From contig JAIUPK010000001.1 of NCBI GenBank assembly GCA_020160915.1, positions 465,645-529,644 of the forward strand: DNA of 64,000 nucleotides, written 5' to 3'. Both the position numbers and the translations under genes were made by a program. The DNA comes from Actinomycetota bacterium. Lineage in GTDB: Bacteria; Actinomycetota; Actinomycetes; Actinomycetales; Microbacteriaceae. Below, in pieces: positions 1-64,000 of the stretch (position 1 is the first letter of the stretch; each line of letters starts with the position of its first letter). The notes beneath the pieces are model-generated. The model ran no database searches. It saw only the letters and a program-made list of their open reading frames with translations, and was not told where the DNA came from.

Positions 1-480
1 CGTCGTGTCCCCCGGCCCGTACACGGCGTGCGGGCGCAGGATCACGGCATCGGCGTCCGCGAGCTCGGCCTCGGCGGCGGTCTTGGACTCGGAGTAGGTG
101 CTCAGGAAGTGGTCCACCGGCGCGGCCGACTCGCTCACGCGCACGCTGGGCGTGAACGCGTCGTAGACGCTCGACGTGGACAGGTGCACGATCCGCGCCC
201 CGGGGAAACTCGCCACGACGTTCCTCGTGCCGATCTCGTTGGTGCGCATGGCATCCCCGCGCGGTGCCCAGTCGTCGGCAAGCGCGGCCGAGTGCACGAC
301 GGCATCGAAGCTGTCGACGCGCGGCCCGGCGGCGATGTCCCACTGCTCGTAGCTGGCCAGCGGATGCCCCCACCCGCCCGGCCGTCGACCGAACCCGGTC
401 ACCTCGTGCCCCCGCTCGGCCAGTGCCGTGGCCACCGCTCCCCCGACGAACCCGCTCGCGCCGGTCACCCCCACCCTCAC
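1..480 (-). CDS. NAD-dependent epimerase/dehydratase, OleD-like (partial, 3' end outside window)
   Basis: The visible 160 residues form the N-terminal Rossmann half of an extended short-chain dehydrogenase: VTGASGFVGG dinucleotide loop at residues 5-14, a STSSVYD segment and the catalytic YSESK (YxxxK). The GTG start at 480 overlaps the stop of the upstream AMP ligase as GTGA, so translation is probably coupled. As the last visible member of an operon with an OleA-like condensing enzyme and an OleC-like ligase it is best read as OleD, which reduces 2-alkyl-3-ketoalkanoic acids to the 3-hydroxy acids. A generic sugar-nucleotide epimerase is the alternative, because motifs alone do not fix the substrate. 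The gene runs off the left edge. Confidence 0.8.
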   Translation of the reverse strand, partial: MRVGVTGASGFVGGAVATALAERGHEVTGFGRRPGGWGHPLASYEQWDIAAGPRVDSFDAVVHSAALADDWAPRGDAMRTNEIGTRNVVASFPGARIVHLSTSSVYDAFTPSVRVSESAAPVDHFLSTYSESKTAAEAELADADAVILRPHAVYGPGDTT

Positions 481-2051
481 GCGAAAGCCTCGGACACGAG
501 TCGACCGAGCGCCGCGCGATCGAGTTTGCGACTGCGCCCCGACCGCGGCAGATCTGACATGGTCATGATCCTGTCAGGCAGCACCGCCGAATCGATCAGT
601 CCGGGCAGGGCGCGTCGCAGTGCCGCCTCGTCGTAGCCGTCAGCGGGCACGATCACGAGCACGAGTCGGTCGTCGCCCACATCGTCTGGAACGCCGACGA
701 TCGCCGCCTCGGCAATGCCGGGCAGTCCCGCGATGACGGGCTCGTAGAGGCCGGGGTAGACGTTGGTGCTGCCCCGGATGAACATGTCCTTGCTGCGCCC
801 GGCGAGAACCAGTCGGTGCGCCTCGACGCGCGCCAGGTCTCCCGTGCGCAGTTCGGTCAGGGGCGGCTCACCCAGGTAGCCGAGGGCGAGCCCCTCGCCG
901 GCAACCACGAGCTCCCCGTCGTCGATGCGCACCGAAACGTGGTTCATCACGCGCCCGACGTAGTCGCCGGCGCCCGTGAAGGCGAGCTTCTCGTCACCGT
1001 CGGCGATCGCCACCGGCAGGATCTCGGTCATGCCGTAGACGGCACGGATGACCGTCCCGGGCAGCTGGGCACGAGCGCGCAGAAGCAGAGGACGCAGTAC
1101 GGGAGCCCCGCCGACGATCAGGGCCCTCAGCCTCGGCGTCTTCGCGGGCGTGTGCTCGAGCATCCGCAGCAGGGCGTCGAGGGCCGCCGGCACTGCGAAG
1201 AGCACGTCCGCCCGCGGCAGCAGGTCGAGGTACTTCTCAGGACGCGCACCGGGGTCGGCACCCACCGGCGGCAGCTGCCAGTGCGCGCCCGCGATGAGCG
1301 CCGGGATGCCCACCATCAGCTGGTCGGTCAGCACGCGTTCGCCGGGCACGAACCCGACCGCGCTCGCGAAGTCGTCGAGACCGGTGCCCAGCGAGGCGCG
1401 GGAGTGCACGACCGCCTTGGGTGCGTCGGTGGTGCCGCTGGTGAAGATGATCAAGGCTTCGCGGTTGGGCTGGTCGAGTAGCGGCGCAGCCGCGTATCGA
1501 GACCCCTCCCCGGTGATCAGACGGCCGGGACGGCCGTCTGCGCTGGCGTCGCGGCGAAGGCCAGAAATGGCCTTCGCTCCTAGCTCCAGCGCGCCCGTCG
1601 GCACCCCCGGCAGCCACGGTCCGGCGTAGATGTGCCGGGCATCCGGAACCACCGTGCCGTAGTCGGGCAGCTCGAGCCCGCGGCGCCGGGCGATGCCCCG
1701 CAGCGGTCCGGATGACGCGGCATACAGCACCGACTCGGCCGCAACCCACGCGGGGGCGGCGAGCGCCGCACGCGCCCGGAACATCGCTTCGCCCGCGCCC
1801 GGATCCGCGAACACCACGGTACCGCCGGCGGCGATGATTCCCAGTGCGAGGCAGATGCCGTCGATGCCGGGCCGCACGCTGAACAGCACGCGGTCGCCGG
1901 GCTTCAGCCCCGCCGCCGTGAGGGAGCACGCCACGCCGTGGATGCGGTCGGCCAGGTCGCGGTAGGTGAGTGTCGTCCTCCGCAACGACAGGGCGGGCGC
2001 GTCGGGGGTGCGCTCGCAGGAGCCGAGGAGTGCGGCGAGGATGTCGGTCAT
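477..2051 (-). CDS. AMP-dependent ligase, OleC-like (beta-lactone synthetase type)
   Basis: 524-residue adenylate-forming enzyme. The P-loop IIFTSGTTDAPKAV lies at about 201-214, and YGMTE and GELVVAGEGLALGYLGE follow in the expected order; RTGDLARVE is the hinge-side motif. OleC enzymes use ATP to close 2-alkyl-3-hydroxy acids to beta-lactones, and the OleA/OleD-like neighbours favour that role over ordinary acyl-CoA synthesis. The ATG at 2051 overlaps the P450 stop (ATGA). Residues ~156-195, just before the P-loop, are encoded by two different palindromic repeats that stay in frame, an insertion most ANL enzymes would not have. Assignment to OleC rather than a general acyl-CoA ligase is by context. 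Confidence 0.8.
   Translation of the reverse strand: MTDILAALLGSCERTPDAPALSLRRTTLTYRDLADRIHGVACSLTAAGLKPGDRVLFSVRPGIDGICLALGIIAAGGTVVFADPGAGEAMFRARAALAAPAWVAAESVLYAASSGPLRGIARRRGLELPDYGTVVPDARHIYAGPWLPGVPTGALELGAKAISGLRRDASADGRPGRLITGEGSRYAAAPLLDQPNREALIIFTSGTTDAPKAVVHSRASLGTGLDDFASAVGFVPGERVLTDQLMVGIPALIAGAHWQLPPVGADPGARPEKYLDLLPRADVLFAVPAALDALLRMLEHTPAKTPRLRALIVGGAPVLRPLLLRARAQLPGTVIRAVYGMTEILPVAIADGDEKLAFTGAGDYVGRVMNHVSVRIDDGELVVAGEGLALGYLGEPPLTELRTGDLARVEAHRLVLAGRSKDMFIRGSTNVYPGLYEPVIAGLPGIAEAAIVGVPDDVGDDRLVLVIVPADGYDEAALRRALPGLIDSAVLPDRIMTMSDLPRSGRSRKLDRAALGRLVSEAFA
1472..1504 (+). repeat. REP-like repeat (type A) inside the AMP ligase gene
   Basis: Begins GGTCGAGTAG and ends GTATCGAGACC around a GCGGC/GCCGC hairpin. 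It is 5-6 bp from the type B repeat and in frame with the ligase (reads SRYAAAPLLDQ). Confidence 0.9.
1510..1585 (-). repeat. Double-hairpin repeat (type B) inside the AMP ligase gene
   Basis: Hairpin 1 (1554-1577): arms GCGAAGGCCA and TGGCCTTCGC on the minus strand, loop TTTC. Hairpin 2 (1518-1540): arms CAGACGGCCG and CGGCCGTCTG, loop TCC. Reads AISGLRRD-A-SADGRPG in the ligase frame, matching the hrpA copy in both DNA and reading frame. Confidence 0.9.
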
Positions 2052-3238
2052 GCCGGGCCGGGTTTCGATACGCCCTGCGGGCTACTCAACCGGCCGAGCT
2101 CCAGCCGCGCATAACTCGGGATCAACACCCCGCGCGCCGCCCGCCGCGCCACGATCTCGAGCGGCCCCGCCGCCAGCAGCGCGCGGAGGGTCACCCGCAC
2201 CTGCGCCATCGCCAGCGGAGCGCCGAGGCAGAAGTGCGTGCCGGCGCCGAACCAGAGCTGCTTGAGGGAGGCCGCCGGGTTGGCCTCCGGGTCGAAAGCA
2301 CCCGCCGCCCCGTTCGCGAGGAAGGTGGCCAGAATCACGCGGTCACCCGCGCGCACGGGCACGGCGCCGACCGTGGCATCCGCGACGACGCTGCGCAGCA
2401 TCACGGGTGACGGGGTCGTCACGCGCAGGCCTTCGGCGATGGCGGGCTCGATCAGCTCGGGGTCGTGGGCGAGCCGCGGCATCCAACCCGAGTCGATGAG
2501 CAGCGCGACCAGCCGGGGCACGTACGACACGAGGGTCTCGGTGCCCGTGAGCACGAAGGCGCCCACGGCACCCATCGCTTCGTCCTCGCCGAGGCCGAGG
2601 GCGCGCATCCGTCCGGGCACTGTTGCCTCGTCGCCTGCGCGGTACGCGGTGCGGGCGTGGGCGGTGAGCTCGTCGAGGATGCCCCGCGCCACCCGCACCT
2701 GGGCGTCGCTGAGTCGGGGCCGCGAGAGCCGCACGAACCGGGTGATCGCGCCGACCCTGTCGAACAGGTCCTCGTCCACCTGGGCGGAATCCAGCCCCAC
2801 CAGCTGACTGATCATGATGCTCGCGTTGCGCTTGGCCTCGGCCACGAGATCGACCCGCTCCCCCGCCACGAGTCGCGCGTTCAGCTGCGCCGCGGGCAGG
2901 GATGCCGCGACCAGCTGGTCCACGTAAGCGGGCGCGAACAGCGGCCCCAGCTTGCGCCGCAGCGCGAGGTGGTCGGCTCCCTCCATGTTGAGCAGCACCG
3001 CGGGCCCGAGCACGGGGGTCCACAGGTCGCTCGGCGCACCCGGGCCGGTCTTGGAGAAGTGCTCGGTGTCCATGAGGGTCGCGCGCAGCAGGGCCGCATC
3101 GCGCACGAGCACCCCGAGGCCGGGAACGCGCCGGGCCGGCGCGCGCAGGAGACCCAGAGCCGGATAGGCCACGGGGTGGGCGGCGCGCATCACGCGCTCT
3201 TCCCAACGCGCGGCCAGATCTCGGCTTCGCTCGATCAC
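2048..3238 (-). CDS. Cytochrome P450
   Basis: 396-residue soluble bacterial P450. The heme loop FGAGTHFCLG has the thiolate Cys at ~337, and the I-helix carries a GTET segment (VLTGTETLVSY) in place of the usual AGxxT. It probably hydroxylates or desaturates the product of the surrounding lipid-like pathway with outside ferredoxin and reductase partners, since none is in the window. The GTG start at 3238 overlaps the glycosyltransferase stop (GTGA). The last ~16 codons (from LGRLSSPQ) are supplied by a REP-like repeat at 2061-2091 that reads through to the stop, so the native C-terminus has been replaced or extended. Confidence 0.9.
   Translation of the reverse strand: MIERSRDLAARWEERVMRAAHPVAYPALGLLRAPARRVPGLGVLVRDAALLRATLMDTEHFSKTGPGAPSDLWTPVLGPAVLLNMEGADHLALRRKLGPLFAPAYVDQLVAASLPAAQLNARLVAGERVDLVAEAKRNASIMISQLVGLDSAQVDEDLFDRVGAITRFVRLSRPRLSDAQVRVARGILDELTAHARTAYRAGDEATVPGRMRALGLGEDEAMGAVGAFVLTGTETLVSYVPRLVALLIDSGWMPRLAHDPELIEPAIAEGLRVTTPSPVMLRSVVADATVGAVPVRAGDRVILATFLANGAAGAFDPEANPAASLKQLWFGAGTHFCLGAPLAMAQVRVTLRALLAAGPLEIVARRAARGVLIPSYARLELGRLSSPQGVSKPGPA
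2061..2091 (-). repeat. REP-like repeat (type A) at the P450 3' end
   Basis: On the minus strand it begins GGTTGAGTAG and ends GTATCGAAACC around CCCGCAGGG. It encodes most of the last residues of the P450. Confidence 0.9.
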
Positions 3239-4029
3239 CGAATATCCACATGCTCGGGCCGGTACGCGTGGTCCTTGTACCAGAGCAGGGTGTTCTTGAG
3301 CCCCCAGGCGTTGACCCGCCGTGACGACCCGAAGACCACGACATCGCGGCGGCGGGCGTAGCGGTTCGTGAGCCGCCGCACCGCGTTGACGAGCGCGCGG
3401 TCCTCGTGCAGGTCCTCGATCGCGGTGCGCGGGAACCCACCCGCCGCGAGGTAGAGCTCAGCCGTGATGGCCACGTTGCAGCCCGCCGCCATCATGTACG
3501 GCCCGCGGTACTCGGGCGAGCGATTCCCCGGCCGGATGCGCCCGAAGGCCTCAGCCACCTCGACGGCGGCACGCAGCGCCACTCGCCTGCCCCACGTCAG
3601 CCCCTCGTCGTGGCGGGGAACCAACTCGCCCCCCACCAGCCCCAGGCCGGAGTCGAGCGCCCGGCGGATGGATGCCGTCCAGTCCTCGCGCGGCAGGCAG
3701 TCGGCGTCGGTGCGGGCGAGGTACTCCGCGCCCGCCGCGATGGCGGCGCGCATGCCGGTGTCGGCGGCCGCCCCAGTCCCCTTCTGTGCCTCGGCGATCA
3801 CCCGCCAGCGGGTCAGGGCACGGGATGCCGCGAACTCACGGATCACGTCGGCCGAGGCATCCGTCGACCCGTTGTCGACGAAGACCACGTCGAAGTCGGC
3901 GTCGCGCTGAGCGGCGAGTGCCTCGAGGGTGGGCGTGATGCCAGCGGCCTCGTTGTAGACCGGTACGACAACCGCCAGCTCCGGCCGGTCGAGTGCCGCC
4001 GAAGGCGGTGTATCGAGACCGCTCGGCAT
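3235..4029 (-). CDS. Glycosyltransferase family 2
   Basis: 264 residues in a GT-A fold: VVVPVYNEAAG near the N-terminus, VDNGSTDAS, and the metal/nucleotide motif TDADCLP with DAD at ~108-110. No membrane segment is apparent, so it should act on a cytosolic or membrane-surface acceptor. Two starts are possible, GTG 4032 (GTGA overlap with the KASIII stop) or ATG 4029 (TGATG); the ATG is chosen and the difference is one residue. Residues ~4-17 are encoded by a REP-like repeat (3987-4020). Its place inside an ole-like operon suggests glycosylation of the operon's product, which I infer from position only. Confidence 0.85.
   Translation of the reverse strand: MPSGLDTPPSAALDRPELAVVVPVYNEAAGITPTLEALAAQRDADFDVVFVDNGSTDASADVIREFAASRALTRWRVIAEAQKGTGAAADTGMRAAIAAGAEYLARTDADCLPREDWTASIRRALDSGLGLVGGELVPRHDEGLTWGRRVALRAAVEVAEAFGRIRPGNRSPEYRGPYMMAAGCNVAITAELYLAAGGFPRTAIEDLHEDRALVNAVRRLTNRYARRRDVVVFGSSRRVNAWGLKNTLLWYKDHAYRPEHVDIR
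3987..4020 (+). repeat. REP-like repeat (type A) at the glycosyltransferase 5' end
   Basis: Begins GGTCGAGTGCC and ends GTATCGAGACC around CCGCCGAAGGCGG. It encodes residues ~4-15 of the glycosyltransferase. Confidence 0.85.
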
Positions 4030-5036
4030 CACAACCGCACCACCATCAGCCCGAGCGAGATGCCACCGGCCAGCCCGATGAGCAGCGCGAGACTGCCCGG
4101 CCCGACGAGTCCGGTCTCGCGCGCGATCGACAGCTGCAGCGGCAGGGTCACGGAGGCGAGGTTGCCGTGGTCGGCGATCGTGATCACCGACTTATCGGGT
4201 GCGACACCGAGGCGCTCGAAGATCGGCGGAAGGTACGGCAGCGCCACCTGGTGAATGGCGACGAGGTCGAAGTCGTCCCAGCCGAGCCCGTTGCGCTCGA
4301 GGAGGTCGAGCACGGGCGCGGGCCCGAGCTCGAGGAACGCCTGCTGCAGCCCCTGACCGTCCATGTCGAAGTAGGTGTGGTCGACGCTGCGCGGATTCAT
4401 CGTGCCGCCCGCGGGCAGCGTGCCGATCTCCCAGTGGCGAGAGACAGCCACGAAGCTCGAATCGAGGATGCCCGTGGCCGGGTCATCCGTCGCCTCGAGC
4501 ACGACGGCCGCGCCGCCGTCGCTCATCGTGTAGCCCGGAAAGCTGCGGATGAACTGCTCCTGGTCGCGCAGCTGCCACCGCACCCCGTGGCTCGGCTGCT
4601 CGCCGCTGGCGATCAGCACGCGTCGGTACTGCCCGGTCGCGATCAACGCCTCACCGACCTGCATGGCGTTGATCACCGAATTGCAGGCGTTGGAGATGTC
4701 CATCACCGGGCAGGTCAGGCCGAGCTTGGCGGCGACGATGTGGCTGGTCGCGGGCTCGATGAGGTCTTGGCTGGCACTCGCGAAGATCAGCAGGTCGGGG
4801 TCGCCGGGCGACTCCCGGAGTGCGATGCGCGCCGCCTCGACGGCAAGATCCGACGCCTGCCACCCGTCTGCACGAAGGTGAACAGTGTCGACGCCGGTGA
4901 GGCGATGGATGAGCCCGGTAGCGATCTTGAGGCGAGGGTTCGCCGCCCGCAGGTCGCGTTCGGTTTGCGCCGCCGAGCGGGTGGTCTCAGGCAGGTAGAC
5001 ACCGAGCCCGGCGATTCGGGTGGACGCGGGATGCAC
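4029..5036 (-). CDS. 3-oxoacyl-ACP synthase III family, OleA-like
   Basis: 335-residue thiolase-fold condensing enzyme with the complete KASIII/OleA triad: Cys118 (ISNACNS), His262 (AIHQVALPYL) and Asn292 (DHGNLAS). A Glu at 94 (LIEPATSH) lies in the region where OleA uses a glutamate. OleA joins two fatty acyl-CoAs head to head; FabH instead starts fatty-acid synthesis. The operon with OleC- and OleD-like genes favours OleA. It is the first gene of the operon, and its GTG start lies 6 nt after a TAGGCT -10 box, so the operon mRNA is probably leaderless. Heterodimeric or lipstatin-type use is another possibility. Confidence 0.82.
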   Translation of the reverse strand: MHPASTRIAGLGVYLPETTRSAAQTERDLRAANPRLKIATGLIHRLTGVDTVHLRADGWQASDLAVEAARIALRESPGDPDLLIFASASQDLIEPATSHIVAAKLGLTCPVMDISNACNSVINAMQVGEALIATGQYRRVLIASGEQPSHGVRWQLRDQEQFIRSFPGYTMSDGGAAVVLEATDDPATGILDSSFVAVSRHWEIGTLPAGGTMNPRSVDHTYFDMDGQGLQQAFLELGPAPVLDLLERNGLGWDDFDLVAIHQVALPYLPPIFERLGVAPDKSVITIADHGNLASVTLPLQLSIARETGLVGPGSLALLIGLAGGISLGLMVVRL

Positions 5037-5048
5037 CCTGCGAGCCTA
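5037..5048 (-). promoter_or_regulatory. Leaderless promoter of the ole-like operon
   Basis: TAGGCT at 5048-5043 is followed by 6 nt (CGCAGG) and then the GTG start. This spacing puts transcription initiation at or next to the start codon. Confidence 0.6.
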
Positions 5049-5070
5049 GTGGCGACGCCGTGCTCCTGGG

Positions 5071-5268
5071 CTAGGCCCCGAGGGCAGTCAGCACGTGGTA
5101 GATCACATACACCGGCCAGACGATCGCCTGAAGCAGCCCGAGGATGACACCCCAGAAGCTGCCGTCGGAGTGCGAGATGAAGTAGATGGCCGCACCGATG
5201 TAGGCAAGCAGGAAGAAGAACCCCACCCCACCGCTGGTGGCCGCTCGGCCGCGGTCGTAGTTCGCCAT
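5071..5268 (-). CDS. Small membrane protein
   Basis: 65 residues with two hydrophobic segments (VGFFFLLAYIGAAIYFI and WGVILGLLQAIVWPVYVIY) separated by a short SHSDGS loop, a typical two-helix actinobacterial membrane peptide. The ATG at 5268 is preferred to an upstream start because GAGGAG stands 7 nt before it. It lies between the ABC-F gene and the ole-like operon, 22 nt upstream of the latter's promoter box. I do not recognise a function. Confidence 0.75.
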   Translation of the reverse strand: MANYDRGRAATSGGVGFFFLLAYIGAAIYFISHSDGSFWGVILGLLQAIVWPVYVIYHVLTALGA

Positions 5269-5296
5269 GGTGATACTCCTCACGCTCAGGTGAGCC

Positions 5297-7084
5297 TCAG
5301 CTTAGAAGGTCTTCCAACTCAAGCCACCGCAATTCAACTGTGTCCAGCTGCTCCTGGTAACCGGCGAGCTCGGCGGCGAGCGCGCCGAGGCCCGTGTAGT
5401 CGCTCTGGTCGTGCTCGGCCATCCGCTCGTGCACGCCGGCGATCTGACCGTTGAGCTTCTCGATCTTGCGGGATGCCGCGGCATGCTCCTTCTGGGCGTT
5501 GCGCAGTTCGGCGCCCGACAGGCTGGTTGAGCCTGTCGAAACCGCACCCGGTTTCGGTACGCCCTTCGGGCTACTCAACCCGCCGGATGCGCGCAATTCC
5601 AGGTACTGGTCGACCCCGCGCGGCAGGTGACGCAGCGCGCCATTCATCACCGCGTACTGCTGATCGGTGACGCGCTCGACGAGGTACCGATCGTGGCTGA
5701 CCACGAGCAGCGTGCCGGGGAATGAGTCGAGCAGGTCTTCGATAGCCGCGAGCATGTCGGTGTCGAGGTCGTTGGTCGGCTCATCCAGGATCAGCACGTT
5801 GGGTTCGCTCAGCAGAATGAGCAGCAGCTGCAACCGGCGCTTCTGGCCACCCGACAGATCCTTCACGGGCGTGGACAGCTGCGCGCTCGAGAACCCGACG
5901 CGTTCAAGCAGCTGGCCCGGGGTCATCTCCTTGCCGCCGGTCACGTAGGTGCTCTTCTGGCGACCGATGACCTCGCTGACGCGATCGTTCCAGATGTCCT
6001 CGAGCTCGAACAGCTGCTGGGTGAGGGTCGCGACCTTGATCGTCTTGCCGCGCTTGACCCGGCCGGTGGTCGGCAACAGCGATCCGGAGACCAGCGAGAG
6101 CAGCGTCGACTTGCCGGCGCCGTTCACCCCGAGGATGCCCGTGCGCTCGCCCGGGGCAATACGCCACGTGACATCCTTCAGAACGGTCTTGTCGCCGTAG
6201 GAGACGGTGACGTTCTCGAGGTCGACGACGTCCTTGCCGAGGCGCTGCATGGCCATCTGCGAGAGGGCCACGCTGTCGCGCACTGGCGGCTCGTTGGCGA
6301 TCAGTTCGTTGGCCGCGTCGATGCGGAACTTGGGCTTGGCCGTGCGTGCTGGTGCCCCTCGGCGCAGCCACGCCAACTCCTTCTTCATGAGGTTCTGGCG
6401 CTTGGACTCCATGGTGGCGGCCATCTTGTCGCGCTCGACCCGCTGCAGGATGTACGCCGCGTACCCACCCTCGAACGGTTCGATGAGCCGGTCGTGCACC
6501 TCCCACGTCGCGGTGCAGATCTCGTCGAGGAACCACCGGTCGTGGGTCACGACCACGAGCCCGCCGGAGTTCGTCGACCAGCGGCGCTTGAGGTGGGCGG
6601 CGAGCCAGGCGATGCCCTCCACGTCCAAATGGTTCGTGGGCTCGTCGAGGAAGATCACGTCGTGGTCGCCGATGAGCAGCGCGGCGAGCGCAACGCGGCG
6701 ACGTTGGCCACCCGACAGGTCGTCGACCATCGCCTCCCACGGGATGTCCGCGATGAGTCCCGCGATCACGTCGCGCACCTGCGGATCGCCCGCCCACACG
6801 TGCTCGTCGATGTCGCCGATGACCGTCTGGTGCACAGTCTTGCCGCTCGCCAGTTCGTCGGCCTGATCGAGCATGGCGAGCGTGACGCCACCGCGCCGCG
6901 TGACCCGGCCGGAGTCCGGTTCCAGGCGACCGGCGAGCATCCGCAGCAGGGTGGACTTGCCGTCGCCGTTACGGCCGACGATGCCGATGCGGTCGCCCTC
7001 GTCGAGCCCTATCGTGACCTTGTCGAAGATCACGCGGGTCGGGTATTCGAGGTGAAGCGCTTCAGCGCCGAGGAGATGTGCCAC
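5297..7084 (-). CDS. ABC-F family ATPase (Uup-like)
   Basis: 595 residues with two ABC domains and no membrane span. Walker A motifs are GRNGDGKST and GVNGAGKST; both signatures read LSGGQ; Walker B motifs are IFLDEPTNHLD and LILDEPTNDLD. A charged C-terminal coiled coil (about 525-595) points to the Uup branch, which acts on ribosomes or branched DNA and not in transport. The first ABC domain binds ATP near residues 35-45. The GTG at 7084 follows TACACT by 6 nt. Between the second ABC domain and the coiled coil, ~25 residues (SSPKGVPKPG...TGSTS) are encoded by composite REP-like repeats at 5517-5580. Confidence 0.92.
   Translation of the reverse strand: MAHLLGAEALHLEYPTRVIFDKVTIGLDEGDRIGIVGRNGDGKSTLLRMLAGRLEPDSGRVTRRGGVTLAMLDQADELASGKTVHQTVIGDIDEHVWAGDPQVRDVIAGLIADIPWEAMVDDLSGGQRRRVALAALLIGDHDVIFLDEPTNHLDVEGIAWLAAHLKRRWSTNSGGLVVVTHDRWFLDEICTATWEVHDRLIEPFEGGYAAYILQRVERDKMAATMESKRQNLMKKELAWLRRGAPARTAKPKFRIDAANELIANEPPVRDSVALSQMAMQRLGKDVVDLENVTVSYGDKTVLKDVTWRIAPGERTGILGVNGAGKSTLLSLVSGSLLPTTGRVKRGKTIKVATLTQQLFELEDIWNDRVSEVIGRQKSTYVTGGKEMTPGQLLERVGFSSAQLSTPVKDLSGGQKRRLQLLLILLSEPNVLILDEPTNDLDTDMLAAIEDLLDSFPGTLLVVSHDRYLVERVTDQQYAVMNGALRHLPRGVDQYLELRASGGLSSPKGVPKPGAVSTGSTSLSGAELRNAQKEHAAASRKIEKLNGQIAGVHERMAEHDQSDYTGLGALAAELAGYQEQLDTVELRWLELEDLLS
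5517..5580. repeat. Composite REP-like repeats inside the ABC-F gene
   Basis: A GACAGGCT/AGCCTGTC hairpin (5517-5537, loop GGTTG; related to the GAGCCTGTCGAA element in nrdA) is followed by a type A copy at 5550-5580 (GGTTTCGGTAC...CTACTCAACC). Both are in frame. Confidence 0.85.
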
Positions 7085-7096
7085 TGGTCGAGTGTA
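7085..7096 (-). promoter_or_regulatory. Leaderless promoter of the ABC-F gene
   Basis: TACACT at 7096-7091, then 6 nt (CGACCA), then GTG. The divergent MOSC promoter box begins only 5 bp away. Confidence 0.6.
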
Positions 7097-7100
7097 GGCG

Positions 7101-7112
7101 TAGCGTTGAGGG
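7101..7112 (+). promoter_or_regulatory. Leaderless promoter of the MOSC gene
   Basis: TAGCGT at 7101-7106, 6 nt (TGAGGG), then GTG at 7113. The GAGGG might also serve as a very close ribosome-binding site. Confidence 0.55.
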
Positions 7113-7661
7113 GTGACCGACCTGGCCTACGCGACCGATGTGGAGATCGTCGCGCTGCTTGCGTCGCCGCTGCACCGCTATGAGGGTCGCCCGAGTGACG
7201 GCCCGCGCGATCCCGGGGGCCCCGAGGTGCAGCACGCGATCGAGGTGCGGGCCGGACTCGGCATCGTCGGGGACCGGTACTTCGGGCAGGCGGCGCATGT
7301 GACGGCATCCGTCACGGTGCAGTCGATCGAGGCCCTGGAACACGTGGAGCGCGCCCTCGGGCTGACCCACTCGCTGAACCCGGCCGACACCCGCCGCAAC
7401 ATCATCGTGCGCGGGATGCCCGTCGACGACCTGCGCGGGCAGCCCTTCTCACTCGACTCGGGTCAGGGTGAGGTGCTGTTCACCGCACACCGCCCCGCGA
7501 ACCCCTGCGCGTGGATGGACATCACACTGGCTCCCGGAGCCCACCGCGCCCTCCGCGCGCGCGGTGGTATGCGCTGCTCGCCCCTGACGAGCGGCACCAT
7601 CACCACGGGGCCAGCGGTGCTGCGCACCGCCCGCCGGCTCGCGGCCCCCGCGCTCTTCTAG
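7113..7661 (+). CDS. MOSC domain protein
   Basis: 182 residues matching the stand-alone MOSC (molybdenum cofactor sulfurase C-terminal) fold: GIVGDRYFG near the N-terminus, then the RRNIIVRGM strand and the PCAWMD segment carrying the conserved Cys. MOSC proteins bind the cofactor or transfer sulfur to substrates such as Moco or N-hydroxylated bases. The gene converges with a molybdopterin oxidoreductase 4 bp away, which fits a Moco role, but no co-transcription follows from that. The GTG at 7113 is the only start compatible with the promoter. Confidence 0.85.
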   Translation: MTDLAYATDVEIVALLASPLHRYEGRPSDGPRDPGGPEVQHAIEVRAGLGIVGDRYFGQAAHVTASVTVQSIEALEHVERALGLTHSLNPADTRRNIIVRGMPVDDLRGQPFSLDSGQGEVLFTAHRPANPCAWMDITLAPGAHRALRARGGMRCSPLTSGTITTGPAVLRTARRLAAPALF

Positions 7662-7665
7662 CGCA

Positions 7666-9225
7666 CTACGCGACACTCACGCTGATGGTGTGGTACCCCT
7701 CGGCGCCGTTCGGGATGACCGACACGGGCGTTCCAGACTGCTCGCCGCCCGCGGCATCCGTCGCCCGCGCTTCGATCACGTGATTGCCCGCGGTCGCGTT
7801 CCACTCGTAGACCCACTGCACCCACGTGTCGGCGTTGATGGCGTCGGCGAGCCGGGCGGGAACCCACTCGCCGCCGTCGATGCGCACGTCGACTCCCGCG
7901 ATGCCGGTGTGCTGTGCCCAGGCGAAGCCGGCCACCGCGACCGTACCCGCCTCGACGGTCTTCCCTGTGCGGGGCACGTCGATTCGCGAGGAGGTCTTGA
8001 TAGGTCCGCGGTCGCTCCAGCCGCGCACGGTCCAGTAGGCGACATCGTCGGCGAAGCGCGTGACCCTGAGCTCGGTGACCCACTTGGTGGCCGAGACGTA
8101 GCCGTAGAGACCCGGGACGACCATGCGCACCGGGAAGCCGTGCGCGAGCGGCAGCGGCTCGCCGTTCATGGCGACCGCGAAGATCGCGTCCCGCTTCTCG
8201 TCGAGGAGCACGTCCAGGGGGGTGCTCGCGGTCCAGCCGTCCTGGCTGGTCGACAGCACCATGTCGGCGCCGGCCTTGGGCCCCGCCTTCTTCAGAAGTT
8301 CGCGAATGGGATAGCCGAGCCAGACGGCGTTGCCGATCAGGTTGCCGCCGATCTCGTTCGACACGCACATCAGCGTCGCCACGGTCTCGGTCATGGGCAG
8401 TGCGAGCAGTTCGTCGTAGCCAATCTCGATCTCCCGATCGACCAGGCCGACGATGCGCAGCTTCCACTGCGCGGGATCGATGCGGGGTACCTGCAGTGCC
8501 GTGTCGATGCGGTAGAACGTGTCGTTCGAGGTGACGACCGCCGAGAGTCCCCGCAACCCGAGCTCGGCACCGGCAGGAATCGGCGGGGCCGGCGTCGTCG
8601 GCTTCGGGAGTGCGATCGCCTCACGCACCACGTTCGCTGCTGAGGTCGCCGCACTCATCGCGCGACCCGCGATGCCCACCAGCACTGCGGCCGCGGCCGA
8701 GCCGGCCACCGCCGTGATGAAGCCGCGCCGGCTGGTCGCCGCATAGATGCCGTCGGCCTTCGGAGTCTGGTCCGCGATCGCGCGTGTCCAGCGGCGCAGC
8801 CGGTCGGTGGTCATCCGCAGCACGATGGCGCCGGCCGCCACACCGATCGCGGTCGGCAGAATCCAGTTGACGGATGCCCCAGCGCGAGTCACCGCGGCCC
8901 CGGCCGCAACGACGCCGACGCCAACGAGCACGACCACACCCCAGGGCGAGCGCCGGTACTCCAGGATGCCCGCGGCGACGGCAAGGATGGCGACGAGCAA
9001 CCCGAGCCCAACCAGCAGCGCGACCTTGTCGCCCGTTCCGAACAGCGCGATCGCCGTCTCTTTCACCCAGCCGGGCACGATGTCGATGACCCAGGCGCCG
9101 ACAGCGAAGAGCGGGCTGCTGCCCGCATCGACGAACTGAGCGATCAGGTCTCCGAGGGCTACGGTGACTGCGGCGGCCAGCACGCCCAGAAGGGCAGCGA
9201 GTAGGTGCTCCCGGCGACGGCTCAT
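7666..9225 (-). CDS. Membrane-anchored molybdopterin-dependent oxidoreductase (sulfite oxidase family)
   Basis: 519 residues. The N-terminal ~140 residues hold four hydrophobic helices, then a linker with an internal twin-arginine segment (SRRGFITAVAGSA, RR at 166-167). The sulfite-oxidase catalytic domain follows, with the Mo ligand Cys287 (TLMCVSNEIGG), and the C-terminal Ig-like Moco dimerisation domain closes the protein. The catalytic part is expected outside the membrane, delivered by Tat. The substrate is unknown: YedY-like enzymes repair oxidised methionine, others oxidise sulfite or reduce nitrate. The ATG follows TAGTAT by 6 nt. The neighbouring MOSC gene supports a Moco theme. Confidence 0.88.
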   Translation of the reverse strand: MSRRREHLLAALLGVLAAAVTVALGDLIAQFVDAGSSPLFAVGAWVIDIVPGWVKETAIALFGTGDKVALLVGLGLLVAILAVAAGILEYRRSPWGVVVLVGVGVVAAGAAVTRAGASVNWILPTAIGVAAGAIVLRMTTDRLRRWTRAIADQTPKADGIYAATSRRGFITAVAGSAAAAVLVGIAGRAMSAATSAANVVREAIALPKPTTPAPPIPAGAELGLRGLSAVVTSNDTFYRIDTALQVPRIDPAQWKLRIVGLVDREIEIGYDELLALPMTETVATLMCVSNEIGGNLIGNAVWLGYPIRELLKKAGPKAGADMVLSTSQDGWTASTPLDVLLDEKRDAIFAVAMNGEPLPLAHGFPVRMVVPGLYGYVSATKWVTELRVTRFADDVAYWTVRGWSDRGPIKTSSRIDVPRTGKTVEAGTVAVAGFAWAQHTGIAGVDVRIDGGEWVPARLADAINADTWVQWVYEWNATAGNHVIEARATDAAGGEQSGTPVSVIPNGAEGYHTISVSVA

Positions 9226-9237
9226 GGGCCGATACTA
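9226..9237 (-). promoter_or_regulatory. Leaderless promoter of the molybdopterin oxidoreductase gene
   Basis: TAGTAT at 9237-9232, 6-nt spacer CGGCCC, then ATG at 9225. Confidence 0.6.
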
Positions 9238-9271
9238 ACCGGCGGCCGGTGATCGCCTGAGCCCAAGAACC

Positions 9272-9961
9272 TTACGAGTTCCGGACAATGAGCCAATCGG
9301 GTCGCTGCGGCAGGTCGGGGAACGATCGGAAGACGATCGTCGACTCGGGGCGCAGTACCACCCAGGCTGTGAGGAGCACGAGCCGGGCATCCAGAGCCAG
9401 GGAGCGGTGGGAGACGTACCAGAGCTCGAGAGCGCCCTTGTAGGGGGCGATCTTGTCGACGTAGAACTCGCGCGGCTCGACGCCGGGCCGGGAGAGCAGA
9501 AGCTCCTCGTCGCGGAACACGATCGAGCCGATGCCGGTGACCCCGGGCGGCACCGAGTAGATCGCGTCGCGCACGTCCGGCGGATAGAGATCGAAGTCGA
9601 CCTTCATCTGCGGCCGCGGTCCGACCAGGCTCATCTCACCCGTGAGCACGTTGATGAGCTGGGGCAGTTCGTTGATCTTGGTCGCCCTCAGGAAGCGCCC
9701 GACAACCGTGACTCGCGGATCCCCGCGCACTGTGAGCGAACCGGTGCCGATGTTGGGGCTGTCCTTGAGCATGGTCGCGAACTTCCAGATGCCGAACGTC
9801 TTGTAGCCCGCGCCTATCCGGGTCTGGCGGTAGAACACCTCGTGCTCGCCCGTCAACAGCAGAGCGATCATGATCACGACGAGGATCGGGCTGAGGATCA
9901 GCAACGCGATCAGCGCGATGAGGATGTCACAGAGTCTCTTGGCGGCGCGGTACATGCTCAC
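9272..9961 (-). CDS. Undecaprenyl-phosphate sugar phosphotransferase (bacterial sugar transferase, PglC/WcaJ catalytic type)
   Basis: 229 residues. One hydrophobic N-terminal segment ([24 protein letters not shown]) is followed by the catalytic core, with [32 protein letters not shown] and an acidic/PRP motif typical of monotopic phosphoglycosyl transferases. It should move a sugar phosphate from UDP-sugar to polyprenyl phosphate and so prime a surface glycan. The GTG at 9961 overlaps the preceding stop (GTGA); an ATG two codons later (9955) is an alternative. It is the last gene of a three-gene operon that supplies its amino-deoxy sugar. Confidence 0.88.
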
Positions 9962-11178
9962 ATCTTCTGGTCGAGGCTTCGACCGGTCTCAACGTGGTGG
10001 AACGTCGGGACGAGTCGGGTGAGCACGGCCACGATCTCCTCCTTGCTCAGCTCCGGTTGGGCGAACAGCCCCCGGAGGTCGCTGCCCAGCTGACGGATGC
10101 CCGCCACGTTCTGACTGGTTCGACCCTTCACCACTCCGAGAGCGGTGAAGCGTTCCCAGTCCACGGTTTCGGTGTTCGTGTAGAACTCCTCGAAACCCTT
10201 CTCGCCCGAAGTGTCGGACGTGAAATAGTACACCGGCCAGCGGGTGTCCTCCGGGCCGAGGGATGCCGCGAGCGCACGCGCCTCGTCCTCGCTCGTGCAC
10301 TGCACCGCCTCGTACCCCAGCCGCTCGAGCAGCGCGTCGGCGATGGAACTGAAGGTCAGCATCTGCGGCTGCTCCAGCCGCGGGAAGAAGATGTCACCCG
10401 GTTCGCCCGTGATGCAGGCCAGCAGGCACAGCTGTCCGCTCTCTTCGGGCGAGACGAAGTAGCGCAGCACGTCGCTCGGAGCAGACAGCGGCTGGTGCTT
10501 GGCCAATCGCTCGAGGAACCCGGCGGGCAGCGAACCGTTGGAGAATGCCACGTTCGCGAAACGCGCGGTCGTCGCCGGCAGTTCGGCCGCGTAGGCGAGC
10601 ACGGCCTCCTCCATGAGCTTCTTCGAGGCGCCCATGACGTTGGCCGGGTTGGCGGCCTTGTCGGTGGAGACGCAGAAGAAGTGCTCGGGAGGCGACTCGA
10701 GAAGCAGATCGAGCAGTCGCGCCGTCGACAGCACGTTGTTCTCGAGCATCGCCTCGATCGAGTAGCGGTCCTTCTCGCTGCGCACGTGCTTGTGGGCGGC
10801 GAAGTGGGCGACGATGTCGAACGGACCCTCGGCTCGCAGCATCCGCTCGAAGACCGCGTCGCCGAAGCTGATCGGGTAGGTGAGAAAGGCGGCGGGAACG
10901 TACTGCCCGGCGGTCGACCTGAGGTCGCGAGTGAGCTCGGTGAGACCGTTCTCGCTGATGTCGACGACGACCAGACGCGCCGGGTGGAACGGCAGAAGTG
11001 CCCTGATGAAGGATGACCCGATCGTGCCCGCCCCGCCGATGACGAGCACCGACTTGCCTTCGATGCCCGCCCGCAGCTGCGACTCGTGCACCGCCAGATC
11101 GTCGCCGAACAGGCTCGAGCGCCGACCGGTGACCGCGCTGGAGATGAAGTCGTCGACGCTGAAGGTCGTCAGGTTCAC
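9958..11178 (-). CDS. Nucleotide-sugar 4,6-dehydratase-like protein (Polysacc_synt_2 family)
   Basis: 406 residues, Rossmann motif VLVIGGAGTIGSSF at ~45-58, then AHFAAHKHVRSEKD, and STDKAANPANVMGASKK, in which the Met of the family's TxKA/MGxSK signature is retained in place of the YxxxK Tyr. Relatives (PglF, FlaA1, CapD) convert UDP-GlcNAc to a 4-keto-6-deoxy sugar. It lacks the polytopic N-terminus of PglF and so is a soluble form. The C-terminal ~130 residues (after FVSPEESGQLC) are longer than in short FlaA1-type enzymes. The GTG at 11178 overlaps the aminotransferase stop (GTGA). The next enzymes fit the same pathway. Confidence 0.85.
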   Translation of the reverse strand: MNLTTFSVDDFISSAVTGRRSSLFGDDLAVHESQLRAGIEGKSVLVIGGAGTIGSSFIRALLPFHPARLVVVDISENGLTELTRDLRSTAGQYVPAAFLTYPISFGDAVFERMLRAEGPFDIVAHFAAHKHVRSEKDRYSIEAMLENNVLSTARLLDLLLESPPEHFFCVSTDKAANPANVMGASKKLMEEAVLAYAAELPATTARFANVAFSNGSLPAGFLERLAKHQPLSAPSDVLRYFVSPEESGQLCLLACITGEPGDIFFPRLEQPQMLTFSSIADALLERLGYEAVQCTSEDEARALAASLGPEDTRWPVYYFTSDTSGEKGFEEFYTNTETVDWERFTALGVVKGRTSQNVAGIRQLGSDLRGLFAQPELSKEEIVAVLTRLVPTFHHVETGRSLDQKM

Positions 11179-12386
11179 GCGGTGTCCTCCACGGCCGCGC
11201 GAACTCCCGCGATCACTTCGGCTATGGCGGCCTCGGTGAGCACGTTGTAGAGCGGCAGGGTTATCTCGTTCGCATACAACTCGTAGGTCTTGGGGTAGTC
11301 ACCAATCTTGTAGCCTCGCTCCCTGAACAGGGTCAGCATCGCCATCGGGATGTAGTGCACGTTGACGCCGATGCCAGCATCGGCAAGGTGCTGGATGATC
11401 GCGTCACGCCGTGCCTCGTCAGCCCCAGCGATACGCAGCATGTAGAGGTGGGCACTCGACTCGCGTTCGGCGTCGCGGTACGGCGGCAGGATAGCCCAGG
11501 AGTCATCGGCGAACGCCGCCTGATAGAGCTCGAACTTACGCCGGCGATCGGGAAGCAGCTCTTTCGCGTACTTGCGAATCTGTGAAAGCCCGATCGCGGC
11601 CAGCAGGTCAGGCATGTTGGCCTTCAAACCCTGGTCGATGATGTCGTAGCGCCAGCCACCGCTCTGGTTCTTCTCGAACGCGCTCTTGGTCTGGCCGTTG
11701 AGGGAGAAGGTGCGGAGGAAGAGACGTTCGGCGTCGTTGTCGAAGGGCGCGGGGAGGTTGAGGATGACGGCGCCACCCTCGCCGGTGGTGATGTTCTTGA
11801 CCGAGTGGAACGAGAAGACCGTGACATCCGCCCACTGCCCGTTCGGGCGGCGGTGGTAGGTAGACCCGATCGAGTGAGCCGCGTCGGAGAGCACGAGGAT
11901 GCGCCCCAGTTTCGCCTGCCGCTCGCTGGCCGGAGTGAACATCGCTCGAACGTCGGGTGCGTCCAGCACGTCCCGGATGCCGTCATAGTCGGCTGGCCAG
12001 CCAGCAACATCCACGGGGATGATCGCCTTGGTGCGCTCCGTGATCGCGGCGCGAATCTGCTCGGTGGCGATCGTGAAGTCATCGCTCGCGTCGACCATCA
12101 CGACTGTCGCTCCGAGGTTCATCGCACACAGGGCAGTAGCGCTGTAGGTGTACGCGGGGATGATCACCTCGTCGCCCGGGCCCACGCCGAACCAGCGCAA
12201 AACCAGCATCGCCCCACTCGTCCAGGAGTTCACACATACCACCGGGCGGTCGGTCATCCGGGAGAGTTCCTCCTCGAACAGCCGCACCTTCGGACCGGTG
12301 GTGAGCCACCCGGTATTCACGAGCGCGTCGTTCACCTCGGCGATGACGTCATCGTCGATGAGGGGCAGCGAGAAGGGAATGAGCAT
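11175..12386 (-). CDS. DegT/DnrJ/EryC1-type sugar aminotransferase
   Basis: 403-residue PLP enzyme. The PLP lysine is in FSFHSVKNITTGEGG, preceded by LSDAAHSIGS (PLP-binding Asp and the conserved H/S), and the N-terminus TGWLTTGPKVRLFEEEL is typical. It should aminate the 4-keto sugar made by the downstream dehydratase (PglE-type chemistry). First gene of the three-gene operon; the ATG lies 6 nt after TAAATT, only 17 bp from the end of ispE, so it has its own promoter. No PglD-like acetyltransferase is present beside it. Confidence 0.9.
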   Translation of the reverse strand: MLIPFSLPLIDDDVIAEVNDALVNTGWLTTGPKVRLFEEELSRMTDRPVVCVNSWTSGAMLVLRWFGVGPGDEVIIPAYTYSATALCAMNLGATVVMVDASDDFTIATEQIRAAITERTKAIIPVDVAGWPADYDGIRDVLDAPDVRAMFTPASERQAKLGRILVLSDAAHSIGSTYHRRPNGQWADVTVFSFHSVKNITTGEGGAVILNLPAPFDNDAERLFLRTFSLNGQTKSAFEKNQSGGWRYDIIDQGLKANMPDLLAAIGLSQIRKYAKELLPDRRRKFELYQAAFADDSWAILPPYRDAERESSAHLYMLRIAGADEARRDAIIQHLADAGIGVNVHYIPMAMLTLFRERGYKIGDYPKTYELYANEITLPLYNVLTEAAIAEVIAGVRAAVEDTA

Positions 12387-12398
12387 ATTTCTAATTTA
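12387..12398 (-). promoter_or_regulatory. Leaderless promoter of the sugar operon
   Basis: TAAATT at 12398-12393, 6-nt spacer AGAAAT, then ATG at 12386, in an AT-rich 17-bp gap. Confidence 0.6.
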
Positions 12399-12403
12399 GT
12401 GCC

Positions 12404-13339
12404 TCAGTCGGTCACAACGCGTGCACCGTGAACGGGACCAGTGGCCCGCACCACGGTGAGCTGCGCCGCGCTCAGCGCGATCTGCAACTCGAGTGCCGAG
12501 TCCAGGTCAGCCGCGAGGAATGCGACAGTCGGGCCCGAACCCGACACTATTCCCGCGAGAGCCCCGTTGCGCTCACCCAGTTCGAGCACCGCTGCGAGCG
12601 ATGGCTCGAGGTGCAGCGCTGGAGCCTGAAGGTCGTTGTAGAGGCACTCCGCGAGCATGTGCGGATCGCCGGCCCTCAGCGCCTGCAGCACGTTCGCCTC
12701 CACTGTCGGCGCCACCGGGGCAGGAAAGATGTCCTGCGAGTTGCGGTCGCGGTGGCGGTCGAGCTCACTGTAGACCTCGGGGGTGGACAGCCCGAAGTCG
12801 GCGAGCGCGAGCACCCACTGGAATTGGCCCTTCGCCAGCGCTGGGCTCAACTGGTCGCCGCGACCCGTGCCGATGGCGGTGCCGCCGGTGAACGCGAAAG
12901 GCACGTCCGCCCCGAGCTCCGCAGCGAGGTGCAGCATCTCCTCCCGCGGAAGCGCTGTGCCCCACAGGGTGTCACACGCGAGAAGGGTGGCCGCGGCATC
13001 CGCCGACCCGCCTCCCATGCCACCGGTGACCGGCACGTGCTTGTCGATCTCGAGGCGCACGCCACCGCGGTAGCCGGTGCGACGGGCGAGCAGGCGCGCG
13101 GCCTTGATGGCGATATTGCGCGCATCGGTGGGCACCCGCGAGAGTTCTACGCTGCCGGTCACGCTGACGGAGAAGTCGTCGGCCGGGTAGGCGCGCACGT
13201 CCTCGTAGAGGGAGACCGCCTGGTAGGCGATCGCGACGTCGTGGTAACCGTCCTCGAGCAGCGCCCCGACCTTCAGGAAGACGTTGATCTTGCCCGGTGC
13301 CCGAGTGTGCACCATGCCGGTCGTGGCCTCGGAGGTCAT
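12404..13339 (-). CDS. ispE: 4-diphosphocytidyl-2-C-methyl-D-erythritol kinase
   Basis: 311-residue GHMP kinase. The N-terminal [10 protein letters not shown] strand, the ATP loop [15 protein letters not shown] (about 101-115) and a C-terminal [10 protein letters not shown] motif define IspE, the ATP-dependent step of the non-mevalonate isoprenoid pathway (CDP-ME to CDP-ME 2-phosphate). The length is normal. It follows rsmA, an order common in actinobacteria, but with its own leaderless promoter (TAGGTT 6 nt before ATG) in a 39-bp gap. Confidence 0.95.
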
Positions 13340-13351
13340 GAGACCAACCTA
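13340..13351 (-). promoter_or_regulatory. Leaderless promoter of ispE
   Basis: TAGGTT at 13351-13346, 6-nt spacer GGTCTC, then ATG at 13339. Confidence 0.6.
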
Positions 13352-13378
13352 GCCTGAGCGCGGTTGGGGTCTCACCGC

Positions 13379-14206
13379 TCAGCCTGCGCGCGCGACGCTC
13401 AGGAAGTCGTCCACGGTCAGCTCCTCGCCCCGGGCGGTCGGCGCGATGCCCGCAGCCTCGAGCCGGGCCGACGCAGCGCCTGAGTCGCCGAGTACGACGG
13501 AGAGCGCCTGGCGCAGCATCTTGCGGCGTTGCTGGAACGCGGCATCCACGAGCTCGAAGGTCGCGAGACGCTCGGCCTCGGTGCCCGGCTGCTCGTGCCG
13601 TTCGAAGCGTACGAGAATCGAGTCGACGTTGGGCACGGGCCAGAACACCTGGCGGCTGACCTTGCCCGCCGTCGTGAAAGCGCCGTACCATGCCGCCTTG
13701 ATCGAGGGCGAGCCGTAGACCTTCGATCCGGGACCAGCGGCGACGCGCTCGCCGACCTCGGCCTGCACCATCACGAGCCCGCGCTGGATCGACGGGAAGT
13801 GCTCGAGGAAGTGCAGCAGCACGGGCACCGAGACGTTGTACGGCAGGTTGGCCACGAGCACGGTCGGCTCGCCGGGCAGCTCGGTGACGCGCAGGGCGTC
13901 CTCGGTGATCACGGTGAGGGCGGCGTCGGGGGCGAGCTCGGCTACGGTCAGGGGCAACTGCTCGGCGAGACGCCTGTCGATCTCCACAGCGACGACGGAT
14001 GCCCCGGCCTCCAGCAACCCGAGCGTCAGCGAACCGAGTCCCGGCCCAACCTCCACGACCGTCTCGCCGCGCGTCACCCCGGCCGACTTCACGATGCGGC
14101 GCACCGTGTTGGCGTCGATGACGAAGTTCTGGCCCAGCTTCTTGGTGGGCTGGATGCCGAGGAGTTCCGCGAGGTCGCGGATCTCGGCCGGGCCGAGGAG
14201 GCTCAT
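13379..14206 (-). CDS. rsmA: 16S rRNA dimethyladenosine transferase
   Basis: 275 residues counted from ATG 14206. SAM motif I is [12 protein letters not shown], the acidic motif is VAVEIDRR, and the catalytic [11 protein letters not shown] motif of the KsgA/Dim1 family is intact, with GQNFVIDAN near the N-terminus. It dimethylates the two adjacent adenines of 16S helix 45. ATG 14206 overlaps the tatD stop (ATGA) and gives the usual MSLLGPAEI start; GTG 14215 is an upstream alternative. Third gene of a metG-tatD-rsmA run. Confidence 0.95.
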
Positions 14207-15141
14207 AGCGCCCACGACCCGTAGACGTGCTCGGTCGTGCTGGCGACCTGCGCTGCCAGCTCGTCCACGTCCGCGTCGAGGTGCTCGGCCATCGCGCGCA
14301 GGGTGTGCGGGATGAGGTACGGCGAGTTGGGGCGACCTCTGAAGGGGCTCGGCGTGAGGTACGGCGCATCCGTCTCGACCATGATGCGGTCGCGGGGAAT
14401 CACCGATAGCGCTTCGCGAAGCCCGGCGGCGTTCTTGAAGGTGACGGTGCCGGCGAACGACAGGTACCAGCCGTGGTCGGCCGCGATGCGGGCCATCTCG
14501 GCGTCGCCCGAGAAGCAGTGGAACACCGTGTGCTCGGGGGCTCCGACGCGCAGCAGCGTCGCGATCACCTCAGCGTGGGCGTCCCGGTCGTGGATCTGCA
14601 GGGCGATGCCGTGCTTCTTGGCGATCTCGATGTGCGCCTCGAACGAACGGTACTGGGCGTCGCGGCCTTCGTCGCCGGTGCGGAAGAAGTCGAGGCCGGT
14701 CTCGCCCACCGCCCGAACCCGCGGCTGGCCGGCGAGGGCATCGATCTCGGCGAGCGCGGCATCCAGGTCTGCGAACCCCGGCGCCTCGTTGGGGTGCAGC
14801 GCCACGGCGGCAAGCATCCGCGGCTCGGTCGCAGCCACAGATGCAGACCAGCGCGACGTCTCCAGATCGCCGCCGACCTGCACGACACCCTTCACTCCCA
14901 CCCGCTCGGCGCGGTCGAGCTGCTCGAGGTAGTCGAGTTCGCCGCCGGGCTCACCGTCGGAGATCTCGAGGTGGGTGTGGTTGTCGTACACCGCGACGGC
15001 CAACGGCTCCGGAAGGGGCGGGTAGGTCAGGTCGCGCGAGCCTGACTCGCGCTGCCGGACGAACGCGGGTTGAGTAGGCGAAGCCGTATCGAAACCACCA
15101 CCACCACCGTGCGATTTCGATACACGCTCCGCGTTACTCAA
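14203..15141 (-). CDS. tatD: TatD family metal-dependent hydrolase/DNase
   Basis: 312 residues if it starts at TTG 15141. Metal-binding motifs in order: [28 protein letters not shown] and ETDAPYLTP, a full TatD TIM-barrel set. TatD enzymes are Mg-dependent 3' exonucleases/deoxyribonucleases. There is no ATG or GTG in frame between the metG stop and the PPLPEPLAV region. The only usable start is this TTG, which overlaps the metG stop (TTGA) and lies inside the arm of a REP-like repeat; the first ~25 residues are repeat-encoded. Use of CTG further in cannot be excluded. Confidence 0.88.
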
Positions 15142-15142
15142 T
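15068..15142. repeat. Inverted pair of REP-like repeats at the metG/tatD junction
   Basis: Copy A 15068-15096 (GGTTGAGTAG...GTATCGAAACC) and reverse copy B 15113-15142 (GATTTCGATAC...TTACTCAAT), separated by a CCACCACC-rich spacer. Copy B provides the metG stop and the probable tatD TTG start. Confidence 0.9.
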
Positions 15143-16694
15143 CTGCCTCGGCTTCGATCCGGGGGAACAGGGATGCTTCGAGCGCCGAAACCCGCGAGCC
15201 GCCGTCGAACTCCCAAGCCCGATCGATGCGCTGCGACTCGAGCACACCGTTCCCGCCGATCGCCTCCCACAGGCGCGCAGTGGCCTTCGGCAGCACCGGC
15301 GCGAGGAGCACGGCGAGAGTTCCGAGACCGTGCACGGCCGTGGCCAGCACCGACTCGAGTCGCCCGCGCTGGGCCGGGTCCTTGGCGAGGGCCCAGGGCT
15401 CGGTGTCGGTGATGTAGCCGTTCAGCGCGTCGACGAGCTCCCAGATGGTGGCGAGCGCCTCGTTGATCGCAAAGGCGTCGATCTGGGTGTTCGCGGCATC
15501 CGTCACCCGCTTCTCGATCGACGTGATGACGTCGTCGAGGGGCGCCGCCGGGATCGACCCGTCGAAGTACTTGATGACCATGGCGATCACGCGCGAGGCG
15601 AGGTTTCCGAAACCGTTGGCGAGCTCGGCCTGGTAGCGGGCGCTGAGGTCCTCCCAGCTGAACGAACCGTCCTGGCCGAAAGTGATGGCCGAGAGGAAGT
15701 AGTAGCGGAACGCATCCGAGCCGAACGTGTCGGTGATCTGCGAGGGCGCAATACCGGTGAGCTTCGACTTCGACATCTTCTCGCCGCCGACGAGCAGCCA
15801 GCCGTGACCGAATACCGCGCGCGGCACCTCGAGGCCCGCAGCCATCAGCATGGCGGGCCAGATCACGGCGTGGAAGCGGGCGATGTCCTTGCCCACCAGG
15901 TGCACGGCGGGCCAGCGACGCTCGAACTGCTCGTCGTCGGCGCCGTAGCCGACGGCGGTGATGTAGTTGAGCAGCGCGTCGAACCAGACGTAGACGACGT
16001 GACTGTCATCCCACGGCACCTTGATGCCCCAGTCGAAGCTCGATCGGGAGATCGACAGGTCGTCGAGGCCCTGCTTGACGAACTGGATGATCTCGTTGCG
16101 CACGCTCGAGGGCTGCACGAAGTCGGGGGTGTTCTCGTAGAGGTCGAGCAGGCGATCCTCGAACGCGCTCATGCGGAAGAAGTAGTTCTTCTCCTTGAGA
16201 ATCTCGACCGGGCGACCGTGAATCTTGCAGACGAGCTGGCCCGTGTAGTCGCCATCCGGCGTCTCCATGAGGTCGTCGATCTGCTTGTACTCCTCGCAGC
16301 CGACGCAGTAGTAGCCCTCGTACTCGCCCGAGTAGATGTGGCCGTCGTCGTAGAGGCGCTGCAGGAACAGCGCCACAGCCTTCTCGTGCCGGGGCTCAGT
16401 GGTGCGGATGAAGTCGTCGTTGCTGATGTCGATCGTCTGAAGAAGCGGCTTCCAGGCGTCCTCGACGAGCTTGTCGGCCCACGCCTGAGGTGTGGTGTCG
16501 TTGGCGACCGCGGTGCGCAGGATCTTCTGACCGTGCTCGTCGGTTCCCGTGAGCAGCCAGGTGTCGTCGCCGCGCTGACGGTGCCAGCGGGCGAGCACGT
16601 CTGCCGCCACCTCCGTGTACGCGTGGCCGATGTGCGGAACATCGTTGACGTAGAAGATGGGCGTCGTGATGTAGAAGGAATCGCCGGCGGCCAT
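15138..16694 (-). CDS. metG: Methionyl-tRNA synthetase
   Basis: 518-residue class I synthetase. The HIGH signature is present as HIGHAY after FYITTPIFYVNDVP, the KMSKS loop as KMSKSKL, and a zinc knuckle as CVGC...CKIH. It charges initiator and elongator tRNA-Met. The size matches actinobacterial MetG without a C-terminal tRNA-binding domain. The ATG is 6 nt after TAGACT. The stop codon TGA is formed by the arm of a REP-like repeat (15113-15142), so the native C-terminus may have been a little different. First gene of the metG-tatD-rsmA operon. Confidence 0.96.
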   Translation of the reverse strand: MAAGDSFYITTPIFYVNDVPHIGHAYTEVAADVLARWHRQRGDDTWLLTGTDEHGQKILRTAVANDTTPQAWADKLVEDAWKPLLQTIDISNDDFIRTTEPRHEKAVALFLQRLYDDGHIYSGEYEGYYCVGCEEYKQIDDLMETPDGDYTGQLVCKIHGRPVEILKEKNYFFRMSAFEDRLLDLYENTPDFVQPSSVRNEIIQFVKQGLDDLSISRSSFDWGIKVPWDDSHVVYVWFDALLNYITAVGYGADDEQFERRWPAVHLVGKDIARFHAVIWPAMLMAAGLEVPRAVFGHGWLLVGGEKMSKSKLTGIAPSQITDTFGSDAFRYYFLSAITFGQDGSFSWEDLSARYQAELANGFGNLASRVIAMVIKYFDGSIPAAPLDDVITSIEKRVTDAANTQIDAFAINEALATIWELVDALNGYITDTEPWALAKDPAQRGRLESVLATAVHGLGTLAVLLAPVLPKATARLWEAIGGNGVLESQRIDRAWEFDGGSRVSALEASLFPRIEAEAD

Positions 16695-16706
16695 GCTCCA
16701 AGTCTA
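16695..16706 (-). promoter_or_regulatory. Leaderless promoter of metG
   Basis: TAGACT at 16706-16701, 6-nt spacer TGGAGC, then ATG at 16694. Confidence 0.6.
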
Positions 16707-16746
16707 CGGATGCCACGACCAGTGTTACCGCGCCGCCGTGGATCGC

Positions 16747-16758
16747 TAGGGTTGCCGC
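16747..16758 (+). promoter_or_regulatory. Leaderless promoter of the GAP-family gene
   Basis: TAGGGT at 16747-16752, 6-nt spacer TGCCGC, then ATG at 16759. Confidence 0.6.
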
Positions 16759-17433
16759 ATGGACTACACCGTGGTTGACGTCATCGGCCATGCACTCCCG
16801 TTGGCGGTGGGTGTCGCGCTCAGCCCCTTCCCGCTGATCTCAGTGGTCCTACTGCTGATGTCGCCGCGGGGACGTGCCGCCGGTGCGACATTCCTCGTGG
16901 GCCGGGTCCTGGGTCTCGCGGTCATGCTCGCGATCATCATTGCGGCGTCGGAACTGCTGTACAGCGCGGCGAACGGCACGGGCATCCCCACCGTCATCAA
17001 GCTGCTCATCGGTGTGGCCCTCATCGTGCTGGGCCTCAGCAAGTGGCGGCCCAAGCCCGCAGGCACCGAGCCGAAGCTCCCCGGCTGGATGAACGCGATC
17101 GACGGCTTCTCGCCCGCGCGCGCATTCGGTCTCGGACTGCTGCTGTCGATCACCAACCCCAAGGAGCTCGCGCTCGCGATCCCGCTGGGCGTGACGATCG
17201 GCGGCGCACTGCTGGCCCCTGGTGAGACAGTGCTCGTCGGTGCGCTCTTCGTGCTCGTCGCTTCGATCTCCGTCGCCGTTCCGGTGATCGCCCTCGCGAT
17301 CGCGCCGACCCGGATGCGCCCGGCACTCGACCGCCTGCGCGCCTGGCTCACCCAGAACCACTCGGTCGTGATGGGTGTTCTGCTCATCGTGATCGGTGCG
17401 GTCGTCGCGGGTGGGGCGATCTCCGACTTCTAG
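16759..17433 (+). CDS. GAP/Sap-family membrane protein
   Basis: 224 residues with six hydrophobic helices, an N-terminal VGVALSPFPLISVVLLLMSPR block and a mid-protein SITNPKELALAIPLGVTI block typical of the GAP (GPL-addressing protein) family. Mycobacterial relatives help place glycolipids or sulfolipids at the cell surface; the role here is not known. It stands alone, divergent from metG and convergent with rsmI (16-bp gap). Confidence 0.8.
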   Translation: MDYTVVDVIGHALPLAVGVALSPFPLISVVLLLMSPRGRAAGATFLVGRVLGLAVMLAIIIAASELLYSAANGTGIPTVIKLLIGVALIVLGLSKWRPKPAGTEPKLPGWMNAIDGFSPARAFGLGLLLSITNPKELALAIPLGVTIGGALLAPGETVLVGALFVLVASISVAVPVIALAIAPTRMRPALDRLRAWLTQNHSVVMGVLLIVIGAVVAGGAISDF

Positions 17434-17449
17434 GTCGGCGCCCCGATTC

Positions 17450-18265
17450 CTAGGCCTTGCGGGCCGCCAGCGCGCCCTCGTACAGATCACGCCGGCTGAG
17501 CCCGGTCGCGTCGGCCACCTCGGCCGATGCCTCCTTGAGCTTCGCGCCGTCAGCCACCAGCGCCAGCACCTGCGCAATGCCGGTCGGCAGGTCGGATGCC
17601 ACGGCCGCCGCCCCTTCGACGACCACGACGATCTCCCCCCGAGCGCCGTCGGCGAAGTGCTCTGCAACGTCGGCGGCGGAGCCGCGCACGACCTCCTCGT
17701 GCAGCTTGGTCAGCTCGCGGCACACCACGACCCGGCGGTCAGCGCCGAGCGCCGTCGCCAGATCGGCGAGCGCTGCGCCGAGCCGGTTGGGGGACTCGAA
17801 GAAGATCATCGTGCGCGGCTCGCGGGCGAGGCCCGCGAAGTAGGCGACCCGACCCTTGCGCGGCAGGAAGCCCTCGAAAGTGAACCGGTCGGTGGGCAGC
17901 CCGCTGACCGCGAGCGCGGTGAGCACTGCGCTCGGTCCCGGCAGGGCTGTGACCGTGACGCCTGCTGCCGCGGCCGCCGCGACGAGGGGGAACCCGGGGT
18001 CGGAGATCGCGGGCATTCCCGCGTCGCTCAGCACCAGCACATCCGTCGATCTGGCCAGCTCCACCAGCTCGGCGGCGACGGTCGTCTCATTGTGCTCGTG
18101 CAGCGGGATCAGTCGCGGCCGGTTCTCGATACCGAGCGCCCGCATGAGGTGGATCGTCGTGCGGGTGTCCTCGCTGGCGATCACCTCGGCCGTGCTGAGC
18201 GCCTCGATCAGTCGCCGGGAGGCGTCACCCAGATTGCCGATGGGCGTCGCCGCGAGGATGATCAC
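17450..18265 (-). CDS. rsmI: 16S rRNA (cytidine 1402-2'-O)-methyltransferase
   Basis: 271 residues of the tetrapyrrole-methylase fold: ATPIGNLGDAS at the N-terminus, IASEDTRTT, LVLSDAGMPAISDPG and FEGFLPRKGR, the standard RsmI blocks. It methylates the 2'-O of C1402 in the 16S decoding centre. GTG 18265 is used as start; the next residues IILAATPIG match the family N-terminus. It is divergent from pmt, an arrangement common in actinobacteria. A possible 36-codon reading frame ends on its start codon (GTGA). Confidence 0.94.
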   Translation of the reverse strand: MIILAATPIGNLGDASRRLIEALSTAEVIASEDTRTTIHLMRALGIENRPRLIPLHEHNETTVAAELVELARSTDVLVLSDAGMPAISDPGFPLVAAAAAAGVTVTALPGPSAVLTALAVSGLPTDRFTFEGFLPRKGRVAYFAGLAREPRTMIFFESPNRLGAALADLATALGADRRVVVCRELTKLHEEVVRGSAADVAEHFADGARGEIVVVVEGAAAVASDLPTGIAQVLALVADGAKLKEASAEVADATGLSRRDLYEGALAARKA

Positions 18266-18372
18266 CCCGCCATTCTCCCACCGCCCAAATGAAGGAGATC
18301 CTTCGCTGCACGAGCACGCTCATGCGCGTCGGCGCCCCACACACTCAGGAACTCCTTCATTTGGTCTCGCAT
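18262..18372 (-). CDS. Possible short leader ORF before rsmI (36 aa)
   Basis: ATG at 18372 opens 36 codons (begins MRDQMKEFLSVWG) whose TGA overlaps the rsmI GTG as GTGA. Most of its length is the inverted repeat at 18285-18364. No clear -10 or ribosome-binding site precedes it, and its start overlaps the pmt -10 box. It may be chance; the coupling with rsmI is the only argument for it. Confidence 0.2.
   Translation of the reverse strand: MRDQMKEFLSVWGADAHERARAAKDLLHLGGGRMAG
18285..18364. repeat. 18-bp inverted repeat upstream of pmt and rsmI
   Basis: Arms CCAAATGAAGGAGATCCT (18285-18302) and, on the other strand, CCAAATGAAGGAGTTCCT (18364-18347) match at 17 of 18 positions around a 44-bp spacer. 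The right arm ends 7 bp before the pmt -10 box, where a -35 or operator would lie. It could be an operator, an RNA hairpin in the rsmI leader, or the ends of a small inserted element. Confidence 0.6.
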
Positions 18373-18383
18373 ACGATCTAGGG
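18372..18383 (+). promoter_or_regulatory. Leaderless promoter of pmt
   Basis: TACGAT at 18372-18377, 6-nt spacer CTAGGG, then ATG at 18384. This fixes the start well inside a longer open frame. Confidence 0.6.
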
Positions 18384-20018
18384 ATGAGCCAGCCCACGAC
18401 CGCAGAGGAGTTCGACGACCTCCTCGACGGCGAGCCGATGGAGCGCCAGCAGCTCGAGCAGCGCACGGGATCGCGCCTCGACGACTGGTGGCAGTCACGC
18501 GCCCCTCGGGTGCGACGCGTCCTGCGCTGGGCAGCCCCCGCGATCGTGGTCGTCATCGCGGCAGTGACTCGGCTCATCAACCTCGGATCGCCGCACACCC
18601 TCGTCTTCGACGAGACCTTCTATGTGAAGGATGCCTGGACTCTCGTCAACCTCGGATACGAAGGTCAATGGCCCGCCGAAGCCGACGCGCTCTTCGCCGG
18701 CGGCCAGACGGACATCTTCCTCACGGACCCGTCGTTCGTAGTGCACCCGCCCCTGGGCAAGTTGCTCATCGGGCTGGGGATGCTGATCCTCGGCCCCGAC
18801 AACTCCTTCGGCTGGCGGGTGGCGACCGCTGTGACCGGCATCCTCGCGGTCGTGCTCATCATGCTGATCGCGCGACTGCTGTTCAAGTCCATGCTGCTGG
18901 CCACGATCGCCGGGTTCCTCCTGGCAATCTCGGGCACCGCGATAGTCATGAGCCGGGTGGCCCTGCTCGACAACTTCGTGATGTTCTTCGCCCTGCTCGG
19001 ATTCGGTGCCGTGCTCCTGGACCGGTCGTGGAGCCGTGTGCGGCTGGCGGCCTGGATCGCCCGACGTGAGGAGGGCGGCCGGGGCACCGACTGGGGTCCG
19101 GCCCTGTGGAACCGGCCGTGGTTGATCGCAGCGGGCGCTGCGTTCGGAGCAACCGCCGCGGTCAAGTGGAGCGGGCTCTACTTCTTGGCGGCGTTCGCTG
19201 TGTACACGCTGGTGGTCGACGCCCTGGCGCGGCGGCGGGCGGGCATCCAGTTCTGGGGTTCGGGCACCGTCTTCAAGCAGGCTCCCGTGACATTCCTGCT
19301 CACCGTACCGATCGCGCTCGTAGTCTACCTGAGCACCTGGTCGAGCTGGTTCCTCAGCGACAACGGTTACTCGCGGCACTGGGCCGAGGACGCCGGGCAC
19401 GCGTGGAGCGGCCTGTTGTCGTGGGTTCCGCTGAGCGTGCAGAGCTTCTGGCACTTCGAGGCATCCGTCTACTCGTACCACCTGGGCGAGATGCGCCCGC
19501 ACGGCTACCAGGCCAACCCGCTGACCTGGTTGTTCATGATCCGACCGACGAGCATGTACTACCAGTCGAGCTCCCTCGGCCAGGATGGCTGCCAGTTCAC
19601 CACCTGCGGCGCATCCATCACGGGGATCGCCAACCCGATTATCTGGTGGGCAGCGACCGCGGCAGTCTTCTATCTCGTCTACCGGCTGGCGCGCTACCGC
19701 GAGTGGCGGGTCGGGCTGATCCTCATGGGAATGGTCGCGGGCTACCTGCCGTGGATGCTCTACCTCAATCGCACGGTCTTCCAGTTCTACACGATCGCCT
19801 TCGAGCCCTACATGCTGCTGGCCCTGGTGTTCGTGATCGGTCTGATCATCGGCTCACCGCACGACGAGCGCGATCGACGAGTCAGCGGGTTGCGGCTCGT
19901 GGGCATCTTCCTGGGCTTCGCTGCGGTCGTGAGCGCGTTCTACTGGCCGTTGTGGACGGGCATGCAGATCGACTACAACTTCCTCAGGCTGCACTGGTGG
20001 CTGCCCACCTGGACCTAG
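18384..20018 (+). CDS. pmt: Polyprenol-phosphate-mannose--protein mannosyltransferase
   Basis: 544-residue polytopic GT-C enzyme. The first extracytoplasmic loop has the catalytic acidic motif FDETFYVKDAW, then FVVHPPLGK; the C-terminal PMT_4TMC region contains NPLTWLFMIRPTSMYYQ, and the protein has about ten to eleven helices. Actinobacterial Pmt O-mannosylates secreted proteins coupled to Sec export. The reading frame is open upstream, but ATG 18384 is chosen because TACGAT lies 6 nt before it and the family N-terminus begins here. The large Ser/Thr-rich surface proteins encoded just downstream are plausible substrates (inference). Confidence 0.93.
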   Translation: MSQPTTAEEFDDLLDGEPMERQQLEQRTGSRLDDWWQSRAPRVRRVLRWAAPAIVVVIAAVTRLINLGSPHTLVFDETFYVKDAWTLVNLGYEGQWPAEADALFAGGQTDIFLTDPSFVVHPPLGKLLIGLGMLILGPDNSFGWRVATAVTGILAVVLIMLIARLLFKSMLLATIAGFLLAISGTAIVMSRVALLDNFVMFFALLGFGAVLLDRSWSRVRLAAWIARREEGGRGTDWGPALWNRPWLIAAGAAFGATAAVKWSGLYFLAAFAVYTLVVDALARRRAGIQFWGSGTVFKQAPVTFLLTVPIALVVYLSTWSSWFLSDNGYSRHWAEDAGHAWSGLLSWVPLSVQSFWHFEASVYSYHLGEMRPHGYQANPLTWLFMIRPTSMYYQSSSLGQDGCQFTTCGASITGIANPIIWWAATAAVFYLVYRLARYREWRVGLILMGMVAGYLPWMLYLNRTVFQFYTIAFEPYMLLALVFVIGLIIGSPHDERDRRVSGLRLVGIFLGFAAVVSAFYWPLWTGMQIDYNFLRLHWWLPTWT

Positions 20019-20298
20019 GGGAGCGGGCGAGCGATCCCGAAATCCGAGCCGACACGGATGCCGCGGGAGATCTGGTGACGGTACGATCCGAGCTCGTCGC
20101 GCTCGCGCAAGCGGTGTGCTCGCGGATGTGAACCGCATTCCGGGTCACATTGCGCTGTATCGAGAATGTGTCAGTTGTGTAAAAAATCCGCACCCGAGGG
20201 GGCCGGACAGTCAATGAAGCCGTAGATTAACGGCTACAACTACCCTCGGCATCGAACGAGCCCCCGACTCCTCCTGCCTCTCCCCTCAAGGGACACTC
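20019..20298. other. 280-bp non-coding region between pmt and the giant surface protein
   Basis: No convincing gene. It contains a small AT-richer stretch (20165-20240) with a perfect 6-bp hairpin AGCCGT/ACGGCT at 20218-20235, and the downstream gene's ribosome-binding site AAGGGA just before ATG 20299. A promoter for the surface gene should lie here, but I cannot place a clear -35/-10 pair. Confidence 0.5.
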
Positions 20299-23200
20299 AT
20301 GCGCATACCCGCCATCGTTGCTGCAGCGACCGCACTGACCCTCGGCCTCGGGGGAACCGTCGCCATCGGGCTGACCGCCGCCGCTGACCCGCCGCCGTCG
20401 TGGACAGTCGACATCACGAGCGACCCGCTGCAGCCTGACGGCGAACTCACGTTCAGCGGCACCAAGCCCGCCGACGACGTGCCCACCGACATCACGGTGA
20501 CGTCGGGCGAGACGACCGGATCGGCGCTGTGCACCGGCTTGGACACGGACTCGTTCTCCTGCTCCTACGACCCTGCCGGCGACCTCGAGGCGGGCACGGG
20601 CACGATCACCATCCTCATCGGTGAAGCCGTATTCACGGTCGACTTCGATGTCACGGGCTGGGCCAGCGGCGCACCGTCAATGAGCTACGAGTACACCCCG
20701 GCAGGTGTCATCGCCACAGGCACGCCCACCTTCCCTGCCTCCAAGGTGGCGATCGAGTTCTTCCACTACACCGGCAACGAGGCCGATCAGTGGGAGGCGG
20801 CTGGCGGATGCCCGGCTCCCGGCTACGACGGAAACCCGTTCGACGTGGTTCCCGAGAGCAACTCCTGCTCGATCAGCGACTTGGCGCCCGGCATCTACAA
20901 CCCGTACTCGCAGCAGGACACCGGCGACGGCTCCTCGAGCACGGGCGTCTTCGCGAGCGACTACTTCGTGGTGCCGCCGACGCCCACCATCACGGCATCG
21001 ATCAATGGCGACTACTCCGCGTTCCTCGCCGGCACGTTCCCGTTGGGCTTCGCGATCGACGCGCCCGACGAGTGCACGGGCGCGCCCTACATCTCAGGCA
21101 ACGAATGGTGGTGCTACACCGCCCCGCTCTCGATCGGCGCCCACAGCTTCTCGGTGCAGGTCTACGACGACGGCGGTAACGGCACAGAGGCGATCTCGGA
21201 TGCCACATACCGCACCGGTGGCCGGTCGGCCGTCGCGACCACCGACCTGACCGTGACGACCATGACCCCGGCGGTGGGTCTCACCTTCACGCCCGGAAGC
21301 GTAACGGTCCAGTCCACCCCGCGCGACCTCGGCACCGTCGCCCGCTCCGACCTGTACGAGTACGTCGACTACTACTCCTACTTCTCTTGGGTAGCGGACT
21401 GCGGCGGACCGAACCCGTTAACCGGGGAAGGCGGCTCGTACTGGGACGGCGACCCGTTCGATGGAATCTCCGCCGACCAGGAGGACTTCGGGTGCACCTT
21501 TCCCGACCTAGCGTCGGGCCCATGGATCGTCGAGTCGCGACAGGATGACGGCGACGGCGGCCTGAGCGAAGCCACGGACTCGCAGAACTTCTTCGTTCCG
21601 GCGACCCCGAGCATCCTGACTGCCGACGTCAACCCCGATGGCTCGGTGGACGTAAGCGGCGACGCGCCCTACGGCTACGTCGTGCACGTCGTCGACTCCG
21701 AGGGCAACGAGGTATGCGAACCGGTCGAGCCTGACGACGGCAACGAGTGGAGTTGCACGACCGATCGCCTTGCGGAAGGCGAGCAGTCGCTTCGGGCCTA
21801 CACGGTCGACGCCGGGGCGGGCGAGGATGCCGTCGAGGGCGGGATCGACGACTCGACTTACGTGACAGGTGGCACCTCGACGTACAGCGAGGAGACGGAC
21901 GTCAACATCGTGCCCCGCGTGCCCACCATGAGCTACGAGTTCATCCCGGGTGGCGTCATCATCGATGGCGAGCCCGCGGGCGACGGCACCGTGGTGCGCG
22001 TCGAGTGGTGGTCGTGGACTGGTCCCGTCACTGAGGGCGATGATGGCTTCGACTACCTCGATAACTGCGGTGGTCCGCAAGGTCCCGAGGGCGACGTCGG
22101 CGAGATTTCGCCGTTCTTCGGAATCACGCCCGGCCCCATCCACTGTGTGTTCAGCGGGCTCGACGCGGGGGTCTGGAACCCGTATTCCGAGCAGGACACC
22201 GGAGATGGCCAGACGCCTCAGAACGTCTGGGCCGACGACTACTTCGTCGTTCCCGCGACCCCATCGATCACAGCGACGGTTGTCGACGGTGCCGGAAAGG
22301 TCACGGTCTCGGGTACCACCGTCCCGGGCAACAAGGTCTATGTCGTGAACGGGGCCACGCAGATCGTCTGCAGCGGCGCATCCAACCCGGAGACCGGCGC
22401 GTGGTCGTGCATCACGCCGAAGCTGGCCAACGGCTCCTACGACCTGCGAGCCTATTCGGAGGATCTCGGCGCCGGGGAGAACGAGGATGTCCCGTTCTCC
22501 GCGTACGTTGTCGGCGGTCTCTCCAACTTCAGCGAAAAGACGACAGTCACCGTCGACATCGCGGCGCTGCCCGAGACTGGCGGAAACACCCCAACCACTC
22601 CCGCCACGCCGGCACTGATCACGCCGACCTGGTTCTTCTCGCTCGGCGGCATCGACCTCAGCAACCTGCACCCGGGCGACAAGTTCACGATCACGGGATC
22701 TGGCCTGCCCGCAGGATCGAAGATCAGCGCCGAGCTGCACTCGACGCCCGTCTCTCTGGGCTCCGCCAGGGTCGCCTCCAACGGCACGTTCTCACTCAAC
22801 GCCACGGTTCCCGAGAACGTCGAGCCGGGCGACCACACCGTCGTCGTGACCTTGACCGGCGACGGACTCGCGCCCACCACCAAGGAGCAGGCGGTTAGGG
22901 TCACGGCCGAGAGCGAAACCGCGGGCCACTCCGCAGAGGGCAGCGGTACGGCCGAGGCAGCCCATGGCGAGGCGGGATCGGATGCCCACGGCGGCGCCGA
23001 AGGCGAACTCTCCGCCACAGCGCCCAACATCCTCACCAACTCGATGAACCCGATCATCGAGGTGCTCAATGACCCGGGTCGCATTCCTGCCGCGTTCGCT
23101 GCTGGCCTGGTGCTGATCATCTTCGCGATCCTGCCGGCTCACCTGCTGAACTCGACCATCGCCGAGCAGTACGAGCGCTTCGCCCGCCGGGTGCCCGCCC

Positions 23201-24066
23201 TGAGGACGGCGCCGAAGTGGTACACCTCGCTCTCGGCCGCGGTTTCGAAGGCTCCCGCTCTGGGCGGTGTGCTTCTGATGGCGGCGACCGGATTCCTGTT
23301 CGCGTTCGCCGACCCCACGTTCGGCTTCAACCTGCACTCGCTGCGCCTGATCATCGCGCTGTCGGCAGCGCTGTTCGTGGTGTTCTTCGTCGCCAACTGG
23401 ATCACCGCAACGATCATGCGGCGGGTCTGGAACGTCGACGTGGTTGTGCGGCTGCGACCCCTCGGACTCATCCTGACGGTCGTGGGTGTCATCGTCTCGC
23501 GCATCCTCGACTTCTCCCCCGGCTTCCTCGTCGGCGTCGTGCTGGGGCTCTCGATCGCCTCGACCGCCGCGGCCGAACACGCCTGGAAGGCTGTGCTCAT
23601 CCGGGCATCGGTCGTGACCGCATTCGGTATCGGCTCGTGGATGATCTACAGCTCGATCGCCGAGGGAGTGCACCACGACCCGACGTTCCTCAACGAAGTG
23701 GTTCTCGAATTCTTCGTGGCAATCGCCACCGAGGGAATCGTTCTGCTCCTGGTCGAGCTGCTGCCCCTGCACATGCTGGAGGGCGAACGGCTCTACAAGA
23801 AGTCAAAGGTGCTGTGGGGCGCGGTGTACACCGTCGTGCTCGTGGTGTTCATCCTCGCGGTGGTGCCGTGGGAGGGAAACTGGCGCGAACTCGGGCAGTC
23901 GTTCTGGCCGTGGTTCACCGCTGTGGCCATCTTCGGTGCTGTGTGCGTGGCGATCTACCTGTACTTCCGCTTCATCGCTGAGCCGCTGCACCACGACGAG
24001 CACCACGACGGCTCGGGGCCGGAGCTCGAGGACGACGAACGGATCGCGGTCGGCAACGACAGCTGA
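20299..24066 (+). CDS. Giant surface protein: Ig-like repeats plus polytopic C-terminal membrane domain
   Basis: 1255 residues. A signal peptide (about 1-29, cleavage after AAA) is followed by an N-terminal domain, three ~200-residue composite repeats starting at about 128, 326 and 544 (MSYEYTP, VGLTFTP, MSYEFIP; each with a Cys pair, NPYS/QQDTGDG-like and TPSI-type Ig blocks), then LPETGG at 757. A further Ig-like domain (~770-870) and a His/Gly/Ala-rich linker follow, then ~300 residues with about eight membrane helices (928-1230) and a His/Asp-rich tail. The LPETGG is internal and not followed by a lone helix and basic tail, so it is not a standard sorting signal. The start has AAGGGA 6 nt upstream. 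The role is unknown; a surface sensor or adhesin is possible. Confidence 0.85.
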   Translation: MRIPAIVAAATALTLGLGGTVAIGLTAAADPPPSWTVDITSDPLQPDGELTFSGTKPADDVPTDITVTSGETTGSALCTGLDTDSFSCSYDPAGDLEAGTGTITILIGEAVFTVDFDVTGWASGAPSMSYEYTPAGVIATGTPTFPASKVAIEFFHYTGNEADQWEAAGGCPAPGYDGNPFDVVPESNSCSISDLAPGIYNPYSQQDTGDGSSSTGVFASDYFVVPPTPTITASINGDYSAFLAGTFPLGFAIDAPDECTGAPYISGNEWWCYTAPLSIGAHSFSVQVYDDGGNGTEAISDATYRTGGRSAVATTDLTVTTMTPAVGLTFTPGSVTVQSTPRDLGTVARSDLYEYVDYYSYFSWVADCGGPNPLTGEGGSYWDGDPFDGISADQEDFGCTFPDLASGPWIVESRQDDGDGGLSEATDSQNFFVPATPSILTADVNPDGSVDVSGDAPYGYVVHVVDSEGNEVCEPVEPDDGNEWSCTTDRLAEGEQSLRAYTVDAGAGEDAVEGGIDDSTYVTGGTSTYSEETDVNIVPRVPTMSYEFIPGGVIIDGEPAGDGTVVRVEWWSWTGPVTEGDDGFDYLDNCGGPQGPEGDVGEISPFFGITPGPIHCVFSGLDAGVWNPYSEQDTGDGQTPQNVWADDYFVVPATPSITATVVDGAGKVTVSGTTVPGNKVYVVNGATQIVCSGASNPETGAWSCITPKLANGSYDLRAYSEDLGAGENEDVPFSAYVVGGLSNFSEKTTVTVDIAALPETGGNTPTTPATPALITPTWFFSLGGIDLSNLHPGDKFTITGSGLPAGSKISAELHSTPVSLGSARVASNGTFSLNATVPENVEPGDHTVVVTLTGDGLAPTTKEQAVRVTAESETAGHSAEGSGTAEAAHGEAGSDAHGGAEGELSATAPNILTNSMNPIIEVLNDPGRIPAAFAAGLVLIIFAILPAHLLNSTIAEQYERFARRVPALRTAPKWYTSLSAAVSKAPALGGVLLMAATGFLFAFADPTFGFNLHSLRLIIALSAALFVVFFVANWITATIMRRVWNVDVVVRLRPLGLILTVVGVIVSRILDFSPGFLVGVVLGLSIASTAAAEHAWKAVLIRASVVTAFGIGSWMIYSSIAEGVHHDPTFLNEVVLEFFVAIATEGIVLLLVELLPLHMLEGERLYKKSKVLWGAVYTVVLVVFILAVVPWEGNWRELGQSFWPWFTAVAIFGAVCVAIYLYFRFIAEPLHHDEHHDGSGPELEDDERIAVGNDS

Positions 24067-24067
24067 C

Positions 24068-24087
24068 TGGGGCACTTCGGTGCCCCA
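24068..24087 (+). terminator. UUCG hairpin terminator after the giant surface gene
   Basis: Perfect 8-bp stem TGGGGCAC/GTGCCCCA closed by a TTCG tetraloop, beginning one base after the stop codon. No long T run follows. Confidence 0.65.
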
Positions 24088-24162
24088 CTCAGCGCCACCC
24101 GAACTGGGGTGGACGATTTGTCGCTTTTCCGTAAGCTTTCCCAGTTTCGAGGGTCTTAATGG

Positions 24163-25890
24163 GTGAACCCGATCCGCCCTACCCAGAACCCCGGACTACC
24201 CATGCTCGCACCCCACGGCCGACCCGCCGATTTGACGACCCTGTCTGACGACGAGCTCGTCGAGCTTGCCCGCGACGGTGACTCCTCCGCCTACGGAGAG
24301 TTGTGGCGACGCCACTCCGGCATCGGCACCTCCATCGCTCGCCGGTACTACGAGATCGCCGACGCAGACGACCTCGTGTCGGAGGCGTTCGCGCGCATCC
24401 TCACGACGATGCAGCGGGGCGGTGGGCCCCGTTCGGGATTCCGGCCCTACCTCATCACGACGATCGGCAACGTCGCGCGCCGGTGGGCCACGCGCTCCCG
24501 TGATTCGGCGAGCGACGACCTCGACCTTCTCGAAGATCCCAAGACGCTCGACGACCCGGTGGTCGCGGCAACCGATCAGGAGTTCGCCCTCCAGGCGTTC
24601 AAGTCCCTCCCCGAGCGGTGGCAATCGGTGCTCTGGTACAGCGCCGTAGAGGGAATGGGGCCGACCGAGGTCGCAGGCTACCTCGGCATGTCGCCCAATG
24701 CCGCCGCGGTGCTCGCGCACCGAGCCAGGGCGGGTCTGCGCACTGCCTGGGTCCAGGCTCACCTCAACGACGCGACACTCTCCGACGACTGCCGCTGGAC
24801 GGCAGGCCGTCTCGGTCGGCACGCGAGCGGGGCGCTGAGCGCTCGCGAACGGGCGAGGGTCACCGACCATCTCGCAACCTGCAAGGCGTGCCGCGCCAGA
24901 GCCCGGGAGCTCGACCAGCTCACGTCCAAGCTGGCGGTGCTCCTCGTGCCGGCGCTGCTCGGGTGGGGTGCGAGCCTGCGCGACTCTAGTGGCCCCATCA
25001 CCGCTGCCGCCATCCCGCCGAGTGAACTGGCCGGCACGGCACTCGCACCAGCACACGTCTGGCTGGCCGGCATCGCCGTGGCCGTGGTCACCGCGACCGC
25101 GTTGATCACGGCATCGGCCCCGCCGGAAGCGACGGTCGCCGAAACCGTGGCAGCGCCGATCCAGGCCCCGCGGCCGATAACCGATTCGCCGGTCGAGGAA
25201 TCGCTACCTACCCTGGGCTCATCCGCAGATCCCGCTGCCGGCAGCTTCGCAGACGATGTGCCGACGGGCTCAGCGACAGATCCCCTCGGCAGTGCCACCC
25301 CACCCGCTTCCCCCGCAGCGCCGATCGTCACCACCGCGATAGACCCGTACAGCGTCGTTCGACCTTCGCTCCAGGGCACCGCTCTGCCGGGAGCGCAGAT
25401 CGTGGTCACCGACGAAGCCGGTACCACGCTCGCGACAGTTGTCGCGGATGCCGCGGGTGCCTGGTCGACCGGCCAGCTCGCATCCCTCTCTCCCGCCGCT
25501 GCCGCCGTCGTCGTGCGGCAGATCGACGACCATGGCACCGCGTCGGCGGTCGCGAGGGTCGACCTCGCCCCCGTGCCACTCGCGCTGAGCACGCTGCCCA
25601 ATGGCGCGACCCCCGCGGGCTCGGGTTTCGAACTCGTCGTCGTCGGCTGGCCCGGCAGCACCGTGCTGGCGACGTTCAGCCCCGCCACGTCGCCTGACTG
25701 GCCCGAGTACTTGCCCGCTGAGTCGACCTACCCCGACACCGTCGTCGCGATCGACTCGCAAGGTCTGGGGTCGCTCTGGATCGACAGCACGATCTCCGGT
25801 GGCCACAGGGTCGACCTGCGTTATGTCGACGGTGTGCGCAGCTCGACGGGCGTCACCTCGTACAACTTCGTCGTCTGGCTGCCGGACTGA
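24163..25890 (+). CDS. ECF sigma factor fused to zinc-finger anti-sigma-like, membrane and extracellular domains
   Basis: 575 residues in one chain. Sigma region 2 spans about 27-110 (DADDLVSEAFARIL) and sigma region 4 about 145-198 (LPERWQSVLWYSAVEGMGPTEVA, then an HTH). A zf-HC2-type anti-sigma zinc site follows: Cys210, His236, Cys240, Cys243 (DHLATCKAC). A transmembrane helix lies at ~299-317, then a low-complexity linker and two Ig-like extracytoplasmic parts (~365-575). ECF groups with fused C-terminal anti-sigma-like extensions are known in actinobacteria; this gene looks like a self-contained membrane-tethered sensor. GTG 24163 with GAGGG upstream is used; ATG 24202 is an alternative. 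The surface-protein genes on both sides are candidate targets. Confidence 0.88.
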   Translation: MNPIRPTQNPGLPMLAPHGRPADLTTLSDDELVELARDGDSSAYGELWRRHSGIGTSIARRYYEIADADDLVSEAFARILTTMQRGGGPRSGFRPYLITTIGNVARRWATRSRDSASDDLDLLEDPKTLDDPVVAATDQEFALQAFKSLPERWQSVLWYSAVEGMGPTEVAGYLGMSPNAAAVLAHRARAGLRTAWVQAHLNDATLSDDCRWTAGRLGRHASGALSARERARVTDHLATCKACRARARELDQLTSKLAVLLVPALLGWGASLRDSSGPITAAAIPPSELAGTALAPAHVWLAGIAVAVVTATALITASAPPEATVAETVAAPIQAPRPITDSPVEESLPTLGSSADPAAGSFADDVPTGSATDPLGSATPPASPAAPIVTTAIDPYSVVRPSLQGTALPGAQIVVTDEAGTTLATVVADAAGAWSTGQLASLSPAAAAVVVRQIDDHGTASAVARVDLAPVPLALSTLPNGATPAGSGFELVVVGWPGSTVLATFSPATSPDWPEYLPAESTYPDTVVAIDSQGLGSLWIDSTISGGHRVDLRYVDGVRSSTGVTSYNFVVWLPD

Positions 25891-25935
25891 AACTCCGGCG
25901 CCTGAAACTCCGGCGCCTGAAACTCCGGCGCCTGA
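25891..25935 (+). repeat. 15-bp tandem repeat, three copies
   Basis: AACTCCGGCGCCTGA is repeated three times perfectly, starting directly after the TGA of the sigma fusion gene. Each unit contains the palindrome GGCGCC. In another frame the array encodes ETPAP repeats, a cell-wall-linker-like sequence ending at 25954. Confidence 0.95.
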
Positions 25936-25961
25936 AGGGGGCTCGGCTTCGTGACCCCCTT
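25935..25961 (+). terminator. Intrinsic terminator after the sigma fusion gene
   Basis: A stem of A/GGGGG against CCCCCT with a ~13-nt loop, ending in TTT, 45 bp after the stop codon and just beyond the tandem repeat. Confidence 0.55.
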
Positions 25962-25997
25962 TCGCTACCATGGGGTCACGAGCCCGTCTCAGATTGG

Positions 25998-27746
25998 ATG
26001 CCCGTGACCCGAACCATCAGCCCAGTCCGCCGCCTCTCGGCCGTCGTTGTGACGTTCGCGCTGGCATTGCTCGGCGTTGCAGTGAGCGCGGGTCCGGCCC
26101 AGGCCGCGTGCAGTCTTGTCGTCACTGACCCGAGCGATTCGACCGACCCGGGCACGCTTCGTTCGGCGATCGATTGCGCGAACACCACACCCGGCGCAGA
26201 CACGATCACGTTCCAGGCCGGCCTCAGCGACATCGTCATCACCGATGGTTCGCTCCTGGTGACCGAGGGTCTCACCCTCGACGGTCCGGGTTCGAGCGAA
26301 CTCTCGATAGTGCGCGACGGCTCGTTCTCCCTGTTCACCGTGCACCTGTCCAACACGGCGACGGCATTCGATGTCACGGTCAACGGGCTCGACTTCATCG
26401 GCAACTCGATCACCGACAACGGTCTCGCCTTCGAGTTCATCTCGGATGACCCGCAAGTGGACGACATAACGTTTGAGGACACCACTTTCGGAGGTTTCGC
26501 CAATACCTATGAGGGCGGCGCGATCGCGGTGTTCGCAGCCACGGGCATCCTCACGATCACCAACTCAACTTTCGCGGCCAATAGCACCCCCTACCCGGGC
26601 GGGGCGCTCTACGTGAACGTTCTCGGTGGCACCGTTCGCATTACCGGTTCGACGTTCGAGAACAACGAGTCGTACTCGGCGCCAGACAGTGCCCCCGAGG
26701 GCGGCGCGATCTACGCCAACTCCATAGCAGGCCTGGAACTCACTGATTCGGCCTTCATCAGCAACCACACCGACGGCTCAGGCGGCGCGATTGCGATCAC
26801 TGCGATCGGCACGAACAGCCTCATCGACCTCGTGACCTTCTCCGACAACTCGGCGGGCTCGGTCGACAATCCCGGCAACTACGGCGGCAGCATCTATCTC
26901 GGCACCGTCGTCAGCGGTGCCCAACTGGTGATCTCGCGCACCGCCATCCTGGGCGGCACCCTCACCGAGGGCTTCATCGAGACTCAAGGCGCTGGCCTCT
27001 TCGTCAACGACATCGATGGAACCCTCCTGATCGATTCGTCGACCTTCTCCGGGGGTTCGTTCGTCAGCGATCAGACGCCTCGCGGGGCCGGGCTGAGCAT
27101 CGCGCTGTGCAGCATCAACGAGGGCGGCGAACTCACCGTGATCGACTCGACGTTCGACGAGAGCTCCTCGACCGGCGACTTCGCCATCCACGCGTGTGAC
27201 ATGAACGGCGAGCTGAGCATCCTGTACTCGACGCTGGTCGCACCCGGCGTGCTGTTCATCCAGGACAACGGAGGAACGGCGTTCGTCACGAGCAGCATCC
27301 TCGATGCCGAAGACGCGACTGACACCGTGAACGTCGACAGCGGCGCCCCCGTCGACGTGAGCTGGAGCCTTCTATCCACGCCGAACAACCCCAGCCACAT
27401 CACCAATCTGGCCGGCAACCGCTTCTCCGTTACCAACCCGGTACTCGGCCCGCTGCAGAACAACGGCGGACCGACCCCGACCCGCCTCCCGCTGCCCGGC
27501 AGCCCCGCCCTCGACACGGGCGACCCCGCCGTGAGCGGCCAGCCACTCTGGGACCAGCGTGGCGCTGGCTACCCTCGAGTCGACGGACGCATCGACATCG
27601 GTGCCATCGAAGTGCCCCGAGTACTCCCGAACACCGGTCAGCCGCTGAACGGCTCGATCATTGCCGCTGGCATCCTTCTTCTGATCGCTGGCCTCGGGAT
27701 GGCGCTGCAGGGCCGTCGCGAACTGCTACGCCACAGCAGCCGCTGA
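25998..27746 (+). CDS. Secreted beta-helix protein with LPNTG cell-wall sorting signal
   Basis: 582 residues. Signal peptide to about residue 36 (AGPAQAA), then TDPGTLRSAIDCAN, a typical start of the choice-of-anchor Q/right-handed beta-helix surface proteins, with many short NST/SST strand repeats through ~500. The terminal NNGGPTPTRLPLPGSPA and WDQRGAGYPR block is characteristic. The C-terminus has LPNTG at 543, a hydrophobic helix and a basic tail (GRRELLRHSSR), a complete sortase signal. The protein should be covalently wall-linked; no sortase gene is in the window. TACCAT at 25966 may be its -10. GTG 26004 is an alternative start. Confidence 0.9.
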   Translation: MPVTRTISPVRRLSAVVVTFALALLGVAVSAGPAQAACSLVVTDPSDSTDPGTLRSAIDCANTTPGADTITFQAGLSDIVITDGSLLVTEGLTLDGPGSSELSIVRDGSFSLFTVHLSNTATAFDVTVNGLDFIGNSITDNGLAFEFISDDPQVDDITFEDTTFGGFANTYEGGAIAVFAATGILTITNSTFAANSTPYPGGALYVNVLGGTVRITGSTFENNESYSAPDSAPEGGAIYANSIAGLELTDSAFISNHTDGSGGAIAITAIGTNSLIDLVTFSDNSAGSVDNPGNYGGSIYLGTVVSGAQLVISRTAILGGTLTEGFIETQGAGLFVNDIDGTLLIDSSTFSGGSFVSDQTPRGAGLSIALCSINEGGELTVIDSTFDESSSTGDFAIHACDMNGELSILYSTLVAPGVLFIQDNGGTAFVTSSILDAEDATDTVNVDSGAPVDVSWSLLSTPNNPSHITNLAGNRFSVTNPVLGPLQNNGGPTPTRLPLPGSPALDTGDPAVSGQPLWDQRGAGYPRVDGRIDIGAIEVPRVLPNTGQPLNGSIIAAGILLLIAGLGMALQGRRELLRHSSR

Positions 27747-27800
27747 CAGCGGAGTCTGGTCACAGTCGCCGCGTAACAAACCGACCGTTGCGGGGTGTTA

Positions 27801-27864
27801 CCGGTGAGAATGCGCATTTTCGCCCCCGGATCGGGTAGTCCCCGGGCGTCGCGCCCCTCACCGG
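27801..27864 (+). ncRNA. Nested hairpin, possible structured RNA or 3'-UTR element
   Basis: CCGGTGAG (27801-27808) pairs perfectly with CTCACCGG (27857-27864), enclosing a second stem CGCCC (27821) / GGGCG (27844). It lies between the beta-helix gene and a strong terminator. It matches no riboswitch family that I recognise. Confidence 0.3.
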
Positions 27865-27910
27865 ATGGGCCATCCCCCACGGGTTCACCCCCGGGTCTGC
27901 CGGACAGTAG

Positions 27911-27940
27911 GGCCCTCCCCGCGGCGCCGCGGGGAGGGCC
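27911..27940. terminator. Strong GC-rich palindromic terminator
   Basis: A perfect 30-bp palindrome with arms GGCCCTCCCCGCGGC and GCCGCGGGGAGGGCC, followed by TCTTCCTT. It isolates metY from the surface-protein gene. Confidence 0.7.
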
Positions 27941-28013
27941 TCTTCCTTACACGAGGTGAGTCATCCGAGTCGCTGTGTTACCGCCCGCGACAGGCCGTGC
28001 CCTCGCGATTGAG

Positions 28014-28025
28014 TAGCCTGAGAGC
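28014..28025 (+). promoter_or_regulatory. Leaderless promoter of metY
   Basis: TAGCCT at 28014-28019, 6-nt spacer GAGAGC, then ATG at 28026. No room remains for a leader riboswitch. Confidence 0.6.
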
Positions 28026-29354
28026 ATGGCTGACAGCGACACCCCGACCGGCGCAGACCGCGAGTACGGCTTCCGCACCCGCGCCATCCACGCGGGCAAC
28101 ATCCCCGACCCGGTGACCGGTGCGCGCGCCCTGCCGATCTACCAGACCAGCGCATTCGTCTTCGATGACACAGCGGATGCCGCCGCCCGCTTCGCCCTGC
28201 AGAAGTACGGCAACATCTACTCCCGCCTCGCCAACCCCACCGTCGCCAGCTTCGAGGAGCGGGTCGCCTCCCTCGAGGGTGGACTCGGCGCCGTTGCCAC
28301 GGCGAGCGGTCTCGGTGCGCAGTTCATCACGTTCGCCTCCCTGGCGGGCGCCGGAGACCACATCGTCTCCTCGGCCAACCTCTACGGCGGGTCGATCACG
28401 CAGCTCGACGTCACGCTGCGTCGGTTCGGCGTCGACACGGCGTTCGTTCGCAGCTCCGACCCGGCGGACTATGCCGCAGCAATCACAGACAAGACGAAAC
28501 TGATCTTCGCCGAGACCATCGCCAACCCGTCGGGCGAGATCGCCGACATCGAGGGTCTCGCCGAGGTCGCGCACGCGCACCACATCCCTCTCATCGTCGA
28601 CTCCACTGTTGCCACCCCGTACCTGAACCGTCCGATCGAGTGGGGCGCTGACGTCGTGGTTCACTCCGCCACAAAGTTCCTCGGTGGCGCGGGCACCACG
28701 CTCGGCGGCGTGGTCGTCGAGTCGGGGCGATTCCACTGGGCCAACGAGCACTTCCCCCTCTTCGACCAGCCGGTGCCCAGCTACGGCGGGCTCAACTGGC
28801 ACGGCAACTTCGGGGAGTACGCGTTCCTCACTCGCCTGCGGGCCGAACAGCTGCGCGACATCGGGCCCTCGCTCGCCCCGCACTCCGCGTGGCTTCTCGC
28901 GCAGGGCGTCGAGACGCTGCCGTTCCGCATGAAGGCCCACGTCGCGAACGCCCGCATCGTGGCCGAGTGGCTGGATGCCGACCCGCGCATCGAGTTCGTC
29001 AACTGGGCGGGCCTGCCGGCGCATCCGCACCACGATCGCGCGAAGAAGTACCTGCCCGAGGGCCCCGGCTCGGTGTTCAGCTTCGGCGTCCGAGCCAGTC
29101 AGACGCAAGGCGGCCGCGAGGCCGGCCAGCGCTTCATCGAGAGCGTCAACCTCGCCAGCCACCTCGCCAACATCGGTGACGCAAAGACCCTGGTCATCCA
29201 CCCCGCGTCGACCACCCACGCCCAGCTCACCGAGCAGCAGCTCATCGATGCGGGCGTGCTCCCGGGCGTCGTGCGCATCAGCGTGGGAATAGAGGACCCC
29301 GAGGACATCGTTGATGATCTTGATCAGGCACTCACGCAGGCCACGAAGGGCTAG
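28026..29354 (+). CDS. metY: O-acetylhomoserine sulfhydrylase
   Basis: 442-residue Cys/Met metabolism PLP enzyme. The PLP lysine is K217 in VVHSATKFLGGAGTT; the N-terminus FRTRAIHAGNIPDPVTGARALPIYQ is family-typical, and the length of ~440 favours MetY over the shorter MetB/MetC. It makes homocysteine from O-acetylhomoserine and sulfide. It is the first gene of a pair with a CoA-binding protein (3-bp gap), a frequent association. Confidence 0.93.
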   Translation: MADSDTPTGADREYGFRTRAIHAGNIPDPVTGARALPIYQTSAFVFDDTADAAARFALQKYGNIYSRLANPTVASFEERVASLEGGLGAVATASGLGAQFITFASLAGAGDHIVSSANLYGGSITQLDVTLRRFGVDTAFVRSSDPADYAAAITDKTKLIFAETIANPSGEIADIEGLAEVAHAHHIPLIVDSTVATPYLNRPIEWGADVVVHSATKFLGGAGTTLGGVVVESGRFHWANEHFPLFDQPVPSYGGLNWHGNFGEYAFLTRLRAEQLRDIGPSLAPHSAWLLAQGVETLPFRMKAHVANARIVAEWLDADPRIEFVNWAGLPAHPHHDRAKKYLPEGPGSVFSFGVRASQTQGGREAGQRFIESVNLASHLANIGDAKTLVIHPASTTHAQLTEQQLIDAGVLPGVVRISVGIEDPEDIVDDLDQALTQATKG

Positions 29355-29357
29355 ACA

Positions 29358-29933
29358 ATGAGCACCGCAACCGACACCGTCACATCCCAGTTGGCCAACG
29401 GCCTCACCTGTGAGTTGCCCGCTGACTCGCCGCTGGCCAAGCTGCTCAAGTCCCAGCGCACCTGGATCGGCCCGAGTGCGAAGGAGCGGTTGGCGATCCT
29501 GCGCAAGGCGAAGTCGATCGCGATCGTTGGCGCATCCCCCAACCCGACTCGATCGAGCTACTTCGTGGGCACCTATCTGCTGCAGTCCAGCGACTACCGC
29601 GTGTACTTCGTCAACCCGATGGCCGACGAGATCCTGGGCCAGAAGGCCTACAAGTCCCTCGCCGACCTGCCCGAGGTGCCCGACATCGTCGACGTGTTCC
29701 GCAAGGGCAGCGACATCCCGTCGGTCATCGACGAGGCCATCGCGATCGGCGCGAAGACGGTCTGGGTGCAGCTCGGCATCTGGAACCAGGATGCCGCGAT
29801 CTACGGCGAGAGCAAGGGTCTGACCATCGTCATGGACCGGTGCATCAAGATCGAGCACGCGCGTTTTCACGGCGGACTGCACCTGCTGGGCTTCGACACG
29901 GGCGTGATCACCGCGCGCAAGACGGTGCGCTAG
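29358..29933 (+). CDS. CoA-binding (YccU-type) protein
   Basis: 191 residues with the Rossmann-like CoA-binding fold: SIAIVGASPNPTRSSYFVGTYL, VYFVNP, VDVFRKGSDIPSVI, and a C-terminal VMDRCIKIEHAR with the conserved Cys. It is translated 3 bp after metY. The family's role is not established; the link with metY suggests sensing or regulation in sulfur amino-acid synthesis, which is inference. Confidence 0.88.
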   Translation: MSTATDTVTSQLANGLTCELPADSPLAKLLKSQRTWIGPSAKERLAILRKAKSIAIVGASPNPTRSSYFVGTYLLQSSDYRVYFVNPMADEILGQKAYKSLADLPEVPDIVDVFRKGSDIPSVIDEAIAIGAKTVWVQLGIWNQDAAIYGESKGLTIVMDRCIKIEHARFHGGLHLLGFDTGVITARKTVR

Positions 29934-29978
29934 TTACGTCGTGTGACCGACGCCGGCGCATCCACGCTTTCTGCGTTC

Positions 29979-29990
29979 TAGCGTGAAGAC
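29979..29990 (+). promoter_or_regulatory. Leaderless promoter of the sulfurtransferase gene
   Basis: TAGCGT at 29979-29984, 6-nt spacer GAAGAC, then ATG at 29991. Confidence 0.6.
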
Positions 29991-30866
29991 ATGACTTCAC
30001 CCCTTCACGACTCCCCCGTCGTCTCGACGCAGTGGCTCGCCGATCACCTGGGGGCAGACCACCTGGTGGTTCTGGATGCCACGGTGCACGTTCCCACGCT
30101 GCCCACCGGTCGCGTGGGCTACGTGAGCGGCCACGAGAGCTATGTGCTCAGCGGGCACGTTCCCACAGCGGTGTTCGCCGACGTGATCGAGGAGCTCTCC
30201 GACCCCGATGGCAACTACCCGTTCACCCGGCCGTCGGCCGAGCGATTCGCTGCCGCCGTGGGGTCACTCGGCATCGACAACGAGGCCGCGGTCGTCGTGT
30301 ACGACAGCGCGGTCGGCCAGTGGGCGGCGCGCGTCTGGTGGCTGTTCCGGTCGTTCGGCTATGACAACGTCGCCGTGCTCGATGGCGGGTACACCAAGTG
30401 GACTGCCGAGGGTCGTGAGACAGATGTGGGTCACGTCGAGCCAGCGCCCGCAGGCTTCGAGGCGGTCGAACGCCCCGAACTCTGGGCGGACAAGGCCGAG
30501 GTCGCGGCGATCGTTGCCGGCACAGCCCCCGGTGCGCTGGTGTGCGGCATCCCGCCGAAGGAGTTCACGGGCGAGGAGGGCCACCGGGCGCGGCGCGGTC
30601 ACATCCCGGGCAGCCTGAGCGTGCCCGCGGGGCGGCTCGTGGACCGGGGCACCAACGCGCTGCTGCCCGTCGACCAGCTGCGCGCCACCGTCGCGCCGGT
30701 TCTCGACGAGAGCCGCGTGGTGACGTACTGCAACGGTGGCATCGCCGCGGCGTCCGACGCGCTCGCCCTCGTGCTGGCGGGTCACGGCAACGTCGCACTG
30801 TACGACGGCTCGCTCAATGAGTGGGCGGCGGATGACGCGGCTCCCCTGGAGACCACCGCCGCGTAA
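29991..30866 (+). CDS. Sulfurtransferase (two rhodanese domains)
   Basis: 291 residues. The N-terminal inactive rhodanese domain includes VVVYDSAVGQWAARVWWLF; the catalytic C-terminal domain has Cys247 in VTYCNGGIAA. The active-site loop CNGGIAA lies closer to thiosulfate sulfurtransferases with a neutral loop than to the CGSGVTA loop of 3-mercaptopyruvate enzymes. It transfers sulfane sulfur to cyanide or thiol acceptors. It follows metY and its partner, with its own promoter. Confidence 0.9.
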   Translation: MTSPLHDSPVVSTQWLADHLGADHLVVLDATVHVPTLPTGRVGYVSGHESYVLSGHVPTAVFADVIEELSDPDGNYPFTRPSAERFAAAVGSLGIDNEAAVVVYDSAVGQWAARVWWLFRSFGYDNVAVLDGGYTKWTAEGRETDVGHVEPAPAGFEAVERPELWADKAEVAAIVAGTAPGALVCGIPPKEFTGEEGHRARRGHIPGSLSVPAGRLVDRGTNALLPVDQLRATVAPVLDESRVVTYCNGGIAAASDALALVLAGHGNVALYDGSLNEWAADDAAPLETTAA

Positions 30867-30925
30867 CACTTCGGCGCCCCGTGGGTCATAGCAGTAACCG
30901 CCCGCTATGGATCCCGAGGTCTTCC

Positions 30926-32584
30926 ATGTCTCCCCGTCGCTTCTCAGCCACGCTCGTCACCGGCGTTCTCATCGCATCCACCCTGCTGATCGGGCTCCCC
31001 GTGCTGCTCGCCGCACCCGCGAGTGCCGCAGACATTCCCGTCACGAGCGGCGATGACGACGGGCCCGACACGCTGCGACAGGCCGTGGCAGCAGCCAATG
31101 CGCTGAGCGGCGACGACCTCATCGTGATCGACCCCACGGTGGGCACGATCACGCTGTCCTCGCCGATCACGATCACCGACGGTGTGGCGATTCAGGGTAA
31201 CGGCACGTCCGTCACGCGCACCGACTCGTTCGACATGATCGTCGTCGATCTCGCCACGCCCGGGGCGGTGGAGCTCGACTCACTGAACTTCGAGCCCGAG
31301 GCCGACACGATCGGCCGCGCTGTCTTCGCGACCTCGGCAACGCCGGACTCGCTCACGATCACCGACTCCACCTTCACCGGTTTCAACTCCAATGGTGGCT
31401 ACATCTACTACACCTCCACCACGGAACCCGGCGGAGCGGTGCGAGTCGAGGCCGGCGATCTTCACGTCTCGGACTCGACCTTCGACAGCAACTCCTCCTA
31501 CGCCGAGGGCGGGGCGATCTCAGTGGGCACCGTCACCGGTGACAGCAGCATCGTGCGATCGACCTTCTCGAACAACTTCACCGTCGCACTCAACAACACG
31601 GGGGGCGCGGGGCTCGCCGTCGGCACGATCAACGCAGACGCGAGCTTCACCGTCGCACAGAGCTACTTCGTCGGCAACGGCTCAACCGCGACGAGACGCA
31701 CGGGCTTCCGCGGCATCGGGATGCACGTCACGACCGTGCAGGGCTCGCTCGTGGTCGACTCCTCCACCTTCGATCACCAGTACCTCGTGCTGCCCGACAA
31801 CGCGCCCGGTGCGATGTCGGGGTGGAGCGTCGGCATCGGCCGGGTTGCCGCGGGGGGTTCGGCCCGCATCGTCAACTCGACGTTCGACGAGCCGGCCATC
31901 GGTGACTACAACTTGACGATCTACGTGGTCGCGGTCGGCACCGTCGAGCCGGATGCCAGCTTCACGCTCGAGCACTCGACCTCGGTCGGTGACGGCACCC
32001 TGAGCATCGACGACAACAGCGGAACCAGCGTCGTACGCAACACCATCGCCGACGGCATCGACGCGCCGAACGCGATAGTGGCGCGTGCCGGCTCGCCGAT
32101 CGCCGTGCAGTACAGCCTGCTCTCGAGCCCGCTCAACCCTGCCTCTGTGACCGACGTCACTGGCAACCAGTTCGATGTGCCCGACATGGGGCTGCAGCCG
32201 CTCGCCTACAACGGCGGCCCAACACCGACCATGATGATCGGCCCCGTAGGCCCCGCCGTCGGTACCGGGATGCCCGTGGCACTGCCCGGCGAGCCCACCC
32301 TCGAACAGCGGGGCACGGGGTACCTGCGGCGCTCGGGCCGGCTCGACATCGGGGCCGTCGAGCTGCCCGGTGAACTTCCCACCCTGCCCTTCAAGGACCC
32401 GCCCACCCCCGCGACTCCCGCGCTCGCCGCCACCGGATCGACCCCGTCGGTCGTCGCGCTGCCGGTCGGAATCGGCGTTCTTCTCGTCGGTGGGCTGCTG
32501 CTTCTCGGCGCTCAGGTCAGAAGGGCAGCAAGCTCGGCGTCGTCGGTCACCGGCAGGCGGCACACGAAGTCCTCGCAGAGGTAA
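30926..32584 (+). CDS. Secreted beta-helix protein with LAATG sorting-like signal
   Basis: 552 residues from ATG 30926, which has CGAGGT about 7 nt upstream; an in-frame GTG 45 nt earlier is rejected because the signal peptide begins [11 protein letters not shown]. The signal peptide ends near [27 protein letters not shown]-like AYNGGPTPT and [11 protein letters not shown] match the beta-helix paralogue at 25998. The C-terminus has LAATG at ~500, a helix and an RR-rich tail, a class E-type sortase motif. The final ~24 codons overlap the convergent YyaL-like gene, an unusually long 73-bp overlap. Confidence 0.85.
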
Positions 32585-34317
32585 GCGGTCGCGACGCCCG
32601 GCACGCTCGACCGTCCCTCCAGCAGTTCGAACCGCTGCGCGGTCCATTCGGCGGCCTGTGCGCGCGACACCACGAGCGCGAGTCCGCCGTGCCAGGACCT
32701 GGCGCGGGCTGCGGCGGGAGCATCCGGATCGTCCGATACGACGACGAGCTGGCGCAACGGTCGCGCGAGTTCCGAGAGCACGCCGAGTGCGGCACCATGA
32801 GCGAGCGGGTGGCGGGAGGCGGACGCGGCAACCCGCCCCATCGCGGCGCGGGCGGCGTCACGGTAGGGGGCGTGCGCCGTCAGACGGTGAAGTCGCACCG
32901 CAGCCGAGGCGATCGCCGACAGTCCGGACGGGTAGGCACCGTCGCTGTCGTCGGCCGCGACCAGGAGCCCCTGCGCTGCGAGCACCGGGTCCTGTCCGCC
33001 CGGCACGCCGAACGGGTCGCCCGCGGCCATCGCGTCATCCACGAGAGTACGCGCGGCCACCGCATACCGCGCTTCCCCCGTGGAGATAGCGAGCTCGATG
33101 AGCCCACCCGCGAACATGCCGTAATCCTCGAGCGTGGGCCGGGCGCGGGACACGGTTCCGTCGACCGATGCGCGCACGAGGGACGTACCGTGCCAGTCGA
33201 GAAGGCGGTCCGCGGCGTTGTGCGCGGCCGCGATCCACTCAGCTCGACTGAGCACGCGACCGGCGATCGCGAGCCCCTCGATCGCGAGTCCGTTCCACCC
33301 GGTGAGCACCTTCTCGTCGAGAGCCGGTGGCGTCTCGGATGCCCGCGAGTCGGCATCGAGCGCGTAGTAGCCGCCCTCGACCCGACGCCCTGCGACCGTG
33401 CTCTCGCTGTCCTGAGCTGACGCGAAGCCGCCTCCGGGCAGCTGGAGTGTCGTGAGCAGGAACTCGGCAACCCCCGTGGCGATCTCCGCGCGGCCCGCGA
33501 GCGCGTACGACGCAACAAGTTGGGCGTTGTCGTAGAGCATCCGCTCGTAGTGCGGCTCGGTCCAATCGCGCCTGGTCGCGTATCGGAAGAATCCCCCGTC
33601 GGTGTCCCGGAGATCCGAGGCAGCCATCGCGTCGAGGCAGCGCGCTGCGAGTGCGGCGGCCGCGGCATCCCCGCCTCTGCCTCGATCGACGAGCATCCGC
33701 AGCACCGGCGCTACCGGGAACTTGGGAGCGCCGCCGAAGCCGCCGTACTGCAGATCTTCCTGGGCGCCGAGGTCGGACACGACCGACGCGAAGTCGACCT
33801 CGGCCGAGGTGACCTCGGGGCGGGTTGCGAGAGCCTCGGCAATGAGATCACCGTTGTGCTCGACCTCCTGTCGACGATCGCGCCAGGCTTGCAGCACGGC
33901 ATCGAGAATCTCGCGAAAAGCCGGGTGGCCCTGGGTTGCGATCGGCGGCCAGTAGGTGCCCGCGTAGAAGGCTCGGCCCTGCGGAGTGACGAACACGTTG
34001 AGCGGCCAGCCCAGATTCTGGGTGAATGCGCCCGCGGCGGCGAGATAGGTCGCGTCGACCTCGGCGTGCTCCTCGCGGTCGACCTTGATCGCGACGAGGT
34101 TGGCGTTCATGTACTCGGCAAGCTGGGGGTCGCTGAAGCTCTCCCTGGCCATGACGTGGCACCAGTGGCAGGTGGAGTAGCCGATCGACACGAGTACGGG
34201 AACGTCGCGGCGCGCGGCCTCGGCGAATGGCTCCGGCCCCCACGCCCACCAGTCGACGGGGTTGTCTGCATGCGAACGCAGGTAGGGGCTCGCGGCACCG
34301 GCGAGTCGATGGGGCAT
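32512..34317 (-). CDS. DUF255/YyaL-type thioredoxin-domain protein
   Basis: 601 residues. The N-terminal thioredoxin-like DUF255 domain carries [20 protein letters not shown] and a CxxC-type motif [11 protein letters not shown] (about 46-56); the rest is an alpha/alpha-barrel like N-acylglucosamine epimerases. Relatives (YyaL, SPATA20) have no firm function. It is somewhat shorter than the usual ~650-700. AAGGAG stands close before the ATG at 34317. It is divergent from the YkgJ/pentapeptide gene. Confidence 0.88.
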
Positions 34318-34353
34318 GGCACTCCTTGACCAAGCAATTACTCTTCTTGAAGG

Positions 34354-35205
34354 ATGTCACGAACCCGCCTTGAGCTCGGCCGCCGCGAAGACCTCGGCGG
34401 AGATTGCGCGAACTGTTTCGGTCTGTGCTGTGTCGCGCTCGCCTTCTCGCGGTCGTCAGACTTCCCCGTCGACAAGCCTGCCGGCGAACCCTGTGTGAAT
34501 CTCGTCGATGACGACTCCTGCGCCATCCATGACCGACTCCGCCCGAGCGGTTATCGCGGCTGCACCGTATTCGACTGCTTCGGTGCCGGCCAGAAGGTGA
34601 GTCGGCAGACTTTCGCCGGCTCGTCGTGGCGCACCGATGCGGGCGTGCGCGGCGAGATGTTCGCGGTGTTCCCCGTGATGCGTCGGCTTCATGAGCTTCT
34701 TTGGTACCTGGATTGCGCCCTGGCGTTCACCACCGACGAGGCCATCGGAACAGCCCTGGCCGAGCAGTTCGAATCGGTTCGGCGGCTCACGGCGGGCGAA
34801 CCCGGGAGTGTGCGCCAAATCGACACCGACGCGCTCTACGACCAGGCGCGTCCGCTGCTCGTGCGGGCCAGTGCCGCACACCGCAGTACCGGCGCGGGCT
34901 CGCAGCCTGACCGACGAATCCGGCCGGGCGCCGACTTGGTCGGCGTCGACCTTCGCCGGGTGGATCTGAGGTCGGCCGATCTTCGCGGGGCGCTTCTGAT
35001 CGCATCCGATCTCCGAGGCGTCGACCTCTCCCGGTGTGATCTCCTGGGTGTCGATCTCAGGGACGCCAACGTCGGCGGGGCGGACCTGTCGTCGGCGCTG
35101 TTCCTCACCCAACCTCAGGTCTCGGCGGCCACCGGAGACCCCGCGACCCGACTGCCGGAGGGCTTCGATCGGCCCGCGCATTGGGAGCACAACGCGCTGA
35201 CCTGA
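34354..35205 (+). CDS. YkgJ-like cysteine cluster fused to pentapeptide repeats
   Basis: 283 residues. The N-terminal ~80 residues hold Cys18, Cys21, Cys25, Cys26, Cys47, Cys56, His59, Cys70 and Cys75 (CANCFGLCC, then CAIHDRLRP), the CxxCxxxCC pattern of the YkgJ metal- or Fe-S-binding family. A helical middle follows, then pentapeptide repeats at ~190-250 ([20 protein letters not shown]). TACTCT 9 nt upstream of the ATG, with GAAGG between, supports the start. The function is unknown. Pentapeptide helices mimic DNA in some gyrase-protecting proteins, but nothing here shows that. Confidence 0.8.
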
Positions 35206-35209
35206 CGGC

Positions 35210-35221
35210 TAGTGTCGAGGT
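35210..35221 (+). promoter_or_regulatory. Leaderless promoter of the MBL-fold gene
   Basis: TAGTGT at 35210-35215, 6-nt spacer CGAGGT, then ATG at 35222. Confidence 0.6.
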
Positions 35222-35977
35222 ATGTCGCCGACGACCATCACCTACATCGGCGGGCCGACCGCCCTGCTCGAGTACGCGGGCCTGCGCTTCGTCACCGACC
35301 CGACATTCGACCCGCCACAGACCTACGCTGAGCCGGGATCGACGACGCTCGTCAAGACAGCAGGGCCGGGCATCCCGAGGTCGGAGCTCGGTCGCGTCGA
35401 TGCCGTGCTGCTCAGCCACCACTCCCATCGTGACAACCTCGACTACGAGGGTCTGGAGTTGATCGCCACGGGCATCCCGACCCTGAGCACGAGGGATGCC
35501 GCCTCGGATCTGTTCGGCGGATCGGTGGTTGGGTTCGACTCCTGGGAGACTCACCGTCTGGGCGATGTAACCATCACGGCGGTGCCGGCGTTGCACGGTC
35601 CGCCCGGGAGCGAGCCGTTGGTGGGCAAGGTCACAGGATTCGTGCTGGAGGCACCGGGAGAACCCACCGTCTATGTGAGCGGCGACAACGCGTCGCTTGC
35701 GCTTGTCGAACAGATCGCGAATCGCTTCCCGGAGATCGACATCGCGGTTCTCTTCGCGGGCGCGGCAACGGTGCCTCGCATCCCGTCGAGGCTCACCCTC
35801 TCCGCGGCCGACGCGCGTCAGGCGGCCGCGCTGCTCGGCGCATCCCGCGTCGTCGGTCTTCATACCGAGGACTGGGAGCACTTCGCCGAAAACGCCGCGC
35901 AGTTCGCCGCGGCATTCGAGGGCACCGACCTACTGGTGCCGACGCCCCGCGGTGAGACGGTCGCGCTGGCCGGTTGA
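35222..35977 (+). CDS. MBL-fold metallo-hydrolase
   Basis: 251 residues. The metal motif reads LSHHSHRDNLD, so the last His of HxHxDH is replaced by Asn (as in UlaG-like lactonases with altered sites). Later ligands ALHGPP and YVSGDNA (Asp) and a terminal GLHTEDWEH follow. It is a likely cytosolic hydrolase of unknown substrate. The TGA stop is contributed by the first arm of a REP-like repeat (35972), so the last residues ALAG abut inserted sequence. Confidence 0.82.
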   Translation: MSPTTITYIGGPTALLEYAGLRFVTDPTFDPPQTYAEPGSTTLVKTAGPGIPRSELGRVDAVLLSHHSHRDNLDYEGLELIATGIPTLSTRDAASDLFGGSVVGFDSWETHRLGDVTITAVPALHGPPGSEPLVGKVTGFVLEAPGEPTVYVSGDNASLALVEQIANRFPEIDIAVLFAGAATVPRIPSRLTLSAADARQAAALLGASRVVGLHTEDWEHFAENAAQFAAAFEGTDLLVPTPRGETVALAG

Positions 35978-36047
35978 GTAGGGCGAAGCCCGAATCGAAA
36001 CCGGCTCGGTTGCGGATTTCGATACGCGCCTTCGGCGCTACTCAATC
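35972..36047. repeat. Inverted pair of REP-like repeats at a convergent junction
   Basis: Copy A (35972-36002) begins GGTTGAGTAG and ends ATCGAAACC; copy B (36015-36047) is its reverse complement in form (GATTTCGATAC...CTACTCAATC). Together they form a ~30-bp-arm inverted repeat between the MBL (+) and aldo-keto reductase (-) genes, suited to act as a two-way terminator. Copy A supplies the MBL stop codon. Confidence 0.9.
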
Positions 36048-36057
36048 GGCCTCTACG

Positions 36058-36897
<840 letters not shown>

Positions 36898-36900
<3 letters not shown>

Positions 36901-37392
36901 CGGCCGCTGCGCGACCTGCGGACCGCTCAGGGGTCCGGGCCGACCGCCCGTGAGACCGTCGTAGAGCTTGCGCCCGATCCGTGCCAGATCGGCGAGGTCA
37001 CGGTCGTCGAGGTGGACGAAGAAGCTGCCGCGCACCTGACCGACATGCCCCACGGATGCCGCGGCAAGAGCCCTCCGCCCCTCCCCCGTGAGGCGCAGCA
37101 ACGTCACCCTCCGATCGCTCGCGTCCGGCACTCGCTCGACCCACCCCGACTCCTCCAGCCGCGCGACCGCGTGGGACATGCGGCTCGGCGAGTAGTCGAG
37201 TTCTGCGGCGAGAGCGGCGAGCGGCATCGAGTGCTGCTCACCCAGCACGACGAGGATGGCGTAGTACGCGTGCGGCATCCCGGAGTCTCTCTGGAGCTGC
37301 CGCTCGAGGCCGCGCTCGATCAACTGCCAGCTGATCAGGTTGGGGCGCCAGGCCGCCAACTCCTCGTCGGTGAAGCGATTGCCGGACGTCAT
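36898..37392 (-). CDS. MarR family transcriptional regulator
   Basis: 164 residues. The winged helix-turn-helix spans about 55-105: MPLAALAAELDYSPSRMSHAVARLE as recognition region and VPDASDRRVTLLRLT as wing with the conserved DxR. The start at 37392 is set by TAGGGT 7 nt before it; the frame stays open far upstream on this strand, which is only a shadow of hrpA. It may regulate itself and the adjacent reductase, as MarR genes often do, but no operator palindrome is obvious. Confidence 0.88.
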
Positions 37393-37405
37393 GGCCTCCA
37401 CCCTA
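37393..37405 (-). promoter_or_regulatory. Leaderless promoter of the marR-type gene
   Basis: TAGGGT at 37405-37400, 7-nt spacer GGAGGCC, then ATG at 37392. Confidence 0.55.
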
Positions 37406-37413
37406 CGGGGCCA

Positions 37414-37428
37414 TAAACTGTAAGGCTC
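37414..37428 (+). promoter_or_regulatory. Promoter of hrpA
   Basis: TAAACT at 37414-37419 lies 9 nt before ATG 37429, so the transcript would have a leader of only a few bases. Confidence 0.5.
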
Positions 37429-40400
37429 ATGCCCGAGGACCTCCCCCCGATCACCTATCCCCCCGAGCTGCCGGTCAGCCAGCGGCGGGATGACATTGCC
37501 GACGCCCTGCGCGCGAACCAGGTGATCATCGTCGCCGGCGCCACGGGCTCGGGCAAGACGACCCAGCTGCCCAAGATCCTTCTCGAGCTCGGCAAGCGCA
37601 GCATCGGGCACACCCAGCCGCGGCGGATCGCGGCCCGCACGATCGCCGAGCGCGTCGCGCAGGAACTCGGCCAGGAGGTCGGTGGCCTGGTCGGATACCA
37701 GGTGCGTTTCACCGATCGGGTGGGGCCGCAGACCCGCATCAAGCTCATGACTGACGGAATCCTGCTCAACGAGATCCACCGCGACCGCGACCTGAAGAAG
37801 TACGACGCGATCATCATCGACGAGGCCCACGAGCGCAGTCTCACCGTCGACTTCCTGCTCGGCTACCTCAAGCAACTGCTCCCCCGCCGACCCGATCTCA
37901 CTGTCGTGATCACGAGTGCGACCATCGACCCCGAGAGCTTCGCCCGGCACTTCGCGGATGCCGCCGGCACACCCGCCCCGATCATCGAGGTATCGGGGCG
38001 CACCTACCCTGTCGAGATCCGCTACCGGCCGCTGGTCGCCGAGGCCCTCGAGGCCGAGGACGCGGAGGAGGCTGCCGCCAACGCCGCCGATCGGGACTAC
38101 CTCCAGGGCATCAATGACGCCCTCGACGAGCTTGCCCGCGAGGGCGACGGCGACGTGCTCGTGTTCCTGTCCGGCGAGAACGAGATCCGGGATGCCGAGG
38201 ACGCCATCCGCGGCCGCATCTCGGCGGGCTCGATGACCGGCGGCACCGAGGTGCTGCCGCTCTACGGTCGACTCAGCGCAGCCGACCAGCACCGGGTGTT
38301 CGAGACGTCGCGCACGCCGGGCGTGCGCCGCAGGGTGGTGCTGGCGACGAACGTCGCAGAGACGTCGTTGACCGTGCCGGGCATCCGGTATGTCATCGAC
38401 GCCGGAACTGCTCGCATCAGCCGGTACAGCGTGCGCTCGAAGATTCAGCGGCTGCCGATCGAGGCGATCAGTCAAGCCAGCGCGAACCAGCGCTCGGGGC
38501 GCTCCGGGCGCACGAGCGATGGCATCGCGATCCGGCTGTACAGCGAGGAGGACTTCGCCCGGCGGCCCGAGTTCACCGAGCCCGAGATCCTGCGTACGAA
38601 CCTCGCTGCCGTCATCCTGCAGATGATCTCGCTGGGCCTCGGCGACATCGCCAGTTTTCCCTTCCTGCAGCCGCCGGACTCCCGGGGCATCAAGGATGGC
38701 CTCGACCTGCTGAAGGAACTGGGCGCGGTGGAGCTGAAAGCGGAGGCCATTTCTGGCCTCCGCCGCGACCCCAGCGCCGATCGCCGTCCCGGCGATCGGG
38801 TTGCCGGGCCCCGCATAACCCGCATCGGCAAGCAGCTCACCCAGTTGCCTCTCGACCCGCGGCTTGCCCGCATGGTCATCGAGTCGAAGCAGCACGGCAC
38901 CACCCGCGAGGTGATCGCGATCGTCGCGGGTCTCAGCATCCAGGATCCCCGGGAGCGTCCGCTCGAGCGGCGAGCCCAGGCCGACCAGCAGCACGCGCGC
39001 TTCGTCGATCCGACGAGCGACTTCCTCACGCTGCTGAACCTGTGGAACTACCTCGAGGGCAAGCAGAAGGAGCTGTCGGGCAACGCATTCCGCCGACTCG
39101 TGAAGTCGGAGTACCTCAACTACCTGCGAGTGCGGGAGTGGCAGGACGTGTTCCGCCAGTTGAGTCGCGCTGCCACACCCCTCGGGCTGCACGTGGGCGA
39201 AGCGCACGTCAACCCTGACGGCATCCATCGGTCGATCCTCGCCGGGCTGCTCAGCCAGATCGGCCTGCGCGATCTCGCGAAGAAGGACTACGTGGGGGCA
39301 CGCCAGAGCCGCTTCGTGATCTTCCCGGGATCGGCCCTCGCGAAGAAGCAGCCCGCCGCGATCATGAGCGCCGAGCTCGTGGAGACCAGCCGGCTGTTCG
39401 CGCGCACCAACGGGGCCATCGATCCCGCGTGGGCGGAGAAGATCGCGGGCGACCTCGCCAAGCGCAGCTACTCCGAGCCGCACTGGGAGAAGAAGCAGGG
39501 GGCGGTCGTCGCCTACGAGCGGGTGACGCTGTACGGCGTGCCGATCATCGCGAAGCGCCGGGTGCAGTTCTCCCGCATCGACCCGGCCTACGCGCGCGAG
39601 CTCTTCATTCGGCACGCGCTCGTCGACGGCGAGTGGGATCTCGACCGGGTGGATCAGAGACTTGCCGCGTTCGATCGGGCCAACCGCGCCCTGCGTGCGC
39701 AGCTCGCCGAGCTCGAGGAGCGCACCCGCCGCCGCGACATCCTGTACGACGACGAGGCGATCTTCGAGTTCTACCTGCGTCGCATCCCCGCGGATGTCGC
39801 GTCGACCCGCGACTTCGAGGGCTGGTGGAAGAAGGCGCGCCTCGAGACCCCCGACCTGCTCACCATGACGCCCGAGAACCTGATGCCCGACGACGCTCCG
39901 GTCGTCGACGAGGAGGCGTTCCCGAGCACCTGGACGCACGGCGACCAGACCCTCGCTCTGACCTACCGGTTCGAACCCGGCGCCGAAGACGATGGCGTCA
40001 CCGTCGCGGTGCCGCTGCCACTGCTCGCCGGCCTGCGGTCTGACGGTTTCGACTGGCAGGTGCCCGGCCTGCGCGAGGAGCTCGTGACCGCGCTCATCAA
40101 GAGCCTGCCCAAACACATCCGCAAGAACGTCGTACCCGCCGCGGACTGGGCGCGCAAGCTGCTCGTGCCGGTGGTCGAGCGCAGTCGCGACCTGCCGCAC
40201 GGATCTCGACTCCGTTCGATCACCGAGGAGCTGGCAGCCGAGATCACCGCCCAGACCTATACCCCCGTGGCCGCCGCCGACTTTGATCTCGACCGCGTGC
40301 CGGAGCACCTGAAGGTCACCTTCGCGGTCTTCGACGAGAAGGGCAAGCGCGTCGCCGCGGGCAAGACACTCAGCGCCCTCCAGGCCAGCCTCAAGCCCGC

Positions 40401-41304
40401 TGCCCGCGAATCGGTCGCGCGAGTGGTCGAGACCCCTCGCGACAGCCTCGAGCGCGCCGGCCTGACCACGTGGGACTTCGACGCGCTCGATCGGGTGCGG
40501 GATACCCGGCACGGCGGCAACACGATCCGCGCCTACCCAGCCCTCGTCGACGAGGGGTCGAGCGTGTCGATCCGGCTGTTCGGCACCCCGCACGACCAGG
40601 CCGTCGCCCATCGCGCCGGGGTGCGTCGGTTGCTACAGAAGGCCATCCCCTCCCCGACCGGGTACGTGCAGGAGCACCTGACCACCCAGGAGAAACTGGT
40701 GCTCGCCCAGAGCCCGTACCGCACGACGGCCGAACTCTTCGATGACTGCATGATCGCCTGCATCGATGCCGTCGTCGGCGACGCCGAGCCGTGGACGCGG
40801 GCCGAATTCGAGACGCTGCGGGATGCCGTCTCGGCAACGATCGTCGACTCCCTGTTCGAGACCGTCGCCCTTGTATCCCGCATCATCGGCAAGGGCCGGG
40901 ACGCCGACCGCGCCATCCGCGGCGCGACCAGCATGGCGCTCATCTCCCCGCTCGCCGACGCCCGCAGCCAACTGGAGGCGCTGCTCTACCCCGGCTTCGT
41001 GGCCATCACCGGCGCGCGCCAGTTGCGCCGGCTGCTCGTCTACCTCGACGGGCTCATCCACCGCGTCGACAAGCTGGCGGAGAACCCGTCCCGCGACCGC
41101 GTGTGGATGGCCGAGGTGCAGGCGGCGAGTGACCGGTACACGGCGGCGGGAGGGGCGCTGCCGCTGCAGGCGGGGGCTGAGGCCCGCGTCATCCATGCCC
41201 GCTGGATGCTGGAGGAATTCAGGCTCAGCCTGTTCGCGCAGCATCTGGGAACCGCCGAACCCGTCAGTCTCAAGCGCATCACAGCCGTCCTGTCCGGGCC
41301 CTGA
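37429..41304 (+). CDS. hrpA: ATP-dependent RNA helicase HrpA
   Basis: 1291 residues. DEAH-box motifs: GATGSGKTTQLPK (I), QPRRIAARTIAERVA (Ia), IIDEAHERS (II), VITSATID (III), ATNVAETSLTVPGIRYVIDAG (V-like region) and QRSGRSGRTSDG (VI). The long C-terminal part is the DUF3418 region of HrpA. It remodels mRNP or ribosome complexes. Residues ~435-462 (EAISGLRRDPSADRRPG) are encoded by a double-hairpin repeat also found inside the AMP ligase at 1510-1580; it stays in frame and follows the helicase core region SLGLGDIASFPFLQPP. Confidence 0.95.
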   Translation: MPEDLPPITYPPELPVSQRRDDIADALRANQVIIVAGATGSGKTTQLPKILLELGKRSIGHTQPRRIAARTIAERVAQELGQEVGGLVGYQVRFTDRVGPQTRIKLMTDGILLNEIHRDRDLKKYDAIIIDEAHERSLTVDFLLGYLKQLLPRRPDLTVVITSATIDPESFARHFADAAGTPAPIIEVSGRTYPVEIRYRPLVAEALEAEDAEEAAANAADRDYLQGINDALDELAREGDGDVLVFLSGENEIRDAEDAIRGRISAGSMTGGTEVLPLYGRLSAADQHRVFETSRTPGVRRRVVLATNVAETSLTVPGIRYVIDAGTARISRYSVRSKIQRLPIEAISQASANQRSGRSGRTSDGIAIRLYSEEDFARRPEFTEPEILRTNLAAVILQMISLGLGDIASFPFLQPPDSRGIKDGLDLLKELGAVELKAEAISGLRRDPSADRRPGDRVAGPRITRIGKQLTQLPLDPRLARMVIESKQHGTTREVIAIVAGLSIQDPRERPLERRAQADQQHARFVDPTSDFLTLLNLWNYLEGKQKELSGNAFRRLVKSEYLNYLRVREWQDVFRQLSRAATPLGLHVGEAHVNPDGIHRSILAGLLSQIGLRDLAKKDYVGARQSRFVIFPGSALAKKQPAAIMSAELVETSRLFARTNGAIDPAWAEKIAGDLAKRSYSEPHWEKKQGAVVAYERVTLYGVPIIAKRRVQFSRIDPAYARELFIRHALVDGEWDLDRVDQRLAAFDRANRALRAQLAELEERTRRRDILYDDEAIFEFYLRRIPADVASTRDFEGWWKKARLETPDLLTMTPENLMPDDAPVVDEEAFPSTWTHGDQTLALTYRFEPGAEDDGVTVAVPLPLLAGLRSDGFDWQVPGLREELVTALIKSLPKHIRKNVVPAADWARKLLVPVVERSRDLPHGSRLRSITEELAAEITAQTYTPVAAADFDLDRVPEHLKVTFAVFDEKGKRVAAGKTLSALQASLKPAARESVARVVETPRDSLERAGLTTWDFDALDRVRDTRHGGNTIRAYPALVDEGSSVSIRLFGTPHDQAVAHRAGVRRLLQKAIPSPTGYVQEHLTTQEKLVLAQSPYRTTAELFDDCMIACIDAVVGDAEPWTRAEFETLRDAVSATIVDSLFETVALVSRIIGKGRDADRAIRGATSMALISPLADARSQLEALLYPGFVAITGARQLRRLLVYLDGLIHRVDKLAENPSRDRVWMAEVQAASDRYTAAGGALPLQAGAEARVIHARWMLEEFRLSLFAQHLGTAEPVSLKRITAVLSGP
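38733..38806 (+). repeat. Double-hairpin repeat (type B) inside hrpA
   Basis: Hairpin 1 (38740-38763): arms GCGGAGGCCA and TGGCCTCCGC, loop TTTC. Hairpin 2 (38777-38799): arms CCGATCGCCG and CGGCGATCGG, loop TCC. Between them lies CGCGACCCCAGCG. It aligns over most of its length with the reverse complement of 1510-1585, and the stem differences are compensated on both arms. Confidence 0.9.
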
Positions 41305-41311
41305 CACGCGC

Positions 41312-41356
41312 TAGCCTGATGGGCGGACATACTTCAGTTGCAGAGAGGCACCTTCC
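41312..41356 (+). promoter_or_regulatory. Promoter and leader of the CoA-ester operon
   Basis: TAGCCT at 41312-41317 and, unlike most genes here, a leader of roughly 30 nt with ribosome-binding site AGAGAGG (41342-41348) before GTG 41357. Confidence 0.5.
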
Positions 41357-42196
41357 GTGGCCAACACCTCACATCGTGACGTCTCGCCCGACATCGCGAG
41401 GTCATGGCTCCTGGTCAACGCCACCCGCCCGGAGACCTTCGACGCCGCCGAGAAGTCGCGCGCAGACCAGATCATCCTCGACGTCGAAGACGCCGTAGAC
41501 CCCCGCCTCAAGCCGCAGGCGCGCGCCGACGTCGCAACCTGGCTCGCCGCTGGCGGCACGGGCTGGGTGCGGATCAACGACCGCACGAGCGACTTCTGGT
41601 CCGATGACGTGGATGCCCTCGCCGGTCTCCCGGGGCTGCGCGGCGTCATGCTCGCGAAGGCCGAAGCCGCCGCCCACGTGTCTGAGACGTTCGATCGCCT
41701 GCGCGGCACCACACCGGTGATCGCGCTCGTCGAGTCGGCGCTCGGCATCGAGGAGGCGGCATCCATCGCACGTGCACGTGGTGCCTACCGGCTCGCCTTC
41801 GGCAGCGGCGACTACCGCCGCGATACCGGAACCAGCTCAGATGACCTCGCGATGGCCTACCCGCGCTCGCGCCTCGTCGTGGCGAGCCGCGTCGGCAACC
41901 TGCCCGGGCCGATCGACGGCCCTACCGTGGGAACCAACCACCCGGTGCTGCGCGAGCAGGGCGAGATGGCCGTTGCACTCGGCATGACCGGCAAGCTCTG
42001 CCTGGACACCGACCAGCTGCCCATCATCAACGAGGTCATCAGCCCGACCCGCTCCGACGTGGCCTGGGCCCGCGAATTCCTCGAGGACTTCGAGGCCCGC
42101 GGCCGCGTCATCCGCGACGGAAGCGATCTGCCGCGCCTCGGCCGTGCCGAGAAGATCGACAAGCTCGCTCGCGCCTTCGGGGTCGAGCCGGCATGA
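41357..42196 (+). CDS. HpcH/HpaI aldolase/citrate lyase beta-like protein
   Basis: 279-residue CitE-like TIM barrel: ILDVEDAVDPRLKPQAR (acidic metal site), WVRINDRTS, GVMLAKAEAAAH and TPVIALVESALGIEEA in order. Relatives cleave (S)-citramalyl-, malyl- or similar CoA thioesters. First gene of a five-gene plus-strand set with SDRs and a thiolase. GTG 41357 is chosen for its ribosome-binding site. The substrate is not deducible. Confidence 0.88.
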   Translation: MANTSHRDVSPDIARSWLLVNATRPETFDAAEKSRADQIILDVEDAVDPRLKPQARADVATWLAAGGTGWVRINDRTSDFWSDDVDALAGLPGLRGVMLAKAEAAAHVSETFDRLRGTTPVIALVESALGIEEAASIARARGAYRLAFGSGDYRRDTGTSSDDLAMAYPRSRLVVASRVGNLPGPIDGPTVGTNHPVLREQGEMAVALGMTGKLCLDTDQLPIINEVISPTRSDVAWAREFLEDFEARGRVIRDGSDLPRLGRAEKIDKLARAFGVEPA

Positions 42197-43014
42197 GTTC
42201 GGCCACGCCGGTCGCCCTTCCCGGCCTCGCCGGCAAGACCGTCGTGGTCACGGGTGCGCTGGGCGGCCAGGGCCTCGCGCTGTGCCTGGTGCTCGTGGCA
42301 TCCGGGGCGCACGTCATCGCTACCGACCTCGCCCCCGCGCCGTCGACCGAGTTGACGGATGCCGCGGCCGGCCTCCCCGGCACGCTCACGTACCGGCAAC
42401 TCGACGTCAGCTCCGAGAGTGACTGGGCCGGGCTGGCCGAGTTCGCGACGGGGCTCGGCGGTGGGGTGCAGGGACTGGTCAACAACGCGGGCATCCCGTT
42501 CCGCGCCAGGCTCGGCGACATCGAGCTTGCCGACTGGGACCGCGTGATCGGCATCAACCTCACGGGCCCGATGCTGGGCATCCGCACCCTGTCGCCGCTC
42601 ATGCCGCGCGGCTCATCCATCGTCAATGTCGGCTCGCTCGCCGGGCTGAACGCCCACCACACCGTGGCTTACACGACGAGCAAGTGGGGGTTGCGCGGGC
42701 TCACCCACGTCGCGGCGACCGAGCTCGGCGCACGGGGCATCCGGGTCAACATCGTGCACCCCGGGTACGTGGAGACCCCGATGATGGCCGCGGCTCCCGC
42801 GATCATGACCGAGGCGCAGCTGGCCCTCACCCCGCTGGAGCGCACCGCCCAGCCCGAGGAGGTCGCGTCGGTGGTCGCGTTCCTCCTCTCCGACCTCGCG
42901 AGCTACGTCACCGGGGCGGAGATCCCGATCGACGGCGGCTTCTCCTCGTCGGGCGGGGTCAAGTACCTCTCCGACACCATCGCCCGCAACCAGGCGCCGA
43001 AGGCCGGCGCATGA
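42193..43014 (+). CDS. Short-chain dehydrogenase/reductase
   Basis: 273 residues. The cofactor loop is VVVTGALGGQGLALC (TGxxxGxG variant), followed by NNAG, NVGSLAG and the active-site YTTSK (YxxxK), and a C-terminal PIDGGFSSSGG. Overlaps the preceding gene as ATGA and the next SDR likewise. It is probably an NAD(P)-linked hydroxyacyl or alcohol dehydrogenase of the same catabolic route. Confidence 0.9.
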   Translation: MSSATPVALPGLAGKTVVVTGALGGQGLALCLVLVASGAHVIATDLAPAPSTELTDAAAGLPGTLTYRQLDVSSESDWAGLAEFATGLGGGVQGLVNNAGIPFRARLGDIELADWDRVIGINLTGPMLGIRTLSPLMPRGSSIVNVGSLAGLNAHHTVAYTTSKWGLRGLTHVAATELGARGIRVNIVHPGYVETPMMAAAPAIMTEAQLALTPLERTAQPEEVASVVAFLLSDLASYVTGAEIPIDGGFSSSGGVKYLSDTIARNQAPKAGA

Positions 43015-43781
43015 CCGGCCGCCTCGACGGCAAGGTCGCCGTCATCACAGGCACCGCGAGCGGACAGGGGCGGGCCGCCGCCGAGCTGTTCGCGAGCGAA
43101 GGCGCGATCGTCGTCGGCTGCGACGTGGATGCCGCGGGCAGCGCCGAGACCGTCCGGCTGGTCACCGCGGCTGGCGGCACCATCACGAGCACCCACCCGC
43201 TGGATCTCACCGACGACGCAGCGGTCCGCGACTGGATCGCCCAGGTCGTCGCCGACTTCGGCCGCATCGACATCCTCTACGCCAACGCCGGGGCGACCCG
43301 CTTCGCGCCGGTCGCCGACACGAGCTACGACGACTGGGCGTGGGTGCTGCGCCACGAGCTCGACATCGTGTTCCTGCCGGTGCACCACGCCTGGCCGCAC
43401 CTGTCGGAGGGCGCGAGCATCGTGCTCGTCGGGTCCACCGCGGGAATCACCGGGTCGATGACCAACACCCGCATCGCCCACACCGCCACCAAGGGCGGCG
43501 TGGTGGCGATGACCAAGCAGCTGGCCGCCGAGGGGGCGAGCCGCGGCATCCGTGCCAACTGTGTGAGCCCGGGAATGATCCTCACGCCGGCGACACAGGG
43601 TGACCTGCTCGCCGACGACCACCCCATGCGCCAGATTGCACAGCACATCCCACTCGGCCGAATCGGGCAGCCGATCGAGGTCGCCAGGGCGGCGCTGTTC
43701 CTCGCCAGCGATGAGGCGTCGTACATCACCGGGGCGAACCTGGTGATCGACGGCGGTTGGTCGGCAGTGCTGCCGGGCTGA
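43011..43781 (+). CDS. Short-chain dehydrogenase/reductase
   Basis: 256 residues from ATG 43011 (ATGA overlap); the longer open frame upstream is a shadow. VAVITGTASGQGRAAA is the cofactor loop and LYANAG replaces NNAG. The catalytic Ser is in VGSTAG, but the position of the active Tyr reads AHTATKGG: the YxxxK motif is HxxxK here, so the catalytic Tyr appears substituted. The C-terminus is LVIDGGWSAVLPG. A changed Tyr could mean altered chemistry or an inactive partner. Confidence 0.85.
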   Translation: MTGRLDGKVAVITGTASGQGRAAAELFASEGAIVVGCDVDAAGSAETVRLVTAAGGTITSTHPLDLTDDAAVRDWIAQVVADFGRIDILYANAGATRFAPVADTSYDDWAWVLRHELDIVFLPVHHAWPHLSEGASIVLVGSTAGITGSMTNTRIAHTATKGGVVAMTKQLAAEGASRGIRANCVSPGMILTPATQGDLLADDHPMRQIAQHIPLGRIGQPIEVARAALFLASDEASYITGANLVIDGGWSAVLPG

Positions 43782-43808
43782 CCCCTCGCCACCGCCCGTC
43801 AACGGGCA

Positions 43809-43820
43809 TAGCCTGAGAGC
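43809..43820 (+). promoter_or_regulatory. Leaderless promoter of the thiolase-SDR pair
   Basis: TAGCCT at 43809-43814, 6-nt spacer GAGAGC, then ATG at 43821; identical over 12 bases to the metY promoter segment. Confidence 0.6.
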
Positions 43821-44975
43821 ATGTCAACGGCTGTGATCGTGGATGCCCTGCGCACCCCCTCGGGCCGGGGCAAGCCGGGCGGCGCGCTGTCTGGTGAGCA
43901 CCCGGTCGACCTCCTCGGCACCGTGCTCGCGACGCTAGTCGCGCGCAACGACCTCGACCCCGCGCTCATCGACGACGTGATCGCCGGGTGCCTCTCTCAG
44001 ATCGGCGAGCAGTCGGTCAACATCGCCCGCAATGCGGCTCTCGCCGCCGGCTTCCCGTTCTCGGTGCCGGGCACGACGATCGACCGGCAGTGCGGGTCGA
44101 GCCAGCAGGCGGCCGCCTTCGCCGCGCAGGGCGTGATCGCCGGAGCGTACGACGTGGTGATCGCCTGCGGCGTCGAGTTGATGAGCAAGAACCCCATCAA
44201 CTCGGCGACGCTCGGGCAGGACAACTGGGGGCCGATGGTGCGGTCCCGCTTCCCCGATGGTCTGGTCGGGCAGGGCATCTCAGCGGAGTTGATCGCGGCT
44301 CGCTGGAACTTGAGCCGGGCGGCGCTGGACGAGTTCGCCGCACGGTCGCACGGGCTCGCGGCCGCGGCATCCTTCGAATCGGAGATCATGCCCGTCGGCG
44401 ACTTCGAGGCCGACGAGACCATTCGGCCGGGCACGACGGCGGAGGGGCTCGCGAGTCTGAAGCCCGCTTTCGAAGATGCCGCGCTGGGTCACCGCTTTCC
44501 CGAGATCGACTGGCGCATCACCGCCGGCAACTCGTCGCCGCTCACCGACGGCGCTTCGGCCGTGCTCATCATGAGCGAGGAGAAGGCGAACCACCTCGGC
44601 CTGCGCCCCCGCGCGCGCTTCCACTCGTCGGTCGTGGTCGGCAGCGACCCGATCGAGATGCTCACGGGAATCCTCCCGGCGACCCACAAGATTCTCGACC
44701 GCAGCGGCTTCTCCATCGACGACTTCGACACCGTCGAGATCAACGAAGCATTCGCCTCGGTGCCCCTGGCCTGGCAGCACGAGTTCGAGATCGACCACAA
44801 CCGGCTGAACCCCCGTGGCGGCGCCATCGCCCTCGGGCACGCGCTCGGGTCGTCGGGAACGCGCATCCTCACCAGCATGGTCAACCAGCTCGAACTCTCG
44901 GGGGGTCGCTATGGCCTTCAGGTGATGTGCGAGGGTGCCGGCATGGCCAACGCCACCATCATCGAGAGGCTCTAG
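43821..44975 (+). CDS. Thiolase (acetyl-CoA C-acyltransferase)
   Basis: 384 residues. The acylated Cys91 is in TIDRQCGSSQQA, the His in GGAIALGHALGSSG and the second Cys in QVMCEGAGMANA: all thiolase active-site residues are present. It is biosynthetic or degradative for beta-ketoacyl-CoA. It is followed with no gap by an SDR (stop TAG directly before ATG), so the pair resembles a 3-hydroxyacyl-CoA dehydrogenase/thiolase unit of beta-oxidation. Confidence 0.93.
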   Translation: MSTAVIVDALRTPSGRGKPGGALSGEHPVDLLGTVLATLVARNDLDPALIDDVIAGCLSQIGEQSVNIARNAALAAGFPFSVPGTTIDRQCGSSQQAAAFAAQGVIAGAYDVVIACGVELMSKNPINSATLGQDNWGPMVRSRFPDGLVGQGISAELIAARWNLSRAALDEFAARSHGLAAAASFESEIMPVGDFEADETIRPGTTAEGLASLKPAFEDAALGHRFPEIDWRITAGNSSPLTDGASAVLIMSEEKANHLGLRPRARFHSSVVVGSDPIEMLTGILPATHKILDRSGFSIDDFDTVEINEAFASVPLAWQHEFEIDHNRLNPRGGAIALGHALGSSGTRILTSMVNQLELSGGRYGLQVMCEGAGMANATIIERL

Positions 44976-45731
44976 ATGAAGATCGCCGGATGCTCGGCTC
45001 TCGTCACCGGCGGCGCGAGCGGGCTCGGACTCGCCACCGCCCTCGCCCTCGCAGAGCGCGGTGCGCACGTCGTCATCGCCGACCTCCCCTCCTCGCGCGG
45101 CACCGAGCTCGCCGCCGAGCACGGCCTCACCTTCGTCCCCGCCGACGTGACCGACGAGCACTCGGTGGCTCGAGCGGTCGAGGCCGCGACCGAGCTCGGC
45201 CCGCTGCGCGTAGCGGTGTGCTGCGCGGGAGTCGCCACCGCCGAGCGTGCTGTGGGGCGCGACGGGCCGCTACCGCTGCCGCGATTCGAGCGTGTGATCG
45301 CCATCAACCTCACCGGCACCTTCACGACGGTGAAGCTGGCCGCGGCCGCGATGATGGCGACCGAGCCCGTCGAGGGCGAGCGAGGCGTCATCGTCATGAC
45401 CGCGTCGGTCGCCGCGTTCGATGGCCAGGTCGGTCAGCCCGCGTACGCCGCGTCGAAGGCGGGCGTCGCCGGGATGACCCTGCCGCTGGCCCGCGAGTTC
45501 GCCCAGACCCAGATACGAGTGGTTTCCATCGCTCCGGGGATCTTCCAGACGCCGATGATGGCGGGCCTGCCGCAGGCGGCGCAGGATTCCCTCGCGGCGC
45601 AGGTGCCACATCCGTCACGGCTGGGACGGCCCGACGAGTACGCGTCACTTGCGCTGCACATCGTCGACAACGCGATGCTCAACGGAGAGACGATCCGCCT
45701 CGACGGCGCGATCAGGATGGGGCCGAGGTAG
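44976..45731 (+). CDS. SDR, probable 3-hydroxyacyl-CoA dehydrogenase (HSD10-like)
   Basis: 251 residues. SALVTGGASGLGLATA cofactor loop, CCAGVATAERAVGRDGPLPL (a long insertion typical of type II 3-hydroxyacyl-CoA dehydrogenases), TASVAAFDGQVGQPAYAASK with YxxxK, and NGETIRLDGAIRM at the end. It oxidises 3-hydroxyacyl-CoA with NAD for the thiolase that precedes it. Last gene of the run; a REP-like repeat follows. Confidence 0.9.
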   Translation: MKIAGCSALVTGGASGLGLATALALAERGAHVVIADLPSSRGTELAAEHGLTFVPADVTDEHSVARAVEAATELGPLRVAVCCAGVATAERAVGRDGPLPLPRFERVIAINLTGTFTTVKLAAAAMMATEPVEGERGVIVMTASVAAFDGQVGQPAYAASKAGVAGMTLPLAREFAQTQIRVVSIAPGIFQTPMMAGLPQAAQDSLAAQVPHPSRLGRPDEYASLALHIVDNAMLNGETIRLDGAIRMGPR

Positions 45732-45734
45732 GCG

Positions 45735-45767
45735 GGTTGAGTAGCGGCAGCGCCGCGTATCGAAACC
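45735..45767 (+). repeat. REP-like repeat (type A) before the broken acetyltransferase
   Basis: GGTTGAGTAG...GTATCGAAACC around GCGGCAGCGCCGC, starting 4 bp after the stop of the SDR gene and ending next to the acetyltransferase stop. Confidence 0.9.
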
Positions 45768-45768
45768 C

Positions 45769-46275
45769 CTACAGCACCTTCTCGAAGCACAGCGCCCCGG
45801 GAATCGCGTCGTACTTGCCGTAGGGCGGGATCGCCACGTAGCCGAGGTCTTCGTACAGCGTGATCGCCGGCACCTGCAGGGGGCCGGTCTGCAGCACGAG
45901 GGATGCCGCGCCACGCACGCGCGCGATGGTCTCGAGTTCGCCCATCAGCAGCCGTGCCACCCCCCGACCACGCACGCTCTCGGCGACGAACACCTTCTTC
46001 ACCTCGAGCGACGTGCCTTAAGGCCGCAGCGCGGAGTGCCCGACCGCTTCCTCACCGTCGAGCGCGATGATCGTGGTGACGATCTCTGCCGGATCCACGG
46101 TGAGCGCGTCGGCGATGGCTGCCGTCACTTCCGCACTCTGGCCAGACGCGAACGCCGCGTACATGGCGCTCGTCTCGGCATCCATCGCCTCGCGCAGGGC
46201 GACCGCGCGCGGATCGAGCCAGTCGACGTACTCGATGCGGATCGGGTTTCGATACGCCGCATCGCGGCTACTCAA
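45769..46275 (-). pseudogene. GNAT acetyltransferase broken by an in-frame TAA
   Basis: One frame encodes a complete small GNAT protein (~168 residues) except for a TAA at 46020-46018 in the middle: ...AVGHSALRP, stop, GTSLEVKKVFVAESVRGRGVARLLM. The acetyl-CoA site RGRGVARL lies in the second half. There is no frameshift. The first half starts at TTG 46275 inside a REP-like repeat; the second half could restart at GTG 46002 but would lack half the fold. A sequencing error or readthrough are alternatives to a true pseudogene. Confidence 0.8.
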
Positions 46276-46277
46276 CC
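46245..46277 (-). repeat. REP-like repeat (type A) at the acetyltransferase start
   Basis: On the minus strand GGTTGAGTAG...GTATCGAAACC; the TTG of its first arm (46275) is the likely start codon of the broken acetyltransferase. With the copy at 45735 it flanks that gene in inverted orientation. Confidence 0.9.
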
Positions 46278-46290
46278 GGCCGCCGCCTAA

Positions 46291-47289
46291 TCACTCGCTC
46301 TTGGCGCCCACCGTGGCCGACGCGTTCGACTCGTACGACGTGTTGGTCGACTCGAAGAAGTTGACGAGCTGGAGGGTGTCGTTGGCGGCCGCCATCCACT
46401 TGGCCGGGTTGGAGACGTTGTAGTGCGCCTCGAATCCGAGCTCCTCAAGCCGACGATCGGCCAGGTACTTCACGTACTGGTTGATGTACGTCGCGTTGAG
46501 GCCGAGGATGCCGTTGGGGAGCAGGTCGTGGTTGTACGCCTCCTCCATCTCCACGGCATCCAGGATCATCTGCTTGATCTCGGTGGCGAACTCCTCCGTC
46601 TGCAGGTCGGGGTTCTCCTCGAGCACGGTGAGGATGAGGTTGATGCCGAACTTGAGGTGCAGGCTCTCGTCGCGCACCACCCAGTCCATGAGCGAGCCGA
46701 AGTTGCGCAGCAGATTACGCTGGCGGAAGCTCAGCGCGACCATGAAGCCCGAGTAGAACCAGACGCCCTCGAGGATCACGTTGTACGCGACGAGGTTGCG
46801 CACGAAGTCCTTCTTGCCCTCGGTCGTGGTGATGTCGAGTGTCTGCTCCGTCATGCGACGGATGTACTTGACCTCGAACTCCTCCTTGCGAGCCATCGAG
46901 GGCACGTTCACGTGCGAGCCGTAGGCGGCCTCACGATCGATCGGGAAGGTCTCGAGCACGTACTCGAAGCTCATGCAGTGGTTGGCTTCCTCCCACATCT
47001 GCTTCGCGAGGTACAGCGTTGCCTCGGCCGCGTTGACGTAGGGGTAGACACCGAATGCCAGAGCCTTGTTGACGAGCAGCTCGTTGGGATTGAAGTAGCT
47101 CATCAGGAAGGTGACCGCGTGACGCTCCTCGTCGGTCATCTTCTTGAAGTCGGCGATGTCTTCACCGAGCTGGATCTCGTTGGGGAACCACGTGTTCGCG
47201 ACCGCCTGGTCGTACAGGTCCATCGCCCACTGGTAGCGGATCGGCTTGAGCAGCAGGCCGTCCTGAAGGCCTGTTCCTAGGATTCCCAT
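46291..47289 (-). CDS. nrdB: Ribonucleotide reductase beta subunit (R2), class Ic-like
   Basis: 332-residue ferritin-like R2. Metal ligands: Glu70 (FNPNELL), Glu101 and His104 (MWEEANHC), Glu174 (VILEGVW), Glu208 and His211 (RDESLHLKF). The radical-Tyr position, four residues after His104, is Phe108. A first ligand Glu plus Phe for Tyr is the signature of class Ic R2 (Chlamydia), which uses an Mn/Fe centre instead of a tyrosyl radical. It starts 2 bp after the stop of the detached NrdA tail, in one operon with nrdA. Confidence 0.93.
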   Translation of the reverse strand: MGILGTGLQDGLLLKPIRYQWAMDLYDQAVANTWFPNEIQLGEDIADFKKMTDEERHAVTFLMSYFNPNELLVNKALAFGVYPYVNAAEATLYLAKQMWEEANHCMSFEYVLETFPIDREAAYGSHVNVPSMARKEEFEVKYIRRMTEQTLDITTTEGKKDFVRNLVAYNVILEGVWFYSGFMVALSFRQRNLLRNFGSLMDWVVRDESLHLKFGINLILTVLEENPDLQTEEFATEIKQMILDAVEMEEAYNHDLLPNGILGLNATYINQYVKYLADRRLEELGFEAHYNVSNPAKWMAAANDTLQLVNFFESTNTSYESNASATVGAKSE

Positions 47290-47291
47290 GA

Positions 47292-47372
47292 TTACTGGCA
47301 GCTTTCACATTGCAGGTCGTCCATCGGGTCCGATGGCACGTAGTACTCCTCGACGGCGGTGGCGCGTTCCAT
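47292..47372 (-). pseudogene. Detached C-terminal redox tail of NrdA (out of frame)
   Basis: A 26-codon frame starting at ATG 47372 (overlapping the nrdA TGA as TGATG) encodes MERATAVEEYY...DDLQCESCQ, the Cys-x-x-Cys tail that normally ends R1 and re-reduces its active site. It is in the -1 frame relative to nrdA. Either a one-base deletion (or a base-call error) split the gene, or the tail is made by frameshifting or as a separate coupled peptide. Confidence 0.75.
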
Positions 47373-49834
47373 CACGCACCGGCCTTCGGGGCGAGCCCGC
47401 CGAACCCGCGGCGGGCGGGGGCTGCGGCGGCCGGGGCATCCGCAGCGGCCGGGGCGGCGACGGATGCCACGATCTCCTCGGCCTTGTTCACCTTGACGGT
47501 CGACTGCTCGGCCGTGTGGCGCGGCTTCATGTGCAGGTAGTAGGTCGTCTTCACGCCCCGCTCCCACGCCGCGTAGTAGATGTCCATCATGTCGCCGAGG
47601 TCACGCGTCTCGAGGTACATGTTGCGGCTGATCGCCTGGTCGATCCACTTCTGGGCCCGGGCAGCCACCTCGAGGAACGCGTACGGCGAGAGCTGGAAGC
47701 TCGTCTTGTACACCGCCTTGAGCTCGTCGGGGATCGACGCGATCGACTGGATGTCGCCCTGGCTGCGCAGGATCGCCTCGCGGGTCGACTCCCACAGGCC
47801 GCGCTTCTGCAGGTCGCGCACCAGGTTGGCGTTGACCTCGAGGAACTTGCCGTTCGAGGTCGCGCGGCTGAAGATCTGCGCGAACTGCGGGTCGAGACCC
47901 GGCGTGGTGCCGGCGACGAGACCAATGGATGCCGTGGGCGCGATCGCCATGAGCGTCGCGTTGCGCATGCCACCCTTGACCTTCGCGCGCAGGGCGTCCC
48001 AATCGAGTCGGGTCGTGCGGTTGACCTTGATGGCCAACCCGCGATCGGCCTCGGTGAGGGCGATCGAGTCGAGCGGCACCATGCCCTGCGACCAGCGGCT
48101 GCCCTCGAAGTTGGCGTACGCGCCGCGCTCCTTGGCGAGCTCAGCCGAGGCGTCGATCGCCGCGTAGGAGACGTGCTCGAGAATCTCGTCGATGAGGTCG
48201 TAGGCCTCTTCGCTCTCGTAGCTGATGCCGAGCTTCTCGATCACGTCGGTGAAGCCCATGACTCCGAGGCCGACGGCGCGGTTCTGCTGGTTGGAGAAGT
48301 CCGCCTCCTTGACGCTGGAGCGCGTGATGTCGATGAGGTTGTCGAGCTGGCGCACCGCGAGGCGGGCCGACTCCTCGATCTTGCCGAAGTTCAGCGTCGG
48401 TCGCGCCTGCCCTGAGCCTGTCGAAGGGTCATCCAGGTGCTGCGACAGGTTGATCGACGCGAGGTTGCAGACGGACACGTTGTCCTCGTCCTGCGGGAGG
48501 GTGATCTCGGTGCAGAGGTTGGACAGGTGGATCGTGCCGGTGTTGTTGTTGAGGGCGCGGTTGTTGATCGTGTCCTTCCAGGTGAGCCACGGGTGGCTGG
48601 TGGTCTGGAGGGAGATGAGGATCGCCTTGAACTGTTCGCGGGCGGTGATCTTCTTGAACAGGCGCATCTCGCCGGCCTCGGCCTTGGCGACGTACTCGTT
48701 GTAGCGCTCGGAGAAGGCCTTGCCGTAGAGCTCGTTGAGGTCGGAGACCTCGAGCGGGTCGAACAGGTACCAGTCGTCGTCGTTCTGCACGCGCTTCATG
48801 AACTCGTCGCTGATCCACACCGCGGTGTTGGCGGTGCGGGTGCGCCGGTAGGGGTCGCCGGAGTTCTGACGCAGGTCGAGGAACTCGGGGAAGTCGAGGT
48901 GCCAGTTCTCCATGTAGAAGCACAGGGCGCCGAACTTCTTGCCGCCGCGGCTGACCGCTCGCAGGATCGAGTCGATCGTGTGCATGAACGGGATCGGGCC
49001 GGTCGAGGTCGTGTTGTTCGAGCGGATGGGCGAGCCCTGGGCGCGCAGCTTGGTCACCGAGAGGCCGATGCCGCCGGTGCCCTTGGTGAGCCACATCACA
49101 TCGCGCGTGGTCTTGGCGATGTGCTCCATGTCGTCCTGCATCTCCATGACGAAGCAGTTCGCGAGCTGGGGGTAGATGGTTCCGGCGTTGACGAGGGTGG
49201 ATCCCGCGGCCAGGTACTCGAGGCTGGCCATCTTGCGGTAGAACTTCAGCGCGGTCTCGGTGGGGTTCGCCTCGTTGAGGGAGAGGCCCATCGCGATGCG
49301 CATCCAGAAGTACTGCGGAACTTCGAGCGCGTCGCCGTTGCGACCCTTGATGCCGTAGCGGTTGTTGAGGGTCACGACGCCGATGTACTTGAGCAGCTCA
49401 TCGTGGGCGGGCTCGAGGTGGGACGCGAGCTCGTCGAGGTCGAACATCTCGGTCAGGCGCGGGTCGAGCAGACCCTCCTCGACGCCGCGGGCGACGTTGG
49501 GCGCGAAGTGCGAGCGGTGCAGCTCCTTGAGCTCCTCGGCCGTCTCGTAGTCGCCGAGCACGCGCTTGTAGATGGTCTTGAGCAGCAGCCGGGCGGCGAC
49601 AACGTCGAATGCCGGGTCATCCTTGACGTTCTGCAGCGCCACCTGAATGACGGCCTCGTCGAGCTGCTGGGTGGTGATGCCGTCGAAGAGGGTGAGCTCG
49701 AGCTCCGAGGCGATCTGGGTCACCCAGGTGATGTTGTCGTCGAGACCGACGGTTGCGGCTTCGATGGCGAGGTTGATCTTGTTGGCGTCGTAGGGCTCCC
49801 GCTGACCGCTGCGCTTGACGACTGTAATTGACAC
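47372..49834 (-). CDS. nrdA: Ribonucleotide reductase alpha subunit (R1), C-terminal tail frameshifted
   Basis: 820 residues from GTG 49834 (GGGAG 5-8 nt upstream; the open frame extends further but lacks a site). The ATP-cone SITVVKRSGQREPYDANKIN begins the protein. Active-site Cys are in LANCFVMEM, LCTEITLP and SVCNLASINL. A type C repeat adds DPSTGSGQ after the third motif. The Ala/Pro-rich linker ends in GGLAPKAGA and stops, and the CxxC tail follows in another frame. Reduces NDPs with NrdB. The promoter carries NrdR and DnaA sites. Confidence 0.92.
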   Translation of the reverse strand: MSITVVKRSGQREPYDANKINLAIEAATVGLDDNITWVTQIASELELTLFDGITTQQLDEAVIQVALQNVKDDPAFDVVAARLLLKTIYKRVLGDYETAEELKELHRSHFAPNVARGVEEGLLDPRLTEMFDLDELASHLEPAHDELLKYIGVVTLNNRYGIKGRNGDALEVPQYFWMRIAMGLSLNEANPTETALKFYRKMASLEYLAAGSTLVNAGTIYPQLANCFVMEMQDDMEHIAKTTRDVMWLTKGTGGIGLSVTKLRAQGSPIRSNNTTSTGPIPFMHTIDSILRAVSRGGKKFGALCFYMENWHLDFPEFLDLRQNSGDPYRRTRTANTAVWISDEFMKRVQNDDDWYLFDPLEVSDLNELYGKAFSERYNEYVAKAEAGEMRLFKKITAREQFKAILISLQTTSHPWLTWKDTINNRALNNNTGTIHLSNLCTEITLPQDEDNVSVCNLASINLSQHLDDPSTGSGQARPTLNFGKIEESARLAVRQLDNLIDITRSSVKEADFSNQQNRAVGLGVMGFTDVIEKLGISYESEEAYDLIDEILEHVSYAAIDASAELAKERGAYANFEGSRWSQGMVPLDSIALTEADRGLAIKVNRTTRLDWDALRAKVKGGMRNATLMAIAPTASIGLVAGTTPGLDPQFAQIFSRATSNGKFLEVNANLVRDLQKRGLWESTREAILRSQGDIQSIASIPDELKAVYKTSFQLSPYAFLEVAARAQKWIDQAISRNMYLETRDLGDMMDIYYAAWERGVKTTYYLHMKPRHTAEQSTVKVNKAEEIVASVAAPAAADAPAAAAPARRGFGGLAPKAGA
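48411..48429. repeat. Short palindromic repeat (type C) inside nrdA
   Basis: CCCTGAGCCTGTCGAAGGG, an imperfect palindrome that adds DPSTGSGQ in frame to NrdA. A related GAGCCTGTCGAA occurs at 5529-5540. Confidence 0.85.
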
Positions 49835-49930
49835 GAAATCTCCCTCTTGCAACCCTGAAATTGCCCTCACCGTGGGGCATCTCATCCCCGAATTCCCCAT
49901 CCGGCGGATTCCCCCGGCCTGACGGTCTGA

Positions 49931-49978
49931 TCACTATATATCCGGGTACCGACACGATGCGAACCCTACATATAGTGG
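49931..49978 (-). promoter_or_regulatory. Paired NrdR boxes at the nrdA promoter
   Basis: Box 1 TCACTATATATCCGGG (49931-49946) and box 2 ACCCTACATATAGTGG (49963-49978) fit the NrdR consensus core CwAtATaTwG, box 2 fully and box 1 in its left half. Their cores are 32 bp apart, three helical turns, the usual arrangement. On the minus strand TAGGGT (49968-49963) or TATAGT (49938-49933) could be the -10 that they cover. Confidence 0.8.
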
Positions 49979-49983
49979 GCGTG

Positions 49984-50022
49984 TCGTCCACAGATGTGCA
50001 TAACTTGCACGACTTGTCCACA
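49984..50022 (+). promoter_or_regulatory. Two DnaA-box-like sites upstream of nrdA
   Basis: TCGTCCACA (49984-49992) and TTGTCCACA (50014-50022), direct repeats 30 bp apart. The second matches the actinobacterial DnaA box TTGTCCACA exactly. They suggest replication-linked control of nrdAB, as known in E. coli. Confidence 0.65.
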
Positions 50023-50080
50023 GGCTACGAGGCGCCTCCGACACCGATACCGCCCCGAAACCAGCGGTAAGTCCCGGGGC

Positions 50081-50095
50081 TAAGCTGGTGATCTT
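50081..50095 (+). promoter_or_regulatory. Promoter of the MFS gene at 50096
   Basis: TAAGCT at 50081-50086, 9 nt before GTG 50096, allowing only a few bases of leader. Confidence 0.45.
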
Positions 50096-51304
50096 GTGAA
50101 GAGCTACATCGACCTGTTGAAAACCCCCGGAGTTGCGCGCATCCTGTCGGCGCAGCTCCTCGCGCGTTTTCCCGGCGGGATGCTCTCCCTGGCCTATCTG
50201 CTGCACATCGAGCACATCTTCAACTCGTACGGCGCGGCAGGACTCGTTCTGGCAGCGACCAGCGTCGGTCAGGCGGTCTCCGGACCGGTCACCAGCCGCT
50301 GGATGGGCCTCTGGGCGATCCGCCCCGTGCTCATCCTCACCACCTCGATCTGCGCCCTCTCGATGGCCACCATCGCCTTCGTGCCGCTGCCCCTGGTCGG
50401 CTACATGATCGTCGGACTCATCGGCGGCCTGAGCTATCCGCCCATCCAGCCCGCGGTGCGCACCATCTACCCGAAGATGGTCAATTCGCAGCAGCTGACC
50501 CCGCTGTTCTCGCTGGATGCCTCGGCTCAGGAGATCATCTGGATCGCCGGTCCCGTGCTCGTGACTTTCGTCTCCATCCAGATCTCCACCGTGCTCGGCA
50601 TCGTCATGGCCATGGCCTTCCTCATCTTCGGCGGGGCGTGGTTCATCTCCAGCCCCGAGGTCGGTCGGGTGCGCATCCCCCGCTCGAAGCGTCGACTGGG
50701 AGTCGTGCTGGCGAGGCCGCCCGTGCTCCTCGCCACCGTCGTGGGCTTCCTGCTCGTCGGATCCTGCGCCGCCGTCGAGGCGGGCGTGGTCGCCACCTTC
50801 GGTGAGGGTGGGCCGGTCGCCGGAACGGTGCTCGCGCTGTGGGCCATCTCGTCGCTTGCGGGCGGTCTGCTGCTCGGACACATCCCGGTCGGGCCGTGGG
50901 CCCTGGCCAGGCGGATGATCGTGGTCGCCGTCGGCTGCGCACTCGCGATCTTCGCCTGGGACTTCTGGTCGCTGTCCGCCGCCCTGTTGGTTGCCGGACT
51001 CTGCATCGCACCAGCACTCGCGGTGATGTTCGCGATCGTCTCGGCAAGCGTCAAGTTCAGCGACACCGCCGAGGCGTACGGCTGGGTGGGCACCGGACAG
51101 CTCATCGGCGCGGCGATCGGGTCAGCGGTCGCGGGCTTCCTCATCGACTCGGCCGGCGCAGGTGGTGCGTTCTGGACGGCCGCAGGGTTCGCCGCAGTCG
51201 GCGCGATCGTTCCTCTGGTGTTCCGCCGGGCGCATCCGGATCTGCGGGGTCGGGACGCGAGCCCCATCCCCGACACGGAGCCGGTACCGATCCAGCCCAG
51301 CTGA
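50096..51304 (+). CDS. MFS transporter
   Basis: 402 residues with about twelve hydrophobic helices in two halves and the between-halves loop SSPEVGRVRIPRSKRRLGVV. The N-terminus ILSAQLLARFPGGMLSLAYLLHIE is typical of single-gene drug or metabolite exporters. No substrate clue. It is divergent from nrdA across the NrdR/DnaA region. Confidence 0.88.
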   Translation: MKSYIDLLKTPGVARILSAQLLARFPGGMLSLAYLLHIEHIFNSYGAAGLVLAATSVGQAVSGPVTSRWMGLWAIRPVLILTTSICALSMATIAFVPLPLVGYMIVGLIGGLSYPPIQPAVRTIYPKMVNSQQLTPLFSLDASAQEIIWIAGPVLVTFVSIQISTVLGIVMAMAFLIFGGAWFISSPEVGRVRIPRSKRRLGVVLARPPVLLATVVGFLLVGSCAAVEAGVVATFGEGGPVAGTVLALWAISSLAGGLLLGHIPVGPWALARRMIVVAVGCALAIFAWDFWSLSAALLVAGLCIAPALAVMFAIVSASVKFSDTAEAYGWVGTGQLIGAAIGSAVAGFLIDSAGAGGAFWTAAGFAAVGAIVPLVFRRAHPDLRGRDASPIPDTEPVPIQPS

Positions 51305-51334
51305 CGAGCTCAGGCCGACGACCGAGGGGGCGCC

Positions 51335-51724
51335 CTAGCCGGGGCGGACTGCGGAGATCGTGACCGCCCATCCGATGATCGAGATGATGATCGTGAGCGC
51401 GCCACCCACCAACGGCACCCAGAACGCGAGTCGGCGCAGCACGAGCAGCACGATCGCGCCGATGACCACGAAGAGCGCCGGGATCCAGACCGCGTACAGG
51501 GCGATCATCATACCGTTGGCCATCTGGTTCTCATCGCACACGCTCGATGCACCGCAACTGTCCCCCGCGAAGGCGAGGAAGAAGGCGCTGAAGCTGGCCA
51601 CGAGCGTGCCGAGGAGGTAGGCGATCAGCAGAACGATCGTGAGGATGAGGTCCCAAGTGCGGCGCGGGCGTGGCGTTGCGGAGGTCGCGGCGGGATCGGG
51701 CGCGGGGGTGACGGCGTCGGTCAT
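51335..51724 (-). CDS. Small four-helix membrane protein (possibly DUF6264-like)
   Basis: 129 residues. A Pro/Ala-rich cytoplasmic N-terminus ending PRPRRTW is followed by four hydrophobic segments; a short loop after the first, GDSCGASSVCDENQ, has two Cys that may form a disulfide outside. The start at 51724 is set by TACGGT 7 nt upstream; the open frame continues but is the shadow of ltrA. I believe this resembles a Microbacteriaceae family of unknown function; not verified. Confidence 0.78.
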   Translation of the reverse strand: MTDAVTPAPDPAATSATPRPRRTWDLILTIVLLIAYLLGTLVASFSAFFLAFAGDSCGASSVCDENQMANGMMIALYAVWIPALFVVIGAIVLLVLRRLAFWVPLVGGALTIIISIIGWAVTISAVRPG

Positions 51725-51737
51725 GGCACTCACCGTA
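51725..51737 (-). promoter_or_regulatory. Leaderless promoter of the small membrane protein
   Basis: TACGGT at 51737-51732, 7-nt spacer GAGTGCC, ATG 51724. It overlaps the last codon and stop of the ltrA-like gene. Confidence 0.5.
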
Positions 51738-52977
51738 GCGAACGAAGGCGGCTTCGTTCGCGTCTGAAGTCGATTTCCTCGCCGATCACTACGGCGATGA
51801 GCACAACGTTGGCGATCCAGGAGTGCACCAGAGCGGGCAGCTGAAGGCCCGACAGCAGCACAACGGCGCCGAAGATCACGAGAATACCGACACCGGCAAG
51901 GTGCGACTTGAGCCACGGAGCGCCGATGGACTTCTTGAACACCAGGTTGCCGATGAGGTACAGCGCGGGCGCGCCGTACACGAGTGCCAGGGTCAGCTGC
52001 CTGGGCGCATCGATCGGGTGCGCGAGCACCAGCTCGTCGGCGACGGCGATGACGACGATTCCCGCGACGAGCACGACGTGCAGGTATGTGTAGCTGTTGG
52101 CGGCCACCAGGCTGGGATTGCTGTGGCGACGGATGAAGCGTGAGCCGCCCGACTCGGCCCTGCTGAAGTACAGCAGCCACAGCAGGATGCTCCCGGTGAT
52201 CGACGCGAAGAACGCGAGGGTGTTGGGCAGGTCGATCGGATGGTCGGCGAAGGCCGTTCCCGTGACCAGCACCGATTCGCCGATGGCGATGATCACGAAG
52301 AGCCCGGCCCGCTCGGACATGTGACCGCCGCGGATGGGGATGCCGCCGATGTACGAGCTGCGAAGCCCCGGAACCCAGTAGCGGGACACCGGACCGAGAT
52401 ACTCGATCACGATCGCCACACCCCAGAGCACCAGCCGCGCCGTCAGGTCTTCGGTGAGTGCACCCCAGAACCAGAAGATCGCGCTGACGCAGAACCAGAT
52501 GGTCAGCCGGGTGACGTTGAGCGCGTTCTCCGGTACGAACCGCACCATGCTGAGGATCGTGAAGATCGCACGCCCGACCTGCATGGCAACGTAGGCGGAG
52601 ACGAACAGCAGCGCGCGGTCGCCGAAGGCCTCGGGGATCGAGGTGCTCATCAGCAGGCCAAGCACCATGAGGATGATGAGCATCCAGCGCACGGCCGCCT
52701 TGTCGGGGTCGAGCCAGTTCGTCACCCAGGCGGTGTACACCCAGACCCACCAGACGGCGAGGATGATCACCGCGGCCTGGAGCCCGCCGTCGAGCGCGTG
52801 GCCATCGTCGATCGAGTGCACGAGGGTGTGCGAGATCTGAGTGACGGCGAAGACGAAGACGAGGTCGAAGAACAGCTCGAGGAAGCTCACCCGGTCGGCG
52901 TGCTCGCCGTCACCGCGCAGGAGGTCGGTGGTGAACCCCGGCCACTTCGCCGTGACGTTGCGCTCGGTCGGGCTCAT
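51730..52977 (-). CDS. Low temperature requirement protein A (LtrA) family
   Basis: 415 residues, about twelve helices. SFLELFFDLVFVFAVTQISH is the family hallmark, with GLFVIIAIGESVLVTG and EEIDFRRER at the end. The LtrA role is unclear; it was named from a cold-sensitive Listeria mutant. ATG 52977 is preferred to ATG 52983 because AGAGGGG lies at proper distance only from the former. It ends 5 bp before the small membrane protein's start. Confidence 0.9.
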   Translation of the reverse strand: MSPTERNVTAKWPGFTTDLLRGDGEHADRVSFLELFFDLVFVFAVTQISHTLVHSIDDGHALDGGLQAAVIILAVWWVWVYTAWVTNWLDPDKAAVRWMLIILMVLGLLMSTSIPEAFGDRALLFVSAYVAMQVGRAIFTILSMVRFVPENALNVTRLTIWFCVSAIFWFWGALTEDLTARLVLWGVAIVIEYLGPVSRYWVPGLRSSYIGGIPIRGGHMSERAGLFVIIAIGESVLVTGTAFADHPIDLPNTLAFFASITGSILLWLLYFSRAESGGSRFIRRHSNPSLVAANSYTYLHVVLVAGIVVIAVADELVLAHPIDAPRQLTLALVYGAPALYLIGNLVFKKSIGAPWLKSHLAGVGILVIFGAVVLLSGLQLPALVHSWIANVVLIAVVIGEEIDFRRERSRLRSLR

Positions 52978-53020
52978 CGTCATCCCCTCTCAGAAGCAAT
53001 AGTGCCCTACGAGGCGGCGC

Positions 53021-53581
53021 CTAGCGCAGCGTCGCAAGCACGGCGGAGAGCTCTGTGAGGTCGTCGAGCTGGTGGCTGAGCAGGGCTGCGTGCTTCTCCG
53101 CCGGAGTGAAGACGCCGTCAACGATCTGGGTACTCACGTAGTCGATCTCGACGCTGTGCGAGGTCTTCACGAGGCCCACCGTCGCGAGTACGGGATCGAG
53201 GGCGGCGACGCCGCGGGTGCCGCCGGAGACTCCGCCGTAGCTGACGAGACCGACCGGCTTGTGCTTCCACTCGGTGGCCAGGAAGTCGAGGGCGTTCTTG
53301 AGCGCGGGCGAGTAGCTGTGGTTGTACTCGGGGCTCACGAGGATGAAGGCGTCCGCGGCATCCACCCGCTGGCCCCACGCGATCGTGTGCGGTTGCGTGT
53401 ACGCCTTCTTGGCCGGATGCTCCGGCTCATCCATGAACGGCAGGGCGAGTTCGCGCAGGTCGACGAAGTCCACCTCGAAGGAGTGGTGGTGCGCGGCCAC
53501 GGCACCCCGCACCCACTCGGCGACGGCCTCGCCGGCCCGCTTCGGTCGCACACTGCCGAGGATGATCATCAGTTTCGTCAT
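53021..53581 (-). CDS. NADPH-dependent FMN reductase
   Basis: 186 residues, flavodoxin-like. MIILGSVRPKRAGEAVAEWV is the FMN phosphate-binding loop, VSPEYNHSYSPALKNALDF the second FMN loop, and SYGGVSGG the third. It reduces FMN, quinones or azo compounds with NADPH. ATG 53581 gives the usual N-terminus; an in-frame start four codons upstream is unlikely. Confidence 0.9.
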   Translation of the reverse strand: MTKLMIILGSVRPKRAGEAVAEWVRGAVAAHHHSFEVDFVDLRELALPFMDEPEHPAKKAYTQPHTIAWGQRVDAADAFILVSPEYNHSYSPALKNALDFLATEWKHKPVGLVSYGGVSGGTRGVAALDPVLATVGLVKTSHSVEIDYVSTQIVDGVFTPAEKHAALLSHQLDDLTELSAVLATLR

Positions 53582-53670
53582 GTGACAAGTCAACCATCCG
53601 GCGGGTGGGCGCTATTCCGCGAGGGTGCGGCGAGGGTCGCTGCGCCCCGGGCCGCGCTTCTGTCGCCGCG

Positions 53671-54711
53671 CTACTCGGCGGCGGCGAGAGCTGCCTGCGT
53701 CGCGGCGCCACGGTCGCGGTAGTGCCCGAGGGTCGACAGCAGCAGTCCAAGCACCGCCCACCCCGCGAGAACGAGCCACGGGAACAGCGTGTCCGCTCGC
53801 GGGAAGTAGCTGAGCTCCCGCAGGAGGGTCGCGGCGGCCCCCGGCGGGAACCACTGACCGATGGCTCCCCACGGCGCCGTGAGGAACTCGACCGGCTGCG
53901 CGGCGGCCGAGATCGGGTTGGCGATGAACAGGAACAGCACGGGCCCGACGGCGATGCCGGGGCGACCGAAGAGGGAGACGCACCCGACGATCGTTCCCGC
54001 TATCCCGAGAATCGTCAGCGCTACCGCCGCGGCATTGACGAAGTAGTCGCCCTGGAGAGCGCCGAACCAGCCCTGCAGGATGCCCGTGATCGCGAGGCCG
54101 CCCACCGCCGAGTAGATCAGGGTTGCCGTGACCCGACGCCACACCCCGACGATGGCGAGCGAGACCGCGATGCCGCCGATCATGCCGCCGAGCACGAGGG
54201 GGAAGCTCGATGATGCAAGACCGAGACCACGAGCGTCGGTCGATGCCAGCGGCACGACGTCGGTCACCGTCACGATGAGTGGTGCGGGGAGGGCGATGCC
54301 CTGAGCGGCGGCCGCGGCGTTGAGCTGCGCCGCGAGAGCGGGCGCGAAGCCGGTGAGCAGCTGAGCCACCAGCGGACTCGCCGCCGACGCCGTCATCACC
54401 TCGGGGTCGGAGCCGAGCACGATCGCTCCGTAGGCCTGACGCGTTTCGATGAGGTCGACCGCGGTGGCCCGATCCGCCACCGTCGTCACGTCGAACGCTC
54501 CCGGTGACCTCTCCTCCAGCGCGCCAGCCAACTGGTCGGCCTGCTCAGCGGGCGCGGCAATGGCGATCGGCAGGGCTTTGACGGATGACGTCACAGTGGG
54601 CCAGAGGAAAGCCAGCAGGATGACGCTCAGTACTGCTGCAAGCGCCACGCCGACGACGACGACGCGACGGAAGGGAGTGTGAGGGTGGGCGACGAGTGCG
54701 GGAGTCGACAT
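53671..54711 (-). CDS. Membrane permease-like protein (ABC-2/DUF3533 type) under TetR control
   Basis: 346 residues. One N-terminal helix (VVVVGVALAAVLSVILLAFLW), a ~140-residue extracytoplasmic part, then six helices: the layout of YhgE/DUF3533 or ABC-2 permeases. There is no ATPase gene nearby. ATG 54711 has GAGAGG 6 nt upstream. It is divergent from the TetR gene with operator-like sequences between, so it is probably the regulated efflux or export function. The substrate is unknown. Confidence 0.75.
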   Translation of the reverse strand: MSTPALVAHPHTPFRRVVVVGVALAAVLSVILLAFLWPTVTSSVKALPIAIAAPAEQADQLAGALEERSPGAFDVTTVADRATAVDLIETRQAYGAIVLGSDPEVMTASAASPLVAQLLTGFAPALAAQLNAAAAAQGIALPAPLIVTVTDVVPLASTDARGLGLASSSFPLVLGGMIGGIAVSLAIVGVWRRVTATLIYSAVGGLAITGILQGWFGALQGDYFVNAAAVALTILGIAGTIVGCVSLFGRPGIAVGPVLFLFIANPISAAAQPVEFLTAPWGAIGQWFPPGAAATLLRELSYFPRADTLFPWLVLAGWAVLGLLLSTLGHYRDRGAATQAALAAAE

Positions 54712-54727
54712 AGGGAGCCTCTCAAAA

Positions 54728-54790
54728 GGAATGTTCGTTCTTTTAGGGTTGCACCGGCGAGTCGAGTTGTCAAGAACGTTCATTCGTTTT
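54728..54790. promoter_or_regulatory. Divergent promoter region with two TetR operator-like sites
   Basis: GAATGTTCGTTCTT (54730-54743) and AAGAACGTTCATTC (54775-54788, plus strand) are near-inverted copies; each holds an imperfect palindrome of the GAACG/CGTTC type. A minus-strand -35 TTGACA lies at 54776-54771, with a 17-bp spacer to AACCCT. One site overlaps each promoter. Confidence 0.6.
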
Positions 54791-54802
54791 TAGGGTGGAC
54801 CC
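54791..54802 (+). promoter_or_regulatory. Leaderless promoter of the tetR-type gene
   Basis: TAGGGT at 54791-54796, 6-nt spacer GGACCC, then GTG at 54803. Confidence 0.6.
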
Positions 54803-55396
54803 GTGCCCAAGGTCACCGACGAGTACCGCATCGCCAAGCGCGAGGAGATCGCCGACGCCGCCCTGCGGGCCTTCCGGCGCAAGGGTTTCCAGGGCGCATC
54901 CATGGCCGACATCATCGCCGAATCGGGGCTATCGGCCGGCGCGATCTACGGCCACTTCGCCAGCAAGGGCGACATCATCCTGGATGTCGCCACCCGGGTC
55001 GTCGGAGCCCGGGTCGATGACGTGCAACAGCTCATGGCCTCCGACCCGCTGCCGCCACCCTCTCACCTTCTGAGGGTGCTCATGGGCGGGATGCTCGAAG
55101 ACCTCGGCGACCCGACAATCCTCGTGCAGCTGTGGGGCGAGGCGGCGACCGATCCTGCTCTGAGGGACCTCGCACAGGGCGTGTTCGCGCAGCTGCAGGG
55201 AGCGTACCGACGCTACATCTCGCTCTGGCACCAGCGCGAGCACGGCGTCTCGGAGGAAGAGGGCGACGCCATCGGCGCCGAGCAGGTGTCCCTGTTTGTG
55301 AGCGGAGCGCAGGGCTTCATCGTGCAGGCCGCCCTGATGCCCGACTTCGATCGCGAACGATACCTGACAACCCTCGACAAGTACCTGCCACGCTGA
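54803..55396 (+). CDS. TetR/AcrR family regulator
   Basis: 197 residues. The N-terminal HTH is ADIIAESGLSAGAIYGHFASKGDIILD (about 35-60) after EEIADAALRAFRRKGFQGAS. The C-terminal ligand-binding helices are variable. It should repress itself and the divergent membrane protein through the paired sites between them. Confidence 0.92.
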   Translation: MPKVTDEYRIAKREEIADAALRAFRRKGFQGASMADIIAESGLSAGAIYGHFASKGDIILDVATRVVGARVDDVQQLMASDPLPPPSHLLRVLMGGMLEDLGDPTILVQLWGEAATDPALRDLAQGVFAQLQGAYRRYISLWHQREHGVSEEEGDAIGAEQVSLFVSGAQGFIVQAALMPDFDRERYLTTLDKYLPR

Positions 55397-55418
55397 CCGG
55401 GCCGCGATTCCCGCGCGC

Positions 55419-55430
55419 TATCGTGGCCGC
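55419..55430 (+). promoter_or_regulatory. Leaderless promoter of the alpha/beta hydrolase at 55431
   Basis: TATCGT at 55419-55424, 6-nt spacer GGCCGC, then ATG. Confidence 0.6.
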
Positions 55431-56186
55431 ATGATCGACCTTCCGCAGCGTCACTGGGGCGAGCGGGGACCGCGCGTGCTCCTCGTGCACGGGCTCAGCT
55501 CCACGGCCGAGTCCTGGTGGCGCGTCGGGCCAGGGATCGCCGACGCCGGCTTCCGGGTCACCGCCGTCGACCTGCGCGGCCACGGCGAGGCGCCCCGTGC
55601 CGAGCGGTATGCCCTCGTCGACTACGCCGGTGACCTGCCCGGCGACGACTGGTTCGCCGTCATCGGCCACTCCCTGGGCGGCGCGGCAGCGGTGCTCGCC
55701 GCGCAGCGCCCCGGGTTCACCCGGGCCCTTGCGCTGCTCGACCCCGTGCTGCTGGTCACCCGGGACGAGTGGCAGGCCACCATCGACGATCAGCTCTCCG
55801 AGCTCGGCCTCGACGAACAGGCGCTCGAGGCACTGAAGCCGCACTGGCACGAGCGCGACCGCGCGGCCAAGCTGGCGGGCATCCGGCAGACGGACGCCCA
55901 CGTGATCGAGCACAGCTTCACCGACAACGATCGGTGGGATGTCACGGCCGAGGCCACAGCGCTGGCCGTGCCCACTCTGCTGCTGCGCGGCGACCCCGCC
56001 GTGTACTCCATGCTGTCTGACGAGACGGCGGATGCCCTCGCCGCCGCCAACCCGCTCGTCGACTACCGCGTGGTCGCCGGCGCCGGCCACTCCCCGCACC
56101 GCGATCGGCCGGAGGAGACCATCGCCGCCCTGATCGGGTGGCTACTCGCCGACGAGCGGGCCGGTCGGCCCGGGTCCTTGGGGTAG
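55431..56186 (+). CDS. Alpha/beta hydrolase
   Basis: 251 residues. Oxyanion loop VLLVHGLSSTAESWW, nucleophile elbow VIGHSLGGAA, a later acidic residue and the catalytic His in VAGAGHSPHRDRP. No signal peptide. It is a small cytosolic esterase-like enzyme of unknown substrate. Its last 45 bp overlap the convergent MFS gene. Confidence 0.88.
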   Translation: MIDLPQRHWGERGPRVLLVHGLSSTAESWWRVGPGIADAGFRVTAVDLRGHGEAPRAERYALVDYAGDLPGDDWFAVIGHSLGGAAAVLAAQRPGFTRALALLDPVLLVTRDEWQATIDDQLSELGLDEQALEALKPHWHERDRAAKLAGIRQTDAHVIEHSFTDNDRWDVTAEATALAVPTLLLRGDPAVYSMLSDETADALAAANPLVDYRVVAGAGHSPHRDRPEETIAALIGWLLADERAGRPGSLG

Positions 56187-57413
56187 CTCGACGTCTTCGG
56201 GGTTGGGCAGGGTGCGCAGGAAGGCGAAGAAGATCAGGCTCGCCACTGCCGCCGCTCCCCCGCCGATGATGAACGGCAGGCCGAGGTCGACGCGAGCGAT
56301 GAGACCGCCGATGAGCGAGCCGAGCGGCATGGTGCCCCACAGCAGGGTGCGCCAGGTGCCGTGCACCCGGCCGAGCAGGTGGCCCGGCACGAGGCTCTGG
56401 CGCAGCGACATGATGAGCACGTTCCAGATCGTGATAGCCAGGGATGACACGGCGAAGCCGACGGCAGCCGCCCAGATCGACGGCACGAGTCCGATGAACG
56501 CGAAGGCCACACCGCAGAGCGTCGTCATGAACGCCATCGTGAGACCCGCGCCCCAGGCATCCTTGAGGCGGTTGGCGAGCACAGCCCCGATGATGCCGCC
56601 CACCGCACCGCTGAGCATGAAGAGGCCGAACGCTGCCTCGGGTATGCCCAGACGGTTGAGCAGGTAGAGCACGAAGGTCGCTGTGGCCGCCGAGGTGGCG
56701 AGGCCGATGAAGGTCGTGAACAGCCAGAGCGTGCGCAGCATGCGATTGGCCCAGATGAAGCGCAGCCCGTCGGCGAACTGCCGGTACCAGGCCACCTGAG
56801 TCTCGCCGGGGGCCACGAACTGCCGACCGGATGCCACGCGCGGCAGCGCCAGCGCGAGCGCACCAGCCACCGCGAACACGAGGCCGTTGATGCCCAGTGG
56901 CACGAGAACGGACACCGCGAACAGGGCCGACGTCACGGGGCCCGAGACGAAGTTCTGCACGACGAGCTCGCCGCCCTCGATGCGCGAGTTGGCGCGGGGC
57001 AGGTTCGCACGGTCGACGATGCTCGGTACGACGGCTCGGATCGCTCCGTCATAGACGGTCTCGAACATGCCGTAGACGAACACCACGATGTAGAGCCACC
57101 AGATCGTGAGCGAGTCCGTCGCAACCAGGCCGATGAGCAGGACCGCGAGCGCGGTGCGCACCGCCTGCGCCAACGCCAGAGCGCGGCGGCGATCGATGCG
57201 GTCGATGAGGATGCCTGCGGGGATCGCAAAGAACAGCCACGGCAGCAGGGCGAGCGCGGCGACCACCGACACCAGGAAGGGGTCGCTCGTCAGTCGCGCA
57301 GCCAGCAGCGGGATCGCGGTTCGCGCGATTCCGTCGCCCAGGCTGGACGCGAGGTTGGCGGTGAAGAGGTTGGCGAACGGCTGGCCCAGTCCCCCGCGCG
57401 ACGAGGTCACCAT
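56142..57413 (-). CDS. MFS transporter (MFS_3/EntS-like)
   Basis: 423 residues, twelve helices; ASSLGDGIARTAIPLLAA at the N-terminus and ILIDRIDRRRALALAQ in the first cytoplasmic loop are typical of the EntS/MFS_3 exporters. The ATG at 57413 lies inside the end of the upstream aldo/keto reductase (7-bp overlap), so the two are co-transcribed. Confidence 0.88.
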   Translation of the reverse strand: MVTSSRGGLGQPFANLFTANLASSLGDGIARTAIPLLAARLTSDPFLVSVVAALALLPWLFFAIPAGILIDRIDRRRALALAQAVRTALAVLLIGLVATDSLTIWWLYIVVFVYGMFETVYDGAIRAVVPSIVDRANLPRANSRIEGGELVVQNFVSGPVTSALFAVSVLVPLGINGLVFAVAGALALALPRVASGRQFVAPGETQVAWYRQFADGLRFIWANRMLRTLWLFTTFIGLATSAATATFVLYLLNRLGIPEAAFGLFMLSGAVGGIIGAVLANRLKDAWGAGLTMAFMTTLCGVAFAFIGLVPSIWAAAVGFAVSSLAITIWNVLIMSLRQSLVPGHLLGRVHGTWRTLLWGTMPLGSLIGGLIARVDLGLPFIIGGGAAAVASLIFFAFLRTLPNPEDVELPQGPGPTGPLVGE

Positions 57414-58393
57414 CGCGGGTGGATGGCCTCACGGAACGTGCGGTCGTAGAGCTCGGTGATCTGCTCGGTGAACTCCGGGGTCAACTGAGGCACGTTTCCG
57501 GCCGAGGCGTTGGACACGGCCTGGCGCACGTTGCGCGCACCGGGGATGACGGTCGTCACGCCGGGCAGCTGCGACACCCAGGCCAGCGCCGCCACAGGCG
57601 GGGTGAGCCCCTGGGAGTCCGCGAATTCGGCGAACTCGTGCGCTGCCGCAACCCCCTTCTCGAAGTCGACGCCCGAGAACGTCTCGCCGACGTCGAACGA
57701 TCCGCCGTCGCGGTTGTAGGTGCGGTGGTCATTGGCCGCGAACACCGTGTCCTTGGTGTACTTGCCGCTCAGCAGACCGGAGGCCAGCGGCACCCGCGCG
57801 ATGACCGCGACGCCCGCCTCGATGGCGGCAGGAAGCACCTCGTCGAGCGGCTTGAGGCGGAACGCGTTGAGGATGATCTGCACGCTCGCCACCCCCGGGC
57901 GCGCGATCGCGGTGAGGGCCTCCTCGACCTTCTCCACGCTCACTCCGTAGCGCGCGATGGCGCCCTCGGCGACGAGTGTGTCAAGGTCATCGAAGGCGCG
58001 GTCGATGGAGAACACCGGAGTCGGCGGACAGTGCAGCTGCACCAGGTCGAGGGTGTCGGTCTTCAGGTTCGTGCGAGAACGGTCGGTCCAGGCCCGGAAG
58101 TTCTCCATGGTGAACAGCGCGGGGTCCTGCTCCACCCGCCTGCCCATCTTCGTGGCCACGAAGATGTCGAGGTCGGGGTTGTCGTTCAGGAACGATCCGA
58201 TGATCGACTCACTGCGCCCATCACCGTAGACGTCGGCGGTGTCGAAGAAGGTCACGCCGTTGTCGACGGATGCCTGGAGTACGGCACGGGCATCCGCTTC
58301 GCTGACCTCGCCCCAATCGGCACCGAGCTGCCAGGTGCCGAGTCCGATGACGGAGACGGGACGGCCGAGACGGGGAGCGGTGCGTGTATGCAT
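57407..58393 (-). CDS. Aldo/keto reductase
   Basis: 328 residues. VIGLGTWQLG, catalytic Asp/Tyr in TFFDTADVYGDGRSE, Lys in VATKMGRR and His in VQLHCPPT; the C-terminal IPGARNVRQAVSNA binds NADPH. It belongs to the YajO/Tas-like branch. It is followed by an overlapping MFS gene. The ATG is 7 nt after TAGGCT. Confidence 0.9.
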   Translation of the reverse strand: MHTRTAPRLGRPVSVIGLGTWQLGADWGEVSEADARAVLQASVDNGVTFFDTADVYGDGRSESIIGSFLNDNPDLDIFVATKMGRRVEQDPALFTMENFRAWTDRSRTNLKTDTLDLVQLHCPPTPVFSIDRAFDDLDTLVAEGAIARYGVSVEKVEEALTAIARPGVASVQIILNAFRLKPLDEVLPAAIEAGVAVIARVPLASGLLSGKYTKDTVFAANDHRTYNRDGGSFDVGETFSGVDFEKGVAAAHEFAEFADSQGLTPPVAALAWVSQLPGVTTVIPGARNVRQAVSNASAGNVPQLTPEFTEQITELYDRTFREAIHPRW

Positions 58394-58406
58394 GAGTTCC
58401 AGCCTA
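58394..58406 (-). promoter_or_regulatory. Leaderless promoter of the AKR-MFS operon
   Basis: TAGGCT at 58406-58401, 7-nt spacer GGAACTC, then ATG at 58393. Confidence 0.55.
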
Positions 58407-58435
58407 CGGGCGACCGGTGATCGAGCGTGTCGAGA

Positions 58436-59233
58436 TCAGCCGATCACCGACACGAGCTCCCTGGCGAGTCGGGTGCGGATGAGGTGATCGTTGACCTCGA
58501 CGCGGTGCATGGTCACGTGGCGCATCTGCTCGATGATGCGCATCGTTCCGGGCGCCATGAACTGGTCGAGCGCGCCGTAGACGACGTCGATGGGCACCTG
58601 CACGGCCGCGATGTCGCTCACGGTCGTCTGCGACTCGATGCAGTTCTGGAGCGACAGGATGAACGGGGTCCAGTTGCGCTCGGAGATCTCGAACACCGCC
58701 GAGATCTGCAACAGCTTGCCGATGCGGGTGGCGTTGGCGATCGTGAAGTCCTTGTTGTTGCGCAGAAACTCGTAGGCCTTCATGTAGAAACCGAGCTGCA
58801 TCCGCACTCGTGGGTCGCCAACCTCCGACTGCGCGATGTAGACAGGCGGGCTCACCAGTACCAGACGGCTGACCTGGGCGGGAAACTTGGCGGTGTAGCG
58901 GGCGGAGAGAAGCGCGCCCAGCGAGTGGCCGACGAGCATGAATGGCGCACGCAGCTTGAGGGACGCGATCGTCGCGGCGATCGCGTCGACGTGCTCCTCG
59001 ATCGTGTAGGTGGCACCCTCGGGTGCCGGTGACTGGCCGAACCCGAGCAGGTCGATGGCGATGCACCGGTGGTGCGCGGTCAGCTGGGGGATGAGCTTCT
59101 GGAAGGTCGCGGCCGACGATGCGATGCCGTGGATGAGGATGATGACCGGGCCCTCGCCGTCGTCACTGGCTATGTGGAGCAGCGGCGCCGACGGACGACG
59201 AAGTCGGCCCGTCAGCCGCGTCCACCAACTCAT
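58436..59233 (-). CDS. Alpha/beta hydrolase
   Basis: 265 residues. IILIHGIASSAATFQ oxyanion loop, LLGFGQSPAP, nucleophile in LVGHSLGALLS, acid in YGALDQFMAP and the final His in EVNDHLIRT. It belongs to the C-C hydrolase/haloperoxidase-like group and is cytosolic. It has its own promoter, placed directly beside a strong terminator. Confidence 0.88.
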   Translation of the reverse strand: MSWWTRLTGRLRRPSAPLLHIASDDGEGPVIILIHGIASSAATFQKLIPQLTAHHRCIAIDLLGFGQSPAPEGATYTIEEHVDAIAATIASLKLRAPFMLVGHSLGALLSARYTAKFPAQVSRLVLVSPPVYIAQSEVGDPRVRMQLGFYMKAYEFLRNNKDFTIANATRIGKLLQISAVFEISERNWTPFILSLQNCIESQTTVSDIAAVQVPIDVVYGALDQFMAPGTMRIIEQMRHVTMHRVEVNDHLIRTRLARELVSVIG

Positions 59234-59245
59234 GAGGTCAGCTTA
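59234..59245 (-). promoter_or_regulatory. Leaderless promoter of the hydrolase at 58436-59233
   Basis: TAAGCT at 59245-59240, 6-nt spacer GACCTC, then ATG at 59233. It starts next to the base of the 17-bp terminator stem. Confidence 0.6.
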
Positions 59246-59290
59246 ACGACGGAACGGGAGCACCGGTGAAGGATGCTCCCGTTCCGTCGT
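59246..59290 (-). terminator. Long perfect hairpin terminator
   Basis: 17-bp perfect arms ACGACGGAACGGGAGCA (59246-59262) and its complement (59274-59290) around an 11-nt loop, 7 bp past the stop of the CsbD-like gene. Confidence 0.75.
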
Positions 59291-59297
59291 GCGCGTG

Positions 59298-59549
59298 TCA
59301 GGCGGTGGCCGCCGGAGTTGCTGGCGGGGTCGTGGTGTCGTCGTCGCCGTCGAGCTTGTCCTTGACGAACTCGCTCACGTCGTCGGCCTTGTCCTTGACG
59401 AACTCGGCCGCGTCGGCCGCCTTCTCCTTGACAGCCTCGGCGGTGATGCCGGCCTTGTCCTTGACCGTCTCCGCGGCGTCGCCGACCGCGTCCTTGGCCT
59501 TCTCAAAACCCTCGGAGATGTTCTCCTTGGCGTCATCGATGAATCCCAT
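59298..59549 (-). CDS. Hydrophilic LEA/CsbD-like stress protein
   Basis: 83 residues, very Lys/Asp/Glu/Ala-rich, with amphipathic repeats of about 11 residues (VKDKAG, VKEKAADAAEF, VKDKADDVSEF, VKDKLDG), as in group 3 LEA or CsbD-like proteins. There are no membrane segments and it is expected to be cytosolic. ATG 59549 has AAGGGG 6 nt upstream; the longer open frame is rejected. TACGCT near 59607-59602 may be its -10, leaving a real leader. Confidence 0.8.
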   Translation of the reverse strand: MGFIDDAKENISEGFEKAKDAVGDAAETVKDKAGITAEAVKEKAADAAEFVKDKADDVSEFVKDKLDGDDDTTTPPATPAATA

Positions 59550-59660
59550 GAGTACCCCTTCGTGTGGTGGTGCGTGTAGTGGTGACCTGGCGTCAGGTAT
59601 GAGCGTAACTGACGGTCGAATCGTGAGAAACGTTGGGTGGTGATTCTCCCTCACCGAAAG

Positions 59661-59673
59661 TAGCGTGACAACC
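59661..59673 (+). promoter_or_regulatory. Leaderless promoter of the DUF4349 gene
   Basis: TAGCGT at 59661-59666, 7-nt spacer GACAACC, then ATG at 59674. An in-frame GTG at 59665 overlaps the box and is unlikely. Confidence 0.55.
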
Positions 59674-60525
59674 ATGAGGCGCACACTGATCATTCCCACC
59701 GCACTACTGCTCTCGGCGCTCGCCCTCACGGGCTGCTCCGCCGGGGCCGATTCGTCGGCCTACGACTCGGGTGGCATCGCCGCCCCCATGCCCGCCACCG
59801 ACACCCTGAACCAGGAGGCGGGTTCGGCCGACGGACAGTCCACAGTCGATCGCTCCGTCATCACGACCGGGTGGGTCACCATCACCGTCACCGACCCCAT
59901 GGATGCCGCGGCCGAGGCCGCTCGCATCACCGAGTCCGTCGGCGGCCGCATCGATTCCCGCAGCGAGTACGCACCGCGGGGTGGCGACGGCGGCAGCGCC
60001 ACGCTCACCCTGCGCATCCCCTCGAAGGACCTGACCGCAACCCTTGACAAGCTCAAGGAGCTCGGTGAGGTGCAGGAGGTGTCGCTGTCGGCGACCGACG
60101 TGACGATGGAATCGCAGGACCTCGACGCGCGCATCACCTCGATGCGGGCATCCATCGACCGGCTCACGGCGCTGCTCGCCGGCGCGACTGACACGGATTC
60201 GCTCATCGCACTGGAGACCGCCATCTCCGACCGGCAGGGCCAGCTCGAGAGCATGGAGGCGCAGCAGCGCTTCCTCGCCGATCAGGTGAGCATGTCGACG
60301 GTCACACTGAACCTGGTGACCGAGCAGGTCGTGGCCGACCCCCAGCCGGTGACCTTCCTCGACGGCCTCATGGCCGGCTGGAACGCCTTCGTGGCCTTCT
60401 TCGCCGGGTTGCTCGTGGTCATCGGGGTACTGATCCCGTGGCTGGTGCTCGCGGGCATCATCACGGCTGTGGTGATCGTCATCATCAAGCGGCGCAAGCC
60501 GAAGGCGACGCCGCCGGTCGAGTGA
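59674..60525 (+). CDS. DUF4349 lipoprotein
   Basis: 283 residues. Lipobox LALTGC (Cys ~20) predicts a lipoprotein. The DUF4349 core starts at ITTGWVTITVTDPMDAAAEA, a coiled-coil region (MRASIDRLTALLA...) lies in the middle, and one or two helices near the end (AFVAFFAGLLVVIGVLIPWLVLAGIITAVV) precede the cytoplasmic KRRKPKA tail. Envelope protein of unknown function. Convergent with the LLM gene across a REP-like pair. Confidence 0.87.
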   Translation: MRRTLIIPTALLLSALALTGCSAGADSSAYDSGGIAAPMPATDTLNQEAGSADGQSTVDRSVITTGWVTITVTDPMDAAAEAARITESVGGRIDSRSEYAPRGGDGGSATLTLRIPSKDLTATLDKLKELGEVQEVSLSATDVTMESQDLDARITSMRASIDRLTALLAGATDTDSLIALETAISDRQGQLESMEAQQRFLADQVSMSTVTLNLVTEQVVADPQPVTFLDGLMAGWNAFVAFFAGLLVVIGVLIPWLVLAGIITAVVIVIIKRRKPKATPPVE

Positions 60526-60531
60526 CCGGCC

Positions 60532-60597
60532 GGTCGAGTAGCCCGGAGGGCGTATCGAGACCTGCACCGGTTTCGATACGCCTTCGGCTACTCAACC
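60532..60597. repeat. Inverted pair of REP-like repeats at a convergent junction
   Basis: Copy A 60532-60562 (GGTCGAGTAG...GTATCGAGACC) and reverse copy B 60569-60597 (GGTTTCGATAC...CTACTCAACC), 6 bp apart, between DUF4349 (+) and LLM (-) genes. Copy B supplies the LLM stop codon. Confidence 0.9.
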
Positions 60598-61626
60598 AGC
60601 GAGGATGTCCCTCACCATCGGGATGACCTTCGACCCGTAGAGCTCGATGGAGTGCATCGACTTCTCGTGCGGCAGCGTTCCCGCGCTGTACTTGAGGTCG
60701 AAGCGCTGGATACCCAGTGCGGAGATGGTCGCGGCGAGCTTCTTCGCAACGGTCTCGGGCGAGCCCAGGTAGAGCGAGCCGTGCTCGATCTCGTTGCGGA
60801 ACTCCCCCTCGGTCGACGGCGGCCACCCGCGCTCGGCGCCGATGCGGTCGCGCATCACCTTGTGGTGCGGCCAGTACTCCTCGGCGGCCTGCTCGTCAGT
60901 GTCGGCGATGTAGCCGGGCGAGTGCACGGCGATCGGCAGGTCGGGCTGCTCGAGCTGCGCGAGCGCTCGATGGAACAGATCGACGTAGGGCGCGAAGCGC
61001 ACCGGGTCACCCCCGATGATGGCGAGAACGAGCGGCAGCCCGTAGCGCGCGGCGCGCACGACCGACTCGGGGCTTCCGCCCACGCCGATCCAGGTCTTCA
61101 GGTGCCCGCCCTCGGTCTTCGGGTAGACGCTCTGATTGGTCAGCGGGGGGCGAAGCTTGCCCTCCCACGTCACGGGCTCCTCGGTGAGCAGCGCCGAGAA
61201 CAGGTCGAGCTTCTCCTCGAACAGCTGCTCGTACTGGGCGAGATCGAATCCGAACAGCGGGAACGACTCGGTGAACGATCCCCGACCGAGGATGACCTCG
61301 GCGCGACCATTGCTGAGCGCATCAACAGTGGCGAACCGCTGGAACACCCGGATCGGGTCATCCGAACTGAGAACCGTCACAGCGGAGCCGAGCTTGATGC
61401 GCTTGGTCGCGGTGGCGATTCCCGCGAGCACGACCTCGGGGGCGGAGACGGCGAAGTCCGCACGGTGGTGCTCGCCGACCCCGATGAAGTCGATGCCCAG
61501 TTCGTCGGCCAGGACGCCCTCGGCCACGAGGTTGCGGATCACCTGCGCGTGGCTCAGCGGGGCGTCATCCGCACCGACCGTCACGTCGCCGAAGGTGTCG
61601 AGTCCGAACTCGATCTGGTCTGCCAT
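60592..61626 (-). CDS. LLM class flavin-dependent oxidoreductase
   Basis: 344 residues from ATG 61626, with AAGGAG 9 nt upstream; longer starts lack a site. Luciferase-like TIM barrel: IGVGEHHRADFAVSAPEV, KLGSAVTVLSSDDPIRVFQ, AEVILGRGSFTESFPLFG and YWPHHKVM. It uses FMN or F420 to act on an unknown substrate. The stop codon lies in a REP-like repeat. Confidence 0.9.
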   Translation of the reverse strand: MADQIEFGLDTFGDVTVGADDAPLSHAQVIRNLVAEGVLADELGIDFIGVGEHHRADFAVSAPEVVLAGIATATKRIKLGSAVTVLSSDDPIRVFQRFATVDALSNGRAEVILGRGSFTESFPLFGFDLAQYEQLFEEKLDLFSALLTEEPVTWEGKLRPPLTNQSVYPKTEGGHLKTWIGVGGSPESVVRAARYGLPLVLAIIGGDPVRFAPYVDLFHRALAQLEQPDLPIAVHSPGYIADTDEQAAEEYWPHHKVMRDRIGAERGWPPSTEGEFRNEIEHGSLYLGSPETVAKKLAATISALGIQRFDLKYSAGTLPHEKSMHSIELYGSKVIPMVRDILAG

Positions 61627-61719
61627 GCGTGCCTTCTCCTTTTTCAATGCGTTCGCATCGAAACTACCAACCGGTCGCCGACAGTGAAAATTCCCAGGCA
61701 CTGCCTCCCCGGTTCATGC

Positions 61720-61757
61720 TGAACGCCCCGCCTCGCTAGTGCGGGACGGGGCGTTCA
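61720..61757 (-). terminator. Hairpin terminator after the hydrolase-membrane fusion gene
   Basis: Arms TGAACGCCCCG (61720-61730) and CGGGGCGTTCA (61747-61757), 11 bp perfect, starting 13 bp past the stop at 61770. Confidence 0.7.
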
Positions 61758-61769
61758 GACTGTGCTGCC

Positions 61770-63617
61770 CTAGTAGATGACGGTCAGCGTGTTGGTAACC
61801 GCGATGAGGGTCACAACAAGTGCGCTGATGAAGCCACCGATGTAGGGGTTGCCCGTGATGCGGTAGAGCTTACGGGACAGCACTGCCGTGGCCATGAGGA
61901 TAACGATCACCGGGAACAACCAGATGCTGAAGATTCCGCCGAAACCGGGGATCGTCTCGCCGCTCACGAAGAAGGTCACATACTGCGCAACCACCAGGAC
62001 GATCGCCGCCACCGCGTTGACCAGTGCCAGCACCGCGGTGTTCAGCCACTCCTTGCCCCGAAGGGTGAAGCGGTTGAACACGTTGATGGCCACCGAGTTC
62101 GCGACGAAGTAGACCAGGAAGAACGGCACGTACAGCAGCGCAATCCACAGCTTGTCCGCGCCGAAGTCCTTGACCGCGATGACCCAGAACCGGAAGTCGG
62201 TGTTCAGCATCCAACTGAGGAAGAACACGATTCCGTACGCAGCTGCCACCGTGACGACGGCGAGTGCGGCTGCGAGGCCGACCTTGCGCCATCCCGGAAG
62301 CAGACCCTGCTCGCGCAGGTTCAGTCCGTTCTTACGACCGAACAGGAGGTACGAGACGACCATGATCACGATCGCGGCCAGGCCGTTGATCGCGGCCCAC
62401 AGAGCGATGAAGAACACTGCCCCCTGAGTGAAGATCGTGGGCAGGAAGTTGAACGCGATGCCCTGAACCCACGGCGTGTTGCTGAGAGCGACGTACGAGA
62501 TGCCTGACACCAGGGCCGAGACGATCATCGCACCCCAGAACCAGCCGAGGCCCGCGCGGGTGTTCGCCGCGATGGGACGGGGGCTCTCGAGCTTGAGGCC
62601 CGCGAACGCGCGAGTCGTCAGGAGCGCCCGAGCAAACGCCAGCAGGAAGATCGCGAACCCGATCAGACCGATGGCCGTGAACAGTTCCTTGACCTGCCAG
62701 ATCTGCGAGCCCGAGTCGATCGCTGTCGGTGCACCGAAGGCCTTGTCCCAGAACTCGAGCTGATCAGCGACAGTACCCTTCGAGATCGTGCCCCACGGGT
62801 GGGTCTGAGCGGGCGTGTAGACGACGCGGATGGCGCCACCGTCACCGTCCGTGTACATGGTGCTCGCTTCGCGAACATCTGAGATGTCCTTCGGGTCAGC
62901 GCCGTAGTGCAGGAAGGACTGAGCGTTGGGAGTGCCGATGTACTCACGGGGAGGCGTCAGTACTGCGCCTTCGGCGCTGTAGCTGCGGAAGAAGAACTCG
63001 TCGTACTGGTCAGCGACGAGCCCGGTATCACGCGTGCCGTAGAGGTCGAAGTACGCGTTGTCGTTCGCGGCATCCGTGTATACGGGGTCATTGTCGACGA
63101 GGAACACGCCCGCGATCAGTGGCTTGTCGGCCGCGTTGTCCAGGGCGACGGAGAAGTTCGCAGCGCGGGCACCGTTGGAGTGACCCGACACGCCGATCTT
63201 CGAGGTGTCGACATAGGGCAGTGCGGCCAGCAGCTTGACCCCGTCGTACATACCCGTGCCGCCGAGCGTGATGTCGGAGGTGAGGTAGTCGGAGTCGCCG
63301 TGACCGTACATGTCGATCGACAGGACGACGTAGCCGCGCCGAGCCAGCTCGACGTAGTTGGCATCCTGCATCTCCTTGTTGTTCCACCAACCGTGGGAGA
63401 CGACGATCGCCGGCGCCTTCTGGTCGGCGGAAACACCGTTCGGCTTGAAGAGCAACGCACTCATCGACTCGCCCGAGGCGGTCTCCCAGCTCATGTTCTT
63501 GACGGTGACGGTGTACCCGACCGTTTGAACGGCGGAGGCGACGAGCGCCGACACCACCATCAATACCAGTGACAGCGCCAGCCAGAAGCTATTCCGCTTC
63601 ATCAATGTGGGTTTCAT
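61770..63617 (-). CDS. Alpha/beta hydrolase fused to a polytopic membrane domain
   Basis: 615 residues. An N-terminal helix (about 8-32) is followed by an extracytoplasmic dienelactone-hydrolase-like domain: VSHGWWNNKEMQ, SIDMYGHGDSD and the nucleophile elbow VSGHSNGARA. From ~315 to the end about eight helices follow. The hydrolase nucleophile is Ser in GHSNG. This is an ectoenzyme with a large membrane anchor of unknown role. GAAGGAG 10 nt before the ATG supports the start; a second Met is at 63602. It follows glpK in the same direction. Confidence 0.85.
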   Translation of the reverse strand: MKPTLMKRNSFWLALSLVLMVVSALVASAVQTVGYTVTVKNMSWETASGESMSALLFKPNGVSADQKAPAIVVSHGWWNNKEMQDANYVELARRGYVVLSIDMYGHGDSDYLTSDITLGGTGMYDGVKLLAALPYVDTSKIGVSGHSNGARAANFSVALDNAADKPLIAGVFLVDNDPVYTDAANDNAYFDLYGTRDTGLVADQYDEFFFRSYSAEGAVLTPPREYIGTPNAQSFLHYGADPKDISDVREASTMYTDGDGGAIRVVYTPAQTHPWGTISKGTVADQLEFWDKAFGAPTAIDSGSQIWQVKELFTAIGLIGFAIFLLAFARALLTTRAFAGLKLESPRPIAANTRAGLGWFWGAMIVSALVSGISYVALSNTPWVQGIAFNFLPTIFTQGAVFFIALWAAINGLAAIVIMVVSYLLFGRKNGLNLREQGLLPGWRKVGLAAALAVVTVAAAYGIVFFLSWMLNTDFRFWVIAVKDFGADKLWIALLYVPFFLVYFVANSVAINVFNRFTLRGKEWLNTAVLALVNAVAAIVLVVAQYVTFFVSGETIPGFGGIFSIWLFPVIVILMATAVLSRKLYRITGNPYIGGFISALVVTLIAVTNTLTVIY

Positions 63618-63680
63618 GAATCCCTACTCCTTCGTGTGGGTTTCGTTGGTTGTTTCGGTTGTGTATCCAGAGATGCTTCG

Positions 63681-64000
63681 TCAGGTCTCCACGTCCCCAT
63701 CGACCCATCCCATGGTCTTCGTCACCGCTTTCTTCCAATTGCGGTACAGCCGGTCCCGCTCGAGACGAGGCATCTGGGGTGACCAGCGCTTGTCCTCGGA
63801 CCAGTTGTCTGTGACGTCTTGTGTGCCAGCCCAGAAGCCGACAGCTATCCCCGCCGCGAATGCCGCTCCTAGTGCAGTCGTCTCCGTGACGGCTGGCCGA
63901 ATGACATCGACTCCCAGCTGATCGGCCTGGAATTGCATAAGAAGTTCGTTGCCCACCATGCCGCCGTCGACTCGGAGCTCAGCCAACTCCACTCCGGCGT
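63681..64000 (-). CDS. glpK: Glycerol kinase, C-terminal part (5' end outside window)
   Basis: The last ~106 residues of the FGGY kinase: ELRVDGGMVGNELLMQFQAD, then ADQLGVDVIRPAVTETTALGAAFAAGIAVGFW and a KKAVTKTMGW tail, all standard for GlpK (glycerol + ATP to glycerol 3-phosphate). The gene enters from the right edge. The hydrolase-membrane protein starts 63 bp after its stop. Confidence 0.95.
   Translation of the reverse strand, partial: AGVELAELRVDGGMVGNELLMQFQADQLGVDVIRPAVTETTALGAAFAAGIAVGFWAGTQDVTDNWSEDKRWSPQMPRLERDRLYRNWKKAVTKTMGWVDGDVET

What the first reader, a model, noticed from the sequence alone, without database searches (positions are those of the whole stretch)
1510..1585. 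Double-hairpin repeat in frame inside two unrelated genes, with compensated stems
The AMP ligase (1510-1585, minus) and hrpA (38733-38806, plus) share a ~75-bp element of two hairpins. Where the copies differ in a stem, both arms change: GCGAAGGCCA/TGGCCTTCGC versus GCGGAGGCCA/TGGCCTCCGC, and CAGACGGCCG/CGGCCGTCTG versus CCGATCGCCG/CGGCGATCGG. Both are read in the same frame (AISGLRRDxSADxRPG). This looks like a mobile palindromic element selected for fold and tolerated in proteins, like Rickettsia palindromic elements.
Basis: seen in the sequence. Interest (0 to 1): 0.75.

Follow-up and report, generated by a model that had tools for sequence, protein, structure and literature searches.

The report
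Folded jumping element duplicating its target
A 74-77-letter DNA piece that folds into hairpins has copied itself around the chromosomes of one bacterial family, often leaving a duplicated stretch of its landing site, and it sometimes sits inside protein-coding genes without breaking the reading frame; no enzyme that moves it was found.

Summary
The window's genome holds 8 copies. The scaffold occurs in 57 of 299 Microbacteriaceae genomes; a reversed control pattern rings once each in 23. None of 274 genomes from other families of the order has it.

On 73 copies chosen by scaffold alone, 97.6% of stem cells pair and 236 cells changed on both sides, against 58.8 in shuffles.

It moves. In 16 of 127 copies direct repeats lie flush with the element, against 3 of 3811 control positions in the same loci. 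Matched repeats are 13-50 nt long. Two such sites are empty in 8 relatives each.

The hrpA and ligase insertions are in frame, in variable linkers, and absent from the relatives displayed; two relatives carry the element in reverse in the same ligase linker.

Y1 transposases are nearly absent and reverse transcriptases show no association. The mobilising factor is unknown. It lives like a Rickettsia palindromic element, but long variable target duplications set it apart from REPs and ordinary MITEs.

The parts
1518..1594 (-). Element copy inside the AMP-ligase gene (element 5' end at 1594)
   Evidence: CM match C1:467162-467236 plus the 5' GC dinucleotide, each base of which is kept in 90% of 106 copies
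1586..1592 (-). Outer stem P1, 5' arm GCGCTGG (ligase copy)
1540..1546 (-). Outer stem P1, 3' arm CCAGCGC (ligase copy)
1554..1577 (-). Hairpin 1, GCGAAGGCCA-TTTC-TGGCCTTCGC (ligase copy)
1518..1540 (-). Hairpin 2, CAGACGGCCG-TCC-CGGCCGTCTG (ligase copy)
477..2051 (-). AMP-dependent ligase gene carrying the insert (PF00501, PF13193)
38723..38799 (+). Element copy inside hrpA, of a subfamily with linked changes GCGCGGTGG / ACCCCAGCGC also seen in G035 (Pseudolysinimonas kribbensis)
38740..38763 (+). Hairpin 1, GCGGAGGCCA-TTTC-TGGCCTCCGC (hrpA copy)
38777..38799 (+). Hairpin 2, CCGATCGCCG-TCC-CGGCGATCGG (hrpA copy)
37429..41304 (+). hrpA gene (RNA helicase; DEAD, Helicase_C, HA2_C, OB_NTP_bind, DUF3418) carrying the insert before HA2_C
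1472..1504 (.). A different palindromic repeat (GGTCGAGTAGC..GCGTATCGAGACC) in the same ligase linker

Best explanation
This is a non-autonomous mobile element of Microbacteriaceae. One strand folds into an outer stem around hairpin 1, with hairpin 2 abutting. An unidentified factor acting in trans recognises that folded strand and copies it into a staggered cut. The 3' end is joined at a weakly preferred site; the 5' end is joined some 20-50 nt away at a nearly unspecific site; filling in duplicates the target. Copies persist where harmless: at gene ends, where the duplication can restore a complete start or stop, and in variable linkers of proteins when the frame stays open. Shown: the family, its constant ends, the duplications, empty sites, covariation, a strand-specific fold. 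Inferred: order of joining, trans-acting factor, nature of the intermediate (RNA or single-stranded DNA), and harmlessness.
For: 8 copies in the genome; scaffold in 57 of 299 family genomes, 36 of them with two or more. Flush direct repeats at 16 of 127 copies against 3 of 3811 same-locus control positions; at score 13 or more, 19 of 127 against 0.5% of swapped flank pairs. At 12 loci no element was recognised in the 130 nt left of the left repeat. Two sites empty in 8 relatives each. Uneven junctions: +1 is T or A in 71% and +2 is G in 7% of 123 copies (chi2 112 and 52), while the base just before the 5' end is near background (chi2 4.9). Covariation: 236 two-sided cells against 58.8 in shuffles. 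Strand-specific fold: 74 G.A or A.G mismatches against 3 T.C or C.T. Six copies with an identical 75-mer in G022. Inserts in hrpA and the ligase absent from the relatives displayed.
Against: 108 of 127 copies have no flanking repeat of score 13 or more; they may be old, or may have inserted without duplication. No mobilising gene was found. At several duplicated sites the first bases after hairpin 2 do not match the left copy (2-10 nt in seven of the cases, 17-29 nt in three). L069 and L078 are tandem arrays and L145 has an element-like remnant upstream, so duplication of a larger unit is an alternative there; L276 lies among other repeats; L068 is weak (13 nt). Neither window copy shows a duplication. 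Mismatch and covariation counts are not independent, since copies share descent and most G.A cases come from one class. Four 5' flank positions deviate mildly (chi2 12-29).
Confidence: 0.72

Rival explanations
1. RNA intermediate (a version of the best explanation): a processed transcript of the element is reverse-transcribed at a nick (target-primed), so the element is a bacterial SINE-like retroposon.
For: Long variable target duplications and a site preference mainly at the 3' junction, marks of target-primed insertion in eukaryotic SINEs (recalled); conserved loops and strand-specific fold.
Against: RVT_1 in 7 of 57 element-bearing and 47 of 242 other genomes, 6 of 36 among genomes with two or more copies; none in the window's genome. 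G-U pairs are rare for a functional RNA (15 among 2104 stem pairs).
Confidence: 0.25
2. Single-stranded DNA hairpin intermediate (the other version), captured at staggered breaks by host repair such as Ku/LigD end joining with fill-in.
For: Ku in 44 of 57 element-bearing against 142 of 242 other genomes, Fisher p 0.01; 28 of 36 with two or more copies, p 0.04; fold stable as DNA; few G-U pairs.
Against: 13 of 57 element-bearing genomes show no Ku, among them G175 with 7 copies and a duplicated site, L304. Genome size and relatedness were not corrected for. Host repair alone does not explain the constant element ends.
Confidence: 0.25
3. A functional RNA element (terminator or mRNA-stability hairpin) kept by selection where it lies; mobility is incidental.
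For: Many copies near gene ends; a reverse element-like copy at the rpsK-rpoA junction shared by 11 species with stems kept and loops variable (read by eye).
Against: Between tandem genes the two orientations are equal (19 and 20), inside genes 10 same and 7 opposite, so the host transcript's strand is not preferred; some copies sit inside coding frames or within a ribosomal operon.
Confidence: 0.1
4. Stem compensation is mutational: template switching within the palindrome copies one arm onto the other, without selection for the fold. This concerns the stems only and can hold together with mobility.
For: 236 two-sided against 12 one-sided changed cells; at rpsK the outer stem uses the gene's own stop codon and the 3' arm follows it (TTTAG with CTAAA, TTTGA with TCAAA). 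The mechanism is described in PMC8794818 (abstract, part of the introduction and Discussion read).
Against: G.A mismatches are kept on one strand and T.C hardly ever (74 to 3); an invariant scaffold and recurring loop classes suggest selection on the fold as well, although the scaffold was also the selection criterion.
Confidence: 0.35
5. A REP element moved by a RAYT (Y1 transposase).
For: Short, palindromic, mostly between genes and near gene ends.
Against: PF01797 in 3 of 299 family genomes; of these only G060 carries the scaffold. Long target duplications are not part of the REP picture (recalled).
Confidence: 0.03

Closest known systems
Rickettsia palindromic elements (RPE)
   Same: Short palindromic mobile elements inserted in frame in unrelated genes (passages of PMC10969869); mobilising enzyme not known to me.
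   Different: RPEs are given there as about 150 bp, each with an ORF for a conserved peptide; here 74-77 bp, a constant scaffold with exchangeable stems, both orientations in one protein linker, and long target duplications. Different phylum.
REP / GTAG- and CGTC-tagged palindromes
   Same: Short palindromes mostly downstream of and between genes, stems varying by family, some intragenic copies (PMC3733652, abstract and part 1 of 8 read).
   Different: No associated RAYT, long target duplications, three stems rather than one. A term search of that paper finds no mention of Actinobacteria.
Bacterial MITEs (RUP, NEMIS, ERIC)
   Same: Non-autonomous, folded, small.
   Different: Target duplications here are long and variable, not short and fixed (the latter recalled).
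Eukaryotic SINEs
   Same: Short folded unit, variable-length target duplication, site preference mainly at the 3' junction (recalled).
   Different: No reverse transcriptase associated; no A tail; bacterium.

Membership tests
Rickettsia palindromic elements | Palindromic element inserted in frame in unrelated genes | tested here: met
   hrpA and ligase
Rickettsia palindromic elements | Sequence homology to RPE families | not tested
   no RPE sequence was fetched; the resemblance is one of way of life
REP | Associated Y1 (RAYT) transposase in the genome | tested here: not met
   PF01797 in 3 of 299 genomes, none in the window's genome
REP | GTAG or GGAG-type tetranucleotide 5' of a hairpin (GGAG recalled) | tested here: inconclusive
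   the scaffold contains GGAGCT before hairpin 1, but no enzyme gives it meaning
MITE | Short fixed target duplication | tested here: not met
   no adjacent short duplication over 100 copies; matched repeats of 13-50 nt
SINE-like retroposon | Variable-length target duplications flush with both ends | tested here: met
   16 of 127 copies against 3 of 3811 controls; strictly flush at both ends (0-1 nt) in L064, L113 and L145, the last a possible tandem; others begin 2-29 nt after hairpin 2
SINE-like retroposon | Reverse transcriptase partner | tested here: not met
   RVT_1 in 7 of 57 element-bearing genomes; remote or lost enzymes not excluded
Rfam structured RNA families | Match to a curated covariance model | tested here: not met
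   5 loci searched; only two tRNAs on L004 reached gathering score, neither over the element

The most novel reading that the evidence does not exclude
A bacterial SINE-like retroposon or an equivalent one-strand copy-in system: a small folded nucleic acid is inserted with long variable target duplications by machinery that belongs to none of the known bacterial transposase classes.
Probability: 0.3. Interest if true: 0.88.

Novelty: new variant of a known kind. Interest (0 to 1): 0.74.

Why it matters
How short palindromic elements such as those of Rickettsia spread is, as far as I know, open, because no insertion footprint was at hand. Here a footprint is visible: constant ends, an uneven site preference, and target duplications of up to 50 nt. 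It points to staggered cutting with copying of one strand, makes the search for the enzyme concrete in named genomes, and shows how a duplication can let an element land at gene ends without destroying the gene. It is also a large natural set of covarying hairpins in which selection and template switching can be told apart.

Tried and rejected
Chance repeat: rejected by copy number and controls. Ancestral loop of both proteins: rejected, inserts are lineage-specific in the relatives displayed. RAYT-mobilised REP: rejected. Autonomous carrier flanked by two copies: I looked through called genes (translations cut at 200 residues) in eight stretches of G022, G310, G035, G024, G077 and G151 and noticed no transposase; no family search was run on them. 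Phage carriage: no exact scaffold in viral contigs. Adjacent short target duplication over 100 copies: no signal at offsets 0-2 and lengths 3-8; the long repeats appeared only with wider flanks. The GTAG-type palindrome: 3 of 38 copies score 14 or more, all in one locus and none flush. Reading the internal loop as tandem G.A pairs rests on variant copies (L028, L016 by eye) against 75 of 77 canonical ones, and was left open. Replication-strand bias was not tested, since origins were not located. No structure prediction was run.

Literature: the nine searches listed no paper on this element; only the open-licence library was searched, and most hits were seen as listing only. PMC3733652: abstract and part 1 of 8, and a term search. 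PMC10969869: passages. PMC8794818: outline with abstract and start of the introduction, and Discussion. RPE, SINE, REP and MITE features are otherwise recalled.

Limits: the loose pattern has a chance level (reversed control: one match in each of 23 of 299 genomes), so some of the 21 single-copy genomes could be chance; the longer pattern had no control match. Exact patterns miss diverged copies. The gene caller is crude; its 91 copies are the 94 less 3 that I dropped as chance matches (L082, L095, L114); L114 is listed with low scores, so it stayed in their 127, which searches also used. In one search, 3 of 110 hairpin-1 and 3 of 115 hairpin-2 windows were dropped for low pairing. The hrpA linker was displayed for 20 of 27 genomes because a text pattern missed the rest. 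For one search only the 73 long-class copies were used, with P1 fixed by selection, and 46 stem cells do not pair. Related sequences can exceed shuffles without any structure, as the tool warns. In one search the upstream side of the L064 site is diverged in the relatives, and at L304 the right copy has drifted upstream of the start codon. Gene names outside the window (rpsK, rpmJ, fur, znuB, hisD, LysE) were read by eye from translations.

Full report
What is there. The ligase copy lies at 1518-1594 on the minus strand and the hrpA copy at 38723-38799 on the plus strand. The unit is GCGCGCTGGAGCT-NNRR-hairpin 1-YGCGACGCCAGCGC-hairpin 2. Both window copies fold well beyond shuffles as RNA and as DNA. 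The hrpA copy belongs to a subfamily with two linked changes in the outer stem; its predicted minimum-energy fold is an alternative outer stem that takes in the 5' GC.

Copies and range. The genome has 8 copies. Five share the ATTTCT loop; three keep the scaffold with different hairpins. Across 299 genomes of the family, 57 genomes in 30 of 85 genera carry the scaffold pattern; the reversed control pattern rings once in each of 23 genomes, so some of the 21 genomes with a single match may be chance, while 36 have two or more. Named hits include Agrococcus, Leifsonia, Diaminobutyricibacter, Frigoribacterium, Subtercola, Rhodoglobus, Homoserinimonas, Herbiconiux, Leucobacter and Pseudolysinimonas; several hits in other phyla and a recurrent coding site in Streptomyces are chance matches. 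In an order-wide set of 297 genomes, 23 of them Microbacteriaceae, only the window's genome and one other Microbacteriaceae have the longer scaffold, and 0 of 274 from other families; the control pattern had no match. No viral contig has it. A contig length shared by G024 and Salinibacterium (now Antiquaquibacter) soli WY-16 places the genus.

Fold. In 73 copies chosen by scaffold only, 97.6% of cells pair against 82.9% in shuffles and at most 52.9% when the partner is slid. All 10 pairs of hairpin 1 and all 9 of hairpin 2 show two-sided change; 236 cells changed on both sides and 12 on one side. Loop classes mostly go together: YTTTCR in hairpin 1 with GTCYC in hairpin 2, GCGCCAGC-like loops with GCYTGC, others mostly with GCTNYGC; there are single exceptions. 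In the GCYTGC class hairpin 2 carries tandem G.A mismatches where others have Watson-Crick pairs. Counted over distinct sequences, G.A or A.G outnumber their complement-strand equivalents 74 to 3, so the + strand appears to be the one that folds; most of these come from one class and are not independent. G.T and A.C do not differ significantly (15 and 9). Because two-sided changes far exceed one-sided ones, template switching within the palindrome may contribute (mechanism in PMC8794818).

Insertion footprint. Among 127 copies with enough flank, 19 have direct repeats of score 13 or more. In 16 the left repeat ends within 3 nt of the element's 5' end and the right one starts within 30 nt of hairpin 2, against 3 of 3811 positions in the same loci. 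Clear cases: L113 (Leucobacter weissii, 50 nt) and L064 (33 nt), flush at both ends; L151 (43 nt aligned) and L090 (40 nt), which start 2 and 6 nt after hairpin 2. At 12 loci no element was recognised within 130 nt upstream of the left repeat; L069 and L078 are tandem arrays and L145 has an element-like remnant upstream. Of the 12, L068 is weak (13 nt), L276 lies in a repeat-rich stretch, and L238 has a second copy 490 bp upstream with different adjacent flanks. For L064 and L304, 8 relatives in the genus each have an unfilled site. At L304 the duplicated stretch covers the start codon of a fur-like gene, which is thereby restored; at L064 the duplicated stretch is a gene end. The first base after hairpin 2 is T or A in 71% and the second is G in 7% of 123 copies; the base just before the 5' end is near background, though four other 5' flank positions deviate mildly.

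Placement. With a crude gene caller on 91 copies: 20 between convergent genes, 39 between tandem genes (19 and 20 by orientation), 9 between divergent genes, 17 inside genes (10 same strand, 7 opposite) and 6 undetermined. Orientation relative to host transcription is balanced.

In proteins. hrpA: a relative reads LLRELGAIQKNDTITRVGKQL; the window genome has 23 residues more than the shortest linkers. None of the 19 relatives displayed has the element peptide, though some have other linker inserts. The insert ends before the HA2_C domain, in what from general knowledge is the wing of the winged-helix domain. Ligase: of 12 genomes with the gene, G000 has the element forward, G022 and G024 have it in reverse, and G004 and G014 have an unrelated palindrome in the same linker. 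A LysE-like transporter in G151 carries a copy within its reading frame.

Long persistence. At the rpsK-rpoA junction, 27 of 27 genomes were read by eye: forward copies in G002, G003, G021 and G024; a reverse element-like copy shared by 11 species; another reverse copy in G008; a remnant in G022; other sequences in the rest. In three of the forward copies (G003, G021, G024) the outer stem is made from the gene's own end, and the 3' arm follows the stop codon. In G022 six copies share an identical 75-mer, a sign of recent spread or homogenisation.

Mechanism. Y1 transposases occur in 3 of 299 genomes. RVT_1 occurs in 7 of 57 element-bearing and 47 of 242 other genomes. Ku occurs in 44 of 57 and 142 of 242, p 0.01, an association not corrected for genome size or kinship and not absolute. 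I therefore infer a trans-acting factor that reads the folded strand and inserts it at a staggered cut, with RNA and single-stranded DNA intermediates about equally open.

Noticed in passing
1472-1504, 2061-2091, 15068-15096, 45735-45767, 46245-46277, 60532-60562, 60569-60597: A second palindromic family, GGTYGAGTAG..GTATCGARACC (a GTAG before a hairpin), 7 copies in the window by one pattern; of 38 copies none shows a flush target duplication of score 14 or more.
   Followed up: partly
ligase linker, window about 1470-1600, and L217-L231: One linker of an AMP ligase holds different repeats in different species (the element in both orientations, the GTAG-type palindrome, another repeat in G012): a hotspot of tolerated insertion.
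   Followed up: partly
G022:C1 60395-1515541: All 15 copies with the exact core lie in the first half of a 3.0 Mb contig and 11 are on the minus strand; several are nested at one position of the GTAG-type palindrome.
   Followed up: no
L244-L270, rpsK-rpoA junction: Many species have different hairpin-forming sequences here, the element in either orientation among them.
   Followed up: partly
G035:C1: Copies recur at a constant distance of about 3.4528 Mb, so the contig probably repeats its first stretch at its end (assembly overlap).
   Followed up: no
L108, L110: Intact element copies in bins labelled Acidobacteria and Parvibaculum; probably contamination, possibly transfer.
   Followed up: no
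59246-59290 and 27911-27940: Perfect inverted repeats of 17 and 15 bp, with no evident link to the element.
   Followed up: no
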